Below, in pieces: positions 1-64,000 of a DNA stretch of 64,000 nucleotides. Below the pieces are notes generated by a model. The model was not told the DNA's origin and made no database searches. It was given only the letters and a program-made list of their open reading frames with translations. The stretch's first letter is position 1; each line of letters begins with the position of its first letter. This stretch comes from Gottschalkiaceae bacterium SANA (GTDB lineage: Bacteria; Bacillota; Clostridia; Tissierellales; GPF-1), in the NCBI GenBank assembly GCA_036323355.1, contig AP028876.1, positions 930,001 to 994,000 of the forward strand, written 5' to 3'. A program made the translations under genes and the position numbers.

Positions 1-780
1 TATATTATGGGTTTTATCGGTGAAAATGGGGCTGGAAAAACGACGACAATCAAAAGCATAATGAATTTGATTCAACTTGATGGCGGAGAAATCTTGGTGG
101 ATGGATTGGACTCTGTCCAACATGAAAAAGCTGTTAAAGAAAAAATTGGATTTGTTTTTGATGATATGCATTTTTATGAATTTTTAAAAATGGATCAAAT
201 GACAGAGATCATTCGAAGGTTTTATCCCCGATGGGATCAAGGACTGTATAAGAAAACCATCAAGCGCTTTGATTTGCCGGCAAACAAGAAAATTAAGGAA
301 ATGTCTTCCGGTATGAAGATGAAGTACTGTCTTGCTACCGCCCTTAGCCATGGCGCCGAATTGATTCTTTTGGATGAACCAACCTCTGGATTGGATCCGG
401 TCTTTCGGTCTGAACTTCTTGAAATTTTTCAAGACTTGATATCTTCAGGTGAAAGAAGCATTTTTTTCTCTAGTCATATTACTTCTGATCTTGATCAGGT
501 GGCGGATTATATTAGTTTGATCCATCGGGGACAGCTCATTTTTTCAGAGGATCAAGAGACGATCCGGGACCGATTTCATTTGGTGAAAGGTGGTATTTCG
601 CAGTGGAATCCCTTGGCAGAAAAGGCCTGCTATGGAGTCCGCAAAAATGAAATCTCCTTTTCTGGATTGACATCAGATGTTGCGACAGTGCGTAAGTATA
701 TTCCAGGGGACGTTGTGATTGAGCCTGCTAATCTGGAAGAAATTATGATTCATATTGCAAGGGGGGAGAATCATGCGTAA
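1..780 (+). CDS. ABC transporter ATP-binding protein, 5' end cut off by window
   Basis: The reading frame is open from base 1, and the Walker A motif GENGAGKTT lies only a few codons in, so the true start and about 30 residues lie before the window. Walker B with D-loop (LILLDEPTSGLDP) and the H-loop (FFSSHITSD) are clear; the signature is atypical (MSSGMKMK instead of LSGGQ), as is common in ABC-2 drug or peptide exporters of the YtrB/BcrA type. The ATP-hydrolysing subunit would energise export at the membrane with the permease that follows, whose start codon overlaps this stop. The downstream GntR gene completes a typical self-regulated exporter operon. Substrate unknown. Confidence 0.9.
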   Translation, partial: YIMGFIGENGAGKTTTIKSIMNLIQLDGGEILVDGLDSVQHEKAVKEKIGFVFDDMHFYEFLKMDQMTEIIRRFYPRWDQGLYKKTIKRFDLPANKKIKEMSSGMKMKYCLATALSHGAELILLDEPTSGLDPVFRSELLEIFQDLISSGERSIFFSSHITSDLDQVADYISLIHRGQLIFSEDQETIRDRFHLVKGGISQWNPLAEKACYGVRKNEISFSGLTSDVATVRKYIPGDVVIEPANLEEIMIHIARGENHA

Positions 781-1405
781 TTTAATTATGAAAGATTTTG
801 CCTTGCTTCGTTCTGGTCGACTCTTGTGGATGGGATTGATCTATACAATTTTTATTCTCGTTGATCGTGGGGAGAGTGATGGAATTTTTGGAAGCTCGAC
901 TTTCTTTCTGGTTTTTGTCACCTATATCTTTGTTAACTATTTGAACTCCTATGATTATATGTATCATGGAGATCAATTTTTGAACGCTTTTCCCGTTTCA
1001 CGAAGGGAAGTGGTTGAAAGTCGCTATGCCAGTGTATTACTTTTATCAGGCGGATTCTTTTGCTTGGCCTATGGCTTGAGAGCGGTACTATGGACCTTTG
1101 GTTATCCCTATGCCAATGGCATTGTTAGTTTTCCGCAATTAACGATCGTCATCCTTGCAGTGGCATTGTACTATGGATTCTTGCTGCCCTTGTATTTCAA
1201 ATTTGGATACGAGCGATTACGTTGGCTGAATTTTATTGCCCTGATCACGGTGAGTATTGTATCCTCGGTAATGGGTGTATTGATGATGTCAGTCCCTGTA
1301 TTCAGGAGTTGGTGGATGCCCCTGACAAGTGCTGGGGTGGGGGCACTGATTATATTTATTTCGATGCGAGCATCGATTAAGAATTACAAAAGTAGGGATT
1401 TTTAG
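773..1405 (+). CDS. ABC-2 type transporter permease
   Basis: A 210-residue hydrophobic protein with about five or six membrane segments, consistent with the ABC-2 permease partner of the preceding ATPase. I choose the ATG at 773 because a strong GGGGGGAG ribosome binding site ends a few bases upstream; an in-frame ATG at 755 lacks one. The start overlaps the end of the ATPase gene, which suggests translational coupling. No substrate can be inferred from sequence. Confidence 0.85.
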   Translation: MRNLIMKDFALLRSGRLLWMGLIYTIFILVDRGESDGIFGSSTFFLVFVTYIFVNYLNSYDYMYHGDQFLNAFPVSRREVVESRYASVLLLSGGFFCLAYGLRAVLWTFGYPYANGIVSFPQLTIVILAVALYYGFLLPLYFKFGYERLRWLNFIALITVSIVSSVMGVLMMSVPVFRSWWMPLTSAGVGALIIFISMRASIKNYKSRDF

Positions 1406-1786
1406 ATGACTGTGCGCATTGTATTATCCAATCGTTCAGGTGAACCCATTTATCAGCAAATTGTAAATCAATTAAAAGCTCAGATTCTGGAAGGAGAGCT
1501 AGGTGCAGGAAAGTCCATTCCTTCCATTCGTGCTTTGGCCAAACTGGTCGGAGTTAGTGTGATCACGACGAAACGGGCTTATGAAGAGTTGGAAAGGGGT
1601 GGCTTTATTTATACGCAGCCTGGTAAGGGCAGTTTTGTGGCAGAAATGAATCTTGATTTTGTCAAGGAGAGGAAACTGGCAAGCCTACAGGAGCAACTGG
1701 CTGATTTGATGACGGATGCAAAATCCTTGCAGATGTCCTACGAGGAGTTCCAGGAAATGGCTATCGTTCTTTGGGAGGAAAGTTGA
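1406..1786 (+). CDS. GntR-family transcriptional regulator (YtrA-like)
   Basis: A 126-residue protein. The N-terminal winged helix (about residues 8-75) carries the typical GntR words EPIYQQIVNQLKAQI, PSIRALAK and TTKRAYEELERGG; only a short helical tail of about 40 residues follows, as in the YtrA subfamily, which has no effector domain. Its ATG directly abuts the permease stop, so it is the third gene of the exporter operon. YtrA relatives repress their own ABC operon and respond to cell-wall antibiotics; here the gene is last rather than first. That it controls this exporter is inference from position. Confidence 0.9.
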   Translation: MTVRIVLSNRSGEPIYQQIVNQLKAQILEGELGAGKSIPSIRALAKLVGVSVITTKRAYEELERGGFIYTQPGKGSFVAEMNLDFVKERKLASLQEQLADLMTDAKSLQMSYEEFQEMAIVLWEES

Positions 1787-1811
1787 GTTTATTTAAGTAA
1801 GCCGTTATAAT
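1783..1811 (+). promoter_or_regulatory. Sigma-A-like promoter for mntP
   Basis: TTGAGT (1783-1788) and a perfect TATAAT (1806-1811) are separated by 17 bases. The -35 box overlaps the stop of the GntR gene, and the site lies 31 bases upstream of the mntP start. Confidence 0.7.
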
Positions 1812-1842
1812 AAGACCTGTCGAAAAGTGAGAGGTGAAAGAT

Positions 1843-2448
1843 ATGGCAATAGGTACTATGTTTGTGATTGCGTTGGCGTTGGCGATGGATGCTTTTACGG
1901 TTTCTATTTCGTGTGGCGTGTCGAATTTAACAAGATGGACGAAAGAACAGATGAAATTAGCAATCTTTTTTGGCGGTTTTCAGGGGCTGATGCCGATTCT
2001 TGGTTATGCGGTTATTCGTTATTTCCAGGTGGACCTTAGTGAAACTGGCGGATTTGTTGCAATGACGCTTTTGGGATTTATTGGTGCAAAAATGATTTGG
2101 GAATCTTTTAAGCCAATCCCAAATCGGTGCGATCGAGATGTCTGTATGGAAGAAATGTGCGACCGAGAGTTTTGCTTGAAAACCGGAAAGCCACGGGAAT
2201 TGCCCCTAAAAGAATTATTAACATTGTCCGTTGCAACAAGTATAGATGCACTGGCAGTGGGGGTGAGTTTTGCTTTGATTGGGAATCGTATTGTACTTCC
2301 AGCTTTGATAATTGCCGTGGTAACGGCGATACTTTCTTTTTTTGGAGCGCGATTTGGCTTGCGCTTGGGTGAACGCTTTGGCAAGCTTGCCGAGCGAGTA
2401 GGTGGTATGGTTTTGATTGCACTGGGAATTTTAATTATGGTCGGATAA
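1843..2448 (+). CDS. mntP: Manganese efflux pump MntP
   Basis: A 201-residue membrane protein with six predicted helices and the duplicated signature of the MntP/YebN family: ALAMDAFTVSISCG near residue 10 and the second-half copy SIDALAVGVSFALIG near residue 130, each with a conserved membrane Asp. MntP exports Mn(II) across the cytoplasmic membrane. The ATG at 1843 has a GAGAGGTG ribosome binding site at correct spacing; an in-frame GTG at 1834 lies inside that site. No yybP-ykoY riboswitch fits in the short leader. A terminator follows directly. Confidence 0.92.
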   Translation: MAIGTMFVIALALAMDAFTVSISCGVSNLTRWTKEQMKLAIFFGGFQGLMPILGYAVIRYFQVDLSETGGFVAMTLLGFIGAKMIWESFKPIPNRCDRDVCMEEMCDREFCLKTGKPRELPLKELLTLSVATSIDALAVGVSFALIGNRIVLPALIIAVVTAILSFFGARFGLRLGERFGKLAERVGGMVLIALGILIMVG

Positions 2449-2449
2449 A

Positions 2450-2475
2450 GGTGTAGGTAACTACATCTTTTTTTT
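2450..2475 (+). terminator. Rho-independent terminator of mntP
   Basis: Seven-pair stem GGTGTAG / CTACATC (one G-U pair) with loop GTAA, followed by nine T residues. Confidence 0.75.
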
Positions 2476-2537
2476 TGACAAATAATTGGCAATAAATTAC
2501 AACTAGAATGTGGTATAGTTGAAACAAGGAGGAGCCT

Positions 2538-4214
2538 ATGGAGAAAAAAGGTCATTTTACAAAACTATATATGAAACGATTTTTCTCAGGAGTTCTCTTT
2601 TTTTTCATGCTGATTTATGGAATTTCATCTTTTGCTTCTTATCAATCGATTCAATACCAGCGCGAGTTGGTAGAAAAAAGACAAGAACAAGCAATTTCCA
2701 CCTTGCATCGGGAATTGGTTGAAGAGATTCAGAAAGTATCTCATGACTTAGAGCTTTTAACAGAAGATCCTCTTTTTTTGACATTTATTAGCGGAGAAGG
2801 GAAAAACCGAGGCGCAATCATTAGTCAGTGGATCGATTTTATGCAAATCAGCGGATCTTATCAGTATATTTCATTTGTGAATTTAGTTGGAGAAGAAGTA
2901 GTTCGTGTGAATACCCAGGAGAAAATGGCCTACGGGGTCGCGGATATGCAATTGAAAAATATAGAAAATTCCACTTTTTATATGGAAGCTAGTCAAGTAC
3001 GGAAAAATTTCGTCTATTTTTCTTCACTCGAAGCGATTGAATCCGATTCTCAAGGGAATGATTTTAATGCTGCTGTTCCGGTTTATGATTTCCACGGCTA
3101 CAAGCGAGGATTGTTCCAAATGAACTATATGACAGAAATTTTGACTTCTATGATGGATGATCATGCACAGATCTTCGATACACACCTGATGCTGATTCAA
3201 GAGGATGGAAAGGTTCTTTGCTCGGATCAGGGAAGTAGTCAACTCCTTCAAGTTGATCCCAATCAGCGAGAAATTTTGTCGATTTTAACTCAGTCAGAAG
3301 ATTCAGGTCAGTTTGAAACGGTAAATGGACGGTATACCTATGAACGATTAAGTCCAGACTCAATGGGAGAAGAAGCGGGCATCCGGATGTCTCTAAAAGA
3401 TGAAAAATGGGTCTTGCTTGCACATGCGACACCGAATGACTTTTTTTTCTTAAATGGGATGGAGGATTGGAAAAATGGCTTGCTAATGGGTCTTGAAGAT
3501 CTTCGACGTTATGGATTAATTGCACTATTAGCAGCATTTTTATTTGCAGAGTTTCGAAGATATCGGCAAGAAAAAGAAGACGCAGCCAAACATTCACAAC
3601 TTAAAATTGATCAAATATCAATGGAGTATCAGGACTTGATGGATGCTTTGATCGAAATGTTGGAACAGGCATCTATTGTGACTTCGCGCGATCAAGAAAA
3701 CCATGGCGTTCGAGTTGGAAAATATGCAAAAATGATGGCGGAACATAGTCGATGTACGGATGATTTTGTACAGGAAATTGAGACCTATTCGGTTATTCAT
3801 GATATTGGAAAGATTGGAATAAAAGCAAGTATTTTATCCAAGGCAGGAACGTTAAACGCTGGGGAATTCAATGAAATTACGCAGCATGTACAAATTGGTT
3901 ACAATTTGATTAGACATTTGAATTTGGGCAAGGTAGCCGAAAATTTGGTCTTGTACCATCATGAGAGGTGGGATGGAAATGGATACCTTCATGGACTTGA
4001 AGCGGATCAGATTCCGCTGGAAGCAAGGATTTTAGCGATTGCAGATTGCTATGATGCCTTGCGGATGGATAAACCGCAACGAAGAGGGTTGGATCATCCA
4101 ACTGCCATCAAGATTTTGTTGGAGGGGAAGGGAACTAAATACGATCCAGACCTGCTTGAGATTGTTGAAAAACATCAAGGTGAGTTTTATCAAATATTTG
4201 AGCGTAATAAATAG
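2538..4214 (+). CDS. Membrane HD-GYP domain sensor, putative cyclic-di-GMP phosphodiesterase
   Basis: A 558-residue protein: a first membrane helix (about residues 12-35), an extracytoplasmic sensor of about 270 residues resembling a Cache/PAS-type domain, a second helix (about 315-335), a short linker and a C-terminal HD-GYP domain. The latter has HDIGKIG and HHERWDGNGY, the metal-binding and GYP-region motifs; the usual P after GY is L here. HD-GYP enzymes hydrolyse cyclic di-GMP, so this probably couples an external signal to c-di-GMP breakdown. AAGGAGG lies seven bases before the ATG. No GGDEF partner is in the window. Monocistronic, closed by a strong hairpin. Confidence 0.87.
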   Translation: MEKKGHFTKLYMKRFFSGVLFFFMLIYGISSFASYQSIQYQRELVEKRQEQAISTLHRELVEEIQKVSHDLELLTEDPLFLTFISGEGKNRGAIISQWIDFMQISGSYQYISFVNLVGEEVVRVNTQEKMAYGVADMQLKNIENSTFYMEASQVRKNFVYFSSLEAIESDSQGNDFNAAVPVYDFHGYKRGLFQMNYMTEILTSMMDDHAQIFDTHLMLIQEDGKVLCSDQGSSQLLQVDPNQREILSILTQSEDSGQFETVNGRYTYERLSPDSMGEEAGIRMSLKDEKWVLLAHATPNDFFFLNGMEDWKNGLLMGLEDLRRYGLIALLAAFLFAEFRRYRQEKEDAAKHSQLKIDQISMEYQDLMDALIEMLEQASIVTSRDQENHGVRVGKYAKMMAEHSRCTDDFVQEIETYSVIHDIGKIGIKASILSKAGTLNAGEFNEITQHVQIGYNLIRHLNLGKVAENLVLYHHERWDGNGYLHGLEADQIPLEARILAIADCYDALRMDKPQRRGLDHPTAIKILLEGKGTKYDPDLLEIVEKHQGEFYQIFERNK

Positions 4215-4238
4215 CGGCAGAGAATCTGCCGCTATTTT
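4211..4238. terminator. Bidirectional terminator between HD-GYP gene and msrA
   Basis: Perfect ten-pair stem ATAGCGGCAG / CTGCCGCTAT with loop AGAAT and T-rich flank. It serves the HD-GYP gene on the plus strand and overlaps the msrA stop codon on the minus strand. Confidence 0.75.
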
Positions 4239-4708
4239 GATAAGTCGATATGACAGTATCCATTTGGGTTCTTTTGCAGATACTTTTGGTGGTATTCTCC
4301 TGCATCGTAGAAAACCTTCAGTGCTTCGATTTCGGTGACAATTGGGCGATCAATTTTTTCTTGTTCATGTGCCCGTGACGCTTCTAGAATGGGTAGATCA
4401 TTTGCATCGATATAATAGATCCCTGTTCGATATTGACTCCCGATATCAGGTCCCTGACGATTCAAGAGCGTTGGGTTAATAATATGCCAGAAGGATTGAA
4501 GTAACCTTTCTAAAGATAACACGTTCTCATCATATTCGATCCATACGGCTTCCGTATGCCCGGTTATTCCACTGCAAATTTGCTCGTAACTTGGATTTTC
4601 TGTTTGACCATTTGCATAGCCAACCTTAGTGAATATAACACCTGCAAGCTTTTCTAGATAGGCTTCTACACCCCAAAAACAGCCGCCAGCCAGTACAATT
4701 TTTTTCAT
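4232..4708 (-). CDS. msrA: Peptide methionine sulfoxide reductase MsrA
   Basis: A 158-residue protein with the MsrA active-site motif GCFWG (nucleophilic Cys near residue 10) and the C-terminal [11 protein letters not shown] block that lines the substrate pocket. It reduces methionine-S-sulfoxide in proteins and protects against oxidants. The start at 4708 has AGGAGGTG just upstream; a longer in-frame extension lacks a site and covers the promoter. No MsrB partner or fusion is seen. It stands alone with its own promoter. Confidence 0.95.
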
Positions 4709-4727
4709 AGAAGCACCTCCTAAACTC

Positions 4728-4756
4728 ATCGTAATGAGATTTCTTATGCCTGTCAA
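4728..4756 (-). promoter_or_regulatory. Sigma-A-like promoter for msrA
   Basis: On the minus strand TTGACA (4756-4751) is followed after 17 bases by TACGAT (4733-4728), 20 bases upstream of the msrA start. Confidence 0.7.
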
Positions 4757-4886
4757 GGAAAACCTTACCATGAATCTTCCGTGAATTTTCTGTTATTTTA
4801 CTTGATAATCTTTCTCAGTATGGTATGATTACATGCATAAGAACAAAACACGAGCAAGTTGTCTTGATTTGTGAAGGAGTGAAAAC

Positions 4887-5411
4887 GTGCAGCAAGAACT
4901 AAAACGATTGAATCAAAAGTACGGAGAAGAATTTGTCGCAATTGCGATGCCAGTAGTCACGAATGATCTATATCAAACGATGAGGGCCATTCCGCATCAT
5001 CATGAAAGTGTATACGAGCATTGTCTGGATGTTGCCTATTTTGCCTATCGGATTGCAAGAAAACGGAAATGGGATTATGAGTCAACCGTTCGAGGTGCAC
5101 TTCTGCATGATTTTTATCTGTATAAATTTAAAAGGAAAGCCTTGTATCGATTGATTTACGATGCGCTAAAGCATGCGGCTATACATCCAAGATTGTCTTT
5201 AAAAAATGCCTTAGAGCATTTTCAATTAAATGATATGGAACAGGATATTATCAAAAAACACATGTTTCCCTTTGGCATTCCCCGCTATAAAGAAAGTTGG
5301 GCTGTAAGCTTGGTTGATAAGGGCCTTGCAGTTATGGAATATGGACAAAGATTAACACGGGGGAAAGTGCGATGGTTGTACTTTTACCAGAAACCTATCT
5401 TACAAACGTAA
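4887..5411 (+). CDS. HD-domain metal-dependent phosphohydrolase, uncharacterised
   Basis: A 174-residue protein of the HD superfamily. Visible ligands are H in YEHCLDVAYFAYRIA (near residue 45), the HD pair in GALLHDFYLY (near residue 75), H in DALKHAAIHP and D in VSLVDKGLAV. This pattern is common in small Clostridial HD proteins of unknown substrate. The GTG start at 4887 is set by GAAGGAG ten bases upstream. It is monocistronic, ending in a strong terminator. The metal-dependent phosphohydrolase role is family knowledge; the substrate is unknown. Confidence 0.8.
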   Translation: MQQELKRLNQKYGEEFVAIAMPVVTNDLYQTMRAIPHHHESVYEHCLDVAYFAYRIARKRKWDYESTVRGALLHDFYLYKFKRKALYRLIYDALKHAAIHPRLSLKNALEHFQLNDMEQDIIKKHMFPFGIPRYKESWAVSLVDKGLAVMEYGQRLTRGKVRWLYFYQKPILQT

Positions 5412-5435
5412 AGATCGCGGAAGCGATCTTTTTTT
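5411..5435 (+). terminator. Terminator of the HD-domain gene
   Basis: Eight-pair stem AAGATCGC / GCGATCTT with GGAA loop, followed by a T run. Confidence 0.8.
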
Positions 5436-5436
5436 C

Positions 5437-5465
5437 ATGTCAGAATTCATCAAAAATGCTATACT
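5437..5465 (+). promoter_or_regulatory. Probable promoter for the Xaa-Pro aminopeptidase operon
   Basis: ATGTCA (5437-5442; four of six to consensus) and TATACT (5460-5465) are 17 bases apart, between the preceding terminator and the ribosome binding site at 5482-5488. Confidence 0.5.
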
Positions 5466-5493
5466 AAAGAAAGTGAAAACTGGAGGAGAAGCT

Positions 5494-7263
5494 ATGAAGC
5501 GATTAGAAGAAATTCAAAAAAAAATGAAGGAAGCGGATCTTTCGGTCTTGGTGATTCCGAGCGCCGATCCGCACCAGAGCGAATATGTGGCACCCTATTG
5601 GAAGTCGCGGACTTTTGCAACCGGTTTTACCGGTTCGGCGGGCACGGCCCTTGTCACGCAAGACGAGGGGTATTTATGGACGGATGGGCGTTATTTTATT
5701 CAGGCGCAAAAACAGATTCAAGGTACAGGTTTTCAATTGATGAAGATGGGGATCCCAGGATATCCAACGATTACAGAGTGGATTCAAGAACATGTTGAAT
5801 CGGGTGATCGGATTGGATTTGACGGCCGAGTGGTTTCCTTGGCAACGATGGAAGAATGGGAAAATGCAATTGGAAATAAAGAGGTGGACTTTTCCATAGA
5901 AAGAGATTGGATCGATGCCTTATGGGCTGATCGTCCTTCTTTGTCGGAGGCGCCGATATTTGAATTGGAAACAAAGTTTGCCGGTAAAGGACGAGAAGAA
6001 AAATTCAATGAAGTGCGAAAACAGATGGCTAGGCATTCGGTGGATGCATACGTGATCTCAAGCTTGGACGATATCGCCTGGTTGACAAATCTTCGGGGAG
6101 GAGATGTAGCGCACACGCCGGTCTTTGCATCCTTTTTTATTCTGACACAGGATAAGGCCAGCCTCTATGTGGAGGAAGAAAAAATTTCGAATCAAATCCG
6201 TGCAAACCTAGTTGCTGATCAAATCACAATAAAGCCCTATGTCTTATTTTATCAAGAGCTTAGCGAGCTGACAGGTTCTGTCGGATATGATAGCAAACGG
6301 ACCTCTGTTTTGGCGGGCTCGTTACTCAACGATAAAGTGATGATAAAGCCACTTCAAGAAATAACCATGCGCTTGAAAGCGGTTAAAAATGAAGTGGAAT
6401 TGAAAAATCTACGGAGCTGTCAGATCGAAGATGGAGCTGCCATGGTGCGATCTCTAAAGCGGATTCGAGAAATGGTTGCATCGACTCAAGAAATAAGCGA
6501 ACAGACGGTGGATGCAATTTTGATTGAAGAGAGAGGCAAGAGTGAATTTTTCTTGGAGCCGAGCTTTGACACCATTGCCGCCTATCGATCCAATGCGGCG
6601 ATGATGCATTATCGGGCAACCCCGGAAAATGATACAGAGATTGAAGCAAGGGGATTTTTGCTGATTGATTCGGGTGGTCAATACTTTACGGGTACGACAG
6701 ACATTACAAGAACACTCGGGTTGGGTGAATTGACAGAAGAAGAGAAAAAAGACTATACCCTGGTGTTGAAGGGGATGATTCAGCTCACCATGGCAAAATT
6801 TTTAAAAGGGACATCGGGCCTACAATTGGATCCGATTGCTAGAAGTCCATTGTGGAAAGAAGGCTTGGATTATAAGTGTGGAACAGGTCATGGGGTTGGA
6901 TATTTACTTGGTGTGCATGAAGGACCGCAAAATTTTTCCAGTCGAAAGGGTGCGGAAACGCCATTGGAATTGGGGATGATTGTCACCAACGAACCTGGGG
7001 TGTACAAAGAGGGAAAACATGGAATTCGAACAGAAAACATGTTATCCGTACGGGAAGATAAGCAAACTGCAGATGGTACCTTCTATGGTTTTGAGACCAT
7101 GACCCTTTGCCCCATCGATAGGCGGCCAATTGAGGTGTCACGCTTATTGGACGAGGAGAAGGCTTGGTTGAATGCATATCATCAGCTGGTTTTTGAAACA
7201 TTATCTCCCGTATTGAGTAAGGAAGAACAGGCTTTTCTTAAAGAAGAGACAGCTGCTATTTAG
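5494..7263 (+). CDS. Xaa-Pro aminopeptidase, M24B family
   Basis: A 589-residue protein with two N-terminal creatinase-like domains and a C-terminal pita-bread peptidase domain, the long form seen in eukaryotic XPNPEP1 and many Bacillota. Metal ligands of family M24 are visible: D in LLIDSGG, D in GTTDITRT, H in CGTGHGVGYLLGVHEGP, and E in TNEPGVY and RTENML. It removes N-terminal residues that precede proline. I take the ATG at 5494 (GGAGGAG upstream); an earlier in-frame ATG at 5437 falls directly behind the terminator and in the promoter. Probably co-transcribed with the HAD gene 16 bases downstream. Confidence 0.92.
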   Translation: MKRLEEIQKKMKEADLSVLVIPSADPHQSEYVAPYWKSRTFATGFTGSAGTALVTQDEGYLWTDGRYFIQAQKQIQGTGFQLMKMGIPGYPTITEWIQEHVESGDRIGFDGRVVSLATMEEWENAIGNKEVDFSIERDWIDALWADRPSLSEAPIFELETKFAGKGREEKFNEVRKQMARHSVDAYVISSLDDIAWLTNLRGGDVAHTPVFASFFILTQDKASLYVEEEKISNQIRANLVADQITIKPYVLFYQELSELTGSVGYDSKRTSVLAGSLLNDKVMIKPLQEITMRLKAVKNEVELKNLRSCQIEDGAAMVRSLKRIREMVASTQEISEQTVDAILIEERGKSEFFLEPSFDTIAAYRSNAAMMHYRATPENDTEIEARGFLLIDSGGQYFTGTTDITRTLGLGELTEEEKKDYTLVLKGMIQLTMAKFLKGTSGLQLDPIARSPLWKEGLDYKCGTGHGVGYLLGVHEGPQNFSSRKGAETPLELGMIVTNEPGVYKEGKHGIRTENMLSVREDKQTADGTFYGFETMTLCPIDRRPIEVSRLLDEEKAWLNAYHQLVFETLSPVLSKEEQAFLKEETAAI

Positions 7264-7279
7264 GCATAAAGGAGTAGAA

Positions 7280-7960
7280 ATGGCGAAGATTCGAGCAGTA
7301 TTATTTGATGTGGATGGGGTTTTGATCGATTCGATGCCACAATACACAGAAATTTGGCAGCAGGTATTTTCAGAAGCAGGAGTTGAATTGCCGGGTGAGG
7401 TGCTTTATAGAAGAGAGGGAGCCACAAGCCTGGAGACACGGGATTTTTTCAAGTCCTACTCGATGACCAATCATTTGGGTGATCAAAAGATTGATGAAAT
7501 CGAAGCAAGAAAAAGAATCTTAGTTGAGGAAAAAAAAGAGTGGCCCGATTTGCAAGGTGCATTTGACACCTTAAAAGCAGTAAAAGAAACTGGGGCTAAG
7601 GTTGTAGTGGTCACCGGTAGCATGAAGAAAAACTTGCGTGGGAACTTAAGCATGCGATATCCGGGAATGATCGAAGATACTTTGATTCTCACCGGGTATG
7701 ATTACGAGAATTCAAAGCCCCATCCCGAACCCTACTTGCGGGGCATGAAGTTGGCGGCTTGTCATCCTGATGAAGTGATTGTGGTGGAGAACGCGCCCTT
7801 TGGTGTGGAATCTGCCAAGGCCGCAGGGTGCAAATGTTTTGTTGTGAACACGGGAATATTGGACAATAAAGAGCTACTTGAAGCGGGAGCCGATGAGATT
7901 TTTAGTGATCATCGAAGTTTAGCAAAGGCTTTAGTCAAAGAAATTGAGAAAAGCGCGTAA
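7280..7960 (+). CDS. HAD-superfamily phosphatase, beta-phosphoglucomutase-like
   Basis: A 226-residue HAD subfamily IA protein: motif I DVDGVLIDS (residues about 9-17, nucleophile D9 and acid D11), a helical cap, motif II VVTGS, motif III Lys in SKPHPEPY and motif IV VVENAPFGVESAKAAG. The set matches phosphoglycolate phosphatase and beta-phosphoglucomutase-like enzymes; motif IV has VVEN rather than the usual ED pair. A cytoplasmic sugar phosphatase is likely, substrate unknown. It follows the aminopeptidase gene closely and ends in its own terminator. Confidence 0.85.
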   Translation: MAKIRAVLFDVDGVLIDSMPQYTEIWQQVFSEAGVELPGEVLYRREGATSLETRDFFKSYSMTNHLGDQKIDEIEARKRILVEEKKEWPDLQGAFDTLKAVKETGAKVVVVTGSMKKNLRGNLSMRYPGMIEDTLILTGYDYENSKPHPEPYLRGMKLAACHPDEVIVVENAPFGVESAKAAGCKCFVVNTGILDNKELLEAGADEIFSDHRSLAKALVKEIEKSA

Positions 7961-7972
7961 GCGCTTTTTTTA
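7951..7972 (+). terminator. Terminator of the M24/HAD operon
   Basis: Stem AAGCGC / GCGCTT with GTAA loop, which contains the stop codon of the HAD gene, followed by seven T. Confidence 0.75.
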
Positions 7973-7997
7973 TTACAAAAAATTCATAAAATTTATT

Positions 7998-8025
7998 TGA
8001 ACCTTTTTTACACACAGCCGTCTTA
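7998..8025 (+). promoter_or_regulatory. ECF-sigma-type promoter upstream of the sigY-like operon
   Basis: TGAACC (7998-8003) and CGTCTTA (8019-8025) are separated by 15 bases, the architecture of Bacillota ECF promoters (TGAAC ... CGTC, as for SigW, SigX, SigM and SigY). It precedes an operon that itself encodes an ECF sigma factor, so autoregulation is likely. Confidence 0.65.
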
Positions 8026-8056
8026 GGGGTGAAGAAACAAGTAAAAGGAGGAAACG

Positions 8057-8254
8057 ATGAAGTTTTTAATCGAGAATAGCTTGCTGTTATTACCACTTTT
8101 TGCTCTACAATTGGGCTTGGCTTTGTACTGCATACGAAAGATTTTGAAGAATGGGGTTCGTAATTTGTCTAAACCATTGTGGATTGGTTTGGTTCTGCTT
8201 GTCAATCTTGTAGGGCCGCTACTTTTCATGCTGGTCGGTCAAAAGGAGGCATGA
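8057..8254 (+). CDS. Small membrane protein, PLDc_N / YxlE-like
   Basis: A 65-residue protein with two hydrophobic helices (about residues 7-27 and 41-60), with WIGLVLLVNLVGPLLF as in the N-terminal domain of phospholipase-D-like proteins and in Bacillus subtilis YxlE. YxlE is a negative regulator in the sigY operon. A strong AAAGGAGG site precedes the ATG. The next gene starts two bases after the stop, with its ribosome binding site inside this gene. First gene of the sigma operon. Confidence 0.75.
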   Translation: MKFLIENSLLLLPLFALQLGLALYCIRKILKNGVRNLSKPLWIGLVLLVNLVGPLLFMLVGQKEA

Positions 8255-8255
8255 G

Positions 8256-9182
8256 ATGATACGTGTCGAACGATTGGAAAAAAATTTTGGATCGTTTCTT
8301 GCTTTGAACGAGCTGAGTTTTCATGTTTCGAAAGGGTGCATCCACGGTTTTCTTGGACATAATGGTGCAGGCAAAACAACAACACTAAATATCTTGACAG
8401 GATTTTGTCCCTATCTGAAGGGCTCTGTTCAAATCGACGGGATTGAAGTGAAGGGTGCGAAAGATCAGGTGCAAAGAAAAATCGGCTACCTGCCGGAAGC
8501 GCCGCAGTTTTATGAATATATGCAAGCGAAGGAGCTGCTAACGTACTTAGGCAGAATTCAAAAATGGACAAAGCGAGAATCCATTCATCGCGCTGAAGAA
8601 TTGCTTGACTTGGTGGGATTGGAGGATGCAGCAAAGAGAAAAGTGGGGGGATATTCCCGCGGGATGAAACAGCGATTGGGTCTTGCTTGTGCTTTGGTTC
8701 ATGATCCTGAATTGATTTTATTGGATGAGCCGACTTCTGCTTTGGATCCTGAGGGACGCCGCGAGCTTCTAAATTTAATTCAAGAGTTGAAAGCAAGGGG
8801 AAAGACGATCTTGATTTCAACGCATATTCTTTCTGATGTGGAAAGGGTATGCAACAGTGTGACCATGATCAAAGAAGGAAAATGTATTTTGGATTCAGAT
8901 ATCGAGACATTGAAACAGATACAGGGGTCAACCGTTTATCGCATTGAATTTGTCAGAGCAGTCAAGGAAAAGGAACTTCGGCTTTTACGATCCGCTTCAT
9001 TTGTTTCTGAGTTTTCTTGCCAAGAAGCGCTATGTTTCGTTAAAACCCCAAGTGAAGATCCGGCGGTCAGCCTGCTTCTGGCGCAGATCTTAACGAAGTT
9101 GAATCTTCCCTTTCATGCGATTCAGCGCCAGGAGCGAACCCTTGAAGAACTCTATATACGGAGGATGAATGGACATGATTGA
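8256..9182 (+). CDS. ABC transporter ATP-binding protein, YxlF-like
   Basis: A 308-residue ABC ATPase: Walker A GHNGAGKTT (about residues 33-41), signature YSRGMKQRLG, Walker B LILLDEPTSALDPEG, H-loop ISTHILSD. The roughly 90-residue C-terminal extension is usual for ABC-2 exporter ATPases. AAGGAGG sits six bases before the ATG. It corresponds in position and type to YxlF of the sigY operon, with the permease following. Exported substrate unknown. Confidence 0.9.
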   Translation: MIRVERLEKNFGSFLALNELSFHVSKGCIHGFLGHNGAGKTTTLNILTGFCPYLKGSVQIDGIEVKGAKDQVQRKIGYLPEAPQFYEYMQAKELLTYLGRIQKWTKRESIHRAEELLDLVGLEDAAKRKVGGYSRGMKQRLGLACALVHDPELILLDEPTSALDPEGRRELLNLIQELKARGKTILISTHILSDVERVCNSVTMIKEGKCILDSDIETLKQIQGSTVYRIEFVRAVKEKELRLLRSASFVSEFSCQEALCFVKTPSEDPAVSLLLAQILTKLNLPFHAIQRQERTLEELYIRRMNGHD

Positions 9183-9945
9183 GTTGATTTGGAAAGAACA
9201 TTTGGAAGGTGTGCGACGAAAACAATATATTGCAATTGGTATTTTGCTAATTGGATTTGCACTTTTGTCACCAGTGATGATGAAGGCTTTGCCGCTTCTA
9301 TTGGAAGCTCAAATGGGAAATCAAGAATTAGCGGCTGCGATCCCTGTGAATCTGCGGGAATCTATGCGCAGTTTTATTAAGAATATTTACCAAATCGGGA
9401 CTCTTTTGCTTGTGTATTTGGGGGCTAGCCAGGTGGCATACGAACGAAATCAACGTTTGGTCTTTTCCATTCATGCTGGAATTAATATTCAGTCCTTGAT
9501 TCGAGCAAAGGTTTTGGTTTACGGGTTTGTAATTTTTTTGGTAACGACTTTGGCTACGGTTGCATCAGCGGTATATGGAGCTCTTTTGATACCAGGATCA
9601 TGGGAATTTTCACAAGCGATTGGTTTGATCGGACTTGAAGTGAGTGGATATTTATTTTTTGCGTATCTAGTCGGTATGTTGGTTGCTACTTGGATTCGCA
9701 ACAAAATGTTGGCAATGGCTTTGGGCAGCTTGTTTCTGTTTGTATTGGCATGGATGTCCGGGTTCACTACTTTTCAATGGATGCTTCCAACCTACTTGTT
9801 GGCGGAAGCGAATTTGTTGATTGGCTATTGGACGAAACCCCTCTTGGGTTGTTTTTTGATAACAGCTGCATGGAGCGGATTGATTATGGAAGCGGCTGGT
9901 TGGAAATTGAATCGAACCAATATGACACAAGGGGAGGGGTCATGA
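9169..9945 (+). CDS. ABC-2 type transporter permease, YxlG-like
   Basis: A 258-residue protein with an N-terminal cytoplasmic stretch and six predicted membrane helices, the usual shape of ABC-2 permeases (NosY/YxlG group). The start overlaps the ATPase gene by 14 bases. Two start codons are possible (9169 and 9175), four and ten bases after GGAGG; sequence alone does not decide. The stop overlaps the ATG of the hydrolase (ATGA). It should form the transport channel with the preceding ATPase. Confidence 0.85.
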   Translation: MDMIELIWKEHLEGVRRKQYIAIGILLIGFALLSPVMMKALPLLLEAQMGNQELAAAIPVNLRESMRSFIKNIYQIGTLLLVYLGASQVAYERNQRLVFSIHAGINIQSLIRAKVLVYGFVIFLVTTLATVASAVYGALLIPGSWEFSQAIGLIGLEVSGYLFFAYLVGMLVATWIRNKMLAMALGSLFLFVLAWMSGFTTFQWMLPTYLLAEANLLIGYWTKPLLGCFLITAAWSGLIMEAAGWKLNRTNMTQGEGS

Positions 9946-10892
9946 TGAAGTGGGTAAAGAAAATATGGATTCTCATTTTTCTTGTTCTAGCAATTGGCAT
10001 GCAGGGAATGGGCAATTTGGAAATTAAAACATCGGATGGAACGCTTCATGGTACCCTGGCAAAGGCCGAGGGACATCCTGGTGAGGTCATTGTGCTGATT
10101 GCGGGTTCAGGTCCAACAGATCGTAATGGGAACTCTCTCGTACTCTCTGGCCGTATGGATAGCTTTTTGCAGCTGAGTCGTGCCCTAAACAAAGAGGGCT
10201 ATTCAGTATTTCGATATGACAAGCGAACGGCGGGTAAGAGTCGTGATTCCTTTGGCAAAGAGAAAGCAATTTTCGACCAGGAGATCAACTTTGATGATTT
10301 TGTTGAGGATGCTATACTGGTAGTAGAAACAATGCGGGAAATCGGATATAAAAAGGTTCATTTGATCGGGCATTCCCAGGGGGCTTTACTTGCCCTTCGG
10401 GTTGCTCAAACCGGTCTGGTGGATAGCCTCGTTCATTTAAGTGGTCCAGGTGTGCCGATTGATCAGGTTTTCTTGCGTCAGCTGGAGAGTCTGCCGAAAG
10501 ACTTGTACAAAGAAGCGGAACAGGCATTTAAAAAGATGCGAAAGGGTGAAGACATTGGTGTGGTTTCTCAAGAGCTGGAGCCGTATTTTTCGGACCAAAC
10601 CATCCCCTTTTTGTTGAATTGGATGCAGTATGATCCGGTGGAAGAGGCTATATTGGTGGACGTCCCGCTCTACTTTGTTGGCGGAGATGCTGATACCCAG
10701 GTTTTGGGATCGAATTTGAAGATATTTGAAGAAAAAATCCCAGGTGCGCAGAGTAAATTGATTCCGAATATGAATCATGTACTGAAGCGAGTGGAATCGG
10801 AAAGAGAGAATCAGCAGTCTTATCAGGATCCGTCCTATCCTTTGGATCCGATCTTGGTAGAGTCGATCACCGGATTTCTGAATCGCACATGA
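9942..10892 (+). CDS. Secreted or membrane-anchored alpha/beta hydrolase
   Basis: A 316-residue protein that starts with a signal or anchor (MMKWVKKIWILIFLVLAIG), then an alpha/beta hydrolase fold: oxyanion region IAGSGPTDRNGNS, nucleophile elbow GHSQGA, acidic region FVGGDADTQV and catalytic His in PNMNHVLKR. Esterase or peptidase chemistry outside the membrane is likely; the substrate is unknown. ATG 9942 overlaps the permease stop and has GGGGAGGGG upstream. It is inserted between the exporter and the sigma factor, unlike the Bacillus sigY operon. Envelope maintenance is an inference from context. Confidence 0.85.
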   Translation: MMKWVKKIWILIFLVLAIGMQGMGNLEIKTSDGTLHGTLAKAEGHPGEVIVLIAGSGPTDRNGNSLVLSGRMDSFLQLSRALNKEGYSVFRYDKRTAGKSRDSFGKEKAIFDQEINFDDFVEDAILVVETMREIGYKKVHLIGHSQGALLALRVAQTGLVDSLVHLSGPGVPIDQVFLRQLESLPKDLYKEAEQAFKKMRKGEDIGVVSQELEPYFSDQTIPFLLNWMQYDPVEEAILVDVPLYFVGGDADTQVLGSNLKIFEEKIPGAQSKLIPNMNHVLKRVESERENQQSYQDPSYPLDPILVESITGFLNRT

Positions 10893-11443
10893 GAGAGGAG
10901 GGTGAATTGCGCGAAGAAATTTTACTTGAACGGGCAAGGCGCGGTGACGACGCAGCCATGTCTCAATTGATGCGCGACAATTACGCCCTTGTTTACGGAT
11001 ATTTGCATAAGGTGACAAGGGATTCTGAAATTGCAAAGGATGTGACCCAGGAAGCTATGACTCGAGCCTTGGTTTCCATTGAAAAGTTTCGGGGAGAGTC
11101 AAAGTTTTCCAGCTGGTTGATTCAAATTGCCTATCACGCTTATGTGGATGAGCAGCGAAAATGGAAGAATCGAACGGTTCATCGGGAAATTGAACAGGTT
11201 GCCGTGGCTCTAACGGAAGAAGAAGCCATACGTCATGAACAGATTCGTCAGATCCATTCTGCCTTGGCGGAAATACCAGAGCCGGATCGAAGTATTTTTG
11301 TGTTAAAGCATGAGCAGGGATATACATACAAAGAGTTGGCGAATCTCTTTCAGTTGAAAGAGGGCACGATTCGTTCGAAATTGCATTACATCATTAAGAA
11401 AATCCAAAGGAAAGTGAGGGAAACCGATGAAAAGTTGTCATGA
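10889..11443 (+). CDS. ECF RNA polymerase sigma factor, SigY-like
   Basis: A 184-residue sigma-70 family protein with only regions 2 and 4. Region 2 has DVTQEAMTRALVSIEKFRGE and FSSWLIQIAYH; region 4 has IPEPDRSIFVLKHEQGYTYKELA and the recognition helix LKEGTIRSKLHYIIKKIQ. The ATG at 10889 overlaps the hydrolase stop, but a GAGGAGGGTG site lies inside it and points to the TTG at 10907 as an alternative start, six codons later. Next to a zinc-finger anti-sigma gene and downstream of a TGAACC-N15-CGTC promoter, it probably transcribes its own operon. Confidence 0.92.
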   Translation: MREEGELREEILLERARRGDDAAMSQLMRDNYALVYGYLHKVTRDSEIAKDVTQEAMTRALVSIEKFRGESKFSSWLIQIAYHAYVDEQRKWKNRTVHREIEQVAVALTEEEAIRHEQIRQIHSALAEIPEPDRSIFVLKHEQGYTYKELANLFQLKEGTIRSKLHYIIKKIQRKVRETDEKLS

Positions 11444-11834
11444 ATTTGAAATGGAAATCATGGATGCAGCATTTGGGGAAAATACCATGTCTATTGAATG
11501 TCAGGCCCATCTTGCGACCTGTCAAGCGTGTCAAAGTTTCTATAGAAGTCTGTCGGCCTTGCCGGATCCTTTGATTGAAGAATGTGCAGTGGACGAATAT
11601 GTGGTTGGCCAAGCCGTAAAGGCAGCCATGGAAATTCAAAAAAAGAAAAATGAGTTCGAGCGAAGGATTTTTCTGATTGCAAGTCTTGCTATAATGGGTT
11701 TTTGCCTTGCGCTTGCCCATAACGGATTTGGACTGCTCCTTAGAAATCTCTATCTGGTAATCTATATGATTGGCCCTTTGGCATTGCCAATCATCATTTG
11801 GAAACGACAGATGGGAGGGCATGAACATGCGTGA
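11427..11834 (+). CDS. Membrane anti-sigma factor with zinc-finger (ZAS-like) motif
   Basis: A 135-residue protein. The N-terminal domain has HLATCQAC (residues about 29-36), the H-x3-C-x2-C part of zinc anti-sigma domains, preceded by C and H residues near the start. Two hydrophobic helices follow (about residues 75-95 and 103-122), so it would hold the sigma factor at the membrane. It overlaps the end of the sigma gene by 17 bases, typical of a sigma/anti-sigma pair. The assignment rests on motif plus position. Confidence 0.82.
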   Translation: MKSCHEFEMEIMDAAFGENTMSIECQAHLATCQACQSFYRSLSALPDPLIEECAVDEYVVGQAVKAAMEIQKKKNEFERRIFLIASLAIMGFCLALAHNGFGLLLRNLYLVIYMIGPLALPIIIWKRQMGGHEHA

Positions 11835-12111
11835 TTTATTTTTAGGAGACCAGCCATATGGCTGGTTTGCAGTTATAGGGATTGCCTTGGTGATTCAGGC
11901 AAATTGGGTTTTTCATGATGCGGAAAAACGGGGAGAAAACAAGTGGTTATGGGGTGGCTTTGCTTTGCTGAATATCCCGTCCAATTTATTGATCTATCTC
12001 TTGGTAACAAGGCGTTTGGGCAAGCGGCATGCCTGTTTGAAATGTGGTACGAAGATTTTAAATCAGCACCATTACTGCCCTGTTTGTGGGGAGGAACAAA
12101 AAGAAGCGTGA
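11827..12111 (+). CDS. Small PLDc_N-like membrane protein with C-terminal zinc ribbon
   Basis: A 94-residue protein. Two membrane helices (about residues 10-27 and 43-62) resemble the PLDc_N domain of the first gene in this operon; the tail has a zinc ribbon CLKCG ... CPVCG. ATG 11827 is seven bases after GGGAGGG and overlaps the anti-sigma stop by eight bases. It may help modulate sigma activity like YxlD/YxlE, which is inference. Last gene of the operon, with a strong terminator overlapping its stop codon. Confidence 0.75.
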   Translation: MRDLFLGDQPYGWFAVIGIALVIQANWVFHDAEKRGENKWLWGGFALLNIPSNLLIYLLVTRRLGKRHACLKCGTKILNQHHYCPVCGEEQKEA

Positions 12112-12130
12112 GGAAGGCGCTTCTTTTTTT
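12101..12130 (+). terminator. Terminator of the sigY-like operon
   Basis: Eight-pair stem AAGAAGCG / CGCTTCTT with a nine-base loop and a run of T. Confidence 0.75.
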
Positions 12131-12175
12131 AATGGGAGTGTGGTAGATTGAATAAAGAGAGAAAGTGAGGGGAAA

Positions 12176-14629
12176 ATGGAATATAATACAGATCAAAAAA
12201 GAGCAATTCAAACGATCGCAGATCCCTTGCTGGTTTTGGCTCCGGCGGGCAGTGGAAAGACGGCAGTTTTGGTCGCACGGGTGGAGCAGGCAATCAATGC
12301 AGGAATTCCTGCGACTGAGATTCTTTGCGTCACCTTCACCAATAAGGCGGCCAATGAGATGAAAAATCGAATGAGTGGTAGAGATACTCGTGGCGTGACT
12401 GTCAAGACCTTTCATGGGCTATGCGTGCAGATTTTGCGTCAAGAGATTCACCGATTGGGCCATGCATCGGAATTTGGAATTTTAGATGAAGAGGATGTAA
12501 AAGAGATCGCCATGGAGATTCTTCGCGCTGAGGAATTTAAGACATGCAAATGGTCTAAGAGGACCATCTATTTTTTGATTGAACAGATGAAAAAGAAGGC
12601 ATTAGAACCGGATTTGCCCTGGCCGGATGGGATTAATCCCGAGCTTGGTGCAAAATTTATTCAAATTTATAATGAAAGGATTTTTGATCAGCGAAGTTTG
12701 GATTTCACCGATTTGATGGTGATGACCCATCGGATTTTCCGCCAATTTCCTGAGGCGGTTTCAACTTGGCAGAAACGATTCACCTGGATTCAAGTGGACG
12801 AGGTGCAGGATACAGCCTTGCAGGAGTATGAGATTCTGAAAGCCTTGGCTGCACCAGAGGATCGCCTTGCATTATTTGGCGATTTTGATCAAACCATCTA
12901 TAGTTTTCGAGGGTCTAAGCCAGCTGTTTTGTTGGATCGGTTTCGAAATGATTTTCAGCCGATTGAGGAGATTCACTTTGTCCAAAATTACCGATCGACT
13001 GAGGCCATTCTTCAAGCCTCTCAAGGTGTGATTGCAAAGTTGGAAAACCGAGAGATGCAAGAAATGAAAGGGATGCTTGGCGAAGATGGAGCACCGGTGT
13101 TTGTAGGTTCTTTTGAAAACAAAGAAGCGGAGTATCGATATCTTGCACAGAGTATATTGGCTTTACATAAGAAATACGGGATTCACTATCGGAATTTTGG
13201 CGTTTTGGCGCGAACCAATTGGGTGTGCAAAGAGATCTCTCAGGTCTTTAATCAAGCGGAAATCCCCCATTACACCATCGAAGAATTTAAATTTTTTAGG
13301 CGCGCCGAAGTAAAAGATGCCTTGGCATGGCTGCAACTTGTCGTCAATCCTTGGGATCTTTCTGCTTTTAAGCGATTGGCAAAGAAAGACATTGCAGGGG
13401 TCGGCGAAGCACGGATGCAGCAGGTACTCCGTTTGGAATCGAAGATCGGTCTTCGATTGACGGATTTTGCAGATGAATCAACAATTGAAAATCATGATCC
13501 CTATGGTGCCTTGCGTGAGGCCTTGTCGCAGGGAAAGTTGATCATTTTTGATGTGGAAGCAACAGGATTGGATACGGCCCGGGATGAAATTCTGGAATTG
13601 GCGGGAATGAAGGTCGATGCCTTTGGAGCCATCAGTACCTTTCACCGGTATTTGCGCCCAAGCCGGCCTGTGGGGGCTAGCGAAGAGGTCCATGGTCTAT
13701 CGGATGCCTTTTTAATGGAAGTGGGCGAGGAGCCGCGTGAGGTGATTCAGGACTTCATGGACTTTTCGAAGGGATGTATCTGGATGGGGCACAATGTGGG
13801 CTATGACCGTGCCATTGTAGAGAGTCATGTAGAGCGATTTAAGATAACAAATACGCTGCCCTATGCATATGACACCCTAGATATGAGCCGGCGATTCTTT
13901 CCGAACTTGGGGCGCTATACCTTAAGCAATCTATACGAGGTGTTTGATATTCAAGTAAAACCGACGCATCGAGCGATTGATGATGTAGGGGCAACGGTGG
14001 AATTGTTTCGTCATCTATGGGAGGCTGTGGATCAGTATCGCTTGCTCCGTGTTGATGCAGTGGATCAAATGGGCCATCTTTTTGAAAAATTTGCTCGACA
14101 AATGACAGAGTTTCGTGCGGATGCACGAAAATTACGGCCGGCCTTGCTTTTCGAGAAGATTCTTGAAGAAACGGGAGTTCGAGACCGATGGATCCGGAGA
14201 CCGGATGGGAAACGGCGGGAAGAAAACCTACTGGAATTATTGAGGTGGATGCAAGCGTTTGACGATGAAGAATTATCGCCAATGGATGCCCTCCGTGAGT
14301 TGATGGTCATTGCCGCCCTAGGGAATGAGACGGACCGGTATCGCACGAGCGAAGACCGGGTTGCTGTGATGACTGTACATCAGGCAAAAGGCTTGGAGTT
14401 TGATACGGTTTTTCTAGCGGGAGCCAGGGAAGGTATTTTTCCGAGTGCGAGAAGCATGGACCCCGCTGCAATTGATGAAGAAAGGCGGTTGTTTTTTGTC
14501 GCTATGACCCGGGCAAAAAAAAGACTGGCGATTACGTCTCATCGGGTAGACAATCGGGGACAGTTTTCCCATGAAAGTCGAATGATTGGCGATATTCCAC
14601 AAAAGTGGATTCGACGCTATCAAAAATAG
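12176..14629 (+). CDS. UvrD/Rep-type helicase with embedded DEDDh 3'-5' exonuclease domain
   Basis: An 817-residue protein. SF1 helicase motifs flank the ends: Walker A APAGSGKT (near residue 22), TFTNKAANEMK, DEVQD (near 208), GDFDQTIYSFRG, NYRST, then VHQAKGLEFD (near 735) and FVAMTRAKKRL. Between them, at about residues 450-620, lies a complete DnaQ-like exonuclease: FDVEATG, GHNVGYD, HRAIDD, giving all DEDDh residues. The helicase would unwind DNA with 3'-5' polarity and the exonuclease could digest or trim the strand. The insert sits where domain 2B/2A sequence is expected. Single gene; no RecB-type partner nearby. Confidence 0.92.
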   Translation: MEYNTDQKRAIQTIADPLLVLAPAGSGKTAVLVARVEQAINAGIPATEILCVTFTNKAANEMKNRMSGRDTRGVTVKTFHGLCVQILRQEIHRLGHASEFGILDEEDVKEIAMEILRAEEFKTCKWSKRTIYFLIEQMKKKALEPDLPWPDGINPELGAKFIQIYNERIFDQRSLDFTDLMVMTHRIFRQFPEAVSTWQKRFTWIQVDEVQDTALQEYEILKALAAPEDRLALFGDFDQTIYSFRGSKPAVLLDRFRNDFQPIEEIHFVQNYRSTEAILQASQGVIAKLENREMQEMKGMLGEDGAPVFVGSFENKEAEYRYLAQSILALHKKYGIHYRNFGVLARTNWVCKEISQVFNQAEIPHYTIEEFKFFRRAEVKDALAWLQLVVNPWDLSAFKRLAKKDIAGVGEARMQQVLRLESKIGLRLTDFADESTIENHDPYGALREALSQGKLIIFDVEATGLDTARDEILELAGMKVDAFGAISTFHRYLRPSRPVGASEEVHGLSDAFLMEVGEEPREVIQDFMDFSKGCIWMGHNVGYDRAIVESHVERFKITNTLPYAYDTLDMSRRFFPNLGRYTLSNLYEVFDIQVKPTHRAIDDVGATVELFRHLWEAVDQYRLLRVDAVDQMGHLFEKFARQMTEFRADARKLRPALLFEKILEETGVRDRWIRRPDGKRREENLLELLRWMQAFDDEELSPMDALRELMVIAALGNETDRYRTSEDRVAVMTVHQAKGLEFDTVFLAGAREGIFPSARSMDPAAIDEERRLFFVAMTRAKKRLAITSHRVDNRGQFSHESRMIGDIPQKWIRRYQK

Positions 14630-14651
14630 GCCAGAAGAAGACTGAAAATAG

Positions 14652-14684
14652 AACAGGTAGAATCCAATGGATTCTACCTGTTTT
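14652..14684. terminator. Bidirectional terminator between helicase and fbp
   Basis: Perfect 14-pair stem AACAGGTAGAATCC / GGATTCTACCTGTT with loop AAT and T run on the plus side. It also covers the stop codon of the minus-strand fbp gene. Confidence 0.8.
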
Positions 14685-16656
14685 TGATTTTCTCTTTTAC
14701 AATACCTTTGCGGTAAGCGGCTACCAACATTTCTAGGTTGTTAATTTGACGGCGCAAATCTCGTCCGATATCGGTATCTTTGACTCGCTTTCGTTCCACT
14801 GTTTTTTCAATTACCCGAACTGTAGATCGTATGTCATGGCCTTCTTGAATGGCTTTCTCAATCGATTCGAAGGGTTCGTGGGCCGCTAATTGCAAACCGT
14901 AGGAATTGTAAATTAGGGTGTAACCGGCAATCCCGGTGGTCTTTCGATAGGATTTTGAAAAACCGCCATCAATAACCAAGAGACGTCCTTTCGCTCGAAT
15001 AGGGCTTTCTCCCTTTAAAATTTGAACCGGTACATGACCATTGATAATATGTCCTTCACCGGGATCTAAATCAAATTCTTGAAGAATTTTCATTGCATTT
15101 TCTTCTTGGTTGACCAATTGAAAATACGGGGTGAAGATTTCTTGATGTGCTTGAGCTTGATCGATTAAATATCGTTCAAAGGTAGCCATTTTATTCTTCC
15201 CAAAAATTGGAGAGTAGCGATGACACCACAAAAACCAAAGAAAATCAGTATCTACATGATTGCGGCGATTGTCAAAATACGCTTCTCGTGCCAGGCGATC
15301 GAATAAGTCCATCAATGACTTGCCAGAATAGATTTCTCCTTCATAGGTAAAACTTTGAAAGGAACCCGTCTCGTCCATGGGTATGGAAGCATGGTACAAG
15401 AGATTTCCATTATAGGATTGATAGAGACTCCCTTTTGCGTAAAGAAATTCAATGTGGCGTTGCAGTTTTTCACTTTTTTTAAAGGAACGACGCAGCTTCT
15501 CGATGACTTGTCTTTCTGCTTTGGTCAGTTCGTCTGGATTTTCTTTATTTAAAGTGGGAAAGAGGCAATCATTTAATGGATAAGACTCGCCTTCAATCAT
15601 AATTGTTTTTGATTCGAAGTCAACGGATCGAAGCAATTGCCGATCCTTCATTTCATATTCAGGATGTCGATCGATCAGTTCATCTTCTAGTTTGAATTGG
15701 ATCACGGTAATTGCTTTGTGCATTTTCGACAAAAGAATTCGATCGGAATCGGACATATAACTGGTTTCCGCTATCTTCGGTAGAAATTGCTTGCAGGGAT
15801 CATCCTTATAGGTCTCCATGGCGAAGGTTGCCAAGGGGAGAAGGTTGATGCCATACCCATCTTCCAGAATAGACATATTGGCATAGCGCAGGCAGTTGCG
15901 AATGGCGTTAGACATACAAGCGGCATTTCCTGCTGCTGCACCCATCCAAAGAATGTCGTGGTTGCCCCATTGAATATCCAGGGAATGATACTCCATCAAT
16001 AAGTCCATGGCGAGGTGGGCTTCCGGACCCCGGTCATAGATATCGCCGACAATATGTAAGTGATCAATAGTCAATCGTTGAATCACCTTGGCTAAGGCAA
16101 TAATGAAGCTGTCTGATCGGTCTAAATCGACAATGGTGTCGATGATTTTGTTGTAGTATTCTTTTTTGTTGAATCGCTCTTCGTCTTCGTGAAGAAGTTC
16201 TTCCAAGACATAGGCAAAGTCTTTTGGGAGGGTTTTTCTCACCTTGGACCGTGTGTATTTAGAGGAGGCGACTCTGCAAATTTGCACCAATCGATAGATG
16301 GTGATTCGATACCAGTCTTCCATACGATCTGTGGTATGTCGAATGACGCTCAATCGTTCTTCTGGATAGTAAATTAAGGTTGCTAATTCCTTGATATCCG
16401 CTGAAGAGAGGGTTTTACCGAAAACATCGGTGATTTTACGTTTGATCACTCCGGAGCCGTTTCGAAGCACGTGGTTTAGGGCTCGAAATTCTCCATGAAT
16501 ATCAGTAAGAAAGTGCTCAGTTCCCTTGGGAAGATTTAGAATTGCTCGTAAATTGATGACTTCTGAGGAGGCAGTTGCGACATTTGGGAAGCGTTGTGAC
16601 AACAATTCCAGGTATTCGTTATGTTGCTTTAATTCCTTTGAATGATAGGTACGCAT
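14674..16656 (-). CDS. fbp: Fructose-1,6-bisphosphatase, class III
   Basis: A 660-residue protein, the length of the Bacillus-type class III enzyme. It belongs to the calcineurin-like metallophosphatases: TDIHGEF (near residue 55), VGDIYDRGPEAH, QWGNHDILWMG and INGHVPVQ near the C-terminus. It hydrolyses fructose-1,6-bisphosphate to fructose-6-phosphate in gluconeogenesis. ATG 16656 has AAGGAGA upstream; an in-frame ATG at 16680 has none. It has its own promoter and terminator. Confidence 0.96.
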   Translation of the reverse strand: MRTYHSKELKQHNEYLELLSQRFPNVATASSEVINLRAILNLPKGTEHFLTDIHGEFRALNHVLRNGSGVIKRKITDVFGKTLSSADIKELATLIYYPEERLSVIRHTTDRMEDWYRITIYRLVQICRVASSKYTRSKVRKTLPKDFAYVLEELLHEDEERFNKKEYYNKIIDTIVDLDRSDSFIIALAKVIQRLTIDHLHIVGDIYDRGPEAHLAMDLLMEYHSLDIQWGNHDILWMGAAAGNAACMSNAIRNCLRYANMSILEDGYGINLLPLATFAMETYKDDPCKQFLPKIAETSYMSDSDRILLSKMHKAITVIQFKLEDELIDRHPEYEMKDRQLLRSVDFESKTIMIEGESYPLNDCLFPTLNKENPDELTKAERQVIEKLRRSFKKSEKLQRHIEFLYAKGSLYQSYNGNLLYHASIPMDETGSFQSFTYEGEIYSGKSLMDLFDRLAREAYFDNRRNHVDTDFLWFLWCHRYSPIFGKNKMATFERYLIDQAQAHQEIFTPYFQLVNQEENAMKILQEFDLDPGEGHIINGHVPVQILKGESPIRAKGRLLVIDGGFSKSYRKTTGIAGYTLIYNSYGLQLAAHEPFESIEKAIQEGHDIRSTVRVIEKTVERKRVKDTDIGRDLRRQINNLEMLVAAYRKGIVKEKIKNR

Positions 16657-16684
16657 CAAATTCTCCTTTCGAAATTTCAATGTA

Positions 16685-16713
16685 ATCGTACCGGAATTTA
16701 CTTATAAATGCAA
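16685..16713 (-). promoter_or_regulatory. Sigma-A-like promoter for fbp
   Basis: Minus strand TTGCAT (16713-16708), 17-base spacer, TACGAT (16690-16685), about 30 bases before the start codon. The -35 box touches the neighbouring terminator palindrome. Confidence 0.6.
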
Positions 16714-16746
16714 CAAAAAAAGCAGAAATTTCTGCTTTTTTTGTTG
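16711..16746. terminator. 36-bp perfect palindrome, terminator of hcp side
   Basis: Stem core AGCAGAAA / TTTCTGCT flanked by A and T tracts and CAACA/TGTTG ends; all 36 bases are self-complementary. T tracts on both strands. It lies beyond the hcp stop codon (minus strand). Confidence 0.75.
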
Positions 16747-16769
16747 TTTTGTCTATTTCTTTAATTTTA

Positions 16770-18407
16770 TTATGCTAATCCAATTAAGTTTTCTAAATCG
16801 TCTTCTACGGTTGAGATACCAGCGATACCGAAGTTTTCAACCAATACATTTACAATGTTTGGTGACAAGAAGGCTGGAAGTGTTGGTCCTAAGTGGATGT
16901 CCTTCACACCGAGGGCTAACAAGGCCAACAATACGATAACGGCTTTTTGCTCGTACCATGCGATATTGTATACGATTGGTAATTCATTGATATCTTCTAA
17001 TTCAAAGACTTCTTGCAATTTCATAGCAATGACGGCTAGTGAATAGGAATCGTTGCATTGTCCAGCATCTAAAACACGAGGAATGCCGCCGATATCGCCC
17101 AATTGCAATTTGTTATATCGATATTTTGCACAACCAGCAGTTAAGATGACGGTGTCATTTGGCAATTCTTTTGCAAAATCAGTGTAGTAGTTTCGTGATT
17201 TCATGCGTGCATCACAGCCTGCCATAACAACAAACTTTCGAATGGCACCAGATTTTACCGCATCTACGACTTTATCAGCCAAGGCAAGTACCTGGGCATG
17301 TGCGAATCCGCCGACAATTTCACCGGTTTCAATTTCTGTTGGTGCTGCACATTTTTTTGCATGCTCGATAATGGCTGAGAAATCTTTCATCTCTTTTTCG
17401 CCGCGATCAGCGATGTGAGGGAATCCTTTGAATCCAGATTCGCCAGTTGTGTATACACGATCCGCATAGCTTTCGGCCGGTGGAACGATACAGTTGGTTG
17501 TGAAAAGAACGGGTCCGTTGAAGGATTCAAATTCTTCTTTTTGTTTCCACCATGCATTTCCGTAGTTTCCAACAAAGTGATCATACTTTTTAAAAGCAGG
17601 ATAGTAGTTTGCTGGAAGCATTTCGCTATGGGTGTAAACATCAACACCAGTACCCTCGGTTTGTTTTAAGAGATCTTCCATATCTCGAAGGTCGTGACCG
17701 CTGATTAGGATGCCTGGGCGTGTGCCGACGCCAATGTTGACGCTGGTAATTTCAGGATTTCCGTAAGTTGAGGTATTGGCTTCATCCAATAAAGCCATTG
17801 TTTTCACACCAAAACTTCCCGTTTCTAAGACAAGAGCAGTCAACTCATCGGCAGTTAAGCTATCGTCCAATGTTTTAACCAAAGCTCCCTCGATAAAATC
17901 AAAGATAGCTTGATCTTCAAATTTTAGGTTATAGGCATGCTCAGCGTAAGCAGCCATTCCTTTTAATCCGTAAATGGTTAACTCACGAAGCGAACGAACA
18001 TCTTCGTTTTCAGTGGCTAGTACGCCAACTGTTGCTCCTTTAGCCAGCATTTCTTCTTCTGAGTTCACATTCCATTGCATGCGGCCAGTGACTTCAGTTG
18101 GATAGCTGTTGGCAGCTAGCAATTCGTCACGCATGGCAATGCCTTCTTTAATGCGTGCAACAAATACATCTCGATTGAAATTGGCATTGGTAATCGTTGC
18201 AAAAAGTGATTTTACTACGTAAAGATCAATTCTTCGGTCGCCCTTGCCTGCGCTTTTATTCTCTTGATTTAAGAGAGAAAGTTCCTTGGAGATATAGAGC
18301 AATAAATCTTGAAGAATTGCAACGTCATCTGTTTTTCCACAAACCCCTTTAACGGTACATCCTGTTCCCTTTGCTGCTTCTTGACATTGATAACAAAACA
18401 TTGACAT
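16770..18407 (-). CDS. hcp: Hybrid-cluster protein (hydroxylamine reductase)
   Basis: A 545-residue protein. The N-terminal cysteines form C-x2-C-x8-C-x5-C ([13 protein letters not shown]...C), which binds the proximal iron-sulphur cluster; later conserved words such as [34 protein letters not shown] and TAGCAKYR carry ligands of the Fe-S-O hybrid cluster. Hcp reduces hydroxylamine in vitro and acts as an NO reductase or S-nitrosylase in vivo. ATG 18407 follows AAGGAGG by six bases. No hcr reductase gene is adjacent. Monocistronic in appearance. Confidence 0.96.
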
Positions 18408-18494
18408 AATTGTCCTCCTTATTTTCTTCCTTATATGAATACCCAATCGCATGAGTCTTTGTTGATGGCTTTATCATATCCCAAGAAAAAACAA

Positions 18495-18520
18495 AAAACG
18501 GTACCTTAGGGTACCGTTTT
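18495..18520. terminator. Terminator at the end of the quinone/ABC operon
   Basis: Eleven-pair stem AAAACGGTACC / GGTACCGTTTT with loop TTAG; T-rich run on the minus strand after the permease stop. T residues also follow on the plus strand. Confidence 0.75.
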
Positions 18521-18530
18521 GATGATTTTT

Positions 18531-19259
18531 TCACAATTTTTGATTCCATTTTTTTTCAATCCAGTCAATTCCCTGAAAGCAAAGAACACCCAAGCAAGCA
18601 AGGATGACAATACCTGCAAACATCTGCACATAGTTGATTCGCTGCATGGCATCCATGATGAAAAATCCAATTCCGGATCGCGTGCCAAAAGCTTCTGCCA
18701 AAAAAAGAACAGAAAGGGCAGTGGCGGTTGAAATTCTTGTGGTGGATAGCAGTTGAGGAATTGTTGCGGGAATCACCAGTTCTCGAAAGATCTGAGTTTC
18801 ACTTGCTCCTAAAGCGATCAGTGGAGTGAAAAGTTCAGAATCCAGTTGCATGACTTGATCTCGCGTCATGATGATAATTGGAAAAACGATAATCAGTAAA
18901 ATAAGTCCGATTTTTGGCGCGTCCCCAAGTCCAAAGGCCAGCATAAACAAGGGAAGAAAGGTTGTTTTTGGAATTGGATACAGGAGTGCAAGAATCGGCG
19001 AAAAAACGTGATGAGTCCGTGGATATGTGCCTAGGATTAAGCCCAAAGGATAGCCGATGGCTAGTCCACTCACTACCCCAAGGATCAAGCGTCGGACACT
19101 GGAGAATAAATGACTCCCCATGACCAGACCTTTTCGAGAAAAGATAAAGGCCAAGACCCGAATGGGTGAAGGGAGAATCGGCAATTGAAGGAGGATAGAG
19201 CCTAGCCACCAGATACCAAATACGACTAGAACGGCATAAAGCCAGGGATGGCGTCTCAT
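18531..19259 (-). CDS. ABC importer permease, SsuC/TauC/ThiX-like
   Basis: A 242-residue protein with about six membrane helices and the importer EAA-loop region (ALGASETQIFRELVIPATIPQLL), as in nitrate/sulfonate/taurine-type permeases. It pairs with the ATPase just upstream (four-base overlap) and is the last gene of a nine-gene operon that begins with ndh2. No substrate-binding protein is in the operon; the orphan lipoprotein at 37611-38543 is a candidate. In this context the cargo may be a quinone precursor, which is inference. Confidence 0.88.
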   Translation of the reverse strand: MRRHPWLYAVLVVFGIWWLGSILLQLPILPSPIRVLAFIFSRKGLVMGSHLFSSVRRLILGVVSGLAIGYPLGLILGTYPRTHHVFSPILALLYPIPKTTFLPLFMLAFGLGDAPKIGLILLIIVFPIIIMTRDQVMQLDSELFTPLIALGASETQIFRELVIPATIPQLLSTTRISTATALSVLFLAEAFGTRSGIGFFIMDAMQRINYVQMFAGIVILACLGVLCFQGIDWIEKKWNQKL

Positions 19260-19966
19260 ATATTCACCTCCGGATTGATCAAAAGGGCTCTCAGCTCTTT
19301 CAAGAGGGTATTTTTATGTTGAGCAGTTTTGGTATTGGTTAATTGATGGGTTTTTCCATCCTGCATCACCAGGATTTGATCGCCAAAACGAAGGGCTTCC
19401 TCCAGACTATGGGTAACGAGCAGGGTTGTGGGTTTTGTCTTGGCCCATACTTGGTCAAAGAGTCTATAGGCGGTCTCTTTCGTAATCTCATCCAAGGCAG
19501 AAAAGGGTTCATCTAAAAGAAAGAGATCTGGTGAAAGATAAAAAGCACGTGCCAGGGCAACCCGCTGCTGTTCGCCGCCAGAAAGTCGCCGTGGCGATCG
19601 GTCTAGAAGAGAGTTCAGGCTAAATCCTTCTATAATTTCTGAAAAAAATTCGGGGTCAGCTGGCATCTTTCGGATTCTTCTACCAAGTTCGATATTCTTT
19701 TTAACAGAATGCCATGGATAGAGACCATAACCTTGGGGAACGTATCCAATTCGGTGACGATTCACGGATAAGTCTTCATGATTGAACATAATTGCGCCAG
19801 TGTGAGGCTGATGAATCCCCCCCAATGACTTTAATAGGGTCGTTTTGCCCAATCCAGAGGCACCGATGACAGCCAATACCTCATTTTTCTTCAATGAAAA
19901 AGAAAGAGTAGAGAATGGAATGACTCCATCGGAAAAAGCGATCGATAGATTTTGAACATCTAGCAT
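19256..19966 (-). CDS. ABC importer ATP-binding protein, SsuB/TauB/ThiZ-like
   Basis: A 236-residue ATPase with Walker A GASGLGKTT (near residue 35), signature LSGGEQQRVALARA, Walker B LFLLDEPFSALDE and H-loop VTHSLEEAL, the usual features of the nitrate/sulfonate/taurine importer class. Its start lies two bases from the ubiX stop, so it is translated within the quinone operon. It energises the following permease. The position, rather than the sequence, suggests a link to quinone supply. Confidence 0.9.
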   Translation of the reverse strand: MLDVQNLSIAFSDGVIPFSTLSFSLKKNEVLAVIGASGLGKTTLLKSLGGIHQPHTGAIMFNHEDLSVNRHRIGYVPQGYGLYPWHSVKKNIELGRRIRKMPADPEFFSEIIEGFSLNSLLDRSPRRLSGGEQQRVALARAFYLSPDLFLLDEPFSALDEITKETAYRLFDQVWAKTKPTTLLVTHSLEEALRFGDQILVMQDGKTHQLTNTKTAQHKNTLLKELRALLINPEVNI

Positions 19967-19967
19967 C

Positions 19968-20549
19968 TTATTCCTCCCAACGGGTATGAAAATTGTGGTT
20001 CAGCCCCAGGTGATCAAAGATTCGTCCCATCATTTGATCCAGCAATTCCTCGATTGTTTGAGGATGATGGTAAAAAGAGGGACTAATGGGCATAATGGTT
20101 GCACCCGTTTTTGATAGTTTTAATAGGTTCTCTAAGTGAATCGCATGCAGGGGTGTTTCCCGAGTTAAGAGCAAGAGGGGAAATTTTTCCTTAAGGCAGA
20201 CATCGGCTGCGCGAATTAAGAGGTTGTCACTGGTAGCAGCGGCGATTCGTCCTGCGGTTCCCATGGAACAGGGACAGACGATCATTCCTGCAAAGCGCCT
20301 TGATCCACTGGCAATGGGAGAAAAGAATGAAGTCACTGTTTCGATATGGAAGCTACCTTCGCCTAGGCGAGCAATGCCTTGGTCCAAGGAAAAACCCATT
20401 TCATGTTTAAAGACTAAGGCACCTGTTTCTGTAGCAACGACATAGACCTCAAGTTTTTCTTCATTCAATTTTTGAAGCAGACGCCAGGCATAGGGGCTAC
20501 CTGAGGCGCCAGTGATTCCAACGATATAAGGTTTCGTCAATGGTTTCAT
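19968..20549 (-). CDS. ubiX: UbiX-family flavin prenyltransferase
   Basis: A 193-residue flavoprotein of the UbiX/Pad1 family, with the N-terminal ITGASGSPYAWRLL nucleotide-binding motif and PCSMGTAGRIAAATSDNLLIRAADV. It attaches a dimethylallyl group to FMN to make the prenylated FMN that UbiD decarboxylases need; the cognate ubiD lies two genes upstream. In futalosine-type menaquinone synthesis the equivalent is MqnM. ATG 20549 has GGGAGGATC upstream and overlaps the ubiA stop. Confidence 0.93.
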   Translation of the reverse strand: MKPLTKPYIVGITGASGSPYAWRLLQKLNEEKLEVYVVATETGALVFKHEMGFSLDQGIARLGEGSFHIETVTSFFSPIASGSRRFAGMIVCPCSMGTAGRIAAATSDNLLIRAADVCLKEKFPLLLLTRETPLHAIHLENLLKLSKTGATIMPISPSFYHHPQTIEELLDQMMGRIFDHLGLNHNFHTRWEE

Positions 20550-21418
20550 CCGATCCTCCCAATGATCCAAGCATCCAATAAAGCCATGGTCAGGTAGAGG
20601 ATGCTGACAATTTGATTGATATGGTAGCTAGCCCAATTCATAATTCCATGGTTTGCAGGTTGAACGATATGATGCTCAATACTGAGCAAGAAAGCAATGA
20701 CGACCATGCCAACAAGATAAAGCCAGCCGATTCCGCCTATGGCGCCTGCGAGAAAGAAAAAGCCCCAGGCGAAGACATGAAAAATCTTTGCAATGATGAG
20801 GGCGTTTTTCAGCCCGAACCGTTCTGGAATGGAATGGAGCCCGACACTTTTGTCAAAATCGATGTCCTGGGTGCCGTAGAGGGTATCAAATCCTGCGATC
20901 CAGAAGGTTACCCCAGCGGCCAAAACCAGTGGGGGAAGGGCAAGTTTGCCTGTTACTGCAATCCAAGCACCTACCGGTGCGCCGGCACAGATAGCGCCCA
21001 AAACCAAATGGCAGGCCCACGTCCAACGTTTTGTATAGGAATACAGCAAAAAGAGGGCGATGGCAAGGGGCGACAAAACAAAACAGAGAAAATTTAATTG
21101 ATAGGCTGCAAAGACAAAGATAGCCAAAAGGACAGTCGTCAAAATGATGGCTTCTGATTTTTTTACTTTTCCTTGGGGAATTTGGCGGCCGGCCGTTCGC
21201 GGATTTTCTTTGTCGTAATCGGCATCGATCACACGGTTGATGGCGTTTGCTGCATTTCTGCCAGCAAATAAGGCGATCAGGATCCAAAAGACAAGACGGG
21301 CAGAGGGGAATCCCTCTGCCGCCCAAATCATGGATACTGCCGCAAAGGGCAGGGAGAACAGGGTATGTGAGAACATGACCAATTCGCCAAATTGACGAAT
21401 TTTATTAATCAAGCCCAT
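20546..21418 (-). CDS. ubiA: UbiA-family prenyltransferase (MqnP/UbiA type)
   Basis: A 290-residue membrane protein with about nine helices and two aspartate-rich motifs: NAINRVIDADYDKENPRT (near residue 57) and DTLYGTQDIDFDKSVGLHS (near 180). It would transfer a polyprenyl chain to an aromatic acid. The pairing with UbiD and UbiX, rather than a MenA-type enzyme that also decarboxylates, points to 4-hydroxybenzoate-like or 1,4-dihydroxy-6-naphthoate (futalosine) chemistry. It overlaps the upstream ubiD gene by 14 bases. Confidence 0.92.
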   Translation of the reverse strand: MGLINKIRQFGELVMFSHTLFSLPFAAVSMIWAAEGFPSARLVFWILIALFAGRNAANAINRVIDADYDKENPRTAGRQIPQGKVKKSEAIILTTVLLAIFVFAAYQLNFLCFVLSPLAIALFLLYSYTKRWTWACHLVLGAICAGAPVGAWIAVTGKLALPPLVLAAGVTFWIAGFDTLYGTQDIDFDKSVGLHSIPERFGLKNALIIAKIFHVFAWGFFFLAGAIGGIGWLYLVGMVVIAFLLSIEHHIVQPANHGIMNWASYHINQIVSILYLTMALLDAWIIGRIG

Positions 21419-22847
21419 ATTCTGCCCACTTCTTTGTGACCTGGTCTACAATATCTTGATCCATTTCGATATCGTCCGGCCATTGGCGTGGATGACCTTC
21501 ACTGCGTGTCTTCTTCGTTGCGTCAACGCCCAATCGACTGCCATGGAATGCTGTTGGTGACGAGTGATCCAGGGCATCCAAGGGACCGTCGGAAATGACA
21601 AGATCACGTTTTGGATCAATATTGTTAAATACCTTCCACATGACAACCGAGACGTCCTGAACATCAACGGTGTGATCCACAACGATAATCATCTTGGTAT
21701 ACATCATTTGGCCAAGTCCCCAAAGAGCATGCATGACCTTATGAGCGTGCTTGGGATATTTCTTTTCGATGGAAATGATACAGCAATTATGAAATACCCC
21801 TTCCAAGGGAAGGTTCATATCAATAATTTCCGGAACAAAGAGTCGCATCAATGGCAAAAAGATCCGTTCTGTGGCTTTTGCCATATAGCAATCTTCCATG
21901 GGTGGCTTTCCAACAATGGTTGCTGGATATACTGGATTTTTTCTATGTGTGACTTTTTCTACATGGAAGACAGGATATTCGTCTGCCAAAGAATAATAAC
22001 CCGTGTGATCGCCGAAAGGTCCCTCCAGACGCCGCTCATCGAGATCAACATATCCTTCCAATACGAATTCTGCATTGGCTGGTACATAGATATCGTTGGT
22101 TACGGATTTTACGATCCGTAGGGGCTTCTTACGAAGAAAACCGGAGAAGAGCATTTCATCAATCATTTTTGGCAAGGGAGCTGTTGCGGCATAGGTCGTT
22201 GCAGGATCGCAACCGAAAGCAACAGAAACCGGCATCCGTTGGATGCCCATTTCGCGATGCTTTTCATAGATCATTTTGCCGTCCTTATGCAGATGCCAAT
22301 GCATCCCTGTGGTTTTTGCATCATATTTTTGTAACCGATACATACCCATGTTTTGTTGGCCGGTTTCGGGATCCTTGGTTATCACCAAAGGAAGGGTCAT
22401 ATAGGGACCGCCATCCTGCGGCCAGCAGGTTAGAATGGGCAATTCATCGAGATTCGCATCCTCGACAACCTCTTGGCATTCCGCAACTTTGACCTTACGT
22501 GGAATGACAGCTGTAAGAGGTGCAAGTTTTGGTAGGGATTTCACTGCGCCTAGAAAGCTCATATATTGCTTGAGATCCAAGTAGTCCGAGATCCGATCGG
22601 CAATTTCGTCTAGGTGATTGACACCAAGGGACATTGCCATCCGCTTTTCTGAACCAAAGGCGTTCATTAATACCGGATAGTCTGAACCTTCTACGTTTTC
22701 AAAGAGAAGGGCAGGACCATTTTGTTTGGAAACCCGGTCTGTGATTTCAGTGATTTCAAGGTTTGTAGAAACCGGTGTCTTAATTCGTTTCAATTCGCCA
22801 ATTTTTTCTAATTCTTTAATAAAATCCTGTAAATCTTTATAAGCCAT
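21405..22847 (-). CDS. ubiD: UbiD-family decarboxylase (UbiD/MqnL type)
   Basis: A 480-residue protein typical of UbiD decarboxylases, with conserved regions MHWHLHKDG, EGPFGDHTGYYSL and PPMEDCYMAKATERIFLP. The enzyme uses prenylated FMN (made by UbiX) to remove the ring carboxylate of a prenylated aromatic acid. In the operon it sits between the polyprenyl synthase and UbiA, so the three steps of tail synthesis, attachment and decarboxylation are grouped. AGGAGG precedes the ATG. The exact ring substrate cannot be told from sequence. Confidence 0.94.
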   Translation of the reverse strand: MAYKDLQDFIKELEKIGELKRIKTPVSTNLEITEITDRVSKQNGPALLFENVEGSDYPVLMNAFGSEKRMAMSLGVNHLDEIADRISDYLDLKQYMSFLGAVKSLPKLAPLTAVIPRKVKVAECQEVVEDANLDELPILTCWPQDGGPYMTLPLVITKDPETGQQNMGMYRLQKYDAKTTGMHWHLHKDGKMIYEKHREMGIQRMPVSVAFGCDPATTYAATAPLPKMIDEMLFSGFLRKKPLRIVKSVTNDIYVPANAEFVLEGYVDLDERRLEGPFGDHTGYYSLADEYPVFHVEKVTHRKNPVYPATIVGKPPMEDCYMAKATERIFLPLMRLFVPEIIDMNLPLEGVFHNCCIISIEKKYPKHAHKVMHALWGLGQMMYTKMIIVVDHTVDVQDVSVVMWKVFNNIDPKRDLVISDGPLDALDHSSPTAFHGSRLGVDATKKTRSEGHPRQWPDDIEMDQDIVDQVTKKWAEYGLD

Positions 22848-22857
22848 AAAATGCCTC

Positions 22858-23826
22858 CTAGTATCGGCGTTCCAATAAGGATTGGTAAACCGTATGAAGG
22901 ATTGCGCGGCTTTCGCAATCCGGGGTTCTATTTAATGCTTCGTATGCTTTTTTTGTATACTTTTTGGCAAGGATCTGTGCCTTTTTAACGCCACCCAAGG
23001 TAATGACTTGATTTTGGATCCAAGTGAGATCTGCTTTTGAGAGTGAAGATTCATTCAGTCGCTTTTGCAGTTGACCCGTTGAATCTGCTTTCAAGGCATA
23101 AATGATGGGCAGGGTCATAAATCCCTGTTTAATATCGTTTTGCGCACTTTTCGAAAGGGTTTTGTCCTCACCGGTATAATCAAGACAATCGTCAATGATT
23201 TGAAAAGCCATGCCCGCTCGCAAACCGGAAAGGGCCAACTGATGGGCTTTACGGTGTGAAAGGTCCCCCTCAAGGGCACCCGCATAAAGACTCACTGAAA
23301 AAAGTGCTGCCGTTTTTCCACTGATCACTCGCAGGTATTGTGAAACTGAGAGTGCGGTGTCATGGCGAAAGCGATATTGCTTAAGTTCACCACGGCAGAT
23401 TTTAAAAATGGCTTTGGCAATCTCTGTATTGGAATCTTCCTTTTGGTAACGACTCATGATAAGAAAAGTTTTGGCAAAGAGATAGTCACCTAAATAAACG
23501 GCAACATCGGTTCCGTACTTGGATGGGACTGCTTCAATTCCACGGCGTAGCTTGGATTGATCAATGATATCGTCATGGATCAATGTTGAAAGATGAAGTA
23601 GTTCTACCGATGCTGCTATGGCTTGAATACGTTTAGGATCTGGATTGCCGTAATTTCCAGCGATTAGAACAAAAGCCGGACGCATTTTTTTTCCGCCTGT
23701 TTGAATGAGTTCAATCAAGGGCTGAGAAATAAAGGGTTCGGCATCTTTTGTTTCCTGAAGCATCAAGTCATGTACCCGCTGTAGCTCAACTTGGATAGTG
23801 GGAAATTGCTCCCAATAATTTTGCAT
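22858..23826 (-). CDS. Polyprenyl diphosphate synthase (quinone tail)
   Basis: A 322-residue trans-prenyltransferase with the first Asp-rich motif DDIIDQS (near residue 85), GKTAALFS, and the second motif DDCLDYTGE (near 215). It makes the isoprenoid chain (probably heptaprenyl or similar) for quinone. It corresponds to DmkB in the Listeria EET locus. It lies between eetB and ubiD in the operon with 10-17 base gaps. Confidence 0.93.
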   Translation of the reverse strand: MQNYWEQFPTIQVELQRVHDLMLQETKDAEPFISQPLIELIQTGGKKMRPAFVLIAGNYGNPDPKRIQAIAASVELLHLSTLIHDDIIDQSKLRRGIEAVPSKYGTDVAVYLGDYLFAKTFLIMSRYQKEDSNTEIAKAIFKICRGELKQYRFRHDTALSVSQYLRVISGKTAALFSVSLYAGALEGDLSHRKAHQLALSGLRAGMAFQIIDDCLDYTGEDKTLSKSAQNDIKQGFMTLPIIYALKADSTGQLQKRLNESSLSKADLTWIQNQVITLGGVKKAQILAKKYTKKAYEALNRTPDCESRAILHTVYQSLLERRY

Positions 23827-23843
23827 GTGGTTCTCCTTTGCTT

Positions 23844-24359
23844 TTATTGAAACTGAAAGCCAAATCGTTTGAGATAAGGCAGAAGATAGCGGGTTACGAT
23901 TCCAACAAATAGCCCTGTTGGAATGGCAAGCAACATCAAAAACGGAAGATAGTAGAGAATATTTAGGTTTTCGATGACCAGAGCTGCCATTAGCAATTGC
24001 CCCAAGTTATGGGCGATTGCACCGATGATGCTGACGGCCATTAAGCTAAAGCTTTTAGGCAGAAATTTCAATACAAGAGCCATCACAATGAGACTGAGTA
24101 AGCCACCGGATAAGGAGTAGAGCAGGGAAGAAACCGTCCCAAAAAGAAAGGAGGTTAAGGTCGTGCGCATGACGACAATGGTGAAACAGCTCTTATAATC
24201 CATAGTGGACAGTGCGATCAAGGTGACAATATTTGCAAGTCCCAGCTTTGCACCTGGAATGCCTGGTGTAAAGGGGATCATTGATTCTAGCCAACTTAGC
24301 ACCATTGCTTGGGCGACAAGAAGGGATAAAAAAACAAGCTTTCTTGTATTTGATTTCAT
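23844..24359 (-). CDS. eetB: Gx transporter family membrane protein, EetB-like
   Basis: A 171-residue protein with five or six helices and the family region LESMIPFTPGIPGAKLGLANIVTL. The family was formerly called heptaprenyl diphosphate synthase component I, and resembles substrate-binding components of ECF transporters. In Listeria monocytogenes the equivalent beside Ndh2 is EetB, needed for extracellular electron transfer; its exact role is unknown. It begins three bases after the eetA stop, with GAGGAG as binding site. Confidence 0.85.
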   Translation of the reverse strand: MKSNTRKLVFLSLLVAQAMVLSWLESMIPFTPGIPGAKLGLANIVTLIALSTMDYKSCFTIVVMRTTLTSFLFGTVSSLLYSLSGGLLSLIVMALVLKFLPKSFSLMAVSIIGAIAHNLGQLLMAALVIENLNILYYLPFLMLLAIPTGLFVGIVTRYLLPYLKRFGFQFQ

Positions 24360-24362
24360 GGT

Positions 24363-24719
24363 TTACTCCTCGATAGGTTGATCGGTAATATAAACAATCA
24401 ATTGGTGGGGGAGACATACGATCATATCGCCAACTTGGCTTGCCGATTTCGTCTCAACACAAATTTGATCGGGACAATCCGATTCTATCATGTTCGCCAC
24501 GCCTTGTGAAATAATCACAAGATTATAGACTGCTTCATCACCGACTCTAATCTCTCGTTCTGTCGACTGAGTGAGTGGAATCACTTCAACCAGTTCTCCA
24601 TAGGATTCAATAACAACCCATTGATCAGCCTCTGGTTCTTTTGTTGTTTTCATCCAGAGCAAAGCGGCGATTGCGATTGCCGCAACGACGAGGATCAGAA
24701 TGATATCATTTTTCTTCAT
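24363..24719 (-). CDS. eetA: NusG domain II membrane protein, EetA-like
   Basis: A 118-residue protein: an N-terminal membrane anchor (residues about 5-23) followed by an extracytoplasmic NusG domain II with the signature SDCPDQICVETKSASQVGD and IVCLPHQLIV. The two cysteine motifs (CPDQIC and VCLP) are typical of the family. It is the counterpart of EetA in the Listeria EET cluster, always paired with the Gx protein. Function unknown; possibly supports flavoprotein or transporter assembly. Confidence 0.85.
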   Translation of the reverse strand: MKKNDIILILVVAAIAIAALLWMKTTKEPEADQWVVIESYGELVEVIPLTQSTEREIRVGDEAVYNLVIISQGVANMIESDCPDQICVETKSASQVGDMIVCLPHQLIVYITDQPIEE

Positions 24720-24746
24720 ATGTTTCTCCTTTTTGGTATAGGCACG

Positions 24747-24778
24747 AAAAATCCCTCCGCAGATTGCGAAAGGATTTT
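24747..24778 (-). terminator. Weak terminator-like hairpin between ndh2 and eetA
   Basis: Stem AAAATCC / GGATTTT with an inner CGC/GCG pair and five T on the minus strand. It could give partial termination so that ndh2 is expressed above the rest of the operon. Confidence 0.45.
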
Positions 24779-24788
24779 CAACCGCTTC

Positions 24789-26651
24789 CTATTCAAGTTC
24801 GTCCCAGTATAGATACCCTTTGCCGCCAATATGTGTTTTGCTCCACCAGAGACGCAGTCGAGGGAGGACATAATAGTCCAAGCCGAAGGTGCTTCCGGCT
24901 CCACCGATCAAGGCGATACCACCAAAGAAGAACCAAAGAATGCTGACGTCTGTCATGGTTGTCAAAGTAAAGGCGATGGTTAATACAACACTGATTGCAG
25001 AAGATAGGAAAGTAAACAAGCCTACAATCAATAAAGCGCCAACGGCCATTTCTGTTAAGACAATCATAATTTGGAAGAAAACAGGTGCTTGTGCATAAAT
25101 ATTGTCGAGGAACCATTGCATGATTCCAGGTACATTTTTCAATAAGGGCTCACCGTAGGCCGAGGCAGTTTCAACAACTGCTTCTGCGGCTCCACTGGCA
25201 GCTGTGACAGTTTCAACGACTGCTTCTGCGGCTCCAGAAGCGGCTGAGGTTGCATCTGCTGCAACTGGAGAAGGGGTTAATAACCAACCCATCTTCATTT
25301 CTTTCAGCCAACCCTCACCAATTTTATTGTAGCCTTCAATTAGCCACATGACACCTAGGTAAATTCTTAGAGGAACCAACCAGAAGTTTGGTGAAGCTGT
25401 TGCGAAATGACCACCAACAAAAGAACGACGGTGTTTCACACGGAAAAATTCATGACGCCAATAGTTCCATAGCTGGCGAACGCCTCCAACAGTGAAGAGA
25501 TATAGGAAGTTGACCAAATGCTTGACCAACATGGCCATCCATCCGTTGAATCGAATTCCACGGGTATCAGATACTGCGTAGCGGGATCCAACCGAAACCA
25601 TAAAGCCATCATATTTTTGTTCGTGGGTATGAAGTTCTCCACCTTGAATCATTTGGATGATATTGCTTGCTGCTGTATGGCCTGAAGCCTCGGCTGCCTG
25701 AACGATCTGTGGCATTGGACCGTCTTGATCCTCGTATGCCGCATTGTCACCGACAGCGAATACATTTTTGTATTCTGTTGTCTGCATATATTCATTGACA
25801 AGGATACGGCCTCCGCGACCTACGGTTAATCCTAGTTTTGCTGCAAATGAGTTGTTTTTGATTCCGGCAGCCCAGATCAAAGTTTGACAAGGAACGACTT
25901 CACCACTTTTTAAGGTAAAGGCATTTTCTTCTACTTTGATGATTGGAGCATTGGTGCGAAGCTCAATTCCAAGTTTTTGATATCGCTGTTGAACCTTTTC
26001 AACTTGGCTATCTTTTTCAAGCATATTTAAAATGCGTCCCATCGCTTCAATATTGTAAACTTTTACTTCGTTGGGATCGATGTCGTATTTACGGGAAAGA
26101 TGTTCTTTTGCTTCTCCCAATTCACCGGCCATTTCAACACCGGTAAAACCACCACCGCAAACTGCAAAGGTTAATAGCTCTTTTCGCTTTTCTAGATCTT
26201 CGGTGCGAGAAGCGAGATCGTACATGTTTTCTACATGTTCGCGAAGATCAGTTGCGTCTTCGTAAGACCATAGGGTGTGTGAATGCTCTTCAGCACCCTC
26301 AACTCCAAAGAAGTTTGACTCATTGCCTGTTGCAACAACAAGATAGTCGTAAGGATATTCGTTTTGTTGACCCTTTAGACATTGACCTTCCAAGTCAATG
26401 GATGCGATTTCATCAAATCGTACATTAACCATTCGACCGCGGAAGACCTTTTTCAGATCAACGGTGATCGCGTCAGGTTCAGTTCGATGACCGGCAACTT
26501 CGTGAAGTTCAGTCATCAATGTATGGAATCGATGGCGATCGATTAAGGTGATTTCTACATTCGAGTCTTTTTTAAAGGCTTTATGCAGAACTTTTCCTGC
26601 CTTAATTCCAGCGTAGCCACCGCCAAGAATTACAATTTTTGTCGGATTCAT
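24789..26651 (-). CDS. ndh2: Type II NADH dehydrogenase Ndh2 with C-terminal DoxX-like membrane domain
   Basis: A 620-residue protein. Residues 1-400 are a two-dinucleotide-fold flavoprotein: FAD motif VILGGGYAGIKAG (from residue 7), NADH motif FAVCGGGFTGVEMAGELGE and the late FAD motif NVFAVGDNAAYED. From about 420 a DoxX-like membrane domain follows (LRIYLGVMWLIEGYNKIGEGWL and three later helices), interrupted near 467-495 by two copies of a 14-residue Ala/Glu-rich repeat. It would oxidise NADH and reduce quinone, the entry point for extracellular electron transfer, as Listeria Ndh2. ATG 26651 has GGGAGGG; first gene of the operon. Confidence 0.94.
   Translation of the reverse strand: MNPTKIVILGGGYAGIKAGKVLHKAFKKDSNVEITLIDRHRFHTLMTELHEVAGHRTEPDAITVDLKKVFRGRMVNVRFDEIASIDLEGQCLKGQQNEYPYDYLVVATGNESNFFGVEGAEEHSHTLWSYEDATDLREHVENMYDLASRTEDLEKRKELLTFAVCGGGFTGVEMAGELGEAKEHLSRKYDIDPNEVKVYNIEAMGRILNMLEKDSQVEKVQQRYQKLGIELRTNAPIIKVEENAFTLKSGEVVPCQTLIWAAGIKNNSFAAKLGLTVGRGGRILVNEYMQTTEYKNVFAVGDNAAYEDQDGPMPQIVQAAEASGHTAASNIIQMIQGGELHTHEQKYDGFMVSVGSRYAVSDTRGIRFNGWMAMLVKHLVNFLYLFTVGGVRQLWNYWRHEFFRVKHRRSFVGGHFATASPNFWLVPLRIYLGVMWLIEGYNKIGEGWLKEMKMGWLLTPSPVAADATSAASGAAEAVVETVTAASGAAEAVVETASAYGEPLLKNVPGIMQWFLDNIYAQAPVFFQIMIVLTEMAVGALLIVGLFTFLSSAISVVLTIAFTLTTMTDVSILWFFFGGIALIGGAGSTFGLDYYVLPRLRLWWSKTHIGGKGYLYWDELE
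25167..25250 (-). repeat. Two 42-bp tandem repeats inside ndh2
   Basis: AGTTTCAAC begins at 25167 and again at 25209, giving an in-frame 42-base (14-residue) duplication that encodes an AASGAAEAVVET linker twice. It lies in a loop of the DoxX-like domain. Confidence 0.8.
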
Positions 26652-26742
26652 AGGTTCCCTCCCAGTTCTTTGATAATTAATTAACAACAAATTGTGTAAA
26701 ATGTGTAGAATTGTATAAATGGACAAATAAATAGTACAAAAA

Positions 26743-26759
26743 AGTTTCCTTATGAAACT
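26743..26759. promoter_or_regulatory. Putative operator palindrome downstream of the ndh2 start site
   Basis: Perfect palindrome AGTTTC-N5-GAAACT lying just after the expected transcription start of ndh2 (about 26765, minus). Its AAGGAAACTT word recurs in the pplA promoter at 27024-27033. No known regulator consensus is recognised. Confidence 0.5.
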
Positions 26760-26771
26760 GTTGGCGTATTT

Positions 26772-26799
26772 AGTATAGCGTATGTCTTATAGATTGCAA
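26772..26799 (-). promoter_or_regulatory. Sigma-A-like promoter for the ndh2-eet-ubi-ABC operon
   Basis: Minus strand TTGCAA (26799-26794), 16-base spacer, TATACT (26777-26772), with the AGTTTC/GAAACT palindrome immediately downstream. Confidence 0.65.
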
Positions 26800-27017
26800 A
26801 GAAAAATTTGATTGCAAACTAAGGTCAGTTTATCAGAAGAGCAATCACAACTTTCAATTTGTTCATAAGGGTAATAAAAAACGATTTGGTCACGACAAGG
26901 ATGAAGTTTTCGTAACTTATTGACTAAAATTCAGCAAAAGTGAAGACTTGTTCGAATAAGATGATAAAATAATAGTTGAATACACTTATTCTTATCAAAA
27001 TCAGAAAATAAAATAGT

Positions 27018-27047
27018 TTGACAAGGAAACTTTCTCAATGCTAGAAT
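27018..27047 (+). promoter_or_regulatory. Sigma-A promoter for pplA
   Basis: Perfect TTGACA (27018-27023), 18-base spacer, TAGAAT (27042-27047). The AAGGAAACTT element (27024-27033) directly follows the -35 box, a good place for a repressor or activator. Confidence 0.75.
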
Positions 27048-27087
27048 AAGTTTGTCCAATAATAAACAAAGTGTAGGAGGAGAACAA

Positions 27088-28692
27088 ATGAAGAAGTTGA
27101 CAGTATTACTAATTGTTTTGATGGCAGTTACTGCTTTAGCAGGTTGTGCACCAACGGCACCGGTAGAACCAGAGGCGCCAGAGGCACCAGCACAAGAAAC
27201 AGCAAGCTTTGATGTAGCGGACGGTGTGTACTATGCACAAGAAGCCGAATTTGCAGGTAGCGGTTGGAAATATAATGTAACTCTTGAGGTTGCAGGTGGA
27301 AAAATTCTTGATGTGAACTGGAACGGCACCAACGTTCGCGGTGGAGACGATAAGAAGACCCTTTCTGCTAATGGTGGATACGGAATGGTTGCCTATGGTG
27401 CTGCACAGTCAGAATGGGATGTGCAAGCAGAGATGGTAGAACAATACCTATTGGATAACCAAACAACAGAAGTTGCTTATACGGATGATGAAGGTCATAC
27501 GGATGCAATTACGGGTGTTTCGATCCATGTAACAGAGTTCTTCGGTTTAGTAGATGAAGCATTGGTTAATGGACCCGTTGCCAAAGGTGATTATACAGAT
27601 GGTTATTACTATGCAGAACTTGCTGAAGACGACAAAGGTTTCACATACCTTGGCCAGTTCCAAGTTGTAAATGGAACCATTGTTGGAGCAAACTTGAATG
27701 CAAAATTCTTAAATGAAGAAGAAAAAGATTCTTCTAAGAAAGAATTAGGCGATGATTATGGTATGGTAGCAAATGGTGGCGCGCAAGCGGAATGGTATGC
27801 ACAAGCAGAAGCGGTAGAATCATTTATTCTTGCAAACCAAGGATTTGATATTGTGCTTGACGCAGAAGGAAAGACCGATGCGGTTGCTGGAGCCTCTATT
27901 CACCTGAATCAGTTTGTTGAATTGTTTAACATGACATTGGGTGGTGGAGAGACTGCAGCCATGGCAGACGGTGTTTACTATGCACAAGAAGCTGCATTTG
28001 CTGGAAGCGGTTGGAAATACAATGTGACCCTTACAGTAGAAAATGAAAAGATCGTTGATGTTAACTGGAACGGAACCAACGTTCGCGGTGGAGATGACAA
28101 GAAAACAACTTCTGAGAGTGGTGCATATGGCATGGTTGCTTACGGAAACGCACAATCAGAGTGGGACGTTCAAGCCAAAGCGGTAGAGCAGTATTTATTG
28201 GATACTCAAACAACAGAAATTGCTTATACGGATGACCAAGGTCATACGGATGCAATCACAGGTGTTTCGATCCATGTAACAGAGTTCTTTGGTTTAGTAG
28301 ATGAAGCATTGGCTAATGGACCTGTTGCCAAAGGCGACTACACAGATGGCTACTACTATGCAGAACTTGCCGAAGATGAAAAAGGATATACCTATATTGG
28401 TCAGTTCCAAGTTGTCAACGGAACCATCGTGGCAGTTAACTTTAACGCCAATGGCAAGACTGAAGATGGAGAAGACACTTCGAAAAAAGAATTGGGTGAT
28501 GCATATAACATGGTTGCATTCGGTGGTGCCCAGGCGGAATGGTTCGCACAAGCAGCATCAATTGAAGGCTTTGTTATTGAAAATCAAGATTTAACACTTG
28601 AGTTGGATGCCGATGGAAAAACTGACGCAATTGCGGGTGCTTCTATTGGGATGACACAATTTGTTGAATTGTTTGCAGCAGCATTGAAGTAA
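27088..28692 (+). CDS. pplA: PplA-like flavinylated lipoprotein with four FMN-binding domains
   Basis: A 534-residue lipoprotein: signal peptide with lipobox LAGC (Cys near 20), a Pro/Glu/Ala linker to about residue 44, then four FMN_bind domains starting near residues 45, 171, 294 and 420. Each ends with a variant of the ApbE attachment motif: DAITGVS (139-145 and 388-394), DAVAGAS (264-270) and DAIAGAS (513-519). Domains 1 and 3, and 2 and 4, are near copies. In Listeria, PplA carries two FMN groups and passes electrons to extracellular acceptors. AGGAGGAG precedes ATG 27088. The apbE gene follows. Confidence 0.93.
   Translation: MKKLTVLLIVLMAVTALAGCAPTAPVEPEAPEAPAQETASFDVADGVYYAQEAEFAGSGWKYNVTLEVAGGKILDVNWNGTNVRGGDDKKTLSANGGYGMVAYGAAQSEWDVQAEMVEQYLLDNQTTEVAYTDDEGHTDAITGVSIHVTEFFGLVDEALVNGPVAKGDYTDGYYYAELAEDDKGFTYLGQFQVVNGTIVGANLNAKFLNEEEKDSSKKELGDDYGMVANGGAQAEWYAQAEAVESFILANQGFDIVLDAEGKTDAVAGASIHLNQFVELFNMTLGGGETAAMADGVYYAQEAAFAGSGWKYNVTLTVENEKIVDVNWNGTNVRGGDDKKTTSESGAYGMVAYGNAQSEWDVQAKAVEQYLLDTQTTEIAYTDDQGHTDAITGVSIHVTEFFGLVDEALANGPVAKGDYTDGYYYAELAEDEKGYTYIGQFQVVNGTIVAVNFNANGKTEDGEDTSKKELGDAYNMVAFGGAQAEWFAQAASIEGFVIENQDLTLELDADGKTDAIAGASIGMTQFVELFAAALK
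27220..28692 (+). repeat. 747-bp in-frame tandem duplication inside pplA
   Basis: The block from 27220 recurs from 27967 with a 747-base (249-residue) offset, kept without frame change. Long stretches are almost identical at DNA level, for example around 27493 and 28240, so the duplication is fairly recent or kept similar by conversion. Confidence 0.88.
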
Positions 28693-28699
28693 ATGAATC

Positions 28700-28737
28700 A
28701 AAAGCGGGCTTCTCAAAAGGAAGTCCGCTTTTTTTTA
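28700..28737 (+). terminator. Terminator of pplA
   Basis: Stem AAAGCGG-GCTT / AAGT-CCGCTTT (one G-U) around CTCAAAAGG, followed by eight T. Confidence 0.75.
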
Positions 28738-28766
28738 TTGCAAAGAATCTGAACCTTGGTTACAAT
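28738..28766 (+). promoter_or_regulatory. Sigma-A-like promoter for fmnB/apbE
   Basis: TTGCAA (28738-28743), 17-base spacer, TACAAT (28761-28766), right behind the pplA terminator. The flavin transferase can therefore be transcribed separately from pplA. Confidence 0.65.
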
Positions 28767-28791
28767 GGGTACAGATTAAAGGGGGATGAGT

Positions 28792-29868
28792 ATGAGGATT
28801 AAACGAAGTATTCAAGTGTTGGGAATCGTGCTTGTAACGGCAATTGCTCTTGTAGGATGTGCGCAGAAGGAATCGCCTCAAGTCGTGGAAACACCCTCAA
28901 AGGCATCGTATATAGAGGATCATGCTTTTCAGCTCGATACAATTATAACGGTCAAACTCTATGGAGAAGAAGATACAAGCTTGATTGAGGATTCTTTTTC
29001 ACGGATTGAAGAACTGGAAAAAATGCTTAGTGTTCACCTCGAGGGTAGCGACTTGGCAAAAATACGCGATGCAGCTGGGATTTCGGCAGTCAAGGTGCAG
29101 GCGGAGACCTTTGAAGTGATGGAAGCCGCTCTTGGGTACGCAGAACTCTCACAAGGTCGGTTTGACCCGACGGCAGGACCATTGATTGACCTATGGGGAA
29201 TAGACCCTCCAGAAGGCCACCTAGCAACAGAAGAAGAATTGGCTGACATAAAACCCCTGATCGATTATCAAAAATTGATTGTGGATGGAGAAGCTGGAAC
29301 AATTTATCTTCAGGATGAAAAGATGATTGCCAATCTTGGTGCCATTGCTAAAGGCTATATTGCAGACGAGGTGAAAGAACAATTGGTGGACGCTGGTGTA
29401 ACTAGTGGTATTATCAATCTTGGCGGAAATGTGCTGTTGATCGGTGGAAAGCCGGATGGATCGGATTTTCGAATTGGGGTTCAGGACCCGGATAGCTTGC
29501 GTGGAGAGTATTTGGGCATTGTTTCCTTAAAGGATGAGTCCATTGTAACCTCAGGCGATTATGAACGTTTTTTTGAAGTGAATGGAAAGAAGTATCATCA
29601 TATTCTTGATCCTTTTACAGGATTTCCAGCTCAAAATAGTTTGCGTTCCGTTACAATTATCAGCCCAAAGTCAACGGATGGAGATGCCTTGTCGACCACA
29701 TGCTTCTTACTGGGGCTTGATGAAGGAATCAAGTTGATTCGGTCCCTGCCGTCTATTGACGCGATTTTTGTTACCAAGGATGATCGTATGATCTTCAGTT
29801 CGCAGGACTTGTTGGATCGCTATCAATCAACAAATGAAGCAATGGAAGAAGAGGTTTATGCGCAATAA
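28792..29868 (+). CDS. fmnB: FAD:protein FMN transferase lipoprotein (ApbE/FmnB)
   Basis: A 358-residue lipoprotein with lipobox LVGC and an ApbE domain: DTIITVKLYG, DPTAGPLIDLWGI, the FAD-binding NLGAIAKGYIAD, INLGGNVLLIGG and the metal-site HHILDPFTGFPA. ApbE enzymes move FMN from FAD to a Ser/Thr of an FMN_bind domain outside the membrane, using Mg. The preceding flavolipoprotein is the obvious substrate. ATG 28792 is six bases after AGGGGG; an ATG at 28786 is too close to it. Confidence 0.95.
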   Translation: MRIKRSIQVLGIVLVTAIALVGCAQKESPQVVETPSKASYIEDHAFQLDTIITVKLYGEEDTSLIEDSFSRIEELEKMLSVHLEGSDLAKIRDAAGISAVKVQAETFEVMEAALGYAELSQGRFDPTAGPLIDLWGIDPPEGHLATEEELADIKPLIDYQKLIVDGEAGTIYLQDEKMIANLGAIAKGYIADEVKEQLVDAGVTSGIINLGGNVLLIGGKPDGSDFRIGVQDPDSLRGEYLGIVSLKDESIVTSGDYERFFEVNGKKYHHILDPFTGFPAQNSLRSVTIISPKSTDGDALSTTCFLLGLDEGIKLIRSLPSIDAIFVTKDDRMIFSSQDLLDRYQSTNEAMEEEVYAQ

Positions 29869-29869
29869 A

Positions 29870-29898
29870 AAAATGGCTCCCAATCTGGGAGCCATTTT
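29870..29898. terminator. Bidirectional terminator between fmnB and 5'-nucleotidase
   Basis: Thirteen-pair stem AAAATGGCTCCCA / TGGGAGCCATTTT with loop ATC, AT tracts on both flanks. Confidence 0.8.
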
Positions 29899-29904
29899 GC
29901 TGTT

Positions 29905-31434
29905 TTATTTAATTTCTTGATTGATAATCCAACGACTCGGTGCTGCACCAGCGATTCCATATTTTTCAATGTGTTCGATTACGATATCAGCCATGTCGCC
30001 AAATTCCGCGGCAGTTGTTGCATCACCAAAACTGGAGTAACCGTCTCCACCTGCTGCTACAAAATCATTAGAAGCGATGGTATACATTTTCATTGGATCT
30101 AAAGTCTCGCCTTTGATCATGACATTTGAGACGAAATTGTCAGCTGTTTCACTGTAGTTTAGTGTGTACTTGATACCATAAACTTGCGGGAAGCCACCAT
30201 TGGTAGCTGGATATGCACTAATGCCGTGGTTCAAAGCATCTAAAATAGCTTGACCGCTCATATTTTTTACTACAACATAGTTGCCAAATGGTAATACCTC
30301 AAGGATATGTCCCTTAGTCATGGCGCCTTGTCCAATGGATGCACGGATGCCACCGCCATTGGTGATCACACCGTCAGCGCCTGTTCGGATGCCGATCGCT
30401 GCAGTAATTAAGTTCGTCATTCTGGTTTCTCCAGTACGAACAAAGTTTCTTTCGCCGTTAAGTTCGTACATTGAATAGCCGATTTCAACATCTGTAATCA
30501 CACGATTTTCTTCAACAGTCGCATCAATCAAAGCTTGAATATCTGCATTGTCTTCATAACCTTCCGCACCTTTTTCAATCAGGGATGCAGTTGCGCTAAC
30601 GATATCGTCCTTGACGGTTATATCGACGCGGCCTACATTCTTGTCATAGTAACCAGATTGAACCAATAATGCGCCGTTTACCATTTCTCCATTGGTCAAT
30701 GTTTCATGAGAGTGACCATCGACAAAGATATCAATGCCATCAACATTTTCTAAGACATACTTGCTGGTTTCTTCCATTTTTGTTTCTTCATCATTACCCA
30801 AGTGACCCAAGGCGATAATGACGTCACAGCCTTCAGCTTGCAAAGCGGTTACCATTTCCTGTGCCGCTTGGGCCGGTGCTTCAAAATCAACGTCAATTAC
30901 ATTTAATGGATTGGTTTTATACATGGTTTCAGGAGTAGATAAGCCGAAGATACCAACTTTTACACCATCGAATTCTTTAATTGTGTAATCTTGTTTTAAC
31001 AGACTTTCGCCATTCATTTTAACATTGGCGGCCATGATCGGATAGTTTGCCATTTCTTCTAATTCTAGAAGTCGCTCATATCCATAGTTGAAGTCATGGT
31101 TGCCTGGCGCTTGAGCATCTACACCCAATGCATTGAAGATATCAACAACTAATTCACCTTGATTTAGGTTGACAACGGGTTTTCCGTGATAAGAATCACC
31201 AGCGTCTAAAACAAGTACGTTGCCTCCTTCTGCACGAGTTTGCTCGATCACATCAGCGAGTCGTGGGAGTCCCATGCCGTCATAGCTTCCTTCAACGACT
31301 CGACCATGGGTGTCATTGAAGTGGAAGAGAGTAATGGTGGTTTCTTGCCCCGCGGCAAAGCCAGGTGTTGCAAAGCTGAGTAAAATGAGACTAAGTACAA
31401 GTAAAACGCTTAAATGTTTGTTGATTTTTTTCAT
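29905..31434 (-). CDS. Secreted 5'-nucleotidase / 2',3'-cyclic phosphodiesterase (UshA-CpdB family)
   Basis: A 509-residue protein with a cleavable signal peptide (LLSFATPGFAAG). The N-terminal metallophosphatase domain has FHFNDTHGR, DAGDSYHGK, GNHDFNYG, GHLGN and VDGHSHET, which bind two metals; the C-terminal 5'-nucleotidase domain has NGGGIRASI and the stacking region ASNDFVAAGGDGY. It would dephosphorylate nucleotides outside the cell for scavenging. No sortase motif or second anchor is visible. AAGGAGG upstream of the ATG. Confidence 0.94.
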   Translation of the reverse strand: MKKINKHLSVLLVLSLILLSFATPGFAAGQETTITLFHFNDTHGRVVEGSYDGMGLPRLADVIEQTRAEGGNVLVLDAGDSYHGKPVVNLNQGELVVDIFNALGVDAQAPGNHDFNYGYERLLELEEMANYPIMAANVKMNGESLLKQDYTIKEFDGVKVGIFGLSTPETMYKTNPLNVIDVDFEAPAQAAQEMVTALQAEGCDVIIALGHLGNDEETKMEETSKYVLENVDGIDIFVDGHSHETLTNGEMVNGALLVQSGYYDKNVGRVDITVKDDIVSATASLIEKGAEGYEDNADIQALIDATVEENRVITDVEIGYSMYELNGERNFVRTGETRMTNLITAAIGIRTGADGVITNGGGIRASIGQGAMTKGHILEVLPFGNYVVVKNMSGQAILDALNHGISAYPATNGGFPQVYGIKYTLNYSETADNFVSNVMIKGETLDPMKMYTIASNDFVAAGGDGYSSFGDATTAAEFGDMADIVIEHIEKYGIAGAAPSRWIINQEIK

Positions 31435-31477
31435 AAAAAGACCTCCTTAAAAATTTAGAAACGTTATCCCACTCATA

Positions 31478-31506
31478 ATTATATCCTGAAACCGGTTCCA
31501 TTTCAC
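31478..31506 (-). promoter_or_regulatory. Probable promoter for the 5'-nucleotidase gene
   Basis: Minus strand TATAAT (31483-31478) with GTGAAA (31506-31501) 17 bases upstream; the -35 box fits consensus only moderately. Confidence 0.45.
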
Positions 31507-31548
31507 GGAAATTTAGAAATCTTAACAAATTAATGAGTTTTTACTTGC

Positions 31549-31560
31549 AACTGATATAAT
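31549..31560 (+). promoter_or_regulatory. Extended -10 promoter element for the NAD-kinase-like gene
   Basis: TGA-TATAAT ends at 31560, 28 bases before the start codon. No good -35 box is seen, as is common with extended -10 promoters. Confidence 0.4.
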
Positions 31561-31588
31561 AGGTGAAAGGTAAATAGGAGGAAATTTA

Positions 31589-32578
31589 ATGAATAGAGCC
31601 ATCGGAGTGATCGTTAACCCTTCCAGTGGGAAGGATATTAGACGCATTGTATCCTATGCGGATAGCGTGGGACATATGGAAAAAATGAATCTCTTGCTTA
31701 GAGCGGTGATTGCTGCAGAGGCTAAAGGGATAGAGAAAATTTATTTTATGCCTGACCCTCAAGGATTGGGGCGGGCTATTCAGGCACGGTTGAAACAGGA
31801 TGGCGGACCTTGGGAAATTATTAAAATTTTGGATTTTCGACCTATGGGCAAGGCTACGGATACGGTCAAGGCGGTAGCAGAATTTGAACGGTTAGAATGC
31901 AGAGCCATCGTGGTAATGGGTGGTGATGGAACCTCGCGGGATATTGCGCAAACCGGAACAATGATTCCAATTCTGCCCATCTCGACGGGAACAAACAATG
32001 TTTATCCAGAATCAATAGAGGGAACCATCGCCGGAATGGTCCTGGGTGTTGTTGTTATGGATCCAGAGTCGGTAGCGACTCGCCGGGATAAGCGAATCCG
32101 GGTGAGTGTGAATGATGGTGAAGAGTGGATTGCTTTGGTGGATGTTGTTTGTTCCAAGCAGACGGAGATTGCTTCTCGAGCTGTCTGGTCTCCAGATGAT
32201 ATACGCTGGCTGGCTGTAACGCGAGCAACGCCTGCATCGATTGGTTTGTCGTCTATTGTTGGGCAATGGGAGTTTCTATCCCCAGAGGAAGCAGGGTGGA
32301 TTTTTTTTGAATGTGGGTCAGGGGGAAGGGTTCGACTTTCTCCGATTATTCCGGGCCGGATGGTTCCTGTTGGAAAGGTCGCATTGATCCGGCATTCTTG
32401 TGATGAAAAACATGAATGGCGAGCTGATCAAAGTGGTACATTGGCCCTTGATGGAGAGCGGATGGTACGGCTTCGTAAGGATGATATGGTTCGAATTCAA
32501 GTTGATCAAGGGGGACCATGCCGAGTTTTGGTAGAAGAAACCTTGAAACGGCATATTCGACAGCGAGAACAAGAATGA
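31589..32578 (+). CDS. ATP-NAD kinase-like protein, AcoX family
   Basis: A 329-residue protein with a diacylglycerol/NAD-kinase fold: VIVNPSSGKD at the start, the phosphate-binding VMGGDGTSRD (near residue 110) and ISTGTNNVYPE (near 131). The last motif is typical of AcoX-like proteins, first seen in acetoin catabolism clusters, whose true reaction is unsettled. No acetoin dehydrogenase genes are nearby. GGAGG precedes the ATG. Single gene with terminator. Confidence 0.75.
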   Translation: MNRAIGVIVNPSSGKDIRRIVSYADSVGHMEKMNLLLRAVIAAEAKGIEKIYFMPDPQGLGRAIQARLKQDGGPWEIIKILDFRPMGKATDTVKAVAEFERLECRAIVVMGGDGTSRDIAQTGTMIPILPISTGTNNVYPESIEGTIAGMVLGVVVMDPESVATRRDKRIRVSVNDGEEWIALVDVVCSKQTEIASRAVWSPDDIRWLAVTRATPASIGLSSIVGQWEFLSPEEAGWIFFECGSGGRVRLSPIIPGRMVPVGKVALIRHSCDEKHEWRADQSGTLALDGERMVRLRKDDMVRIQVDQGGPCRVLVEETLKRHIRQREQE

Positions 32579-32587
32579 ATACAATGC

Positions 32588-32617
32588 AAAGGCCGCTGAT
32601 GAAAATCAGCGGCCTTT
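32588..32617. terminator. Bidirectional terminator between AcoX-like gene and csp
   Basis: Perfect 13-pair stem AAAGGCCGCTGAT / ATCAGCGGCCTTT with loop GAAA. Confidence 0.8.
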
Positions 32618-32619
32618 CT

Positions 32620-32820
32620 TTATAATCCAATGACAGTTTTGGCAATGGGGCCTTTCTCGCCTAGCTCCATTTCATATTCGACCGCTTGTCCTTCTTCAAG
32701 AACACGGTATCCTTCCATTTGGATCGCACTGAAGTGAACAAATACATCTTGACCAGCATCATCTACGATGAATCCGAACCCTTTTCTGCCATTAAACCAT
32801 TTTACTGTACCTTTTTGCAT
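32620..32820 (-). CDS. Cold-shock protein, CspA family
   Basis: A 66-residue single cold-shock domain with RNP1 KGFGFI and RNP2 VFVHFS, the nucleic-acid binding motifs. It acts as an RNA chaperone or antiterminator. ATG 32820 follows AGGAGGGG by eight bases; the longer reading frame lacks a site. Own promoter and shared terminator. Confidence 0.95.
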
Positions 32821-32858
32821 CTTTGAACCCCTCCTAAAGTAATGTTTCATCTTTTTAC

Positions 32859-32887
32859 ATCTTACTTATTTAATAACTGATTGTCAA
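32859..32887 (-). promoter_or_regulatory. Sigma-A promoter for csp
   Basis: Minus strand perfect TTGACA (32887-32882), 17-base spacer, TAAGAT (32864-32859), about 38 bases before the start codon. Confidence 0.7.
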
Positions 32888-32967
32888 TAGATTTAGGAAA
32901 CGATTTCTTTGCAAAACAACAAACTTTTGTTTGTGAGAAAAACTTCCATTTTTCTGGATTTTCTTTC

Positions 32968-32996
32968 TTGATTTCAATGGGTAAAAAGAGTATAAT
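32968..32996 (+). promoter_or_regulatory. Promoter of tRNA-Gly gene
   Basis: TTGATT (32968-32973), 17-base spacer, perfect TATAAT (32991-32996), 15 bases before the tRNA. Confidence 0.75.
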
Positions 32997-33011
32997 AAGT
33001 CTATTCGACAT

Positions 33012-33085
33012 GCGAGTGTAGCTCAATGGTAGAGCTCCGGCTTCCCAAGCCGACTACGGGGGTTCGATTCCCCTCACTCGCTCCA
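33012..33085 (+). tRNA. tRNA-Gly (anticodon CCC)
   Basis: Seventy-four bases fold as a cloverleaf: acceptor GCGAGTG / CACTCGC, D stem GCTC/GAGC, anticodon loop TTCCCAA giving CCC, T arm GGGGG-TTCGATT-CCCCT, discriminator T and encoded CCA. The first anticodon-stem pair is C-A, a mismatch. It is a single gene with its own promoter and terminator. Confidence 0.93.
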
Positions 33086-33091
33086 ATCGTG

Positions 33092-33122
33092 AAACGCTAA
33101 GGATTTTCCTTAGCGTTTTTTT
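33092..33122 (+). terminator. Terminator of tRNA-Gly
   Basis: Twelve-pair stem AAACGCTAAGGA / TCCTTAGCGTTT followed by a T run. Confidence 0.75.
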
Positions 33123-33200
33123 TGCGCCATAAACTGTGATAAACTGAGACTAAAGCTTGTTCTAGAAAGAATAAACCAGATCCGAAAGGAGAATATTATA

Positions 33201-33695
33201 ATGATTGGATATGATAAGATACCAGAAATGATGAAACAATTGCCCAAGGGTGCGTTTTTAACTGTGGGCCAAGGCGATGAGGTCAACCCCATGACCATTG
33301 GATGGGCTTTGAGCGGAATCATCTGGGGGAAACCAGTGATACAAGTAGCCGTTCGATATTCGCGTCATACCTATCGATTGCTGGACAAGGCGGAAGGCTT
33401 TACTGTCAGCGTGCCAAGATTTGGAGACTTACAAAAGGAATTGAATTTTTGCGGCACCAAGAGCGGACGTGATTTTCAGAAGTTTGCCGAGACGAAATTG
33501 ACGGCAAAGCCAGCAAAAATGATTTCGGGTGTTGTGGTCAAGGAAGCGGCACATCACTACGAGTGCAAGATCGTGTATCGCCAGTCCATGGACCCGGCCA
33601 ACCTGGATGAAGCCATCAAAAAACAGTTTTACGAAAACAACCAGGATTATCATGTTTTCTTTATTGGTGAGATTGTTGATGAATATGACGAATAA
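33201..33695 (+). CDS. Flavin reductase-like protein (FMN-binding split barrel)
   Basis: A 164-residue protein of the flavin reductase/HpaC-like split-barrel family: LPKGAFLTVG, NPMTIGWALSGIIWGKPVIQVAVRYSR reduced here to its ends, and FTVSVP with the Cys in ELNFCGTKSGRD. Members bind FMN and pass electrons from NAD(P)H or act as flavoredoxins; a link to the EET locus is possible but not shown. AAAGGAGA before the ATG. Monocistronic. Confidence 0.85.
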   Translation: MIGYDKIPEMMKQLPKGAFLTVGQGDEVNPMTIGWALSGIIWGKPVIQVAVRYSRHTYRLLDKAEGFTVSVPRFGDLQKELNFCGTKSGRDFQKFAETKLTAKPAKMISGVVVKEAAHHYECKIVYRQSMDPANLDEAIKKQFYENNQDYHVFFIGEIVDEYDE

Positions 33696-33746
33696 TAGGG
33701 TTGAGCTTTAGCTATTTGATTGACGAAATTCGTGTAAATATGCAAA

Positions 33747-33778
33747 AAAGAATCCTTGCTATTAGGATTCTTTTTTTA
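33747..33778 (+). terminator. Terminator of the flavin reductase gene
   Basis: Stem AAGAATCCT / AGGATTCTT with a seven-base loop, followed by seven T. Confidence 0.7.
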
Positions 33779-33861
33779 GCGTTTGGAATTTTTTACGATG
33801 AAGAAGCAGATACTTCTTGGAAATAAACTTTGCATAAATCGAAAGGGGATTGGTTGTATAA

Positions 33862-34059
33862 TCAATTGTAAAGACCGGCTATCCAAAAGCCTGTCAATAA
33901 ACTGATTATCATCGTAAACATCAAAATCACGAGTATGATTCCGGTCGCCTTGGTGCGTTTAGCAGGCCAACTGTCGGCTTTCAAAAAATATAAGGCACCA
34001 ATCATAAAGAATAGGGCTGTTGAAACTTTTAAAATAAGTCTTGCTAATGATAATCCCAT
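33862..34059 (-). CDS. Small two-helix membrane protein, unknown
   Basis: A 65-residue protein with two hydrophobic helices (about residues 8-27 and 41-62) joined by a basic loop (WPAKRTKAT). GGAGG lies five bases before ATG 34059, which supports translation. No family recognised and no operon partner. It reads minus between a convergent flavin reductase gene and the aminotransferase operon. Confidence 0.6.
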   Translation of the reverse strand: MGLSLARLILKVSTALFFMIGALYFLKADSWPAKRTKATGIILVILMFTMIISLLTGFWIAGLYN

Positions 34060-34265
34060 AATAGCCTCCACTTTGGCAGGTGCAAGTGTTTTTTCGATTC
34101 TTCATATAATCATCTTGCGATTCATCCAATAAAATTATACCACTTTGCAAAGGTTTAATCATTTTATAAGAGAATCAATTGATAAGTAAGAAAAATCAAT
34201 AAATAGAATGTATTGCATTAAGGGGTAATGTTAAAAAAACGAAATACAAGTTACTTTGTATATAA
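34060..34265. other. Intergenic, AT-rich, no feature seen
   Basis: No coding signal, repeat or convincing RNA structure is seen apart from AT-rich stretches that may hold the promoter of the small membrane protein. Confidence 0.5.
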
Positions 34266-34299
34266 AAAAGGTAACGATTATTTTAAATCGTTACCTTTT
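34266..34299 (-). terminator. Terminator of the U32/aminotransferase operon
   Basis: Stem AAAAGGTAACGATT / AATCGTTACCTTTT with an AT loop; A tract on the plus strand gives the T run on the minus strand. Confidence 0.75.
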
Positions 34300-34327
34300 G
34301 CAAAATTGATTGAATAGTAGCATGAGA

Positions 34328-35608
34328 TTATTCTACGCATTCTTCCTTGATCGCTTGGTCCAAGGCTTCAATCATGTCCAAGACATTACGCTTAGAGAGG
34401 ACCAAGGGGGGTTGAAAGGCTAGAGTGTTTCGGTGTATTCCGTTCTTTCCAATGAGAAAACCGGCATTTTTCATTCGTTCCAAAATGCGGTCAACGGCTT
34501 CGGTTGCCGGCCTTCCATCTGAATTTTGAAGTTCAACGCCGACCATCAGGCCGATTCCGCGTACGTCTTTGATCAAGGGATACTTCCCTTTCATTTTCGT
34601 CAGTTTTTCAAGCAAGAGCTTGCCGAGATTTGCCGCACGTTCTTTTAATTGATGGGATTCCAAATATGCTAGCACGGCCAGAGAATTGGCGGCTGAAACT
34701 GGGTTTCCACCCAAGGTAGAGGCAGATGGACTGGTGAAAGTAGCCGCAATTTTATCCGTGGTGGAAAATGCCGCGATGGGTACACCGTTACCCAGGGCCT
34801 TGGCCGATGTTAAGATATCAGGAACGACATTGAAATGCTCGATGGCAAAGTTCTTGCCGGTGCGGCCGTATCCGGTCTGCACTTCATCGATAATCAACAA
34901 GGCACCAAATTTTTCAAGCAAGGTTTTTAATCGCTTGAAATAGCGGATGTGAGGAACTTGAATCCCTCCATTGCCTTGGATCGGTTCACAGATTAATGCG
35001 GCGATTTCGTTTGGGTGTGCCTCTAAAAGGCAACGAATACTATCTAAAGAACGTTCCATAGCATCTGAAGTCGTTTCTCCAGGTTCTTTACCGTATCCTT
35101 CAGCCAAATAGGTATTAGGTGATGGATCGTCCATGGTGCGCCACATGGGGATTCCTGTCAAGCTCATGGTGAGGTGGGTTCGACCGGAAAGGCCGCCTTT
35201 CAGTCCAATTAGTCCTCTTCTGCCGGTTGTTTTTTTTGCCAGCAGAAGGGCGCCTTCGTTTGCCTCGGAACCCGACATGCAGAAAAAGGATTTTCTTAGG
35301 TCTCCGGGCAGATAAGCGGCCAGGCGTTGGCCCAAAGAGACAATGGGCTCTGTGAGATAAATCGTTGTTGTATGCTGTAGGTTTTTCATCTGATTAATAG
35401 TTGTTGTTAGAATTTCTGGGTTGCTGTGTCCGCAATTCATCACGGAAACCCCGGCAAAAAAATCGAGGTATTCCTTGCCCGTTTGATCATAGAGGTATTG
35501 CATGGATCCCCGCACCAATTGCGGAGGATCTTGATAGAAATGATAGGAGCAAGGCAACAAAAACTGCTCCTTCTTTTTAAGTATTGTTTGGGGTCCAAGG
35601 TAGGTCAT
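34328..35608 (-). CDS. Class III (PLP-dependent) aminotransferase
   Basis: A 426-residue fold-type I aminotransferase: GSEANEGALLLAKK, LLIIDEVQTGYGRTG with the PLP-ring Asp, and the Schiff-base Lys in LTSAKALGNGVPIAAF. It resembles the alanine-glyoxylate / 4-aminobutyrate / acetylornithine branch (AGXT2-like); the substrate cannot be fixed. The start at 35608 has AAGGAGA, and overlaps the end region of the U32 gene so both are probably co-transcribed. Confidence 0.9.
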   Translation of the reverse strand: MTYLGPQTILKKKEQFLLPCSYHFYQDPPQLVRGSMQYLYDQTGKEYLDFFAGVSVMNCGHSNPEILTTTINQMKNLQHTTTIYLTEPIVSLGQRLAAYLPGDLRKSFFCMSGSEANEGALLLAKKTTGRRGLIGLKGGLSGRTHLTMSLTGIPMWRTMDDPSPNTYLAEGYGKEPGETTSDAMERSLDSIRCLLEAHPNEIAALICEPIQGNGGIQVPHIRYFKRLKTLLEKFGALLIIDEVQTGYGRTGKNFAIEHFNVVPDILTSAKALGNGVPIAAFSTTDKIAATFTSPSASTLGGNPVSAANSLAVLAYLESHQLKERAANLGKLLLEKLTKMKGKYPLIKDVRGIGLMVGVELQNSDGRPATEAVDRILERMKNAGFLIGKNGIHRNTLAFQPPLVLSKRNVLDMIEALDQAIKEECVE

Positions 35609-35609
35609 C

Positions 35610-37532
35610 TTATTCTCCTTTCTCAAAGCCAAGCGCGCCCAGGGTGAATCCAGCATGGATGGGATCTAAGGGCGTATTCATTCCATCATTGGCTTTCAGC
35701 TTGCACCAGTAGTCAAGCGCAGTTTGGAAGTCGGTGGGTTGGAAGTGTTCCATCTCCAATCGGAAGGTGGAAAAGCCGTGGGTTTTTAGGCTTGGCCAAA
35801 GACCTGTTAAATTGATGTCCTTATTGAGACGGACATGGTTTCGTTTGAATTGATCACGGTAGACGGGATGTTCAAATCCCTTGTCATCTCGCAAGACAAG
35901 AACCTCTTCGGAAAAATAGTGACTGTTTTCTTGGCCAACAGCTTGCTTTTCTTCTAGGTGCTGCACAAAGTCGAGATCACTGAGCATCATGGTTGGAGAC
36001 CCGAAAACCACCAATTCAAGGGGCAGTTGAGAGTGATCCGCCAAAGCCATTAGATCTTTTGCCTTGAGTTCAATCGAGGCAATGCCAGATTCGAAGCCTT
36101 CTGCCAGCAAGCGATTGGCGGTTTTTTCATTATAGAGGTTAAGACCCAAATCACCGGCGATCTGGATGTTGAATTTCTTGACAAGAATGGCTTGTCCCAT
36201 GGTAGAGACCCGCAGAATGACACGGTCTTTGAGCCAGGATTGATGAACAGACAGCCATTGTTCTAATTTTGCAAGTTCATGGTCCTGAGCGGCTCGTGGC
36301 AATCGGATGATGAAATTCCGGGTCGGATGATTGCATACGACCCGGCGGATGGCATCTGCAGAAATGCCTTTGCTGCCATCGAAAACTTCCGTTGAGATTT
36401 CAATCTGGTCGATGGTAGAATTTAGGGCGATTTTCAATTGTTCCTCGGTTTGTAAAGAAACGAGAAGTGAAGACGTTTGGTTTTTCTGATTGCCGACTTG
36501 CATATTTAACTCATTTACTTTCGAGTCCTTGATATCATGTTCATCTACGGGTTTTGAAAAGACATGCCCGTGGGAGTAGAAGTATCCGGTGCCTTCATAG
36601 CGCTCATTGATTGCAGAAGATCCAGGGTTGCCAAAGGCAAAGCTTTGATAAGGATCACGCATTCGCTGTTCAAATAAGGCCTCGGAATCCTTGAAACGGT
36701 CATAGGCGAGTGGATCGGCAAGGTAAGAGTCTATGGCATCACCGTAGGCATTGATGATGGGAAGTAAAAAATCAGCTTCCCGCATTCGGCCTTCAATTTT
36801 GAAAGAAACAACGCCACTTTCAAGCATTTCCGGGATATGGGGATACATCGACATATCCTTGGCAGCTAGGGGATATGCTGTTTCGTAAAGCTTACCCTTA
36901 TAGAGGCTTTGATAGCTCCAGCGGCAGGGTTTCATACAGCGCCCGCAATTGGAGCTTTGACCAAAGACCATGCTGGAATAATAACAAGTGGCACCGTTGA
37001 TGCTGCACATGTCGCCGTGGGCAAAGTACTCAATTTCAATCCCGGTTTGATCGACCCACTTACGAACGGTCTTTAAATCAATTTCACGGGAAGTGACCAC
37101 ACGGGTAAATCCTTGTTTTTGTAAATAGTCAATGTGATGCTGATTATGCACGTTCATCATCACTGAGGCGTGCATCTCCAGATTTAAATCCATTTCTTGA
37201 ATCAAGGAGACAATGGCTAGATCCTGTATGATCAGAGCATCCGGTTGGAGATCTTCCAATTCAAGCAGGTAGTCTTTAGCGGATTCAATCTCGTCGGAGG
37301 ATACCAGATTGTTGACGGTGATGTAGATTTTCTTATCGAGCGCATGGGCTGCAATTATCGCGTCTTTCATCTCTTCCATGGTGAAGTTGAATTGTGAACG
37401 ATGCATGCGCATATTGAGTTGCTTGCCACCCAGATAAAAGGCATCTGCCTTGGAGTGGAGCAACTTTTTAAAGATGGCATAATTGCCAACTGGGGCTAAT
37501 AATTCGATGGGATTTCCTAAAAAAGTTCTCAT
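35610..37532 (-). CDS. U32-family protein (RlhA/TrhP-like)
   Basis: A 640-residue protein. The N-terminal TIM-barrel part has the U32 hallmark EYFAHGDMCSINGATCYYSS and NCGRCMKPCRW, cysteines that in RNA-modifying relatives bind an iron-sulphur cluster. A longer C-terminal part follows, as in RlhA. U32 members were called peptidases, but RlhA and TrhP hydroxylate rRNA or tRNA bases using prephenate-dependent chemistry. ATG 37532 follows GTGAGG. It is transcribed ahead of the aminotransferase. Confidence 0.88.
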   Translation of the reverse strand: MRTFLGNPIELLAPVGNYAIFKKLLHSKADAFYLGGKQLNMRMHRSQFNFTMEEMKDAIIAAHALDKKIYITVNNLVSSDEIESAKDYLLELEDLQPDALIIQDLAIVSLIQEMDLNLEMHASVMMNVHNQHHIDYLQKQGFTRVVTSREIDLKTVRKWVDQTGIEIEYFAHGDMCSINGATCYYSSMVFGQSSNCGRCMKPCRWSYQSLYKGKLYETAYPLAAKDMSMYPHIPEMLESGVVSFKIEGRMREADFLLPIINAYGDAIDSYLADPLAYDRFKDSEALFEQRMRDPYQSFAFGNPGSSAINERYEGTGYFYSHGHVFSKPVDEHDIKDSKVNELNMQVGNQKNQTSSLLVSLQTEEQLKIALNSTIDQIEISTEVFDGSKGISADAIRRVVCNHPTRNFIIRLPRAAQDHELAKLEQWLSVHQSWLKDRVILRVSTMGQAILVKKFNIQIAGDLGLNLYNEKTANRLLAEGFESGIASIELKAKDLMALADHSQLPLELVVFGSPTMMLSDLDFVQHLEEKQAVGQENSHYFSEEVLVLRDDKGFEHPVYRDQFKRNHVRLNKDINLTGLWPSLKTHGFSTFRLEMEHFQPTDFQTALDYWCKLKANDGMNTPLDPIHAGFTLGALGFEKGE

Positions 37533-37570
37533 AATAACCTCACTTTCTGACTCATTATAACATAGAAAAA

Positions 37571-37607
37571 AATGATCCCAAATGGGAGATTCTCCCAAGG
37601 GATCATT
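37571..37607. terminator. Terminator between SBP gene and U32 operon
   Basis: Nested stem AATGATCCC / GGGATCATT with inner TGGGAGA / TCTCCCA. Seven T follow on the minus strand after the SBP gene. Confidence 0.75.
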
Positions 37608-37610
37608 CTT

Positions 37611-38543
37611 TTATTTTTGCAAGATAGGAGAAACAAGACTTTCGTAGCTGTGTTCTCCTTCAATTAAATCTCGAGCTGTTAGCCAATTGATGGCTTTTTG
37701 AATCTCTTCCGGTGCCGGTGCTTGCGCTGAATGATAGGTTGGCAAGACAAAGGTCTCTACAACTGGAGCTGGGAATTTTGCTTGGGAGTAAATCTCAAGA
37801 AGATCTTCTTGAGCAGCACCCGTATTCAACCCCTCGACAGCGCGGTCGTAGGCTGCAAAGAAATTACTCATGGAATCAGCAGATTCGTTTAACCAGGTTT
37901 CTTCTACCAAGAGTACACCGGGTTCCAAGTCGATGGACTCAGCTGTCTCGATGATCTGGCCGTTGGCTAAAACCGCAAGACTTAAGAGTGGTTCTGGAAG
38001 TGCAATTGCACTGATTTGGCCTGCACGGTAGCTTTCCAAACGATTGGGCAAGGACGGAATTGCAATCTTTTCAATATCATCTTCCGCAAGTCCTTCTTTG
38101 GCTAGGGAAAGGTCGACCAAATATTCCATCAAAGTATTGGTAGACAAGCCAACGGATTGACCTTTAAGGCTGGAAATCCCATCGGGTGTTTTTTGAACGG
38201 CGATCCCATAAGTTGCCTGGGTACTGCTGACGGCTTGAAGCGGTGTGCCAGCTTCTGCATAGTAGAGGAGAGAGATGACATCGGAATAGATGGCATCTAA
38301 TTCTCCCGCCTGCAAGGCGGCATCGCGATCAAGAGCACTCATGAAAATTTCAAAGGAAACAATAATGCCTTCTTCTTCAAAATATCCTTGTTGAGCACCG
38401 TAGAGGTAAGGCAAAATGCCATCATCTGGCATCAGGCCAACACGAAGTGTTTTTTCTATGGTCGGAGCAGGCTCAGCGGGTTGGCTGGCGCATCCGGTTA
38501 GGAGTATGGCAATGGCCAGAATCCCAAGTAATAAGCGTTTCAT
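37611..38543 (-). CDS. Orphan ABC substrate-binding lipoprotein, NMT1/THI5-like
   Basis: A 310-residue lipoprotein with lipobox LLTGC and a periplasmic-binding fold: RVGLMPDDGILPYLYGAQQG at the start of the mature part and DAIYSDVISLLYYAEAG, as in NMT1/THI5 or nitrate/sulfonate-type binding proteins. No permease or ATPase is adjacent. Within the window the importer pair 18531-19966 lacks a binding protein and is of the matching class, so they may work together; this is inference. ATG 38543 has AAAGGAGG. Confidence 0.85.
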   Translation of the reverse strand: MKRLLLGILAIAILLTGCASQPAEPAPTIEKTLRVGLMPDDGILPYLYGAQQGYFEEEGIIVSFEIFMSALDRDAALQAGELDAIYSDVISLLYYAEAGTPLQAVSSTQATYGIAVQKTPDGISSLKGQSVGLSTNTLMEYLVDLSLAKEGLAEDDIEKIAIPSLPNRLESYRAGQISAIALPEPLLSLAVLANGQIIETAESIDLEPGVLLVEETWLNESADSMSNFFAAYDRAVEGLNTGAAQEDLLEIYSQAKFPAPVVETFVLPTYHSAQAPAPEEIQKAINWLTARDLIEGEHSYESLVSPILQK

Positions 38544-38624
38544 TGTTTGTTTCCTCCTTTTGTTCGTAGGTGCCATTGTATCATGGAAGAAAAGGAGGGA
38601 CAAGGGAAGTTTTGGTAACCTCTG

Positions 38625-39779
38625 TTACGCTTTATAAACAATTTCTCCGTTGATCAAGGTCATCAATACCTTAGCATCATATTGGAAAGGATGTTGATCC
38701 CAAAGAACAAGGTCTGCGTCTTTTCCGATTTCAATACTGCCGATTCGGTCATCAAGACCTAGAATTTCTGCAGCATTGATGGTAATGGCTTTAATTGCCT
38801 CTTCTTTCGGCAAACCATGTTTGGACGCAAGGGAAGCGCAAAGTGGCAGGTATTGAAGAGGAATCACAGGAGAATCGGTGATAATGGCGATTTTTACTCC
38901 CGCTTGATAGAGAATACCCGGTGTTTCAAAGGTTAGGTTTTTTAATTCAAACTTGGAACGTTCCGAAAGAGATGGTCCAACGAGGGCTGGATAACCTTCT
39001 TTTGCCAAATCATCTGCGATGAGATGGCCTTCGGTGCAATGATCCAGAGTTAATTTACAATCAAATTCCTTGGCGATGCGAATGGCTGAAAAAATATCAT
39101 CAGCTCGATGTGCATGGGCCTTTAGAGGGATTTCCTTAGTTAAAACAGGACCTAAGGCTTCCATCTTCATGTCAAAGGCTGGCTGCTTGCTGGGATCGTT
39201 TTGATTGTTGTTTTTTTTGTTCCAATATTCCTTGGCTTGAAAGAGAGTCTTGCGCAAGGTAGCCGCTGTTCCCATTCGGGTAAAGGGTGTTTTCTTTTGG
39301 TCTGCATAGACGCGTTTTGGATTTTCTCCAAAGGCGCATTTCATAGCCAGGGGATCTTGAAGGATCATATCGTCGATGCGGTTTCCAGCGGTTTTAATTG
39401 CTGCAAATGTACCACCGATGACATTGGCGCTTCCTGGACCTGTTGCACAAGCTGTGATGCCCCCGTTTCTCGCTTCTTCAAAGGTGCGATCCATGGGATT
39501 AATTCCATCGATGGCGCGCATATGTGGTGTGACAGGATCGACCATTTCGTTGCCGTCGGCGCCTTCAACTCCAATGCCGTCTTCCCACATGCCTAGATGG
39601 CAATGGGCGTCAATAAAGCCAGGAAAAAGAAGGGCACCTTGTGCATCAATCACTTGACCGTCTTTAATAGGAAGATCGCTTCCAATTTCCGTAATTTTTC
39701 CATTCTCAATGCGGATACACTGATTAGCGAGTAGATGTCCGCTGACTTGATATAATGTTGCGTTTTGAATGATTTTCAT
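38625..39779 (-). CDS. Amidohydrolase family protein (imidazolonepropionase/dihydroorotase-like)
   Basis: A 384-residue metal-dependent hydrolase. The DAHCHLGMW motif (near residue 58) gives two His ligands; KAHAHRADD and LDHCTEGH give later His ligands, and ITDSPVIP the catalytic Asp. The composite beta-sandwich ends of the amidohydrolase fold are present (PGFIDAH; GKDADLVLWD). Such enzymes open cyclic amides or amidines; the substrate is not known. Monocistronic, GGAGC-type binding site before ATG 39779. Confidence 0.9.
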   Translation of the reverse strand: MKIIQNATLYQVSGHLLANQCIRIENGKITEIGSDLPIKDGQVIDAQGALLFPGFIDAHCHLGMWEDGIGVEGADGNEMVDPVTPHMRAIDGINPMDRTFEEARNGGITACATGPGSANVIGGTFAAIKTAGNRIDDMILQDPLAMKCAFGENPKRVYADQKKTPFTRMGTAATLRKTLFQAKEYWNKKNNNQNDPSKQPAFDMKMEALGPVLTKEIPLKAHAHRADDIFSAIRIAKEFDCKLTLDHCTEGHLIADDLAKEGYPALVGPSLSERSKFELKNLTFETPGILYQAGVKIAIITDSPVIPLQYLPLCASLASKHGLPKEEAIKAITINAAEILGLDDRIGSIEIGKDADLVLWDQHPFQYDAKVLMTLINGEIVYKA

Positions 39780-39914
39780 AATGGTGCTCCTTTCGATATG
39801 GGTTTAGTCATTTTAGAAATAGGGGTACGAATAAAATAGAAAATCCATTTTATGGATAGCATGACCCCATAGAAACGTTTATATGGGGTAACTATACCAC
39901 AGGAGGACTTGCAA

Positions 39915-41699
39915 ATGAAGGAAATCAATGGGAAAATTGTCTATTCGGCCTTCCGCTCAGGTGCAGTGGCATTGATTCGTCAAAAGGACTATTTGAATGC
40001 CATCAATGTCTTCCCGGTACCGGATGGCGATACTGGAACGAATTTAGCAAGCACGGTTCGATCAATTCTATACTCGGTTGAAGAAGAGTTCCGTGTGGAT
40101 CACATGGCAGCTGCCATTGACGAAAAAGCCATGAGTAGCGCACGTGGTAATTCTGGAATGATCCTTGCCCAGTATTTTCATGGCTGGGCAGAGTCGTTAC
40201 AGGGCAAAGAGGTCGTTACCCCTGAAGAGATGATCGAAGGATTTAAGTCTGCTGTTCCTGCTGCGTATTCGGCTGTTGAGAAACCTCAAGAAGGCACCAT
40301 TCTCACACTGATGCGGGTGCTGGCAGAGGAATTGGAAAAATATTATCATTCTGGCTATCGTGGAGCCTCTTTATTGGAAGAAGTAGGCAATCATATGAAG
40401 CAAGCTTTAGATTTGACCATGATGCAGCTAGAACCCCTCCGCCGGAATCAAGTGATTGATTCGGGTGCGGCAGGTTTTTTGGCCTTCGTGGAGGGAATTG
40501 CAAAATATATGACAAATCCAAATCACATGGATAACGATGTTGGCATGGAAGCGATTAAGCCCTTTCAATCCGAAGATATGATACAAAGCCATGGAGAGTC
40601 TGAATACCGTTATTGTACGGAAGGAATTATCGAGAAGGTTCCATCGGTGACTGATATGCATGCAAGTCTTTCCAAGATGGGAGACTCATTAATTGTATTG
40701 GATCGGGGTGACAAAGCACGCTTTCATTTGCATACGAATGACCCTGAAGCCGTATTTGCTAAAATCGGCGGGCGGGTTGTGATGCAGAAGGTGGAGGACA
40801 TGAAGCTGCAGTCCAGTGTGGTCAACCATCCCAGGACTAAGATTGCCGTATTGACTGACTCAATCGCTGATCTGGATCCGGAATGGGTGCTCTCCCATCA
40901 AGTACATGTCATTCCGGTGGGCATCATGGAAGATGATCAAGTTTTTCTTGATCGCATATCTTACTCGGCAAATCGGGTAATTGAGCGCGTAAAAGCAGAA
41001 AAGAGCTTACCGACGAGCGCGGTGCCTAGCCCCACAGAAATTAAGGCAAGATTGGATTTTTTGCAATCCCATTATGATGGGATTTTGGCCTTGATGGTTT
41101 CTAAAAAGATGAGCGGATTTTACTATCAAGTCAAGAAATTAGCGGCGGAATCTTTTACGGATTTCCCAATAGAAGTGATTGATAGCCGTCAGAATTCGGC
41201 TGCTCAGGGGCTCTTGGTGCGGGAAGCGGTTAAAGAAATCGAAAAGGGAAAATCTTTGGCAATCGTCGCGGATTGGATTCGAAAGAAAAGATCTCAATCA
41301 AAGATCTTTGTTGCGATTCATGATGTCAAACCCATGATTCAAGGCGGTCGACTTAGCGTCCCTGTTGGACGAACCTTTCAAACCCTTGGAATTAAACCGA
41401 TCATTTCCATTAACGAGAAGGGCGAAGGGACAGCCTTTGGTATGCATTTAAAGTTTGATGCCAGCTTGAGGCATTTGGAACGATTGATCAAGCGGGAAGC
41501 GAAAGATCAGAAAATTCGCGTGCAGGTATCTTATTCGGATGATTTGAAAAAGGCAGAAGCCTTTGCGAGAAAATTAAGTCAAATTCCGAATGTACGGTGC
41601 GAATCGGTGACACAGATTTCATCCATTGTGACCGTTAGTGCTGGGTCGGGTGTAATTGCGGTAGCTTACATGAAAGAGGGGCAAACATGGAGAAGTTGA
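39915..41699 (+). CDS. DhaL (DAK2)-DegV fusion, single-chain fatty-acid kinase-like protein
   Basis: A 594-residue protein with an N-terminal DhaL/FakA ATP-binding domain (NVFPVPDGDTGTNL near residue 28, ARGNSGMILAQ and DSGAAGF) and, from about residue 305, a complete DegV/FakB lipid-binding domain (AVLTDSIADL, TSAVPSP, DSRQNSAAQG, VHDVKPMIQGGRL-type region). In most Bacillota FakA and FakB are separate and together phosphorylate fatty acids for phospholipid synthesis; here they are one chain. AGGAGG eight bases before the ATG. A DUF1295 gene overlaps its end. Confidence 0.88.
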   Translation: MKEINGKIVYSAFRSGAVALIRQKDYLNAINVFPVPDGDTGTNLASTVRSILYSVEEEFRVDHMAAAIDEKAMSSARGNSGMILAQYFHGWAESLQGKEVVTPEEMIEGFKSAVPAAYSAVEKPQEGTILTLMRVLAEELEKYYHSGYRGASLLEEVGNHMKQALDLTMMQLEPLRRNQVIDSGAAGFLAFVEGIAKYMTNPNHMDNDVGMEAIKPFQSEDMIQSHGESEYRYCTEGIIEKVPSVTDMHASLSKMGDSLIVLDRGDKARFHLHTNDPEAVFAKIGGRVVMQKVEDMKLQSSVVNHPRTKIAVLTDSIADLDPEWVLSHQVHVIPVGIMEDDQVFLDRISYSANRVIERVKAEKSLPTSAVPSPTEIKARLDFLQSHYDGILALMVSKKMSGFYYQVKKLAAESFTDFPIEVIDSRQNSAAQGLLVREAVKEIEKGKSLAIVADWIRKKRSQSKIFVAIHDVKPMIQGGRLSVPVGRTFQTLGIKPIISINEKGEGTAFGMHLKFDASLRHLERLIKREAKDQKIRVQVSYSDDLKKAEAFARKLSQIPNVRCESVTQISSIVTVSAGSGVIAVAYMKEGQTWRS

Positions 41700-42454
41700 T
41701 ATTTGGTTTGGTTTTTGTTGTGGTATATTTTTGTGTTTTCTTTATTTGGGGTACGCTAACAAAGAATAACTCAGTTGTGGATATGGGCTGGGGATTTGGC
41801 TTCGTTATGCTGGCTTGGGCACTGATTGCTAGAGCAGAAAATGTTGGTATTCACCAGTGGATCATGACGGGACTGATTAGCATTTGGGGCCTACGCTTGA
41901 CCTATCATATTTTGAAGCGGAACTGGGGCAAGCCAGAAGATTTTCGCTATGCCAATTGGAGAAAAGAATGGGGGCGTTGGGTGATTCTGCGTGCCTTTAT
42001 TCAGGTCTATTTGCTGCAGGCAATTTTGATGTGGCTGATTTCTTTTGCTTTGCTGTCCCTGCCAGAACAGGCTAAACAAAACTGGGGCTGGCTGGCAAGC
42101 GTGGGTTTACTTGTATGGATGGTTGGCTTTCTTTTTGAGTCTATTGGTGATGCGCAACTTCGCAGCTTTATTAAGAAACCCGAGAATAAGGGACATGTTA
42201 TGACACGGGGGCTGTGGAAATTCACACGACACCCGAATTATTTTGGCGAAGCCGTGCAATGGTGGGGATTGCTTTTTATTGCTCTCCAAGCTGGTGGTGG
42301 TATTTGGGCAATCATCAGTCCCATGACCATTTTTTCTGTGCTTTGGTTTATTTCGATTCCTCTCTTAGAAAAAAAATATATGAAGCGGCCGGAATTCCAA
42401 AAATACGCGGCCCGCACCTCGCTTTTCTTCCCGTGGTTTGCGAGAAAAGGGTAA
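41687..42454 (+). CDS. DUF1295 membrane protein, steroid-reductase-like
   Basis: A 255-residue protein with about six membrane helices and the DUF1295 signature GLWKFTRHPNYFGEAVQWWG near the C-terminus, shared with steroid 5-alpha-reductase and isoprenylcysteine methyltransferase-like folds. It probably reduces or methylates a lipid. Its start overlaps the DhaL-DegV gene by 13 bases, consistent with a lipid role. Enzyme activity unproven. Confidence 0.88.
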   Translation: MEKLIFGLVFVVVYFCVFFIWGTLTKNNSVVDMGWGFGFVMLAWALIARAENVGIHQWIMTGLISIWGLRLTYHILKRNWGKPEDFRYANWRKEWGRWVILRAFIQVYLLQAILMWLISFALLSLPEQAKQNWGWLASVGLLVWMVGFLFESIGDAQLRSFIKKPENKGHVMTRGLWKFTRHPNYFGEAVQWWGLLFIALQAGGGIWAIISPMTIFSVLWFISIPLLEKKYMKRPEFQKYAARTSLFFPWFARKG

Positions 42455-42483
42455 AAGGCTCTGCTACTAGAGCCTTCTTTTTT
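42455..42483 (+). terminator. Terminator of the DhaL-DegV/DUF1295 operon
   Basis: Stem AAGGCTCT / AGAGCCTT with loop GCTACT, then a T-rich tail. Confidence 0.75.
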
Positions 42484-42520
42484 ATGTTACAATGAAATGA
42501 ATTCATATGAGGAGAAAAAG

Positions 42521-43771
42521 ATGAAAATATTGGTAATTGGAGCCGGTCCTGCCGGCTTGATGGCGGCTTATGCTGCAAGAAAAAATGGGGCAGAGGTTAT
42601 TGTCTATGAAAAAATGGAACGGGTTCTCCGTAAGTTATTGATTACGGGAAAGGGTCGTTGTAATTTGACCAATGCTGCACCCATCGATCAATTTATTGAA
42701 AACACCATAGGAAATCCAAATTTTTTATATAGCGCATTTTATACCTTTACGAATGAGCAGGTCATGGAATTTTTCCGAGATCAGGGCCTTGCTCTAAAGG
42801 TGGAGCGCGGTAATCGCGTTTTTCCTGAGAGTGATAAATCCACTTCAGTAGCGGACGCTTTATTAAAAGCTTGCATTGACCTTGGGATTAAGGTGAGAAC
42901 GAGATCACCCATTCAAACACTTTGGATTGAAGATGGAATTTTACGCGGTGCTGAAGATCAAAAAGGGAATAGAATCCCTGCTGACCGTGTGATCTTGGCA
43001 ACGGGTGGAAAATCTTATCCGGCAACGGGATCAACAGGCGATGGATATCATATGGCTAAAGCATACGACCATACCATTGTTCAGCCCTTGCCTGCCCTTG
43101 TTGCTTTTCGAACGGAAGATTCATGGAATCCGAATTTGGCCGGCTTGTCATTGAAAAATATCAGCCTGATTACAAAGGCAAAAAAGAAGAAGGAATATTT
43201 TGGAGATCTTCTTTTTACCCATGACGGGATCTCGGGTCCGGTTGTACTTACTGCTGGGCGATATTTGATTCAAGAGGGCGTTGTTCGGGAGAATGGCGAG
43301 TTTACCAACACGGAATTTTGGATTGATTTGAAGCCGGCTTTAAGTAAGGAAAAGTTGGATCGCCGGATTCTTCGGGATTTCCAAGCCTTTCATCTTAAGC
43401 AGCTGAAAACCGTACTTAAGGAATTGTTGCCACAGGCCTTGATTCCCATTGTGATTGAAAAAAGCGGTCTGGATCCAGAGATGGCTGTTCATCAAGTGAA
43501 TAAAAAACAGCGCGAAGCCTTGGTTCAAACGCTGAAGTTCTTGCCCATTCAAGGACGGGGACTGAAGGGATTTAAGGAAGCGATTATCACCGTTGGTGGT
43601 GTTTCCGTCAAAGACGTGGATCCTTCCACTATGGCTTCAAAAAAGGTGGAGGGCTTGTATTTTGCGGGAGAAGTATTGGATGTGGATGCCTTGACGGGTG
43701 GATTTAATCTTCAAATTGCTTTTTCAACGGGCTATCTGGCGGGAATGTCCGCTTCAGAGGAACAATCATGA
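42521..43771 (+). CDS. NAD(P)/FAD-dependent oxidoreductase, BaiN/HI0933-like
   Basis: A 416-residue flavoprotein of the HI0933 family: FAD motif VIGAGPAGLMAAYAAR at residues 4-19, KLLITGKGRCNLTNA, ATGGKSYPATGSTGDGY and the C-terminal LYFAGEVLDVDALTGGFNLQIAFSTG (first and last parts). Family members include BaiN, which reduces steroid double bonds, but most have unknown substrates. GAGGAGA precedes ATG 42521. The stop overlaps the start of the next FAD enzyme (ATGA). Confidence 0.9.
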   Translation: MKILVIGAGPAGLMAAYAARKNGAEVIVYEKMERVLRKLLITGKGRCNLTNAAPIDQFIENTIGNPNFLYSAFYTFTNEQVMEFFRDQGLALKVERGNRVFPESDKSTSVADALLKACIDLGIKVRTRSPIQTLWIEDGILRGAEDQKGNRIPADRVILATGGKSYPATGSTGDGYHMAKAYDHTIVQPLPALVAFRTEDSWNPNLAGLSLKNISLITKAKKKKEYFGDLLFTHDGISGPVVLTAGRYLIQEGVVRENGEFTNTEFWIDLKPALSKEKLDRRILRDFQAFHLKQLKTVLKELLPQALIPIVIEKSGLDPEMAVHQVNKKQREALVQTLKFLPIQGRGLKGFKEAIITVGGVSVKDVDPSTMASKKVEGLYFAGEVLDVDALTGGFNLQIAFSTGYLAGMSASEEQS

Positions 43772-45381
43772 TCCGGGTGCACGATATTGCTTTGCGGATC
43801 ACAGAGCCGACAGACAAGATTTTCTTTAAGATTTGTGAAAAATTAAAGATTGATAAAAATGACCTTCTGGGATATGAGATTTATCGGGAATCCATTGATG
43901 CCCGAAAGAGAAAACCTCTCAGGCTGATATACACCGTGGATGTGACTGTAAAAAATGAACAGAAAATTTTAAAACAATTTCCAGCCTTGAAACGTACGCC
44001 ACCTCCACTGAAGGAGATTCTGCCTGTTTCAAAGGAACAAAAAACACGACCCCTTGTGGTGGGCTTCGGTCCGGCGGGCATGTTCTGTGCCCTGTATCTG
44101 GCACAGGCGGGTTTAAAGCCCATTGTGCTAGAGCGTGGGAAGTCAGTGGATGAGCGTCAAATCGACGTTGAACGATTTTGGTCGCAAGGAATTTTGAATG
44201 AAGAATCCAATGTTCAGTTTGGTGAAGGCGGGGCGGGGACATTTTCCGATGGAAAGTTAACCTCAAGGAGCAAGGATCAGCGGATTGAACGGGTGATGCA
44301 GACCTTTGTAAAGGCCGGGGCGCCCAGGGAAATTTTATGGACAAAAAAACCCCATTTGGGAACCGATCGATTACGAGAAATTGTGAAAAAGATTCGACTG
44401 GAAATTGAATCTTTGGGTGGAAGCGTGCGATTTCAGCAGCGGGTTACAGATTTAGTCGTGGAAGGCAATCAAGTGGTTGGTGTCGAGGTCAATGGAGAAG
44501 AGATTATTTCGACAGACCAAGTATGCATGGCCATTGGCCATAGCGCCAGAGACACCTTTTCTTGGCTCCATGCAAAGGGGATTCAAATGGAAGCAAAAGC
44601 CATTGCTGTGGGGGTTCGAATTGAACATGGCCAGGCCATGATCGATCAAAACCAATACGGTGAGCATGCGGGTCATCCAAGATTGGGTGCGGCTAGCTAT
44701 GCGCTGCGTTTTACGGATTCAACAGGACGCGGGGTCTACTCCTTTTGCATGTGTCCGGGTGGCCAAGTCGTTGCGGCAGCATCGGAACTCGGTGGCCTTG
44801 TGGTTAACGGGATGAGCGAATACGCCCGAGATAAGGAAAATGCGAATTCAGCCCTTTTGGTTCAGGTTAATCCTGCTGATTACGCAACCGTGGTATCTGA
44901 AACAAACAATTCGGGCTTGGTATCCCCTTTGGCAGGGATCGCTTTTCAGCGTGATCTGGAGCAAAAAGCCTTTCGCTTGGGTGGGGAAAACTACGCAGCT
45001 CCTGTAGAGCGGGTCGGCTCGTTTTTAGGTCTTGCAGATTTGCCTAAAGGAAAAATTGTCCCTAGTTATCGACCCATGATTGCATGGACACAGTTGGATC
45101 AAATTCTACCAGACTTTGTTGTTTCAGCATTAAAAGAAGCCATTCCCTATTTTGGACGCAAGATTAAGGGTTTTGATCGACCTGATGCGGTGTTGACAGC
45201 CGTTGAAAGTCGTTCATCTTCACCAGTTCGCTTGGTGCGGGATCCGGTAAGTCTAGAGAGCTTTTCCCATAGTGGACTCTATCCAATCGGAGAGGGCGCT
45301 GGCTATGCGGGAGGAATTACATCCTCTGCCATTGATGGAATTCGATGCGCAGAGAAAATCGTAGAAAATATTCAAGCATAA
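43768..45381 (+). CDS. FAD-dependent oxidoreductase with N-terminal adaptor domain
   Basis: A 537-residue protein. The N-terminal 85 residues form a small conserved domain (KICEKLKIDKNDLLGYEIYR) found in this uncharacterised family; then FAD motif VVGFGPAGMFCALYLAQAG, QFGEGGAGTFSDGKL and the C-terminal PIGEGAGYAGGI. It is widespread in Clostridia and Bacteroidetes as a FAD-dependent dehydrogenase of unknown substrate. It overlaps the preceding flavoprotein by four bases. Confidence 0.88.
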   Translation: MIRVHDIALRITEPTDKIFFKICEKLKIDKNDLLGYEIYRESIDARKRKPLRLIYTVDVTVKNEQKILKQFPALKRTPPPLKEILPVSKEQKTRPLVVGFGPAGMFCALYLAQAGLKPIVLERGKSVDERQIDVERFWSQGILNEESNVQFGEGGAGTFSDGKLTSRSKDQRIERVMQTFVKAGAPREILWTKKPHLGTDRLREIVKKIRLEIESLGGSVRFQQRVTDLVVEGNQVVGVEVNGEEIISTDQVCMAIGHSARDTFSWLHAKGIQMEAKAIAVGVRIEHGQAMIDQNQYGEHAGHPRLGAASYALRFTDSTGRGVYSFCMCPGGQVVAAASELGGLVVNGMSEYARDKENANSALLVQVNPADYATVVSETNNSGLVSPLAGIAFQRDLEQKAFRLGGENYAAPVERVGSFLGLADLPKGKIVPSYRPMIAWTQLDQILPDFVVSALKEAIPYFGRKIKGFDRPDAVLTAVESRSSSPVRLVRDPVSLESFSHSGLYPIGEGAGYAGGITSSAIDGIRCAEKIVENIQA

Positions 45382-45392
45382 GGAGGAAAACT

Positions 45393-45809
45393 ATGTCAAC
45401 TTTATCAGGGTTACAAGAACTGACTCAAAGTCCAATCATGCTTTTTGCCATTTATCTTTTGCAAGCCTTTGGTTTCTATCGATTGGCGCAGAAAGCGGGA
45501 GTGAAGAATGAATGGATTGCCTTTATTCCAATTCTACAATTTATTCTCTTCTTCCACATTATCGATCGGAGTGCATGGCATATTCTGATTGTTTTGCTGT
45601 TTGCCATCCCCGTGATCGGTTGGCTTGCTGCACCCATGATCTTTGCCTATTTTCAATATGAGTTTTATCAGCGCTTTGGTGTTGAACCTCTCCTTGGTGT
45701 GGTCGTGATCCTTGTGGGTGTGTTTGTACCCATCGTCAGTTCCGTATTCTTTTTATTTATTGCCTTTTCGGAATTGCTTTATCAGGGAGTGAATCGATAT
45801 GGAAATTAA
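45393..45809 (+). CDS. Membrane protein, unknown (DUF5684-like)
   Basis: A 138-residue protein with three or four hydrophobic helices and a conserved-looking WIAFIPILQF near residue 40, a pattern seen in small signal-peptidase-associated membrane proteins of the DUF5684 kind. ATG 45393 follows AAGGAGG by six bases. It lies between the FAD enzyme and the monophosphatase, whose start it overlaps by 11 bases. Function unknown. Confidence 0.7.
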   Translation: MSTLSGLQELTQSPIMLFAIYLLQAFGFYRLAQKAGVKNEWIAFIPILQFILFFHIIDRSAWHILIVLLFAIPVIGWLAAPMIFAYFQYEFYQRFGVEPLLGVVVILVGVFVPIVSSVFFLFIAFSELLYQGVNRYGN

Positions 45810-46602
45810 TAAAGAGGTCATACAGGGAGCAAGGGGTCGAGTGGATCGAATCCTTGGTCTCATTGAGGAATTGGGTCAATATCAATTAAAAGAACAGCAA
45901 AAGGATGATTTGGGTGTTGATACCAAATCTTCTGCAATGGATTTGGTTACTCGGGTTGACAAAGAATCGGAGCGAATCATTTCTGAATGGATCATGGAAA
46001 ACTATCCTGGGGATGGCATTCTAGGTGAGGAAGGAACACACCATAATTCGGATGCGGATTATCAATGGATTGTGGATCCTGTGGATGGAACCAATAATTA
46101 TGCACAGCGTTTTCCCATCTTTGCTATTAGTGTGGGGATCAAGTATCAAAAAGTAGGCATTGGTGGTATCGTACATATTCCTGCATTGAAGGAATGGTTT
46201 GTTGGTGTAAAAGGCGAGGGAGCTACTCTGAACGGCAAGACGATTCAAGTAGGAGACAAGACTGACTTGGTTCATTCCCTGGCCTGCACAGGATTTCCTT
46301 ACGACAAGGGGACTAATGAGCGCAATAATCTGCGGGAAATTTCGGCCTTGGTACCACAAGTACGCGGCATGCGGCGTACGGGATGCGCGGCTTTCGATCT
46401 TTGTTGTGTAGCCTGCGGAAGATTTGATATTTACTGGGAAATGACTTTGAAAGAATGGGATATTGCCGCTGCCTGCGTGATCTTGGAAGAGGCAGGGGCG
46501 GTGTGGAAAATTTATCAGGAGGAGCGTGAGATTTCCATTGTGACAGGGAATGAGTCCCTTGTACAAAAGCTCATGCCGATTTTGACGGATTCTAGCTTGT
46601 GA
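45799..46602 (+). CDS. Inositol monophosphatase family protein
   Basis: A 267-residue Mg-dependent phosphatase: GEEG (near residue 76), DPVDGTNNYAQ (near 93) and the C-terminal WDIAAACVILEEAGA. It would hydrolyse inositol-1-phosphate or a related sugar phosphate or 3'-phosphoadenosine phosphate; the substrate is not resolved. It overlaps the membrane protein gene and ends about 60 bases before pta. Confidence 0.93.
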   Translation: MEINKEVIQGARGRVDRILGLIEELGQYQLKEQQKDDLGVDTKSSAMDLVTRVDKESERIISEWIMENYPGDGILGEEGTHHNSDADYQWIVDPVDGTNNYAQRFPIFAISVGIKYQKVGIGGIVHIPALKEWFVGVKGEGATLNGKTIQVGDKTDLVHSLACTGFPYDKGTNERNNLREISALVPQVRGMRRTGCAAFDLCCVACGRFDIYWEMTLKEWDIAAACVILEEAGAVWKIYQEEREISIVTGNESLVQKLMPILTDSSL

Positions 46603-46660
46603 ATCGAAAGTCTTTTCTATATAATGTAGAAGTAAATTTTGTATAAAGGAAGGTATAGAG

Positions 46661-47665
46661 ATGGATTTTCTAACGAAACTAAAAGAACAAGCAAAAAAAG
46701 ATTTGCAAACGATTGTATTGCCAGAATCATTGGAAGAACGCAACCTGGAAGCAGCTTGTGAGGTTTTAAAGGATGGAATCGCCAAGATCATTTTGATTGG
46801 TAAGCGTGAGGAAATTGTTGCGGCAGCTGGTAATCCTGAAGTCGAAAAAGCAATTATTATCGATCCTGCAACCTACGAGAAAACGGATGCGATGGTTGAG
46901 CTTTTGGTTGAGCTTCGAAAAAGAAAAGGTATGACAGTAGAATCGGCAAAAGAATTATTGCTGACAAATCCATTGTATTTTGGCTGCATGCTGGTTAAGA
47001 TGGAATTGGCAGACGGCATGGTATCTGGTGCTATTCACTCAACGGGTGATGTGCTTAGACCGGCCCTTCAAATCTTGAAGACTGCACCTGGGGTAAAATT
47101 GGCATCGGCTGCTTTCGTTATGGAAGTACCAAACTGCGAATTTGGTGAAGGTGGTATTTTGGTATTTGCTGATACGGCATTGAATCAAAATCCAAGTGCG
47201 GAAGAGATGGCACATATTGCTATTACTTCAGCTAAGACATTTGAAGCCTTTGTTCAAAAGGAAGCGGTTGTAGCTATGCTTTCTCATTCTACATACGGAT
47301 CTGCAAAACATGCGGACGTGGATAAAGTTGTTGAAGCGACAAGAATTGCCAAGGAATTGGCGCCAGATTTGGCATTGGACGGAGAACTTCAATTGGATGC
47401 AGCTATTGTGGATGCAATCGGTAAGAAGAAAGCACCGGAATCAAAGGTTGCTGGTTCTGCCAATGTATTGGTCTTCCCGGATCTTGATGCTGGAAACATT
47501 GGATACAAATTGGTTCAACGCTTTGCAAACGCCAATGCTTATGGTCCTGTTATTCAGGGATTGGCAAAACCGGTTAATGATTTGTCTCGCGGCTGTTATG
47601 CAGCGGACATCGTTGGCACGGTAGCCTTGACTGCCCTTCAAGCGCAGATGGCAAAAAACGCATAA
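46661..47665 (+). CDS. pta: Phosphate acetyltransferase
   Basis: A 334-residue protein of the short Pta family: IVLPESLEERNLEAA, NPLYFGCMLVKMELADGMVSGAIHSTGDV (ends only cited), SHSTYGSAKHADVDKV and the C-terminal DLSRGCYAADIVGTVALTALQA. It converts acetyl-CoA and phosphate to acetyl phosphate in fermentative acetate formation. No ackA is in the window. GAAGGT-type binding site, with TATAAT at 46618-46623 upstream but a poor -35 box. Confidence 0.95.
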   Translation: MDFLTKLKEQAKKDLQTIVLPESLEERNLEAACEVLKDGIAKIILIGKREEIVAAAGNPEVEKAIIIDPATYEKTDAMVELLVELRKRKGMTVESAKELLLTNPLYFGCMLVKMELADGMVSGAIHSTGDVLRPALQILKTAPGVKLASAAFVMEVPNCEFGEGGILVFADTALNQNPSAEEMAHIAITSAKTFEAFVQKEAVVAMLSHSTYGSAKHADVDKVVEATRIAKELAPDLALDGELQLDAAIVDAIGKKKAPESKVAGSANVLVFPDLDAGNIGYKLVQRFANANAYGPVIQGLAKPVNDLSRGCYAADIVGTVALTALQAQMAKNA

Positions 47666-47673
47666 ACATACAG

Positions 47674-47705
47674 AAATCCCGCGAAGCGATTCGCGGGATT
47701 TTTTT
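47674..47705. terminator. Bidirectional terminator between pta and ABC importer operon
   Basis: Perfect 12-pair stem AAATCCCGCGAA / TTCGCGGGATTT with loop GCGA, T run on the plus strand; A residues on the other flank. Confidence 0.8.
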
Positions 47706-48372
47706 ATTCCATGATTTTTGTCTGTATCTCTTCCATCCAACGATCATCTCTTTTTTTTCGATCAAGTATGAGAGGGAGGTGTTTGATATTTCTATGTGGA
47801 GGCATTTCTAATTGATAGAGTTCGTCGGCAACCTGCAAGGCGGTTTTGTGATCGTGGGTGATCAAGAGAACCGTTTTTTGATTGCGGATCCATAGTTGTT
47901 CAAAGAGTCGAATCATCTGACTCTTCAATTGGGGATCCAGGTTGCTGAAGGGTTCATCCAAGATGAGAAGATCAGAAGGATAGAGAAATCCTCGTGCTAA
48001 GGCGACTCGTTGCTGCTGACCGCCCGATAGAGTTTGTGGCAAAGCGTTGGCTTTCTCTGTCAGGGAAACGGCTGCTAGGATCTCGTCGATGGCTGCGGGC
48101 TCATCGTGAATCATAGCCAAATTCTCCCGCACACTTAACCAAGGCAACAAACGTGGCTCTTGAAAAACATAGGAGATGGCAAGAAATTTAAAGTCTTTCA
48201 GATCTCCAGATTCAACGGGTAAGAGGCCCGATAAGATTTGTGCCAGGGTCGTCTTTCCACAGCCAGAGGGTCCAATTAATGCTGTTATGGCATTCTGTTT
48301 TAGATCCATGGAAAAATTTTCATAGAGAAGCAAAGAACCGTATGATTGGGTTAGATTTTTAATGGTTGGCAT
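47704..48372 (-). CDS. ABC importer ATP-binding protein, SsuB/TauB-like
   Basis: A 222-residue ATPase with Walker A GPSGCGKTT, signature LSGGQQQRVALARG, Walker B LLILDEPFSNLDP and H-loop ITHDHKTAL. Last gene of the operon Crp-SBP-permease-ATPase. ATG 48372 follows AAAGGAGGG and overlaps the permease end. It is a paralogue of the ATPase at 19256-19966. Confidence 0.9.
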   Translation of the reverse strand: MPTIKNLTQSYGSLLLYENFSMDLKQNAITALIGPSGCGKTTLAQILSGLLPVESGDLKDFKFLAISYVFQEPRLLPWLSVRENLAMIHDEPAAIDEILAAVSLTEKANALPQTLSGGQQQRVALARGFLYPSDLLILDEPFSNLDPQLKSQMIRLFEQLWIRNQKTVLLITHDHKTALQVADELYQLEMPPHRNIKHLPLILDRKKRDDRWMEEIQTKIME

Positions 48373-49126
48373 TGAGATCCCTCCTTTGATGGAAGAAGGC
48401 GACAAAGACTTTTTCTGTGATCATGCTGGCCAAAATGAGAATCATGGTCCAGGCAAAGAGATCGGGCGTTTCCAGATAGACCTTGGCGTCATAGAGCTTG
48501 GATCCAATGGCAAGGCGAGGGTGGCTTAAGACCTCTGCTGCAACACTGGCCTTCCAACAGAGTCCGACTGCGGTTTGTGACGCGTGTCGGATGGCTGGCC
48601 AGGCAGAAGGAAAATAGATTTGCTTCATCCGTTTGATGGGTGATAGATGGAAAACCCGTGCCATTTCCAGGAGTTTGGGGTCTGTTCGTCGGACACCCTC
48701 GGTCGTTTGTGCCCAGATGACGGGAAACCCAATCAAAAAGCTGATAATCAAGGGAACCAAATCCGAAGGTACCCAGATCAATACCAAAAGGATCAAGGCG
48801 ATAACCGGGGTTGATTTGATAATTTGAACCATGGGCTCTAGCCAGGTGTAGATGCCGGAAATCAAGCCGCTGGGGAATCCCAAGAGAATGCCAAGGCTGA
48901 AGGATAGAAAAAAACCACCCCATACTCGAATCCATGAAAGGCCAAGGATCAGCCAACCCTCTGGTAGGCTGAGATTGATTACCACTTGTTTCAGGGTTGT
49001 ATAAGGGCTGGGCAGATAGATTTCTTTATGAATCACGGCCGAAAGGCCCCCCCAGAGGAGGAGCCAAAATAAACCGGCAATTAGTTTTTGTTTCCAAGGT
49101 TTATTGAATGAAATAGAAGTTTTCAT
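48359..49126 (-). CDS. ABC importer permease, SsuC/TauC-like
   Basis: A 255-residue protein with about six helices and the EAA-loop region MARVFHLSPIKRMKQIYFPS. It overlaps the SBP gene by 26 bases and the ATPase gene by 14, so the three importer genes are tightly coupled. The class includes nitrate, sulfonate, taurine and thiamine-precursor importers. Confidence 0.88.
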   Translation of the reverse strand: MKTSISFNKPWKQKLIAGLFWLLLWGGLSAVIHKEIYLPSPYTTLKQVVINLSLPEGWLILGLSWIRVWGGFFLSFSLGILLGFPSGLISGIYTWLEPMVQIIKSTPVIALILLVLIWVPSDLVPLIISFLIGFPVIWAQTTEGVRRTDPKLLEMARVFHLSPIKRMKQIYFPSAWPAIRHASQTAVGLCWKASVAAEVLSHPRLAIGSKLYDAKVYLETPDLFAWTMILILASMITEKVFVAFFHQRRDLNANH

Positions 49127-50135
49127 CTGGCATGCTGCCTCCTATGGATTTTGGATTAAAGGCTTCCATAGCTGCTAGAAAAGGAGTTAAAGTGGTGTCC
49201 ATATCGCTTCCGTTAATCCATACAATATTTGAATTTGGAATGGCTTTCTCCGCTAAAACCGCCATTGGTAAAATACCGACTTGAGCGATTACTTGGCTGG
49301 CCGCTTTTGGATCTGCGTTTACCCAGGCTACGGAAGACTCATAGGCCTTCAAAAAGTTTGCTACCGCTTCTGGATGTGCATCGGCAAATTCAGTCTTTAC
49401 AAGCAAACCACCCATTGGCATGGTCGTTCCCGGTACGGCATCTTCCCAGGCAGTGGTTAAATCTAAACCGATGGAAAGGTCGGGGTTCTTCATCATAACT
49501 TGTGTAACGAATGGTTGAGGTAACAAGGCAGCATGAATGTCTCCGCCAATCAAGGCTTGAGCTGAGCTGGCATGATCCAGTGCATAATCCAGGGTTACAT
49601 CGACTTCTGGATCAAGACCCGCGTTTTCCAAAAGATAACGAAGGGCGAAATCGGGTGTTGCTCCCTTGCCGCTAACATTGATGGATTGGCCCTTTAGATC
49701 GGCAATGGTTTCAATGGTTAATGTGGAATCGGTGATCACATAAAGTACACCCAGGGTATTGATGCCTGCTAGGCGATAAGCACCCTCTGTTTTTTGATAA
49801 AGAATGGAAGCTAGATTGGTTGGAACAGCCGCGAAATCCAATTCGCCGCTTAAGACCTTGGCAGTAATGGCATCGGGTGCTGCTTCGATGGCAAATTCAA
49901 GAGACAGACCCTCTGGATCTTCCATCATCAATTGCGCCATGCCCATTCCCGTAGGTCCTTTTAGGGTGCCGATCATGATGTCGACAGGATCTAAAGCTGG
50001 TTCTTCTTGAACGACCGCTTCCTCTGTTTGTGCGGGTGGTTCTACTGCTTCAGGTGTTGGTGCCTCTGTTGGTGTGCATCCGACAATCATTAAAATCATA
50101 ATCAATAAAAGTGCGACTAAACTCGTTTTTTTCAT
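49101..50135 (-). CDS. ABC importer substrate-binding lipoprotein
   Basis: A 344-residue lipoprotein with lipobox MIVGC, an acidic Pro/Glu linker and a binding-protein fold (DIMIGTLKGPTGMGMAQLM; SGELDFAAVPTNLASILYQ). It belongs to the NMT1/SsuA-like group; the ligand is unknown. ATG 50135 has AAGAGGAA upstream. It overlaps the regulator stop by four bases, so the binding protein is translated with the Crp-type regulator. Confidence 0.88.
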   Translation of the reverse strand: MKKTSLVALLLIMILMIVGCTPTEAPTPEAVEPPAQTEEAVVQEEPALDPVDIMIGTLKGPTGMGMAQLMMEDPEGLSLEFAIEAAPDAITAKVLSGELDFAAVPTNLASILYQKTEGAYRLAGINTLGVLYVITDSTLTIETIADLKGQSINVSGKGATPDFALRYLLENAGLDPEVDVTLDYALDHASSAQALIGGDIHAALLPQPFVTQVMMKNPDLSIGLDLTTAWEDAVPGTTMPMGGLLVKTEFADAHPEAVANFLKAYESSVAWVNADPKAASQVIAQVGILPMAVLAEKAIPNSNIVWINGSDMDTTLTPFLAAMEAFNPKSIGGSMPDENFYFIQ

Positions 50136-50830
50136 TGTAAATTCCTCTTTTCTTCCATTGTTTTTGTTAGATGGATTTCTTTGTTTTTTATTTCGATCCA
50201 ACCCATTTCCTCGAGGGCGTGCAACTCTCGATACAGGCTTGCCCGGCTTATCCCTAGGTATTGCGCCCATTCTGTCCGATTGTAGGAAATGTGGCAAGGG
50301 TTCCCTTTTCTTTTCCAGGTGTGGATCAGAAAGGCTTCAATTCGTTCCCGCGCTGATTCGTATAGCAAAAGATCGATATGTGCATTGAGAAAGATCAGTT
50401 TTTCGCTGGTAACCTGCAGATATTGCTGCAAAAAGCCTGGTGAGTTTTGTAGAAGTCTTTGAATGGCTTTGTCCTGTAACCAAAAAATTTCTCCACTGCA
50501 AGCAGCGATGATTTCAGTTGGATAGGATGGCGTGAGGGCAAAGAGTGCTGACAATCCGAATAGATGAGGCGCTGTAAACTTTCGTACGATCTTTTTGTCA
50601 TGGGTAAAAGCGGCTGCACTTCCCTCTAAAATGAGCCCGATTCTCGCTTGGGCGGGTTGAAAGGATTGCAGGATTTCCCCGGAGACAAAGGATGCGATTG
50701 TCGTTTCATTAGGTTTGACAGAGGCTTCCCATTCGTCGACTGTGGTCGTTGAGAATAGTGGAAATTGTTTTTTTAGTTGTAAGAATTGAATACGCTCACC
50801 CTCTTTCTTAGAGTGTCTTATATAAGACAC
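50132..50830 (-). CDS. Crp/Fnr-family transcriptional regulator
   Basis: A protein of up to 232 residues: cyclic-nucleotide-binding-like beta roll (FVSGEILQSFQPAQARIGLILEG, shown by its GE and GLI pattern) and a C-terminal winged helix WAQYLGISRASLYRELHALEEMG. No Fnr-type N-terminal cysteines. The only standard in-frame start is GTG 50830, which lies in an 18-base palindrome and has no ribosome binding site; GAGGGTGA at 50803-50796 would instead point to an ATT codon at 50791. It heads the importer operon and probably regulates it. Confidence 0.85.
   Translation of the reverse strand: MSYIRHSKKEGERIQFLQLKKQFPLFSTTTVDEWEASVKPNETTIASFVSGEILQSFQPAQARIGLILEGSAAAFTHDKKIVRKFTAPHLFGLSALFALTPSYPTEIIAACSGEIFWLQDKAIQRLLQNSPGFLQQYLQVTSEKLIFLNAHIDLLLYESARERIEAFLIHTWKRKGNPCHISYNRTEWAQYLGISRASLYRELHALEEMGWIEIKNKEIHLTKTMEEKRNLQ
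50813..50830. promoter_or_regulatory. 18-bp perfect palindrome, likely autoregulatory operator
   Basis: GTGTCTTATATAAGACAC is perfectly self-complementary, the size and symmetry of Crp/Fnr sites, at the 5' end of a Crp-type gene. It could also include a -10 box (TATA core) on the minus strand. Confidence 0.65.
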
Positions 50831-50910
50831 TGGCTTGATAATAATATATCACACGAAGTCTTATTCGTCTATAAAAATAAAAAAAACCCCCAAAAAATAA
50901 ATTGGAAGCC

Positions 50911-51091
50911 TGACGGTCCTTCATTAACATATAATCGTAGGCCCGTCCTCATGACGGTCCTTCATTAACATATAATCGTAGGCCCGTCCTCATGACGGTC
51001 CTTCATTAACATATAATCGTAGGCCCGTCCTCATGACGGTCCTTCATAAACATATAATCGTAGGCCCGTCCTCCTGACGGTCCTTCATTAA
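50911..51091. repeat. 41-bp tandem repeat, 4.4 copies
   Basis: Units start at 50911, 50952, 50993, 51034 and 51075 (last cut after 17 bases). Copies 1-3 are identical; copy 4 has two changes (CATAAAC; ending CTCC). There are no spacers, so it is not CRISPR. A hairpin CCGTC-CTCAT-GACGG forms across each junction. It lies between two minus-strand genes, 18 bases after the stop of the small membrane protein. Confidence 0.93.
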
Positions 51092-51109
51092 GAGATGAAG
51101 GTAGATTTG

Positions 51110-51418
51110 CTAGTTTTTGCGGTTGGTAAAAATAAGAATCAATTGAAAAAATCCAAAGATGAATAGACCAACTCCAAGAAGAACAAGAAATTGAATGACA
51201 TTGGTTTCGAGTCCTCGTAAGATACGTAAAGAAGGTATCCATAGAAATAAGGCAAGGAAATATAAAGCCTGTCCTTGCATGCGTCGATAGAAGTTTGGAC
51301 TTTGATGACGGTTTGCGAGGTGAGCCAAGGGATGGCCTGAAACATTCTTTTGCAGGGTAAATCCGGTGAGTACAAAGAGAAATCCAAGAACAATTCCTCC
51401 CCAAGCGAATAGATGCAT
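51110..51418 (-). CDS. Small three-helix membrane protein, unknown
   Basis: A 102-residue protein with hydrophobic helices at about residues 4-22, 50-65 and 73-95, separated by a polar loop (HPLAHLANRHQSPNFYRR). AAAGGAG precedes ATG 51418, which I prefer to ATG 51460 that has no binding site. Not recognised as a known family (DUF3784-like shape). It is divergent from the TPR-like gene and followed by the tandem repeats. Confidence 0.65.
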   Translation of the reverse strand: MHLFAWGGIVLGFLFVLTGFTLQKNVSGHPLAHLANRHQSPNFYRRMQGQALYFLALFLWIPSLRILRGLETNVIQFLVLLGVGLFIFGFFQLILIFTNRKN

Positions 51419-51514
51419 GGGAATCTCCTTTTGAACGGCTATTTTTTCCATTTGTCCCATGATATAATAAGTTTATGTGAGTTGCAAATAAGAATGAATG
51501 CAGAGGAGAATGAC

Positions 51515-52300
51515 ATGAAGAAAAAGAGGACGAAACAACCAATCCCAATGGTGAGTATATTTGTTGCACTTGCAGCAATTGTGGGGTTCGTAGGCTATAA
51601 GAATGGATTAAGATTCGACTATCGTCACTATGGGATTCTATTGATCCTGTTTTTTATTGTGACTTTATTCGATCGTCAGAAGGAAAAACGGCGCATGGCT
51701 GAGGCCTTGTTGAAGGGTGATTATGATTATGCCTTGATGATCTATGAACGAGAATTGCCTAAAATTTCGAAGAAGAAGCCGCAAGTAATCGAAAATATGA
51801 AGATGAATATGGCCATTTGTCATTTAAATAAAGGGGACGTGAAAGAAGCGGAAAGCCTTTTATCCGAATTAGAAATGGAGCATATGGAAGCGCCGCAGAA
51901 AGCTCTTCATGATGTCTATTTGGCACAAACCTTTTTGCTACAAGAAAAACAACCTGCTCGTGCCATGAAATTGTTGATAGACGCAAAAGGCACCTTTTAC
52001 CTAAAGGGAAGCGAATCGATTATGGCTTACGCATGCGCATCCATGAATCAATTTGAAGAAGCAAAAAAATGGGCGGATCAGGCAAAAGAAAATGCGGAGT
52101 CTGATCAAATTAGCAGTTTTAAAGGATATTTATCGCCAGATTATCGATTGGAAAGAATGCTCTATCAGTTTTATATTGGGGCAACCTATCATCGGATGCA
52201 GGAAACAGAAGTTCGAGATGAATGGTGGGAAAAATTGAAAAATCCAGCCTATGAAAACGTGTTTTCAAAGACGGCTGAACATTGGACCGACAAAGCATAA
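51515..52300 (+). CDS. Membrane-anchored TPR-like protein
   Basis: A 261-residue protein: two N-terminal membrane helices (about residues 12-30 and 39-56), then helical repeats with tetratricopeptide-like pairs (ALLKGDYDYALMIYERELPK; MAICHLNKGDVKEAESLLSEL; ends only), giving a cytoplasmic or surface scaffold. AGAGGAGA upstream of ATG 51515. Eighteen bases separate it from the M42 peptidase cluster, so it may be the first gene of that operon. Binding partner unknown. Confidence 0.75.
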   Translation: MKKKRTKQPIPMVSIFVALAAIVGFVGYKNGLRFDYRHYGILLILFFIVTLFDRQKEKRRMAEALLKGDYDYALMIYERELPKISKKKPQVIENMKMNMAICHLNKGDVKEAESLLSELEMEHMEAPQKALHDVYLAQTFLLQEKQPARAMKLLIDAKGTFYLKGSESIMAYACASMNQFEEAKKWADQAKENAESDQISSFKGYLSPDYRLERMLYQFYIGATYHRMQETEVRDEWWEKLKNPAYENVFSKTAEHWTDKA

Positions 52301-52318
52301 AAAGAAAAGGGGGATGAC

Positions 52319-53386
52319 ATGAATACAAAAGAATTCTTGCAGGAAATTGCCAATGCAAATGGTCCTTCCGGCCAGGAGGCTGAAGCGAGTGCTATTGTTG
52401 CGAGTGGATTTTCACCGTGGGTCGACTCGGTGGAAACAGATCGCATGGGAAATGTGTATGCAGTAAAAGAGCCGACGGAGATCAGTGAAAATCCGCCAAT
52501 TATCTTGATCGATGCCCATGTGGATGAGATTGCTTTAATGGTCAAGGATATTACGGATGAGGGGTATTTGTATATCCATCAAGCCGGCGGTTTTGATCCT
52601 CGAACCCTTTTGGCGCAAGAAGTTGTGATCCATGGCCGCCAACAAGTTGTTGGGGTTATTTCAGCAAAATCAACCGCCATTCAAGCACCGGAAGAAATGG
52701 AAAAGATTCTACCCTTGGGCGAATTGATGATTGATACGGGATTGACAGTAGAACAAGTTAGAAGTTTGATCCGTATTGGTGACCGAGCGACAATCCGTAG
52801 AGAAACCTTAGATCTAATGGGAGATTGCATGACGGGAAAAGCCTTGGATGATCGAGCTGGGATTGCAGTCATGTATGCTTGCGCTCAGGAATTGAAAAAG
52901 CTTCGCCATGAAGCGCGCGTTATTTTTCAATCCTCCGTTCAGGAAGAAACAACGGGACTGGGCGCACGAATCGGGGTGCATAAATGGCAGCCAGATTTTG
53001 CTATAGCCGTAGATGTTGGTTTTGGCATGACTCCGGAAGTTTCCATCGAAGATGGATTGGAAATGGGCAAAGGACCTGGAATCAGTTTGGGTTCAAATTC
53101 TCATCGAAAGCTGTATCACATGTTGTTGGATACGGCGAAGACGTATCAAATTCCAACACAATTGGAATTGACGCCAACGGGATCTGGGACCAACGGTCAA
53201 CCCATGCAAATCGTAAGACAAGGTGTACCGGTAGCGGTTGTATCATTACCTCTGCGCTATATGCATACCTCTGTAGAAACGATTCGTATGAAGGATATTG
53301 AGCTGACCGCCCAATTGTTGGCGCATTTGATTGCGGATATAACTGGGGAAAAGAAGGAGGAATTGCTGTGTTACGAGACAAACTAG
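52319..53386 (+). CDS. M42 glutamyl/leucyl aminopeptidase, copy 1
   Basis: A 355-residue M42 (TET-like) metallopeptidase. Active-site words are intact: DAHVDEIALMV, LDDRAGI, VQEETTGLGA with E209-E210, AVDVGFG and PLRYMHTSVE, giving both metal sites and the catalytic Glu. It removes N-terminal residues from peptides in the cytosol, forming large shells. It overlaps copy 2 by 19 bases. Confidence 0.93.
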   Translation: MNTKEFLQEIANANGPSGQEAEASAIVASGFSPWVDSVETDRMGNVYAVKEPTEISENPPIILIDAHVDEIALMVKDITDEGYLYIHQAGGFDPRTLLAQEVVIHGRQQVVGVISAKSTAIQAPEEMEKILPLGELMIDTGLTVEQVRSLIRIGDRATIRRETLDLMGDCMTGKALDDRAGIAVMYACAQELKKLRHEARVIFQSSVQEETTGLGARIGVHKWQPDFAIAVDVGFGMTPEVSIEDGLEMGKGPGISLGSNSHRKLYHMLLDTAKTYQIPTQLELTPTGSGTNGQPMQIVRQGVPVAVVSLPLRYMHTSVETIRMKDIELTAQLLAHLIADITGEKKEELLCYETN

Positions 53387-54384
53387 TTCGACTACCTGGG
53401 GTATCGGGAGAAGAGACAGCGGTTCGAAATTTGATTCTTCAAGAGATCAAAGACTTGGGATTAACGCCAAAGATCGATGCCTTAGGCAATGTAGTGGTGA
53501 AGAAACCTGGTCGGAGTCCGCGTGAAATTCTATTGGTTGCCCATATGGATGAAGTGGGTTTAATGGTGTCTGAGATTGATTCTGCTGGTTTGATTAAATT
53601 CCTAACCGTGGGTCCTCTTGATTTGAAACAATGGGTTTCTAAACGTGTTCTTATCGGAAAAGATGAGGTTCCTGGTGTAATTGGTGCAAAACCGATTCAT
53701 CTTCAAAAGGCTGCAGAACGAAAAGAGATGATTGGTCGAAAGTCTTTGTATATTGATATTGGTGCCTCAAGTAAAGATGAGGCTGAGGGGAAAGTGAGTC
53801 GTGGTGACTTTGTTTCACTTGCAGTGGAGGGTGAAGCCTTTGGTGACCGCAAGTGGAAGGGCAAAGCATTAGACAGCCGACTTCCTATTGAAGCTCTTCT
53901 TGAACTCTTAAAGGGTGAGCATGAAGCCAGTATTGTTGTTGCTTTTACGGTTATGCGACTGATCGGCGGGCGTGGTGCAATACCAGTTAGCTGGGGTACG
54001 AAGCCCGATGAAATTTTGATTTTGGATGGGATTGATGCAACGGATTCGCCAGACCACAAGGGTCGTCAGTCCAAGATTATACTTGGAAAAGGGCCTTGTA
54101 TTTTGATCAAGGGAACACGTGCCATTATGGATCGTAAGATGCGAAATGGATTAGAGAAAGCGGCGAAAAAAGCGGTTGTATCCGTTCAAAGCGCTGTACA
54201 CGGCACCCAATACTTCGAATCGAATTTCATGCAGTTGGTAGAAGAGGGACGCAAAGTAGGTCTCCTCGGCTTACCGATTCGATATATGCATAGTCCTGTG
54301 GCGGTTTGTGACGAGCGAGATCTGCAGGGTATGAAAGCACTGTTGACAGCATGGGTGTCGGCCAACGAGAAGGAGGAAGCATAG
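53368..54384 (+). CDS. M42-family protein, copy 2, degenerate active site
   Basis: A 338-residue M42 relative whose fold markers are present (VAHMDEVGLMV, LGLPIRYMHSPVAVCDE) but whose catalytic block reads MRLIGGRGA (residues 196-204) where active members have QEExGxRGA, and LDSR (168-171) in place of LDDR. The catalytic Glu and a metal ligand are thus missing. It is probably inactive and may act as a structural or regulatory subunit with copies 1 and 3. GTG start with AAGGAGG; next gene begins directly after the stop. Confidence 0.88.
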   Translation: MLRDKLVRLPGVSGEETAVRNLILQEIKDLGLTPKIDALGNVVVKKPGRSPREILLVAHMDEVGLMVSEIDSAGLIKFLTVGPLDLKQWVSKRVLIGKDEVPGVIGAKPIHLQKAAERKEMIGRKSLYIDIGASSKDEAEGKVSRGDFVSLAVEGEAFGDRKWKGKALDSRLPIEALLELLKGEHEASIVVAFTVMRLIGGRGAIPVSWGTKPDEILILDGIDATDSPDHKGRQSKIILGKGPCILIKGTRAIMDRKMRNGLEKAAKKAVVSVQSAVHGTQYFESNFMQLVEEGRKVGLLGLPIRYMHSPVAVCDERDLQGMKALLTAWVSANEKEEA

Positions 54385-55383
54385 ATGAAATTTAATTCAG
54401 AAGGACTAAAAAATATTACAGGGATCTATGGTCCCTCGGGTCATGAAGAAAAAGTGGTTGCCCATATTGAAAAAGAGATTAAAGACTTTGTTGATGAGAT
54501 CAGTGTGGATTCACTTGGTAATTTAATTGCTCGCAAAAAAGGTCAGGGTCCAAAGGTGATGATTGCCGGACATATGGATCAAATCGGATTAATGGTAACC
54601 GATGTAGACGACAAAGGTTTTGTGCGCTTTACTAATGTTGGCGGGATTATGGTTGAAGTAACCATTGGTCAGCGATTTGAATTCGCGGATGGACGGATCG
54701 GCATTGTTGGCAAAGAGGAGAAGCAAGAAATTCAGAAAACACGACTTGAGCACCTCTATTTGGACATTGGTGCGAAATCCAAAGAGGAAGCTTTGGGGTG
54801 GATTGCTATTGGGGATATTTGTGTCTATTACAGCGAGTATTATGAAACTGAGCATACGGCTATGGCACGATGCATGGACGACCGTATCGGTTGCTTTGTG
54901 ATGATCGAAGCCTTGAAGCGATTGGGAAAAGTGGAGAACGATTGCTATTTTGTATTTACCGTACAAGAAGAGGTGGGAACCCGGGGAGCGAAAACAAGTG
55001 CCTACAGCATTGAACCCGATATCGGATTAGCAGTGGATATTACCTTGTCGGGCGATACACCGGAAGCAAGACGATTTGCGGTTTCTCTTCACGACGGTGT
55101 TGCCATCAAGGTGCGAGACAATTCTTTGTTGTCTCACCCTAAGGTGAATGACCGATTGATTGCTCTTTGCGAAGACAATAAAATCAAATATCAAATGGAG
55201 GTTTTGGAGTTCGGTGGAACGGATGCCGGTGCCATGAGTCTGACCAAAGAAGGCGTTCCTGCTTCTTGTTTGTCGATTCCAACCCGTTATGGTCACTCGG
55301 ACCATGAAGTGATCTCCAAAGTGGATGTAGAAGCAGCGGTTCAGCTGTTGGTGCAATCACTGGAAAGGCCCTTTGAAATTTAA
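54385..55383 (+). CDS. M42 glutamyl/leucyl aminopeptidase, copy 3
   Basis: A 332-residue M42 enzyme with intact motifs: IAGHMDQIGLMV, MDDRIG, VQEEVGTRGA (E195-E196), AVDITLSGD and PTRYGHSDHE. ATG 54385 abuts the stop of copy 2, with AAGGAGG just upstream. Three tandem paralogues in one operon suggest mixed TET complexes, as with the several TET proteins of Pyrococcus; that is inference. Confidence 0.93.
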   Translation: MKFNSEGLKNITGIYGPSGHEEKVVAHIEKEIKDFVDEISVDSLGNLIARKKGQGPKVMIAGHMDQIGLMVTDVDDKGFVRFTNVGGIMVEVTIGQRFEFADGRIGIVGKEEKQEIQKTRLEHLYLDIGAKSKEEALGWIAIGDICVYYSEYYETEHTAMARCMDDRIGCFVMIEALKRLGKVENDCYFVFTVQEEVGTRGAKTSAYSIEPDIGLAVDITLSGDTPEARRFAVSLHDGVAIKVRDNSLLSHPKVNDRLIALCEDNKIKYQMEVLEFGGTDAGAMSLTKEGVPASCLSIPTRYGHSDHEVISKVDVEAAVQLLVQSLERPFEI

Positions 55384-55577
55384 TTCGAAAAGAAGCTCGT
55401 TCTAAATGGCATTGGGTAACCATTACAGCGATTGAAGAAAATTTAGTAACGGATGCTGTATGGGTAGACATCTTATTGTGGGGTGGGAAAGCACCATTTG
55501 ATTTGGCGGACATGGTTACTCATGTTGGTTTTGGCGAGATCATTTATTCTTTGAAAAACAGATATGTAAATATATAA
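55377..55577 (+). pseudogene. Orphan C-terminal coding fragment
   Basis: A frame open from 55377 to a TAA at 55575 encodes 66 residues with protein-like composition, for example KWHWVTITAIEENLVTDAVW and FDLADMVTHVGFGEIIYSL, but no usable start codon before the middle (TTG or ATG only late) and no binding site. It sits between copy 3 of the M42 genes and their terminator, so it looks like the surviving 3' end of a gene deleted upstream. Family not recognised. Confidence 0.55.
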
Positions 55578-55608
55578 AGGCCCTTTGCAGAAAAAGCAAA
55601 GGGCCTTT
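55576..55608. terminator. Bidirectional terminator of the M42 operon
   Basis: Perfect 13-pair stem AAAGGCCCTTTGC / GCAAAGGGCCTTT with loop AGAAAAA; it faces the minus-strand pilin gene on the other side. Confidence 0.8.
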
Positions 55609-55620
55609 TAGCGATATAAA

Positions 55621-56061
55621 TTAATAATAAGAAACGACTGCGAGGTCGCTGAGAATGTTTGTTTCGGATTTTCTATATTCGATGGTGATGGTATCGGTAC
55701 TTGCATCGACATCAAAATAGAAGTAAGGATAGGTTTCATTTCCGTCCTCGATATAGGTATAACAAAGATGACCGCGGATCGGTGTATTATCATCGATTTT
55801 ACAACCAGTTACGAATTTATTTCCACTTTCGAGGGTTGCAATTAACTCATCTGGATTCGGTGTTGTATCGACGCTTGCGAAATCATTGGCAAATTCTTGT
55901 TGCAAGGATTTAGCAATCATAGAGGCTTGTACGGCTTGTGCATTGTCATTTGCATTTTCATTGATTCCCAGGTAATTGGGCACAGCAATTGCTAAAATAA
56001 TTCCTAGTATGGCGAGTACAACGATTAATTCAAGTAAGGTAAAACCATCCTGATTCTTCAT
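55621..56061 (-). CDS. Type IV pilin-like prepilin, isolated
   Basis: A 146-residue prepilin: short leader MKNQDG cleaved before F, then FTLLELIVVLAILGIILAIAVP, the N-methylation site with Glu5 and the hydrophobic helix (first 20 residues cited in part). The C-terminal globular part has two Cys (GCKIDD and HLCYTY), possibly a disulphide. No peptidase, ATPase or platform gene is in the window, so assembly must be encoded elsewhere. GGAGG precedes the ATG. Confidence 0.9.
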   Translation of the reverse strand: MKNQDGFTLLELIVVLAILGIILAIAVPNYLGINENANDNAQAVQASMIAKSLQQEFANDFASVDTTPNPDELIATLESGNKFVTGCKIDDNTPIRGHLCYTYIEDGNETYPYFYFDVDASTDTITIEYRKSETNILSDLAVVSYY

Positions 56062-56092
56062 TTTTTCCTCCGTCTACTTTTTCCTTACTTAT

Positions 56093-56120
56093 ATGATACC
56101 TAAAAAAACCAAGAATACAA
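56093..56120 (-). promoter_or_regulatory. Probable promoter for the pilin gene
   Basis: Minus strand TTGTAT (56120-56115), 16-base spacer, TATCAT (56098-56093), about 30 bases before the start. Confidence 0.5.
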
Positions 56121-56226
56121 AGATAATAGCAGAAAAAACCATTACAATTTCTTACAAGTTTAGGAATAAGTCCGTAGAACTTTGATTTGTTAATAAAAAA
56201 TTGATAAATTATTAAAGAAAATATGG

Positions 56227-56254
56227 TTGATTTTTTTGAGAATGAGCATATAAT
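56227..56254 (+). promoter_or_regulatory. Promoter for the TetR-radical SAM operon
   Basis: TTGATT (56227-56232), 16-base spacer, perfect TATAAT (56249-56254). A half-site ATGACA follows at about 56265. Confidence 0.65.
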
Positions 56255-56310
56255 AAAGTTATAAATGACACAAGCGTCTATAAAAACACTAACGTCCATA
56301 AAACAAATAA

Positions 56311-56324
56311 TGTCATTAATGACA
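56311..56324. promoter_or_regulatory. Putative TetR operator palindrome
   Basis: Perfect 14-base palindrome TGTCATTAATGACA in the leader just upstream of the tetR ribosome binding site; likely bound by the product of the next gene. Confidence 0.6.
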
Positions 56325-56332
56325 ATAAGGGG

Positions 56333-56941
56333 ATGATGCTGTCTATGCCAAAGATTGTTGATTATGAAGAAAAAAGGTTGGAAATTGCCAGTGATGCCAT
56401 TGAGGCATTTGCGAAAAAGGGTTATTATCAAACCAATTTGAAGGATATTGCAAAGGCAACGGGAATGGGTAGAACTTCTTTGTACAAATACTTTCGTAAC
56501 AAGGATGAAATCTATTATTATATTGTAAAGCGTGCCTATGGTTACTTCGAAGAACAAGTTGATCGAGTCCTGGTTTTGGATTTATCCAATCTTGATCGTG
56601 TAGAATACCTACTAGAGTATCTTGTAAAAAATTTTTCAGAGAGTGTTTTAAGCAATCGATTTCTTGATTTTTGGAGAGTGATCCACCGAACCGATCAAAA
56701 ATTGGAAGGCAAAATATTTAGACTTTCTGATCAGATCCTAAAGAATTTTGAAAGCTTATTGAAAAAAGCAAAGGATGCGGGTGAAATTTTAGAGAGCATC
56801 AACGAAAAAGCGCTAGCTTCGATCTTATTAGCGATTGTAGAATCTTTGGCGATTCTATTGGATGATGAGACACCAACCATTGATGAGTATTTGGAAACTA
56901 CACATGCATTATTGAATGGTATAAAACGAAAGGGGAATTAG
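56333..56941 (+). CDS. TetR/AcrR-family transcriptional regulator
   Basis: A protein of up to 202 residues. The N-terminal helix-turn-helix (AFAKKGYYQTNLKDIAKATG and GRTSLYKYFRNKDEIYY) is typical TetR; the C-terminal ligand domain is divergent. Three ATG codons are possible (56333, 56336, 56345); the family length fits 56345, while AAGGGG at 56327-56332 leaves 12 bases to it. The radical SAM gene starts three bases after its stop, so it probably regulates that gene and itself. Confidence 0.9.
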   Translation: MMLSMPKIVDYEEKRLEIASDAIEAFAKKGYYQTNLKDIAKATGMGRTSLYKYFRNKDEIYYYIVKRAYGYFEEQVDRVLVLDLSNLDRVEYLLEYLVKNFSESVLSNRFLDFWRVIHRTDQKLEGKIFRLSDQILKNFESLLKKAKDAGEILESINEKALASILLAIVESLAILLDDETPTIDEYLETTHALLNGIKRKGN

Positions 56942-56943
56942 TC

Positions 56944-58347
56944 ATGAAAACAATAAAAGAATTTGGCAGCCAGGTTGCAGTGCAGCAGGCGGTAAAATAT
57001 TTGAATGCGAACCCGGAAAAAAATCTTCCGAAAATCCTGAAATTGGCAGAGAAGTTTGCAACTAATCCGCGAGATATTCGAGTGATTCAGTCTGCACAGG
57101 TACGTATGAAGGATCCTGAGGATCCGTGGTCAATCGCTATACAAAAATTCTTTAGAACGGTTAACCCTAAGATGCAGAAAAAGTTTGCGGTGAATTTCTT
57201 TTTAAACTCAGTTGTTTTCGGTATTCCAAAGAAAAATGAATTGCAAAAAGAATTAGGAATTCGGATTCCATGGACAATTTTGATTGATCCAACTGCAAAA
57301 TGTAATTTGAAGTGTACGGGTTGCTGGGCGGCAGAGTACGATCAGAAAAATGATTTGTCATTAGAAACATTGGATCGAATCATTGAAGAAGGGAAAGAAC
57401 TGGGCATCTATGTTTACCTATATTCAGGCGGAGAACCAACAGTTAGAAAAGATGATCTAATTGAATTGGCCAAGCGTCATGATGATTGTTTCTTCCTAGC
57501 TTTTTCAAACGGTACTTTAATTGATGAGACCTTTGCTGATCAGATTGCTGAAGTGGGTAACTTAACTTTTGCCTTTAGTGTGGAAGGCGATGAGGAAGCT
57601 ACAGATTTCCGACGAGGAGAGGGTACATATAAGGGCGTAACACGAGGTATGCGTTTATTGCAGGAACGAGGGGTATTCTTTGGAACCTCTGTTTGTTACC
57701 ATCACTATAATTATCAAGAAATTGGTGCAGAAAAATTCACCGATGACATGTTGGATCTGGGCGCCTATTTTATGTGGCTTTTCACTTATATGCCCATTGG
57801 GAAAGATGCGGACATGAACCTTGTGGCTCGGCCGGACGAACGATCCTTTATGTATGACAGAGTTCGTGATATGCGGAGAAACAAGCCCATGTTCTTTATG
57901 GATTTCTGGAATGATGGTGAATATGTCGATGGTTGTATTGCAGGTGGAAGAAACTATTTCCACATTAATGCTGCTGGGGATGTGGAGCCATGCGCTTTTG
58001 TTCACTATTCAGATACGAATATCAAGGATGTTAGCCTGAAAGAAGCCTTGGCATCACCAATTTTTAAAGCTTATGCGGCACGACAACCTTTTAACTGCAA
58101 TCATCTTCGTCCTTGTCCAATTTTGGATAACCCGACGATGATCCATGAGATGGTTAGTGAGTCGGGTGCTCATTCCACTCAACCCGTTGATCATGAATCT
58201 TCAGAGTTTTTGATGAATAAGTGTCTTCCGATTGCTAGCAAGTGGGCACCGATGGCCGATAAAATTTGGGTTCAATCGCCGGCGGGGATCAAACAAGCGG
58301 AAACTATTGATACAGAAGAAAAATCGAAAGAAAAGAAATACGCATAA
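56944..58347 (+). CDS. Radical SAM protein with C-terminal auxiliary-cluster region
   Basis: A 467-residue protein. After about 110 helical residues comes the radical SAM barrel with CNLKCTGC (C-x3-C-x2-C) near residue 120 and YSGGEPT. The C-terminal part has NAAGDVEPCAFVHYSD and further Cys (CNHLRPCPI, NKCLP), suggesting a SPASM-like extra iron-sulphur cluster. Such proteins modify peptides or lipids; the substrate is unknown. It is controlled with a TetR gene; no obvious precursor peptide gene is next to it. Confidence 0.9.
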   Translation: MKTIKEFGSQVAVQQAVKYLNANPEKNLPKILKLAEKFATNPRDIRVIQSAQVRMKDPEDPWSIAIQKFFRTVNPKMQKKFAVNFFLNSVVFGIPKKNELQKELGIRIPWTILIDPTAKCNLKCTGCWAAEYDQKNDLSLETLDRIIEEGKELGIYVYLYSGGEPTVRKDDLIELAKRHDDCFFLAFSNGTLIDETFADQIAEVGNLTFAFSVEGDEEATDFRRGEGTYKGVTRGMRLLQERGVFFGTSVCYHHYNYQEIGAEKFTDDMLDLGAYFMWLFTYMPIGKDADMNLVARPDERSFMYDRVRDMRRNKPMFFMDFWNDGEYVDGCIAGGRNYFHINAAGDVEPCAFVHYSDTNIKDVSLKEALASPIFKAYAARQPFNCNHLRPCPILDNPTMIHEMVSESGAHSTQPVDHESSEFLMNKCLPIASKWAPMADKIWVQSPAGIKQAETIDTEEKSKEKKYA

Positions 58348-58360
58348 TTATATGCAAAAA

Positions 58361-58395
58361 ACAAGGGAAGCGAATTCGCTTCCCTTGTTTTTTTA
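58361..58395. terminator. Bidirectional terminator of the radical SAM gene and ilvN
   Basis: A 28-base perfect palindrome ends here, with core GGGAAGCGAATTCGCTTCCC (58365-58384) and T run on the plus strand. The same 20-base core recurs at 60712-60731 on the far side of ilvBN. Confidence 0.85.
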
Positions 58396-58875
58396 TCCCC
58401 GTTCCAATGCGGTAAGTCCTGTTCTCGACATTTCAACAATGCCATAGGGTCTAACCAATTCTAGAAGACCCTTGTTTTTATCTTCATCGCCGGTTATTTC
58501 GATCGTCACACTCTTTGGACTAACGTCTACAATTTTTGCTCTAAAAATATCTGCAATTTGAATTAATTCTGATCTTGTTTGGGTATTCGAATGAATTTTT
58601 ATAAGCATCAGTTCTCTCAAAACAGAAGGGCGTTTCGTCAAATCAGTGATCTTGATTACATTGATTAGTTTGTTCAATTGTTTTGTAATTTGTTCAAGGA
58701 TATAGACATCACCAGTTACGGTAACTGTGATTCTTGATATGTTGGGATCTTGGGTTTCCGCAACATTTAGCGTATCTACATTGTAGCCTCTTCGACTAAA
58801 AAGTCCTGCGACCTTACTCAGTGTTCCTGAATAATTTTCAACCAATATTGATAAAACATGTCTATTCTTATTCAT
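58393..58875 (-). CDS. ilvN: Acetolactate synthase small (regulatory) subunit
   Basis: A 160-residue protein. An N-terminal ACT domain starts HVLSILVENYSGTLSKVAGLFSRRG (first residues cited), followed by NISRITVTVTGD and a second domain ending in the RTGLTALERG tail. It binds valine and stimulates the catalytic subunit in branched-chain amino-acid synthesis. Start overlaps the ilvB end by eight bases, with TAGGAGGA as site. Confidence 0.95.
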   Translation of the reverse strand: MNKNRHVLSILVENYSGTLSKVAGLFSRRGYNVDTLNVAETQDPNISRITVTVTGDVYILEQITKQLNKLINVIKITDLTKRPSVLRELMLIKIHSNTQTRSELIQIADIFRAKIVDVSPKSVTIEITGDEDKNKGLLELVRPYGIVEMSRTGLTALERG

Positions 58876-60526
58876 ATAATTTTCCTCCTAAGCGCGGTGT
58901 TGATGGAAAATCAGGGTCGATCATACATTCTAATAGAAATGTTTTTTTACTTTCGAAAATTTGTTTAACCGCGTTTTCCATTTCGCTTTCTTTAGATATC
59001 CGCAGGCCTTCAATACCATAGGCATCTGCAAGTTTAATGAAATCAGGATTAAAAGCAATTTTAACGCCGTAGTTGGACTGTTTGCCATAGGCATTATCTT
59101 GAAGTTCCTTAACCATACCGAGTTGACTATTGTTAAAGATAATAATTTTTATCCCTAAGTCATGTTCTGCAATTACAGCAAGTTCACCTAAGAGCATTTG
59201 AAAGCCGCCGTCACCTACAACTGCAACCACGTCAGCTTGGCTATTTGCGAATTTGGCACCAATTGACGCAGGAATGCTATAGCCCATTGTTCCTAATCCA
59301 CCTGATGTCATATATTTTCTATCGTGAGTCGCATTGAAGCAGTGTGCTGCCCAAATTTGGTTTAAGCCAACATCGGCCGTTAATATGCCATTGTCGTTCA
59401 TGGCTTCAGAAATCATCTTTACAAGTCGTCTTGGATTGATATCACCATTTTCTGTTTTCTGTAAGATTCTTTCTCTGTATGCAAGTCGTTTTTTTTGTAA
59501 GAAGCTTAACCATTCATCAGTGTTTAGTGTAAATTCATAGTCTAATAATGCGGTAAGTATGTTTTTAGCATCACCTACGATTGGAATATTGGTAGACACA
59601 TTTTTACCAATTTCAGCAGGATCAATATCAATATGAATGACATTTTGAGTGAGTTCGCTTTTATTCAACATATGTGTTGACCGGTCTGCAAATCTTGCGC
59701 CGATTACGATCAGCAGATCGGATTCATGAATGCTTTTGTTCACATATGGGTATCCGTGAGAACCCAATAGTCCAGAAAAGTACTCGGAATCATTTGGAAA
59801 AGCATCAATTCCCATCAGTGAACAGATGACCGGTATTTTAGTTTTTTCAATAAACTGCTTTAATTCCTTTTTAGCATGAGAAGATGAAATGCCTCCACCC
59901 ACACATACAATAGGTTTTTTTGCTTTATTGATCGTTTTAACGGCTTTATCGATCTGCCGTGTATTTCCTGCATAGGTTGGTTTATACCCTCGAATACTCA
60001 CTTTGGAGGGATATACGAAGTTAATGATTTCTTCTTGTATATCTCTAGGAATATCAATTAATACGGGACCTTTTCTTCCAGTATTCGCTATATAAAAAGC
60101 TTCCTTCATAATCCTTGGAAGTTCTGCTGCATCTTTTACGAGATAATTATGTTTTGTAAAGGGTTCACTCGCACCGCTAATATCTGCTTCCTGAAAGGTA
60201 TCTCTTCCAATCAACTCTGAAGATACTTGTCCGGTTATAGCAATTAGTGGGATTGAATCCATGTATGCCGTTGCGATTCCAGTGATCAAATTTGTCGCTC
60301 CTGGTCCTGAAGTTGCTAAGCAAACACCAACATTACCCGAGGCCTTACTGTAGCCATTTGCCATGTGTGCTGCAGATTGCTCTTGTCTAACGAGTACATG
60401 TTCGATGCTAGACTTTCTCAGCGATTCATATAAGGGTAAGACGGCACCCCCTGGATAGCCAAATAAGATCTCTACATTTTCCTCTTCAAGACATTTTATA
60501 ATCGCATCGCATGCTTTTATTTTCAT
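58868..60526 (-). CDS. ilvB: Acetolactate synthase large (catalytic) subunit
   Basis: A 552-residue thiamine-diphosphate enzyme: FGYPGGAVLPLYESL, VRQEQSAAHMANGYSK with the catalytic Glu, DIPRDIQ, and the ThDP motif GDGGFQMLLGELAVIAEHD through NNSQLGMV. It condenses two pyruvates to acetolactate for valine and leucine. ATG 60526 has GGAGGGG; the longer frame has no site and crosses the promoter. Only ilvBN are here; no other ilv or leu genes. The DNA is more AT-rich than its neighbours. Confidence 0.95.
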   Translation of the reverse strand: MKIKACDAIIKCLEEENVEILFGYPGGAVLPLYESLRKSSIEHVLVRQEQSAAHMANGYSKASGNVGVCLATSGPGATNLITGIATAYMDSIPLIAITGQVSSELIGRDTFQEADISGASEPFTKHNYLVKDAAELPRIMKEAFYIANTGRKGPVLIDIPRDIQEEIINFVYPSKVSIRGYKPTYAGNTRQIDKAVKTINKAKKPIVCVGGGISSSHAKKELKQFIEKTKIPVICSLMGIDAFPNDSEYFSGLLGSHGYPYVNKSIHESDLLIVIGARFADRSTHMLNKSELTQNVIHIDIDPAEIGKNVSTNIPIVGDAKNILTALLDYEFTLNTDEWLSFLQKKRLAYRERILQKTENGDINPRRLVKMISEAMNDNGILTADVGLNQIWAAHCFNATHDRKYMTSGGLGTMGYSIPASIGAKFANSQADVVAVVGDGGFQMLLGELAVIAEHDLGIKIIIFNNSQLGMVKELQDNAYGKQSNYGVKIAFNPDFIKLADAYGIEGLRISKESEMENAVKQIFESKKTFLLECMIDPDFPSTPRLGGKLYE

Positions 60527-60558
60527 GAAATCACCCCTCCTTTTAAGTATTGTTAAAA

Positions 60559-60587
60559 AGTATATCATGCTACTCAAATGGCAGCAA
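60559..60587 (-). promoter_or_regulatory. Promoter of ilvBN
   Basis: Minus strand TTGCTG (60587-60582), 17-base spacer, TATACT (60564-60559). The leader would be only about 25 bases, too short for a T-box or attenuator. Confidence 0.6.
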
Positions 60588-60710
60588 GAAAAGTTTATAT
60601 TTAACACGTTAATCGAAGGAAAGTTTATTTGCAATCGAACTTCATTCAAAAGAAGGTTCGTGTAGTGGTAGACGAATCGAGTGCCGAGAAAAATTTTCAT
60701 GCATAGGAAA

Positions 60711-60739
60711 AGGGAAGCGAATTCGCTTCCCTATTTTTT
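60711..60739 (+). terminator. Terminator with palindrome identical to the one at 58365
   Basis: Core GGGAAGCGAATTCGCTTCCC (60712-60731) followed by seven T on the plus strand and only four T on the minus strand. No plus-strand gene precedes it within 2.3 kb, though the minus-strand recU gene ends here. Confidence 0.7.
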
Positions 60740-61249
60740 TGCGCTGATATAGGTGTTAACAGCGGATAAGTAATTGGGTAAACCTTGTTCCATGGGGATT
60801 GGGTATCCTTTTTCTTCCATGGCATCTAAGGGAATGGATTGTCGCGAGGATTCATACCAGTAGTAATTTAAAAGTTCTAGTGGAATGAGATGAAATCCCC
60901 CGGTGATTTTAAAGTGGCAGATGATAAAAGCACAACCGCCTTGTTTTTTAAAGGTGTTCATATAAACAATTTGATGTTCGTGAATGTTTTTTAGGGGCAG
61001 GTATTTTTGATTGGTTTCTTTAACATCGAAGCAGAGACCAAATCCTTGACACATACCGATATAATCCACGGTTGATTTTTTTTCAAAAAAGGCTTTGTTG
61101 ATAATCCCGTCACCAATCTCAATAACCTTGATGGGAACTGGAACCTTGGTTACCAAGGCCAGTTCTTGGCGGTCATAAAGGGCATTGACTTCATCGATCA
61201 GGTTCTCGGTATAATCACCTCGATGATTGAAGCTTTTCCAACGTGTCAT
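60731..61249 (-). CDS. recU: Holliday junction resolvase RecU
   Basis: A 172-residue RecU: NHRGDYTENLIDEVNALY, VTKVPVPIKVIEI, KKSTVDYIGMCQG with the active-site Asp, FDVKETNQKYLPLKNI and HEHQIVYM, the nuclease core. It cleaves Holliday junctions in recombination and chromosome segregation in Bacillota. ATG 61249 follows GGAGGCG and overlaps rnhB by four bases. Usually recU sits beside a penicillin-binding protein gene; here it follows rnhB. Confidence 0.92.
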   Translation of the reverse strand: MTRWKSFNHRGDYTENLIDEVNALYDRQELALVTKVPVPIKVIEIGDGIINKAFFEKKSTVDYIGMCQGFGLCFDVKETNQKYLPLKNIHEHQIVYMNTFKKQGGCAFIICHFKITGGFHLIPLELLNYYWYESSRQSIPLDAMEEKGYPIPMEQGLPNYLSAVNTYISAKK

Positions 61250-61881
61250 TTTTCGCCTCCTGTAAATTTGCGGCAAAAGGTTCTTCTGTGCCATGGAGTG
61301 AGCCCGTGGGCGATGATTGCTTCTTGATGTTGTTTGGTGCCATACCCTTTGTGCTTGGCAAATCCATATTGGGGTGCCTGGCTATCATAATGTTCGATTA
61401 CGTATTGGTCACGACCCGTCTTGGCCAAGATGCTGGCAGCGGCAATACAGGCGCTTTTGGTGTCGCCTTTGACGATGTTTTCAGAGGAGGCAATGCCTGT
61501 ATTTTTATAATTGCCGTCGATCAAAATATGTTTTGGATGGATATGAAACTGTTCGGCCAGATGATCCAGTGCACGCTGAAAGGCCAGAAAGTTTGCTTTT
61601 TGTATGCCAATGGTGTCAACTTCTTCTGGGCTAGCCATGCCAATACCCCACTGGGCTAAAGATTTGATTTCTTCTGCGAGGACGTAGCGTTTTTTTTCAG
61701 CAATTTTTTTACTGTCGTTGAGGTCTTGTGGCCAAGGGGTATTCGGTAGAATTACAGCGGCAGCAAACACGGGTCCAGCTAGGCATCCGCGGCCAGCTTC
61801 ATCGATTCCGCAAAGGTTCACATCGTTATAGGTGTTGTCGTAAGCATATAAGTTTGTTAGTCGCTCGTCTCTTTTCGTCAT
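61246..61881 (-). CDS. rnhB: Ribonuclease HII
   Basis: A 211-residue RNase HII with CGIDEAGRGCLAGP (catalytic D, E), LNDSKK, HILIDGNYK and VKGDTKSACIAAASILAK, completing the DEDD site. It cuts RNA in RNA-DNA hybrids and single ribonucleotides in DNA. GGAGAATAAA precedes ATG 61881. Operon with recU. Confidence 0.95.
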   Translation of the reverse strand: MTKRDERLTNLYAYDNTYNDVNLCGIDEAGRGCLAGPVFAAAVILPNTPWPQDLNDSKKIAEKKRYVLAEEIKSLAQWGIGMASPEEVDTIGIQKANFLAFQRALDHLAEQFHIHPKHILIDGNYKNTGIASSENIVKGDTKSACIAAASILAKTGRDQYVIEHYDSQAPQYGFAKHKGYGTKQHQEAIIAHGLTPWHRRTFCRKFTGGEK

Positions 61882-61994
61882 TTTATTCTCCAGTCATTGA
61901 AATGTTCGGGTCTTTCCGTTAATATAAAGGTTGAATCAAATAGAACCAATTTCATTTTATCATTGATTCGATTGAGGAAAAAGGAGTGTTTTTT

Positions 61995-62240
61995 ATGAAG
62001 GATTATTTAGAGGAACATTATAAACAGGTATTTGATAAAACCTACGAGAGTTTGATGGTTGATCGGGAGACAAACCCCAACCTTAAATTAGAAGATTTGG
62101 AGCGATTGTTGGATAGCTTGTATATTCGCATGGGTGATGATCAAGGTGGACGCGGCGATATAATGGATGCGGCTAACAGTGCAGAGATTGCTGCGGTGGA
62201 AATTGTCATTCACGATTGGAAAGAAGAAGGAAAAAAATAG
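61995..62240 (+). CDS. Small acidic protein, unknown
   Basis: An 81-residue soluble, acidic, mostly helical protein (KDYLEEHYKQVFDKTYESLM; RMGDDQGGRGDIMDAANSAE, cited in parts). AAGGAG lies eight bases before ATG 61995. It precedes the MATE gene by 12 bases, probably in one operon. No family recognised; not a membrane protein. Confidence 0.65.
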   Translation: MKDYLEEHYKQVFDKTYESLMVDRETNPNLKLEDLERLLDSLYIRMGDDQGGRGDIMDAANSAEIAAVEIVIHDWKEEGKK

Positions 62241-62252
62241 GAGAATGCGAAG

Positions 62253-63596
62253 ATGAATAAGGATTTTGTAAAAAGATTGTTATCGATTGCGGTGCCTGTT
62301 ACCTTGCAAAATCTGATTGCATCTTCATTGAATCTGGTGGATACCATTATGATTGGTTCTCTGGGTGAGGGGTCAATTGCCGCGGTCGGTTTGGCCAATC
62401 AATTTTTCTTTTTGTTTCATTTGTTAATCTTTGGTACATTGAGTGGAATGACGGTTTTCATTGCGCAATTCTGGGGTAAAAAAGATTTACCGAATATCCA
62501 TAGCACCCTTGGATTGGGTTTGACCATTGCATTGATGGGGACTGCGGTATTTGCCAGCCTGGGATGGTTGGCGCCTCATTTGGTTTTGGGTTTTTATTCC
62601 AAGGATCCAGAAGTGATCCGGCTGGGTAGCCAGTACTTACGAATTGTGGTGTTCTGTTATTTGCCCACAGCCCTTTCCTTTGCATTTGGATTCTCATCCC
62701 GCTCGATTGGGAATGCAAAACTGCCGATGATTGTGAGTATGATTGCCCTTGGAAGCAATACACTTTTGAATTATTGCCTAATATACGGGAATTTTGGATT
62801 TCCGCAGTTGGGGGTGCAGGGGGCGGCAATTGCAACAGCAATTGCTCGTTGGATGGAGTTTTTCCTGATAATCATCTTGATGAAGCGTCAGGGGAGTCCC
62901 TTATTGACGAAGATTTCGGCCTATTTTTCATATTCGAAGGAATTTGTGTTGACGGTCTTAAAGACATCTGGTCCCGTCATTTTCAATGAATTTTTGTGGG
63001 CGCTAGGCATGACCTTACACATGGTTGCCTATGCCCATATTGGCACCCAAGCGGTGGCGAGTATTCAAATTGCCAATACCATTAATGGACTGTTTATTGT
63101 CTTTGGATTTGGTGTTGCCAATGCTTGTGCGGTAATCCTAGGTAACACCCTGGGAGAAGGAAAAATTGAAGAGGCAAAGCAGGAGGGCCGTTGGTTCCTG
63201 ATGATTGCCTGCTCGGTGGGTCTTGTTCTGGGCGCGGTTCTGTTCTTCAGCAAGCCATTTGCACTTCAGTTCTATACGGTACAAAATGATACCCTGCAAA
63301 TTGCTAGTGGTTTGCTGACAGTAATGGCGATTTCTATGCCCCTTCGCATGATGAATGCGACGACCATTGTTGGCGTACTAAGAAGTGGTGGCGACACGCG
63401 ATTCGCTTTGCTTGTTGATGTGGGCTCGGTTTGGTTTGTGGGAACGGCATTGGCCTTTTTTGGTGCTTATATTCTTCATTGGCCGATTGTCTGGGTTTTT
63501 GCGCTGGTTAACCTGATGGAGGTTACCAAGACAGCGGTGGGTCTGCCACGGGTTTTGACCAACCGATGGGCAAAGAATCTGGTGGATGAATTATAA
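62253..63596 (+). CDS. MATE-family multidrug or metabolite exporter
   Basis: A 447-residue protein with twelve predicted helices and MATE words IAVPVTLQNLIASSLNLVDTIMIGSLG (start only cited), GLANQFFFLFHLLIFGT, VQGAAIATAIARWMEF. It exports cationic compounds by Na+ or H+ exchange. GGAGAATGCG precedes the ATG. Strong terminator after. Confidence 0.92.
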   Translation: MNKDFVKRLLSIAVPVTLQNLIASSLNLVDTIMIGSLGEGSIAAVGLANQFFFLFHLLIFGTLSGMTVFIAQFWGKKDLPNIHSTLGLGLTIALMGTAVFASLGWLAPHLVLGFYSKDPEVIRLGSQYLRIVVFCYLPTALSFAFGFSSRSIGNAKLPMIVSMIALGSNTLLNYCLIYGNFGFPQLGVQGAAIATAIARWMEFFLIIILMKRQGSPLLTKISAYFSYSKEFVLTVLKTSGPVIFNEFLWALGMTLHMVAYAHIGTQAVASIQIANTINGLFIVFGFGVANACAVILGNTLGEGKIEEAKQEGRWFLMIACSVGLVLGAVLFFSKPFALQFYTVQNDTLQIASGLLTVMAISMPLRMMNATTIVGVLRSGGDTRFALLVDVGSVWFVGTALAFFGAYILHWPIVWVFALVNLMEVTKTAVGLPRVLTNRWAKNLVDEL

Positions 63597-63640
63597 GGTT
63601 AATTAATGAACGAGAATTAAAAATAACGCGATCAGTAATA

Positions 63641-63680
63641 GAAAAAGAAGGATTTCCAATAATGGAAATCCTTCTTTTTC
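63641..63680. terminator. Bidirectional terminator between MATE and OmpA-like genes
   Basis: Perfect 17-pair stem GAAAAAGAAGGATTTCC / GGAAATCCTTCTTTTTC with loop AATAAT, T and A tracts on the flanks. Confidence 0.8.
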
Positions 63681-64000
63681 TTAGTTTGATTGATCTGATG
63701 CATTTTCATCATTTGACGATGAAGCGATGCCCATCAATTGATCGGTACCATTGAGATATTCGTTGATCAAGTTTTGAAGGTTTGGATCCTTCAAGCCAAT
63801 GGCAATTTCTATCCGTCGGTTTTTCGCCCAAGCTTCTTCTGTTGCACTTGAGTCAATAGGGCGGTACTCCGAGTAACCAGAGGCTGCGATGTATTCGCCG
63901 TATTTACCTTCTAGGTTTGGATTGACGGAAGCCATATAGTCTGTAACAGCCGATGCGCGGTCTGTGGAAAGCTTTCGATTGGGACTCATGCCCGGTCGCT
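63681..64000 (-). CDS. OmpA-like peptidoglycan-binding protein (MotB-type), cut off by window
   Basis: The frame runs open to base 64000 on the minus strand, so only the C-terminal 106 residues or so are seen. They match the OmpA/MotB peptidoglycan-binding domain: PNRKLSTDRASAVTDYMA, YIAASGYSEYRPI and AKNRRIEIAI, which holds the diaminopimelate-binding Arg and Asp region. A Ser/Asn/Asp-rich tail ends the protein. Full gene could be MotB or an OmpA-family lipoprotein; the start is outside. Confidence 0.8.
   Translation of the reverse strand, partial: RPGMSPNRKLSTDRASAVTDYMASVNPNLEGKYGEYIAASGYSEYRPIDSSATEEAWAKNRRIEIAIGLKDPNLQNLINEYLNGTDQLMGIASSSNDENASDQSN

Follow-up and report, generated by a model that had tools for sequence, protein, structure and literature searches.

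In Listeria monocytogenes, the flavolipoprotein PplA carries FMN on Thr143 and Thr265 (PMC8906456). Meheust et al. (2021) described proteins in which as many as 13 flavinylation sites are predicted and proposed a role in longer-distance electron transfer; the longer 'electron wire' is a published hypothesis for the multi-flavinylated class (PMC8238504). Structural models of such proteins often resemble loosely linked beads on a string (PMC11334425), and three- and four-flavin proteins have already been purified (Tong et al. 2023, PMC10339131). Our search of a limited set of papers returned nothing relevant on intragenic changes of domain number in such flavoproteins or on four-domain lipoproteins of the flavin-based extracellular electron transfer (FLEET) system.

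The window analysed here is a stretch of 64,000 nucleotides from Gottschalkiaceae bacterium SANA, whose genome is a single 3.49-Mb contig. Judged by its gene content, it includes a nearly complete FLEET locus as known from Listeria: ndh2, eetA, eetB, dmkA/B and apbE (fmnB) are found together with a flavolipoprotein gene (27088-28692, forward strand). The downstream gene on the same strand (28786-29868) encodes an FmnB-like ApbE flavin transferase that is itself a lipoprotein (PF02424, 290 bits). The gap between the two contains an intrinsic-terminator-like hairpin (28700-28732, forward strand), of a kind no more numerous in the region than in shuffled sequences; it would favour production of more flavolipoprotein substrate than transferase. 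The other genes are on the opposite strand. Profile searches identify Ndh2 with a C-terminal DoxX/DoxD-like extension (24789-26726), EetA (NusG_II domain, 24363-24719), EetB (Hpre_diP_synt_I, 23844-24359), a DmkB-like polyprenyl synthase (22858-23826) and a UbiD-family decarboxylase (21405-22847). They are followed by a prenyltransferase of the UbiA/MqnP type in the DmkA position (20546-21418, TIGR01475 over cut-off) and a UbiX-family flavin prenyltransferase (19968-20570, TIGR00421 over cut-off), which places a UbiA/MqnP-type prenyltransferase, UbiX and UbiD (19968-22847) within an electron-export locus. Ndh2 also includes a duplicated 42-bp Ala/Glu-rich linker (25159-25242), and similar Ala-rich linker repeats occur in a spirochaete Ndh2 (L015).

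A search of the genome for quinone genes gave no MenB match, no MqnC match over the cut-off and a single weak match to the MqnA/MqnD family (PF02621). The quinone precursor may be scavenged. Genes for an ABC permease and ATPase (18531-19966) adjoin the quinone genes and possibly specify a putative importer of an aromatic precursor. The genome also contains 13 other FMN_bind matches besides the flavolipoprotein. Among those examined, six are proteins of more than 600 residues that combine FMN_bind with FAD_binding_2, several with clear lipoboxes. These are fumarate-reductase-like reductases that may act as downstream acceptors. Elsewhere in the window (50911-51091), a 41-bp unit with GACGG...CCCGTC ends is present in 4.4 head-to-tail copies that are 97% alike; no other such array was found in the genome, nor in the two congeners discussed below.

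The flavolipoprotein gene is the only one of its kind in the genome. Its 534-residue product begins with a lipoprotein signal (MKKLTVLLIVLMAVTALAGC), and the export signal can be read directly as an (A)LAGC lipobox at Cys20. After the signal peptide and a Pro/Ala/Glu-rich linker (27088-27213) come four domains, where two are usual, each some 120 residues long and delimited with a domain HMM: D1 (27214-27579), D2 (27580-27939), D3 (27961-28326) and D4 (28327-28692). Each contains a Dxx[S/T]GA[S/T]-like flavinylation motif, and all four motifs end in Ser. These are, in order, DAITGVS, DAVAGAS, DAITGVS and DAIAGAS, beginning at residues 139, 264, 388 and 513, and the predicted acceptors are Ser145 (27520-27522), Ser270 (27895-27897), Ser394 (28267-28269) and Ser519 (28642-28644). 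The Ala at the fourth place of the motif in D2 and D4 is shared with many relatives. Domains, motifs and export signal together support assignment to the multi-flavinylated extracytosolic class (lipoproteins with more than one FMN-binding domain), flavin occupancy being predicted.

The whole protein matches PF04205 (FMN_bind) at 26.4 bits against a cut-off of 22. When the domains are searched in isolation, only D4 gives a match, and this (16.9 bits) is below the gathering score. The protein therefore represents a divergent FMN_bind branch. The strict NCBIfam PplA model (NF041941) gives a partial match of 37.1 bits, far under its curated cut-off of 325, and the accurate label is consequently 'PplA-like'. 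A Pfam match to HutF_N is considered spurious: it exceeds the cut-off for the whole protein only, and isolated D1 scores too low. Among solved structures, 2kzx lies closest to D1 (about 50% identity), with a fold match of Z 13.8. The predicted fold of D2 matches the flavinylated domains SaFMN3-D2 (Z 8.5) and CbFMN4-D1 (Z 7.9); D3 and D4 were barely compared. The structure model is of moderate confidence (mean pLDDT 71, pTM 0.45), and the geometry between domains cannot be read from it.

The original prediction, that a tandem duplication of a two-domain unit gave rise to four flavin-binding domains in a Listeria-type electron-transfer locus, is supported. The offset of exactly 747 nt that it reported is borne out, the halves of the gene repeating in a gap-free register over about 242 codons. 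Of the 242 aligned residues, 186 (77%) are identical, which excludes chance likeness. The description of the DNA as near-identical is wrong. The two copies share 80% of their bases in the best-matching 300 nt, about 76% across 245 codons and 72% across D2/D4. No exact match is longer than 29 nt, and identity exceeds 90% over only about 110 nt (27448-27560). At the protein level D1 and D3 are 85% identical and D2 and D4 68%. Synonymous divergence between copies is near saturation (dS about 1.1 with NG86 to 1.4 with YN00) and dN is about 0.14. The resulting dN/dS of about 0.13 indicates that both units are under purifying constraint. With about 76% identity and near-saturated synonymous sites, neither a recent event nor a simple duplication by the assembler can explain the repeat. 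About every fourth base (24%) differs between the copies, and the genome is a single contig, so that an assembly artefact, the refutation envisaged in the original prediction, is excluded in practice. The 747-nt repeat is absent from the Tandem Repeats Finder output because the longest period there is 500.

Two congeners of the window species, G001 and G002, are present in the searched genomes, both as fragmented assemblies. The FLEET locus is found in each, with a flavolipoprotein of two domains (285 residues from an MKK start). The two proteins differ in composition: G001 has D1+D4, and G002 has D1+D2 and a tail that may be D4-like. The dS of six locus genes (about 0.5-0.8 between G001 and G002, 0.6-1.6 from either to the window species) gives the species order (window,(G001,G002)). 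In the domain tree, window D2 groups with G002 D2 (support 98/88) and window D4 with the second domain of G001 (100/92), while the first domains of G001 and G002 join window D1, leaving window D3 outside the D1 group (99/90). A clade of window D2 and D4, as expected from a recent duplication, is rejected by the AU test (dlnL 53.3, p=4.8e-5). So is a clade of the second domains of G001 and G002 (p=1.9e-4), a group that was named after the tree had been seen. For D1/D3 alone a recent duplication is not rejected (p=0.11), and converted sequence may blur the signal there.

Distances and individual sites point in the same direction. Over D2/D4, dS is 1.15 between window unit B and G001 and 1.22 between window unit A and G002. 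These values match the species dS, which favours vertical descent. At 17 residues of the same stretch, window unit A agrees with G002 and unit B with G001, and no residue shows the pattern of a recent duplication. The G001 gene switches from unit-A-like to unit-B-like within its length (permutation p=0.0002, bootstrap intervals excluding zero). The corresponding switch to a D4-like tail in G002 is weak (p=0.025) and only suggestive. No D2-D3 remnant was found in the G001 and G002 assemblies, which are fragmented, may lack small contigs and may have collapsed repeats. The domain tree, AU test, dS and site patterns show that the duplication is older than the split between the three species. As G001 retains D1+D4 and G002 D1+D2, two separate contractions are implied. 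The window species thus retains the ancestral four-domain state, and its sisters seem to have been cut back independently. The earlier statement that 'this lineage has doubled' its possible flavin count is misleading: the doubling is older than the known species of the genus, the two-domain sisters look like secondary contractions, and another family of the order has a doubling of its own.

The stretch of high identity within D1 (27448-27560, forward strand) is shared with 28195-28307, and its dS is 0.2-0.4 compared with about 1-2 elsewhere. This is probably a gene conversion tract across the D1/D3 flavinylation motif. When all sites are used, none of 20,000 permutations reaches the observed clustering of identity; with synonymous sites only, the result is weaker (p=0.038). 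Recombination between copies would then have acted in two ways: by converting part of D1/D3 in the window gene, and by deleting two domains independently in the sisters, leaving D1+D4 in G001 and D1+D2 in G002. Overall, we consider it likely that this is a FLEET flavolipoprotein in which one in-frame duplication of D1-D2 took place before the three species arose, followed by conversion in the window species and by independent two-domain deletions in G001 and G002.

Related proteins contain one, two, three or four domains. G013, a genome from a different family of the order, includes a four-domain gene (L053, about 7324-8970) with a dS of 0.39 between its halves, while its congener G014, at a dS of 0.6-1.3, has a two-domain version. 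It was rejected as an instance of the same doubling: its domains group together and with G014, and the half-to-half dS is below the species dS. By these measures, the G013 doubling of the same two-domain unit is independent and younger. Four-domain spirochaete proteins (L015, L016) were not accepted as the same doubling either: their first three domains resemble one another, whereas D4 belongs to a separate type. A broader proposal, made here only tentatively and with more doubt than confidence, is that flavin-domain number is an evolutionarily adjustable length: homologous recombination between the copies would double two-domain units and trim them back time after time, with the number set by selection on reach through the cell wall or on acceptor use.

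By analogy with Listeria, Ndh2 would reduce the membrane quinone, EetA and EetB would pass electrons outward and ApbE would load each of the four Ser residues with FMN. Electrons would then pass along the linked flavodomains to external acceptors, probably including the FMN_bind/FAD_binding_2 reductases of the genome. We infer that the flavolipoprotein is the extracytosolic flavin carrier of the electron-export locus. A different view of the extra pair of domains is that it is dispensable and that recombination simply makes domain number drift, with little effect on electron transfer. We give this view a little less than even weight. It accommodates the range of one to four domains among relatives and a contraction that apparently occurred twice in one small genus, and a pplA mutant of L. 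plantarum still gave wild-type current (PMC8837199). The intact state of all four acceptor motifs and the low dN/dS (about 0.13) between copies argue against it. Recurrent contraction speaks for two domains being enough; purifying constraint on each unit speaks for both being in use.

The order of events could also be read in other ways. The ancestor might have carried two adjacent, separate two-domain genes (D1-D2 and D3-D4), which were fused in the window lineage while the sisters lost or recombined one of them. This requires the same early duplication and predicts an identical domain tree, but separate genes occur neither in the window species nor in its two known congeners, and the D1+D4 chimera of G001 would still require recombination between copies; we regard it as improbable. 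Less probable still is that the second unit was acquired horizontally from a G001-like relative and then fused. The grouping of D4 with G001 domain 2 would be explained, but at 1.15 the dS between them is the same as that between the species and gives no hint of a recent transfer, and D3 is placed outside the D1 group, not near the D1 of G001. A recent tandem duplication confined to the window species, as the original prediction implies, would account for the exact 747-nt register and the roughly 110 nt in which identity exceeds 90% but is hardly credible given a copy-to-copy dS (1.1-1.4) as large as that between species and its rejection for D2/D4 (AU p=4.8e-5).

With an early duplication and later contractions as the preferred reading, a single genus offers one syntenic electron-export lipoprotein in a four-domain form and in two differing two-domain contractions, together with an independent doubling nearby. 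This natural series in domain number is a comparative set for testing whether the number of flavins changes electron reach.

Comparison with described systems places the protein as follows. Like PplA in the FLEET locus of Listeria monocytogenes, it is a lipoprotein encoded with ApbE, Ndh2, EetA/B and quinone genes; PplA is flavinylated, whereas flavinylation is predicted here. It differs from PplA in having four domains and predicted Ser acceptors, and in its score to the NCBIfam PplA model (37 bits, cut-off 325). With the multi-flavinylated proteins of Meheust et al. 2021, a class common in Gram-positive bacteria (PMC8238504), it shares an extracytosolic location and more than one FMN-binding domain. 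It also resembles CbFMN4 and SaFMN3 (PMC10339131), for which four and three covalent FMN, respectively, are predicted, in its repeated domains and flanking flavin transferase gene. The solved domains of these proteins are shorter and share only 14-18% identity with D2, although the D2 fold matches both, and D1 and D3, unlike them, are of a longer type nearest to 2kzx. The latter, from A3DHT5 of Clostridium thermocellum, is the nearest solved relative of D1; one domain has been solved and the protein is recorded as uncharacterized. Both the multi-flavin type of protein and the wire idea are already published; what this case adds is a dated duplication and a natural contraction series.
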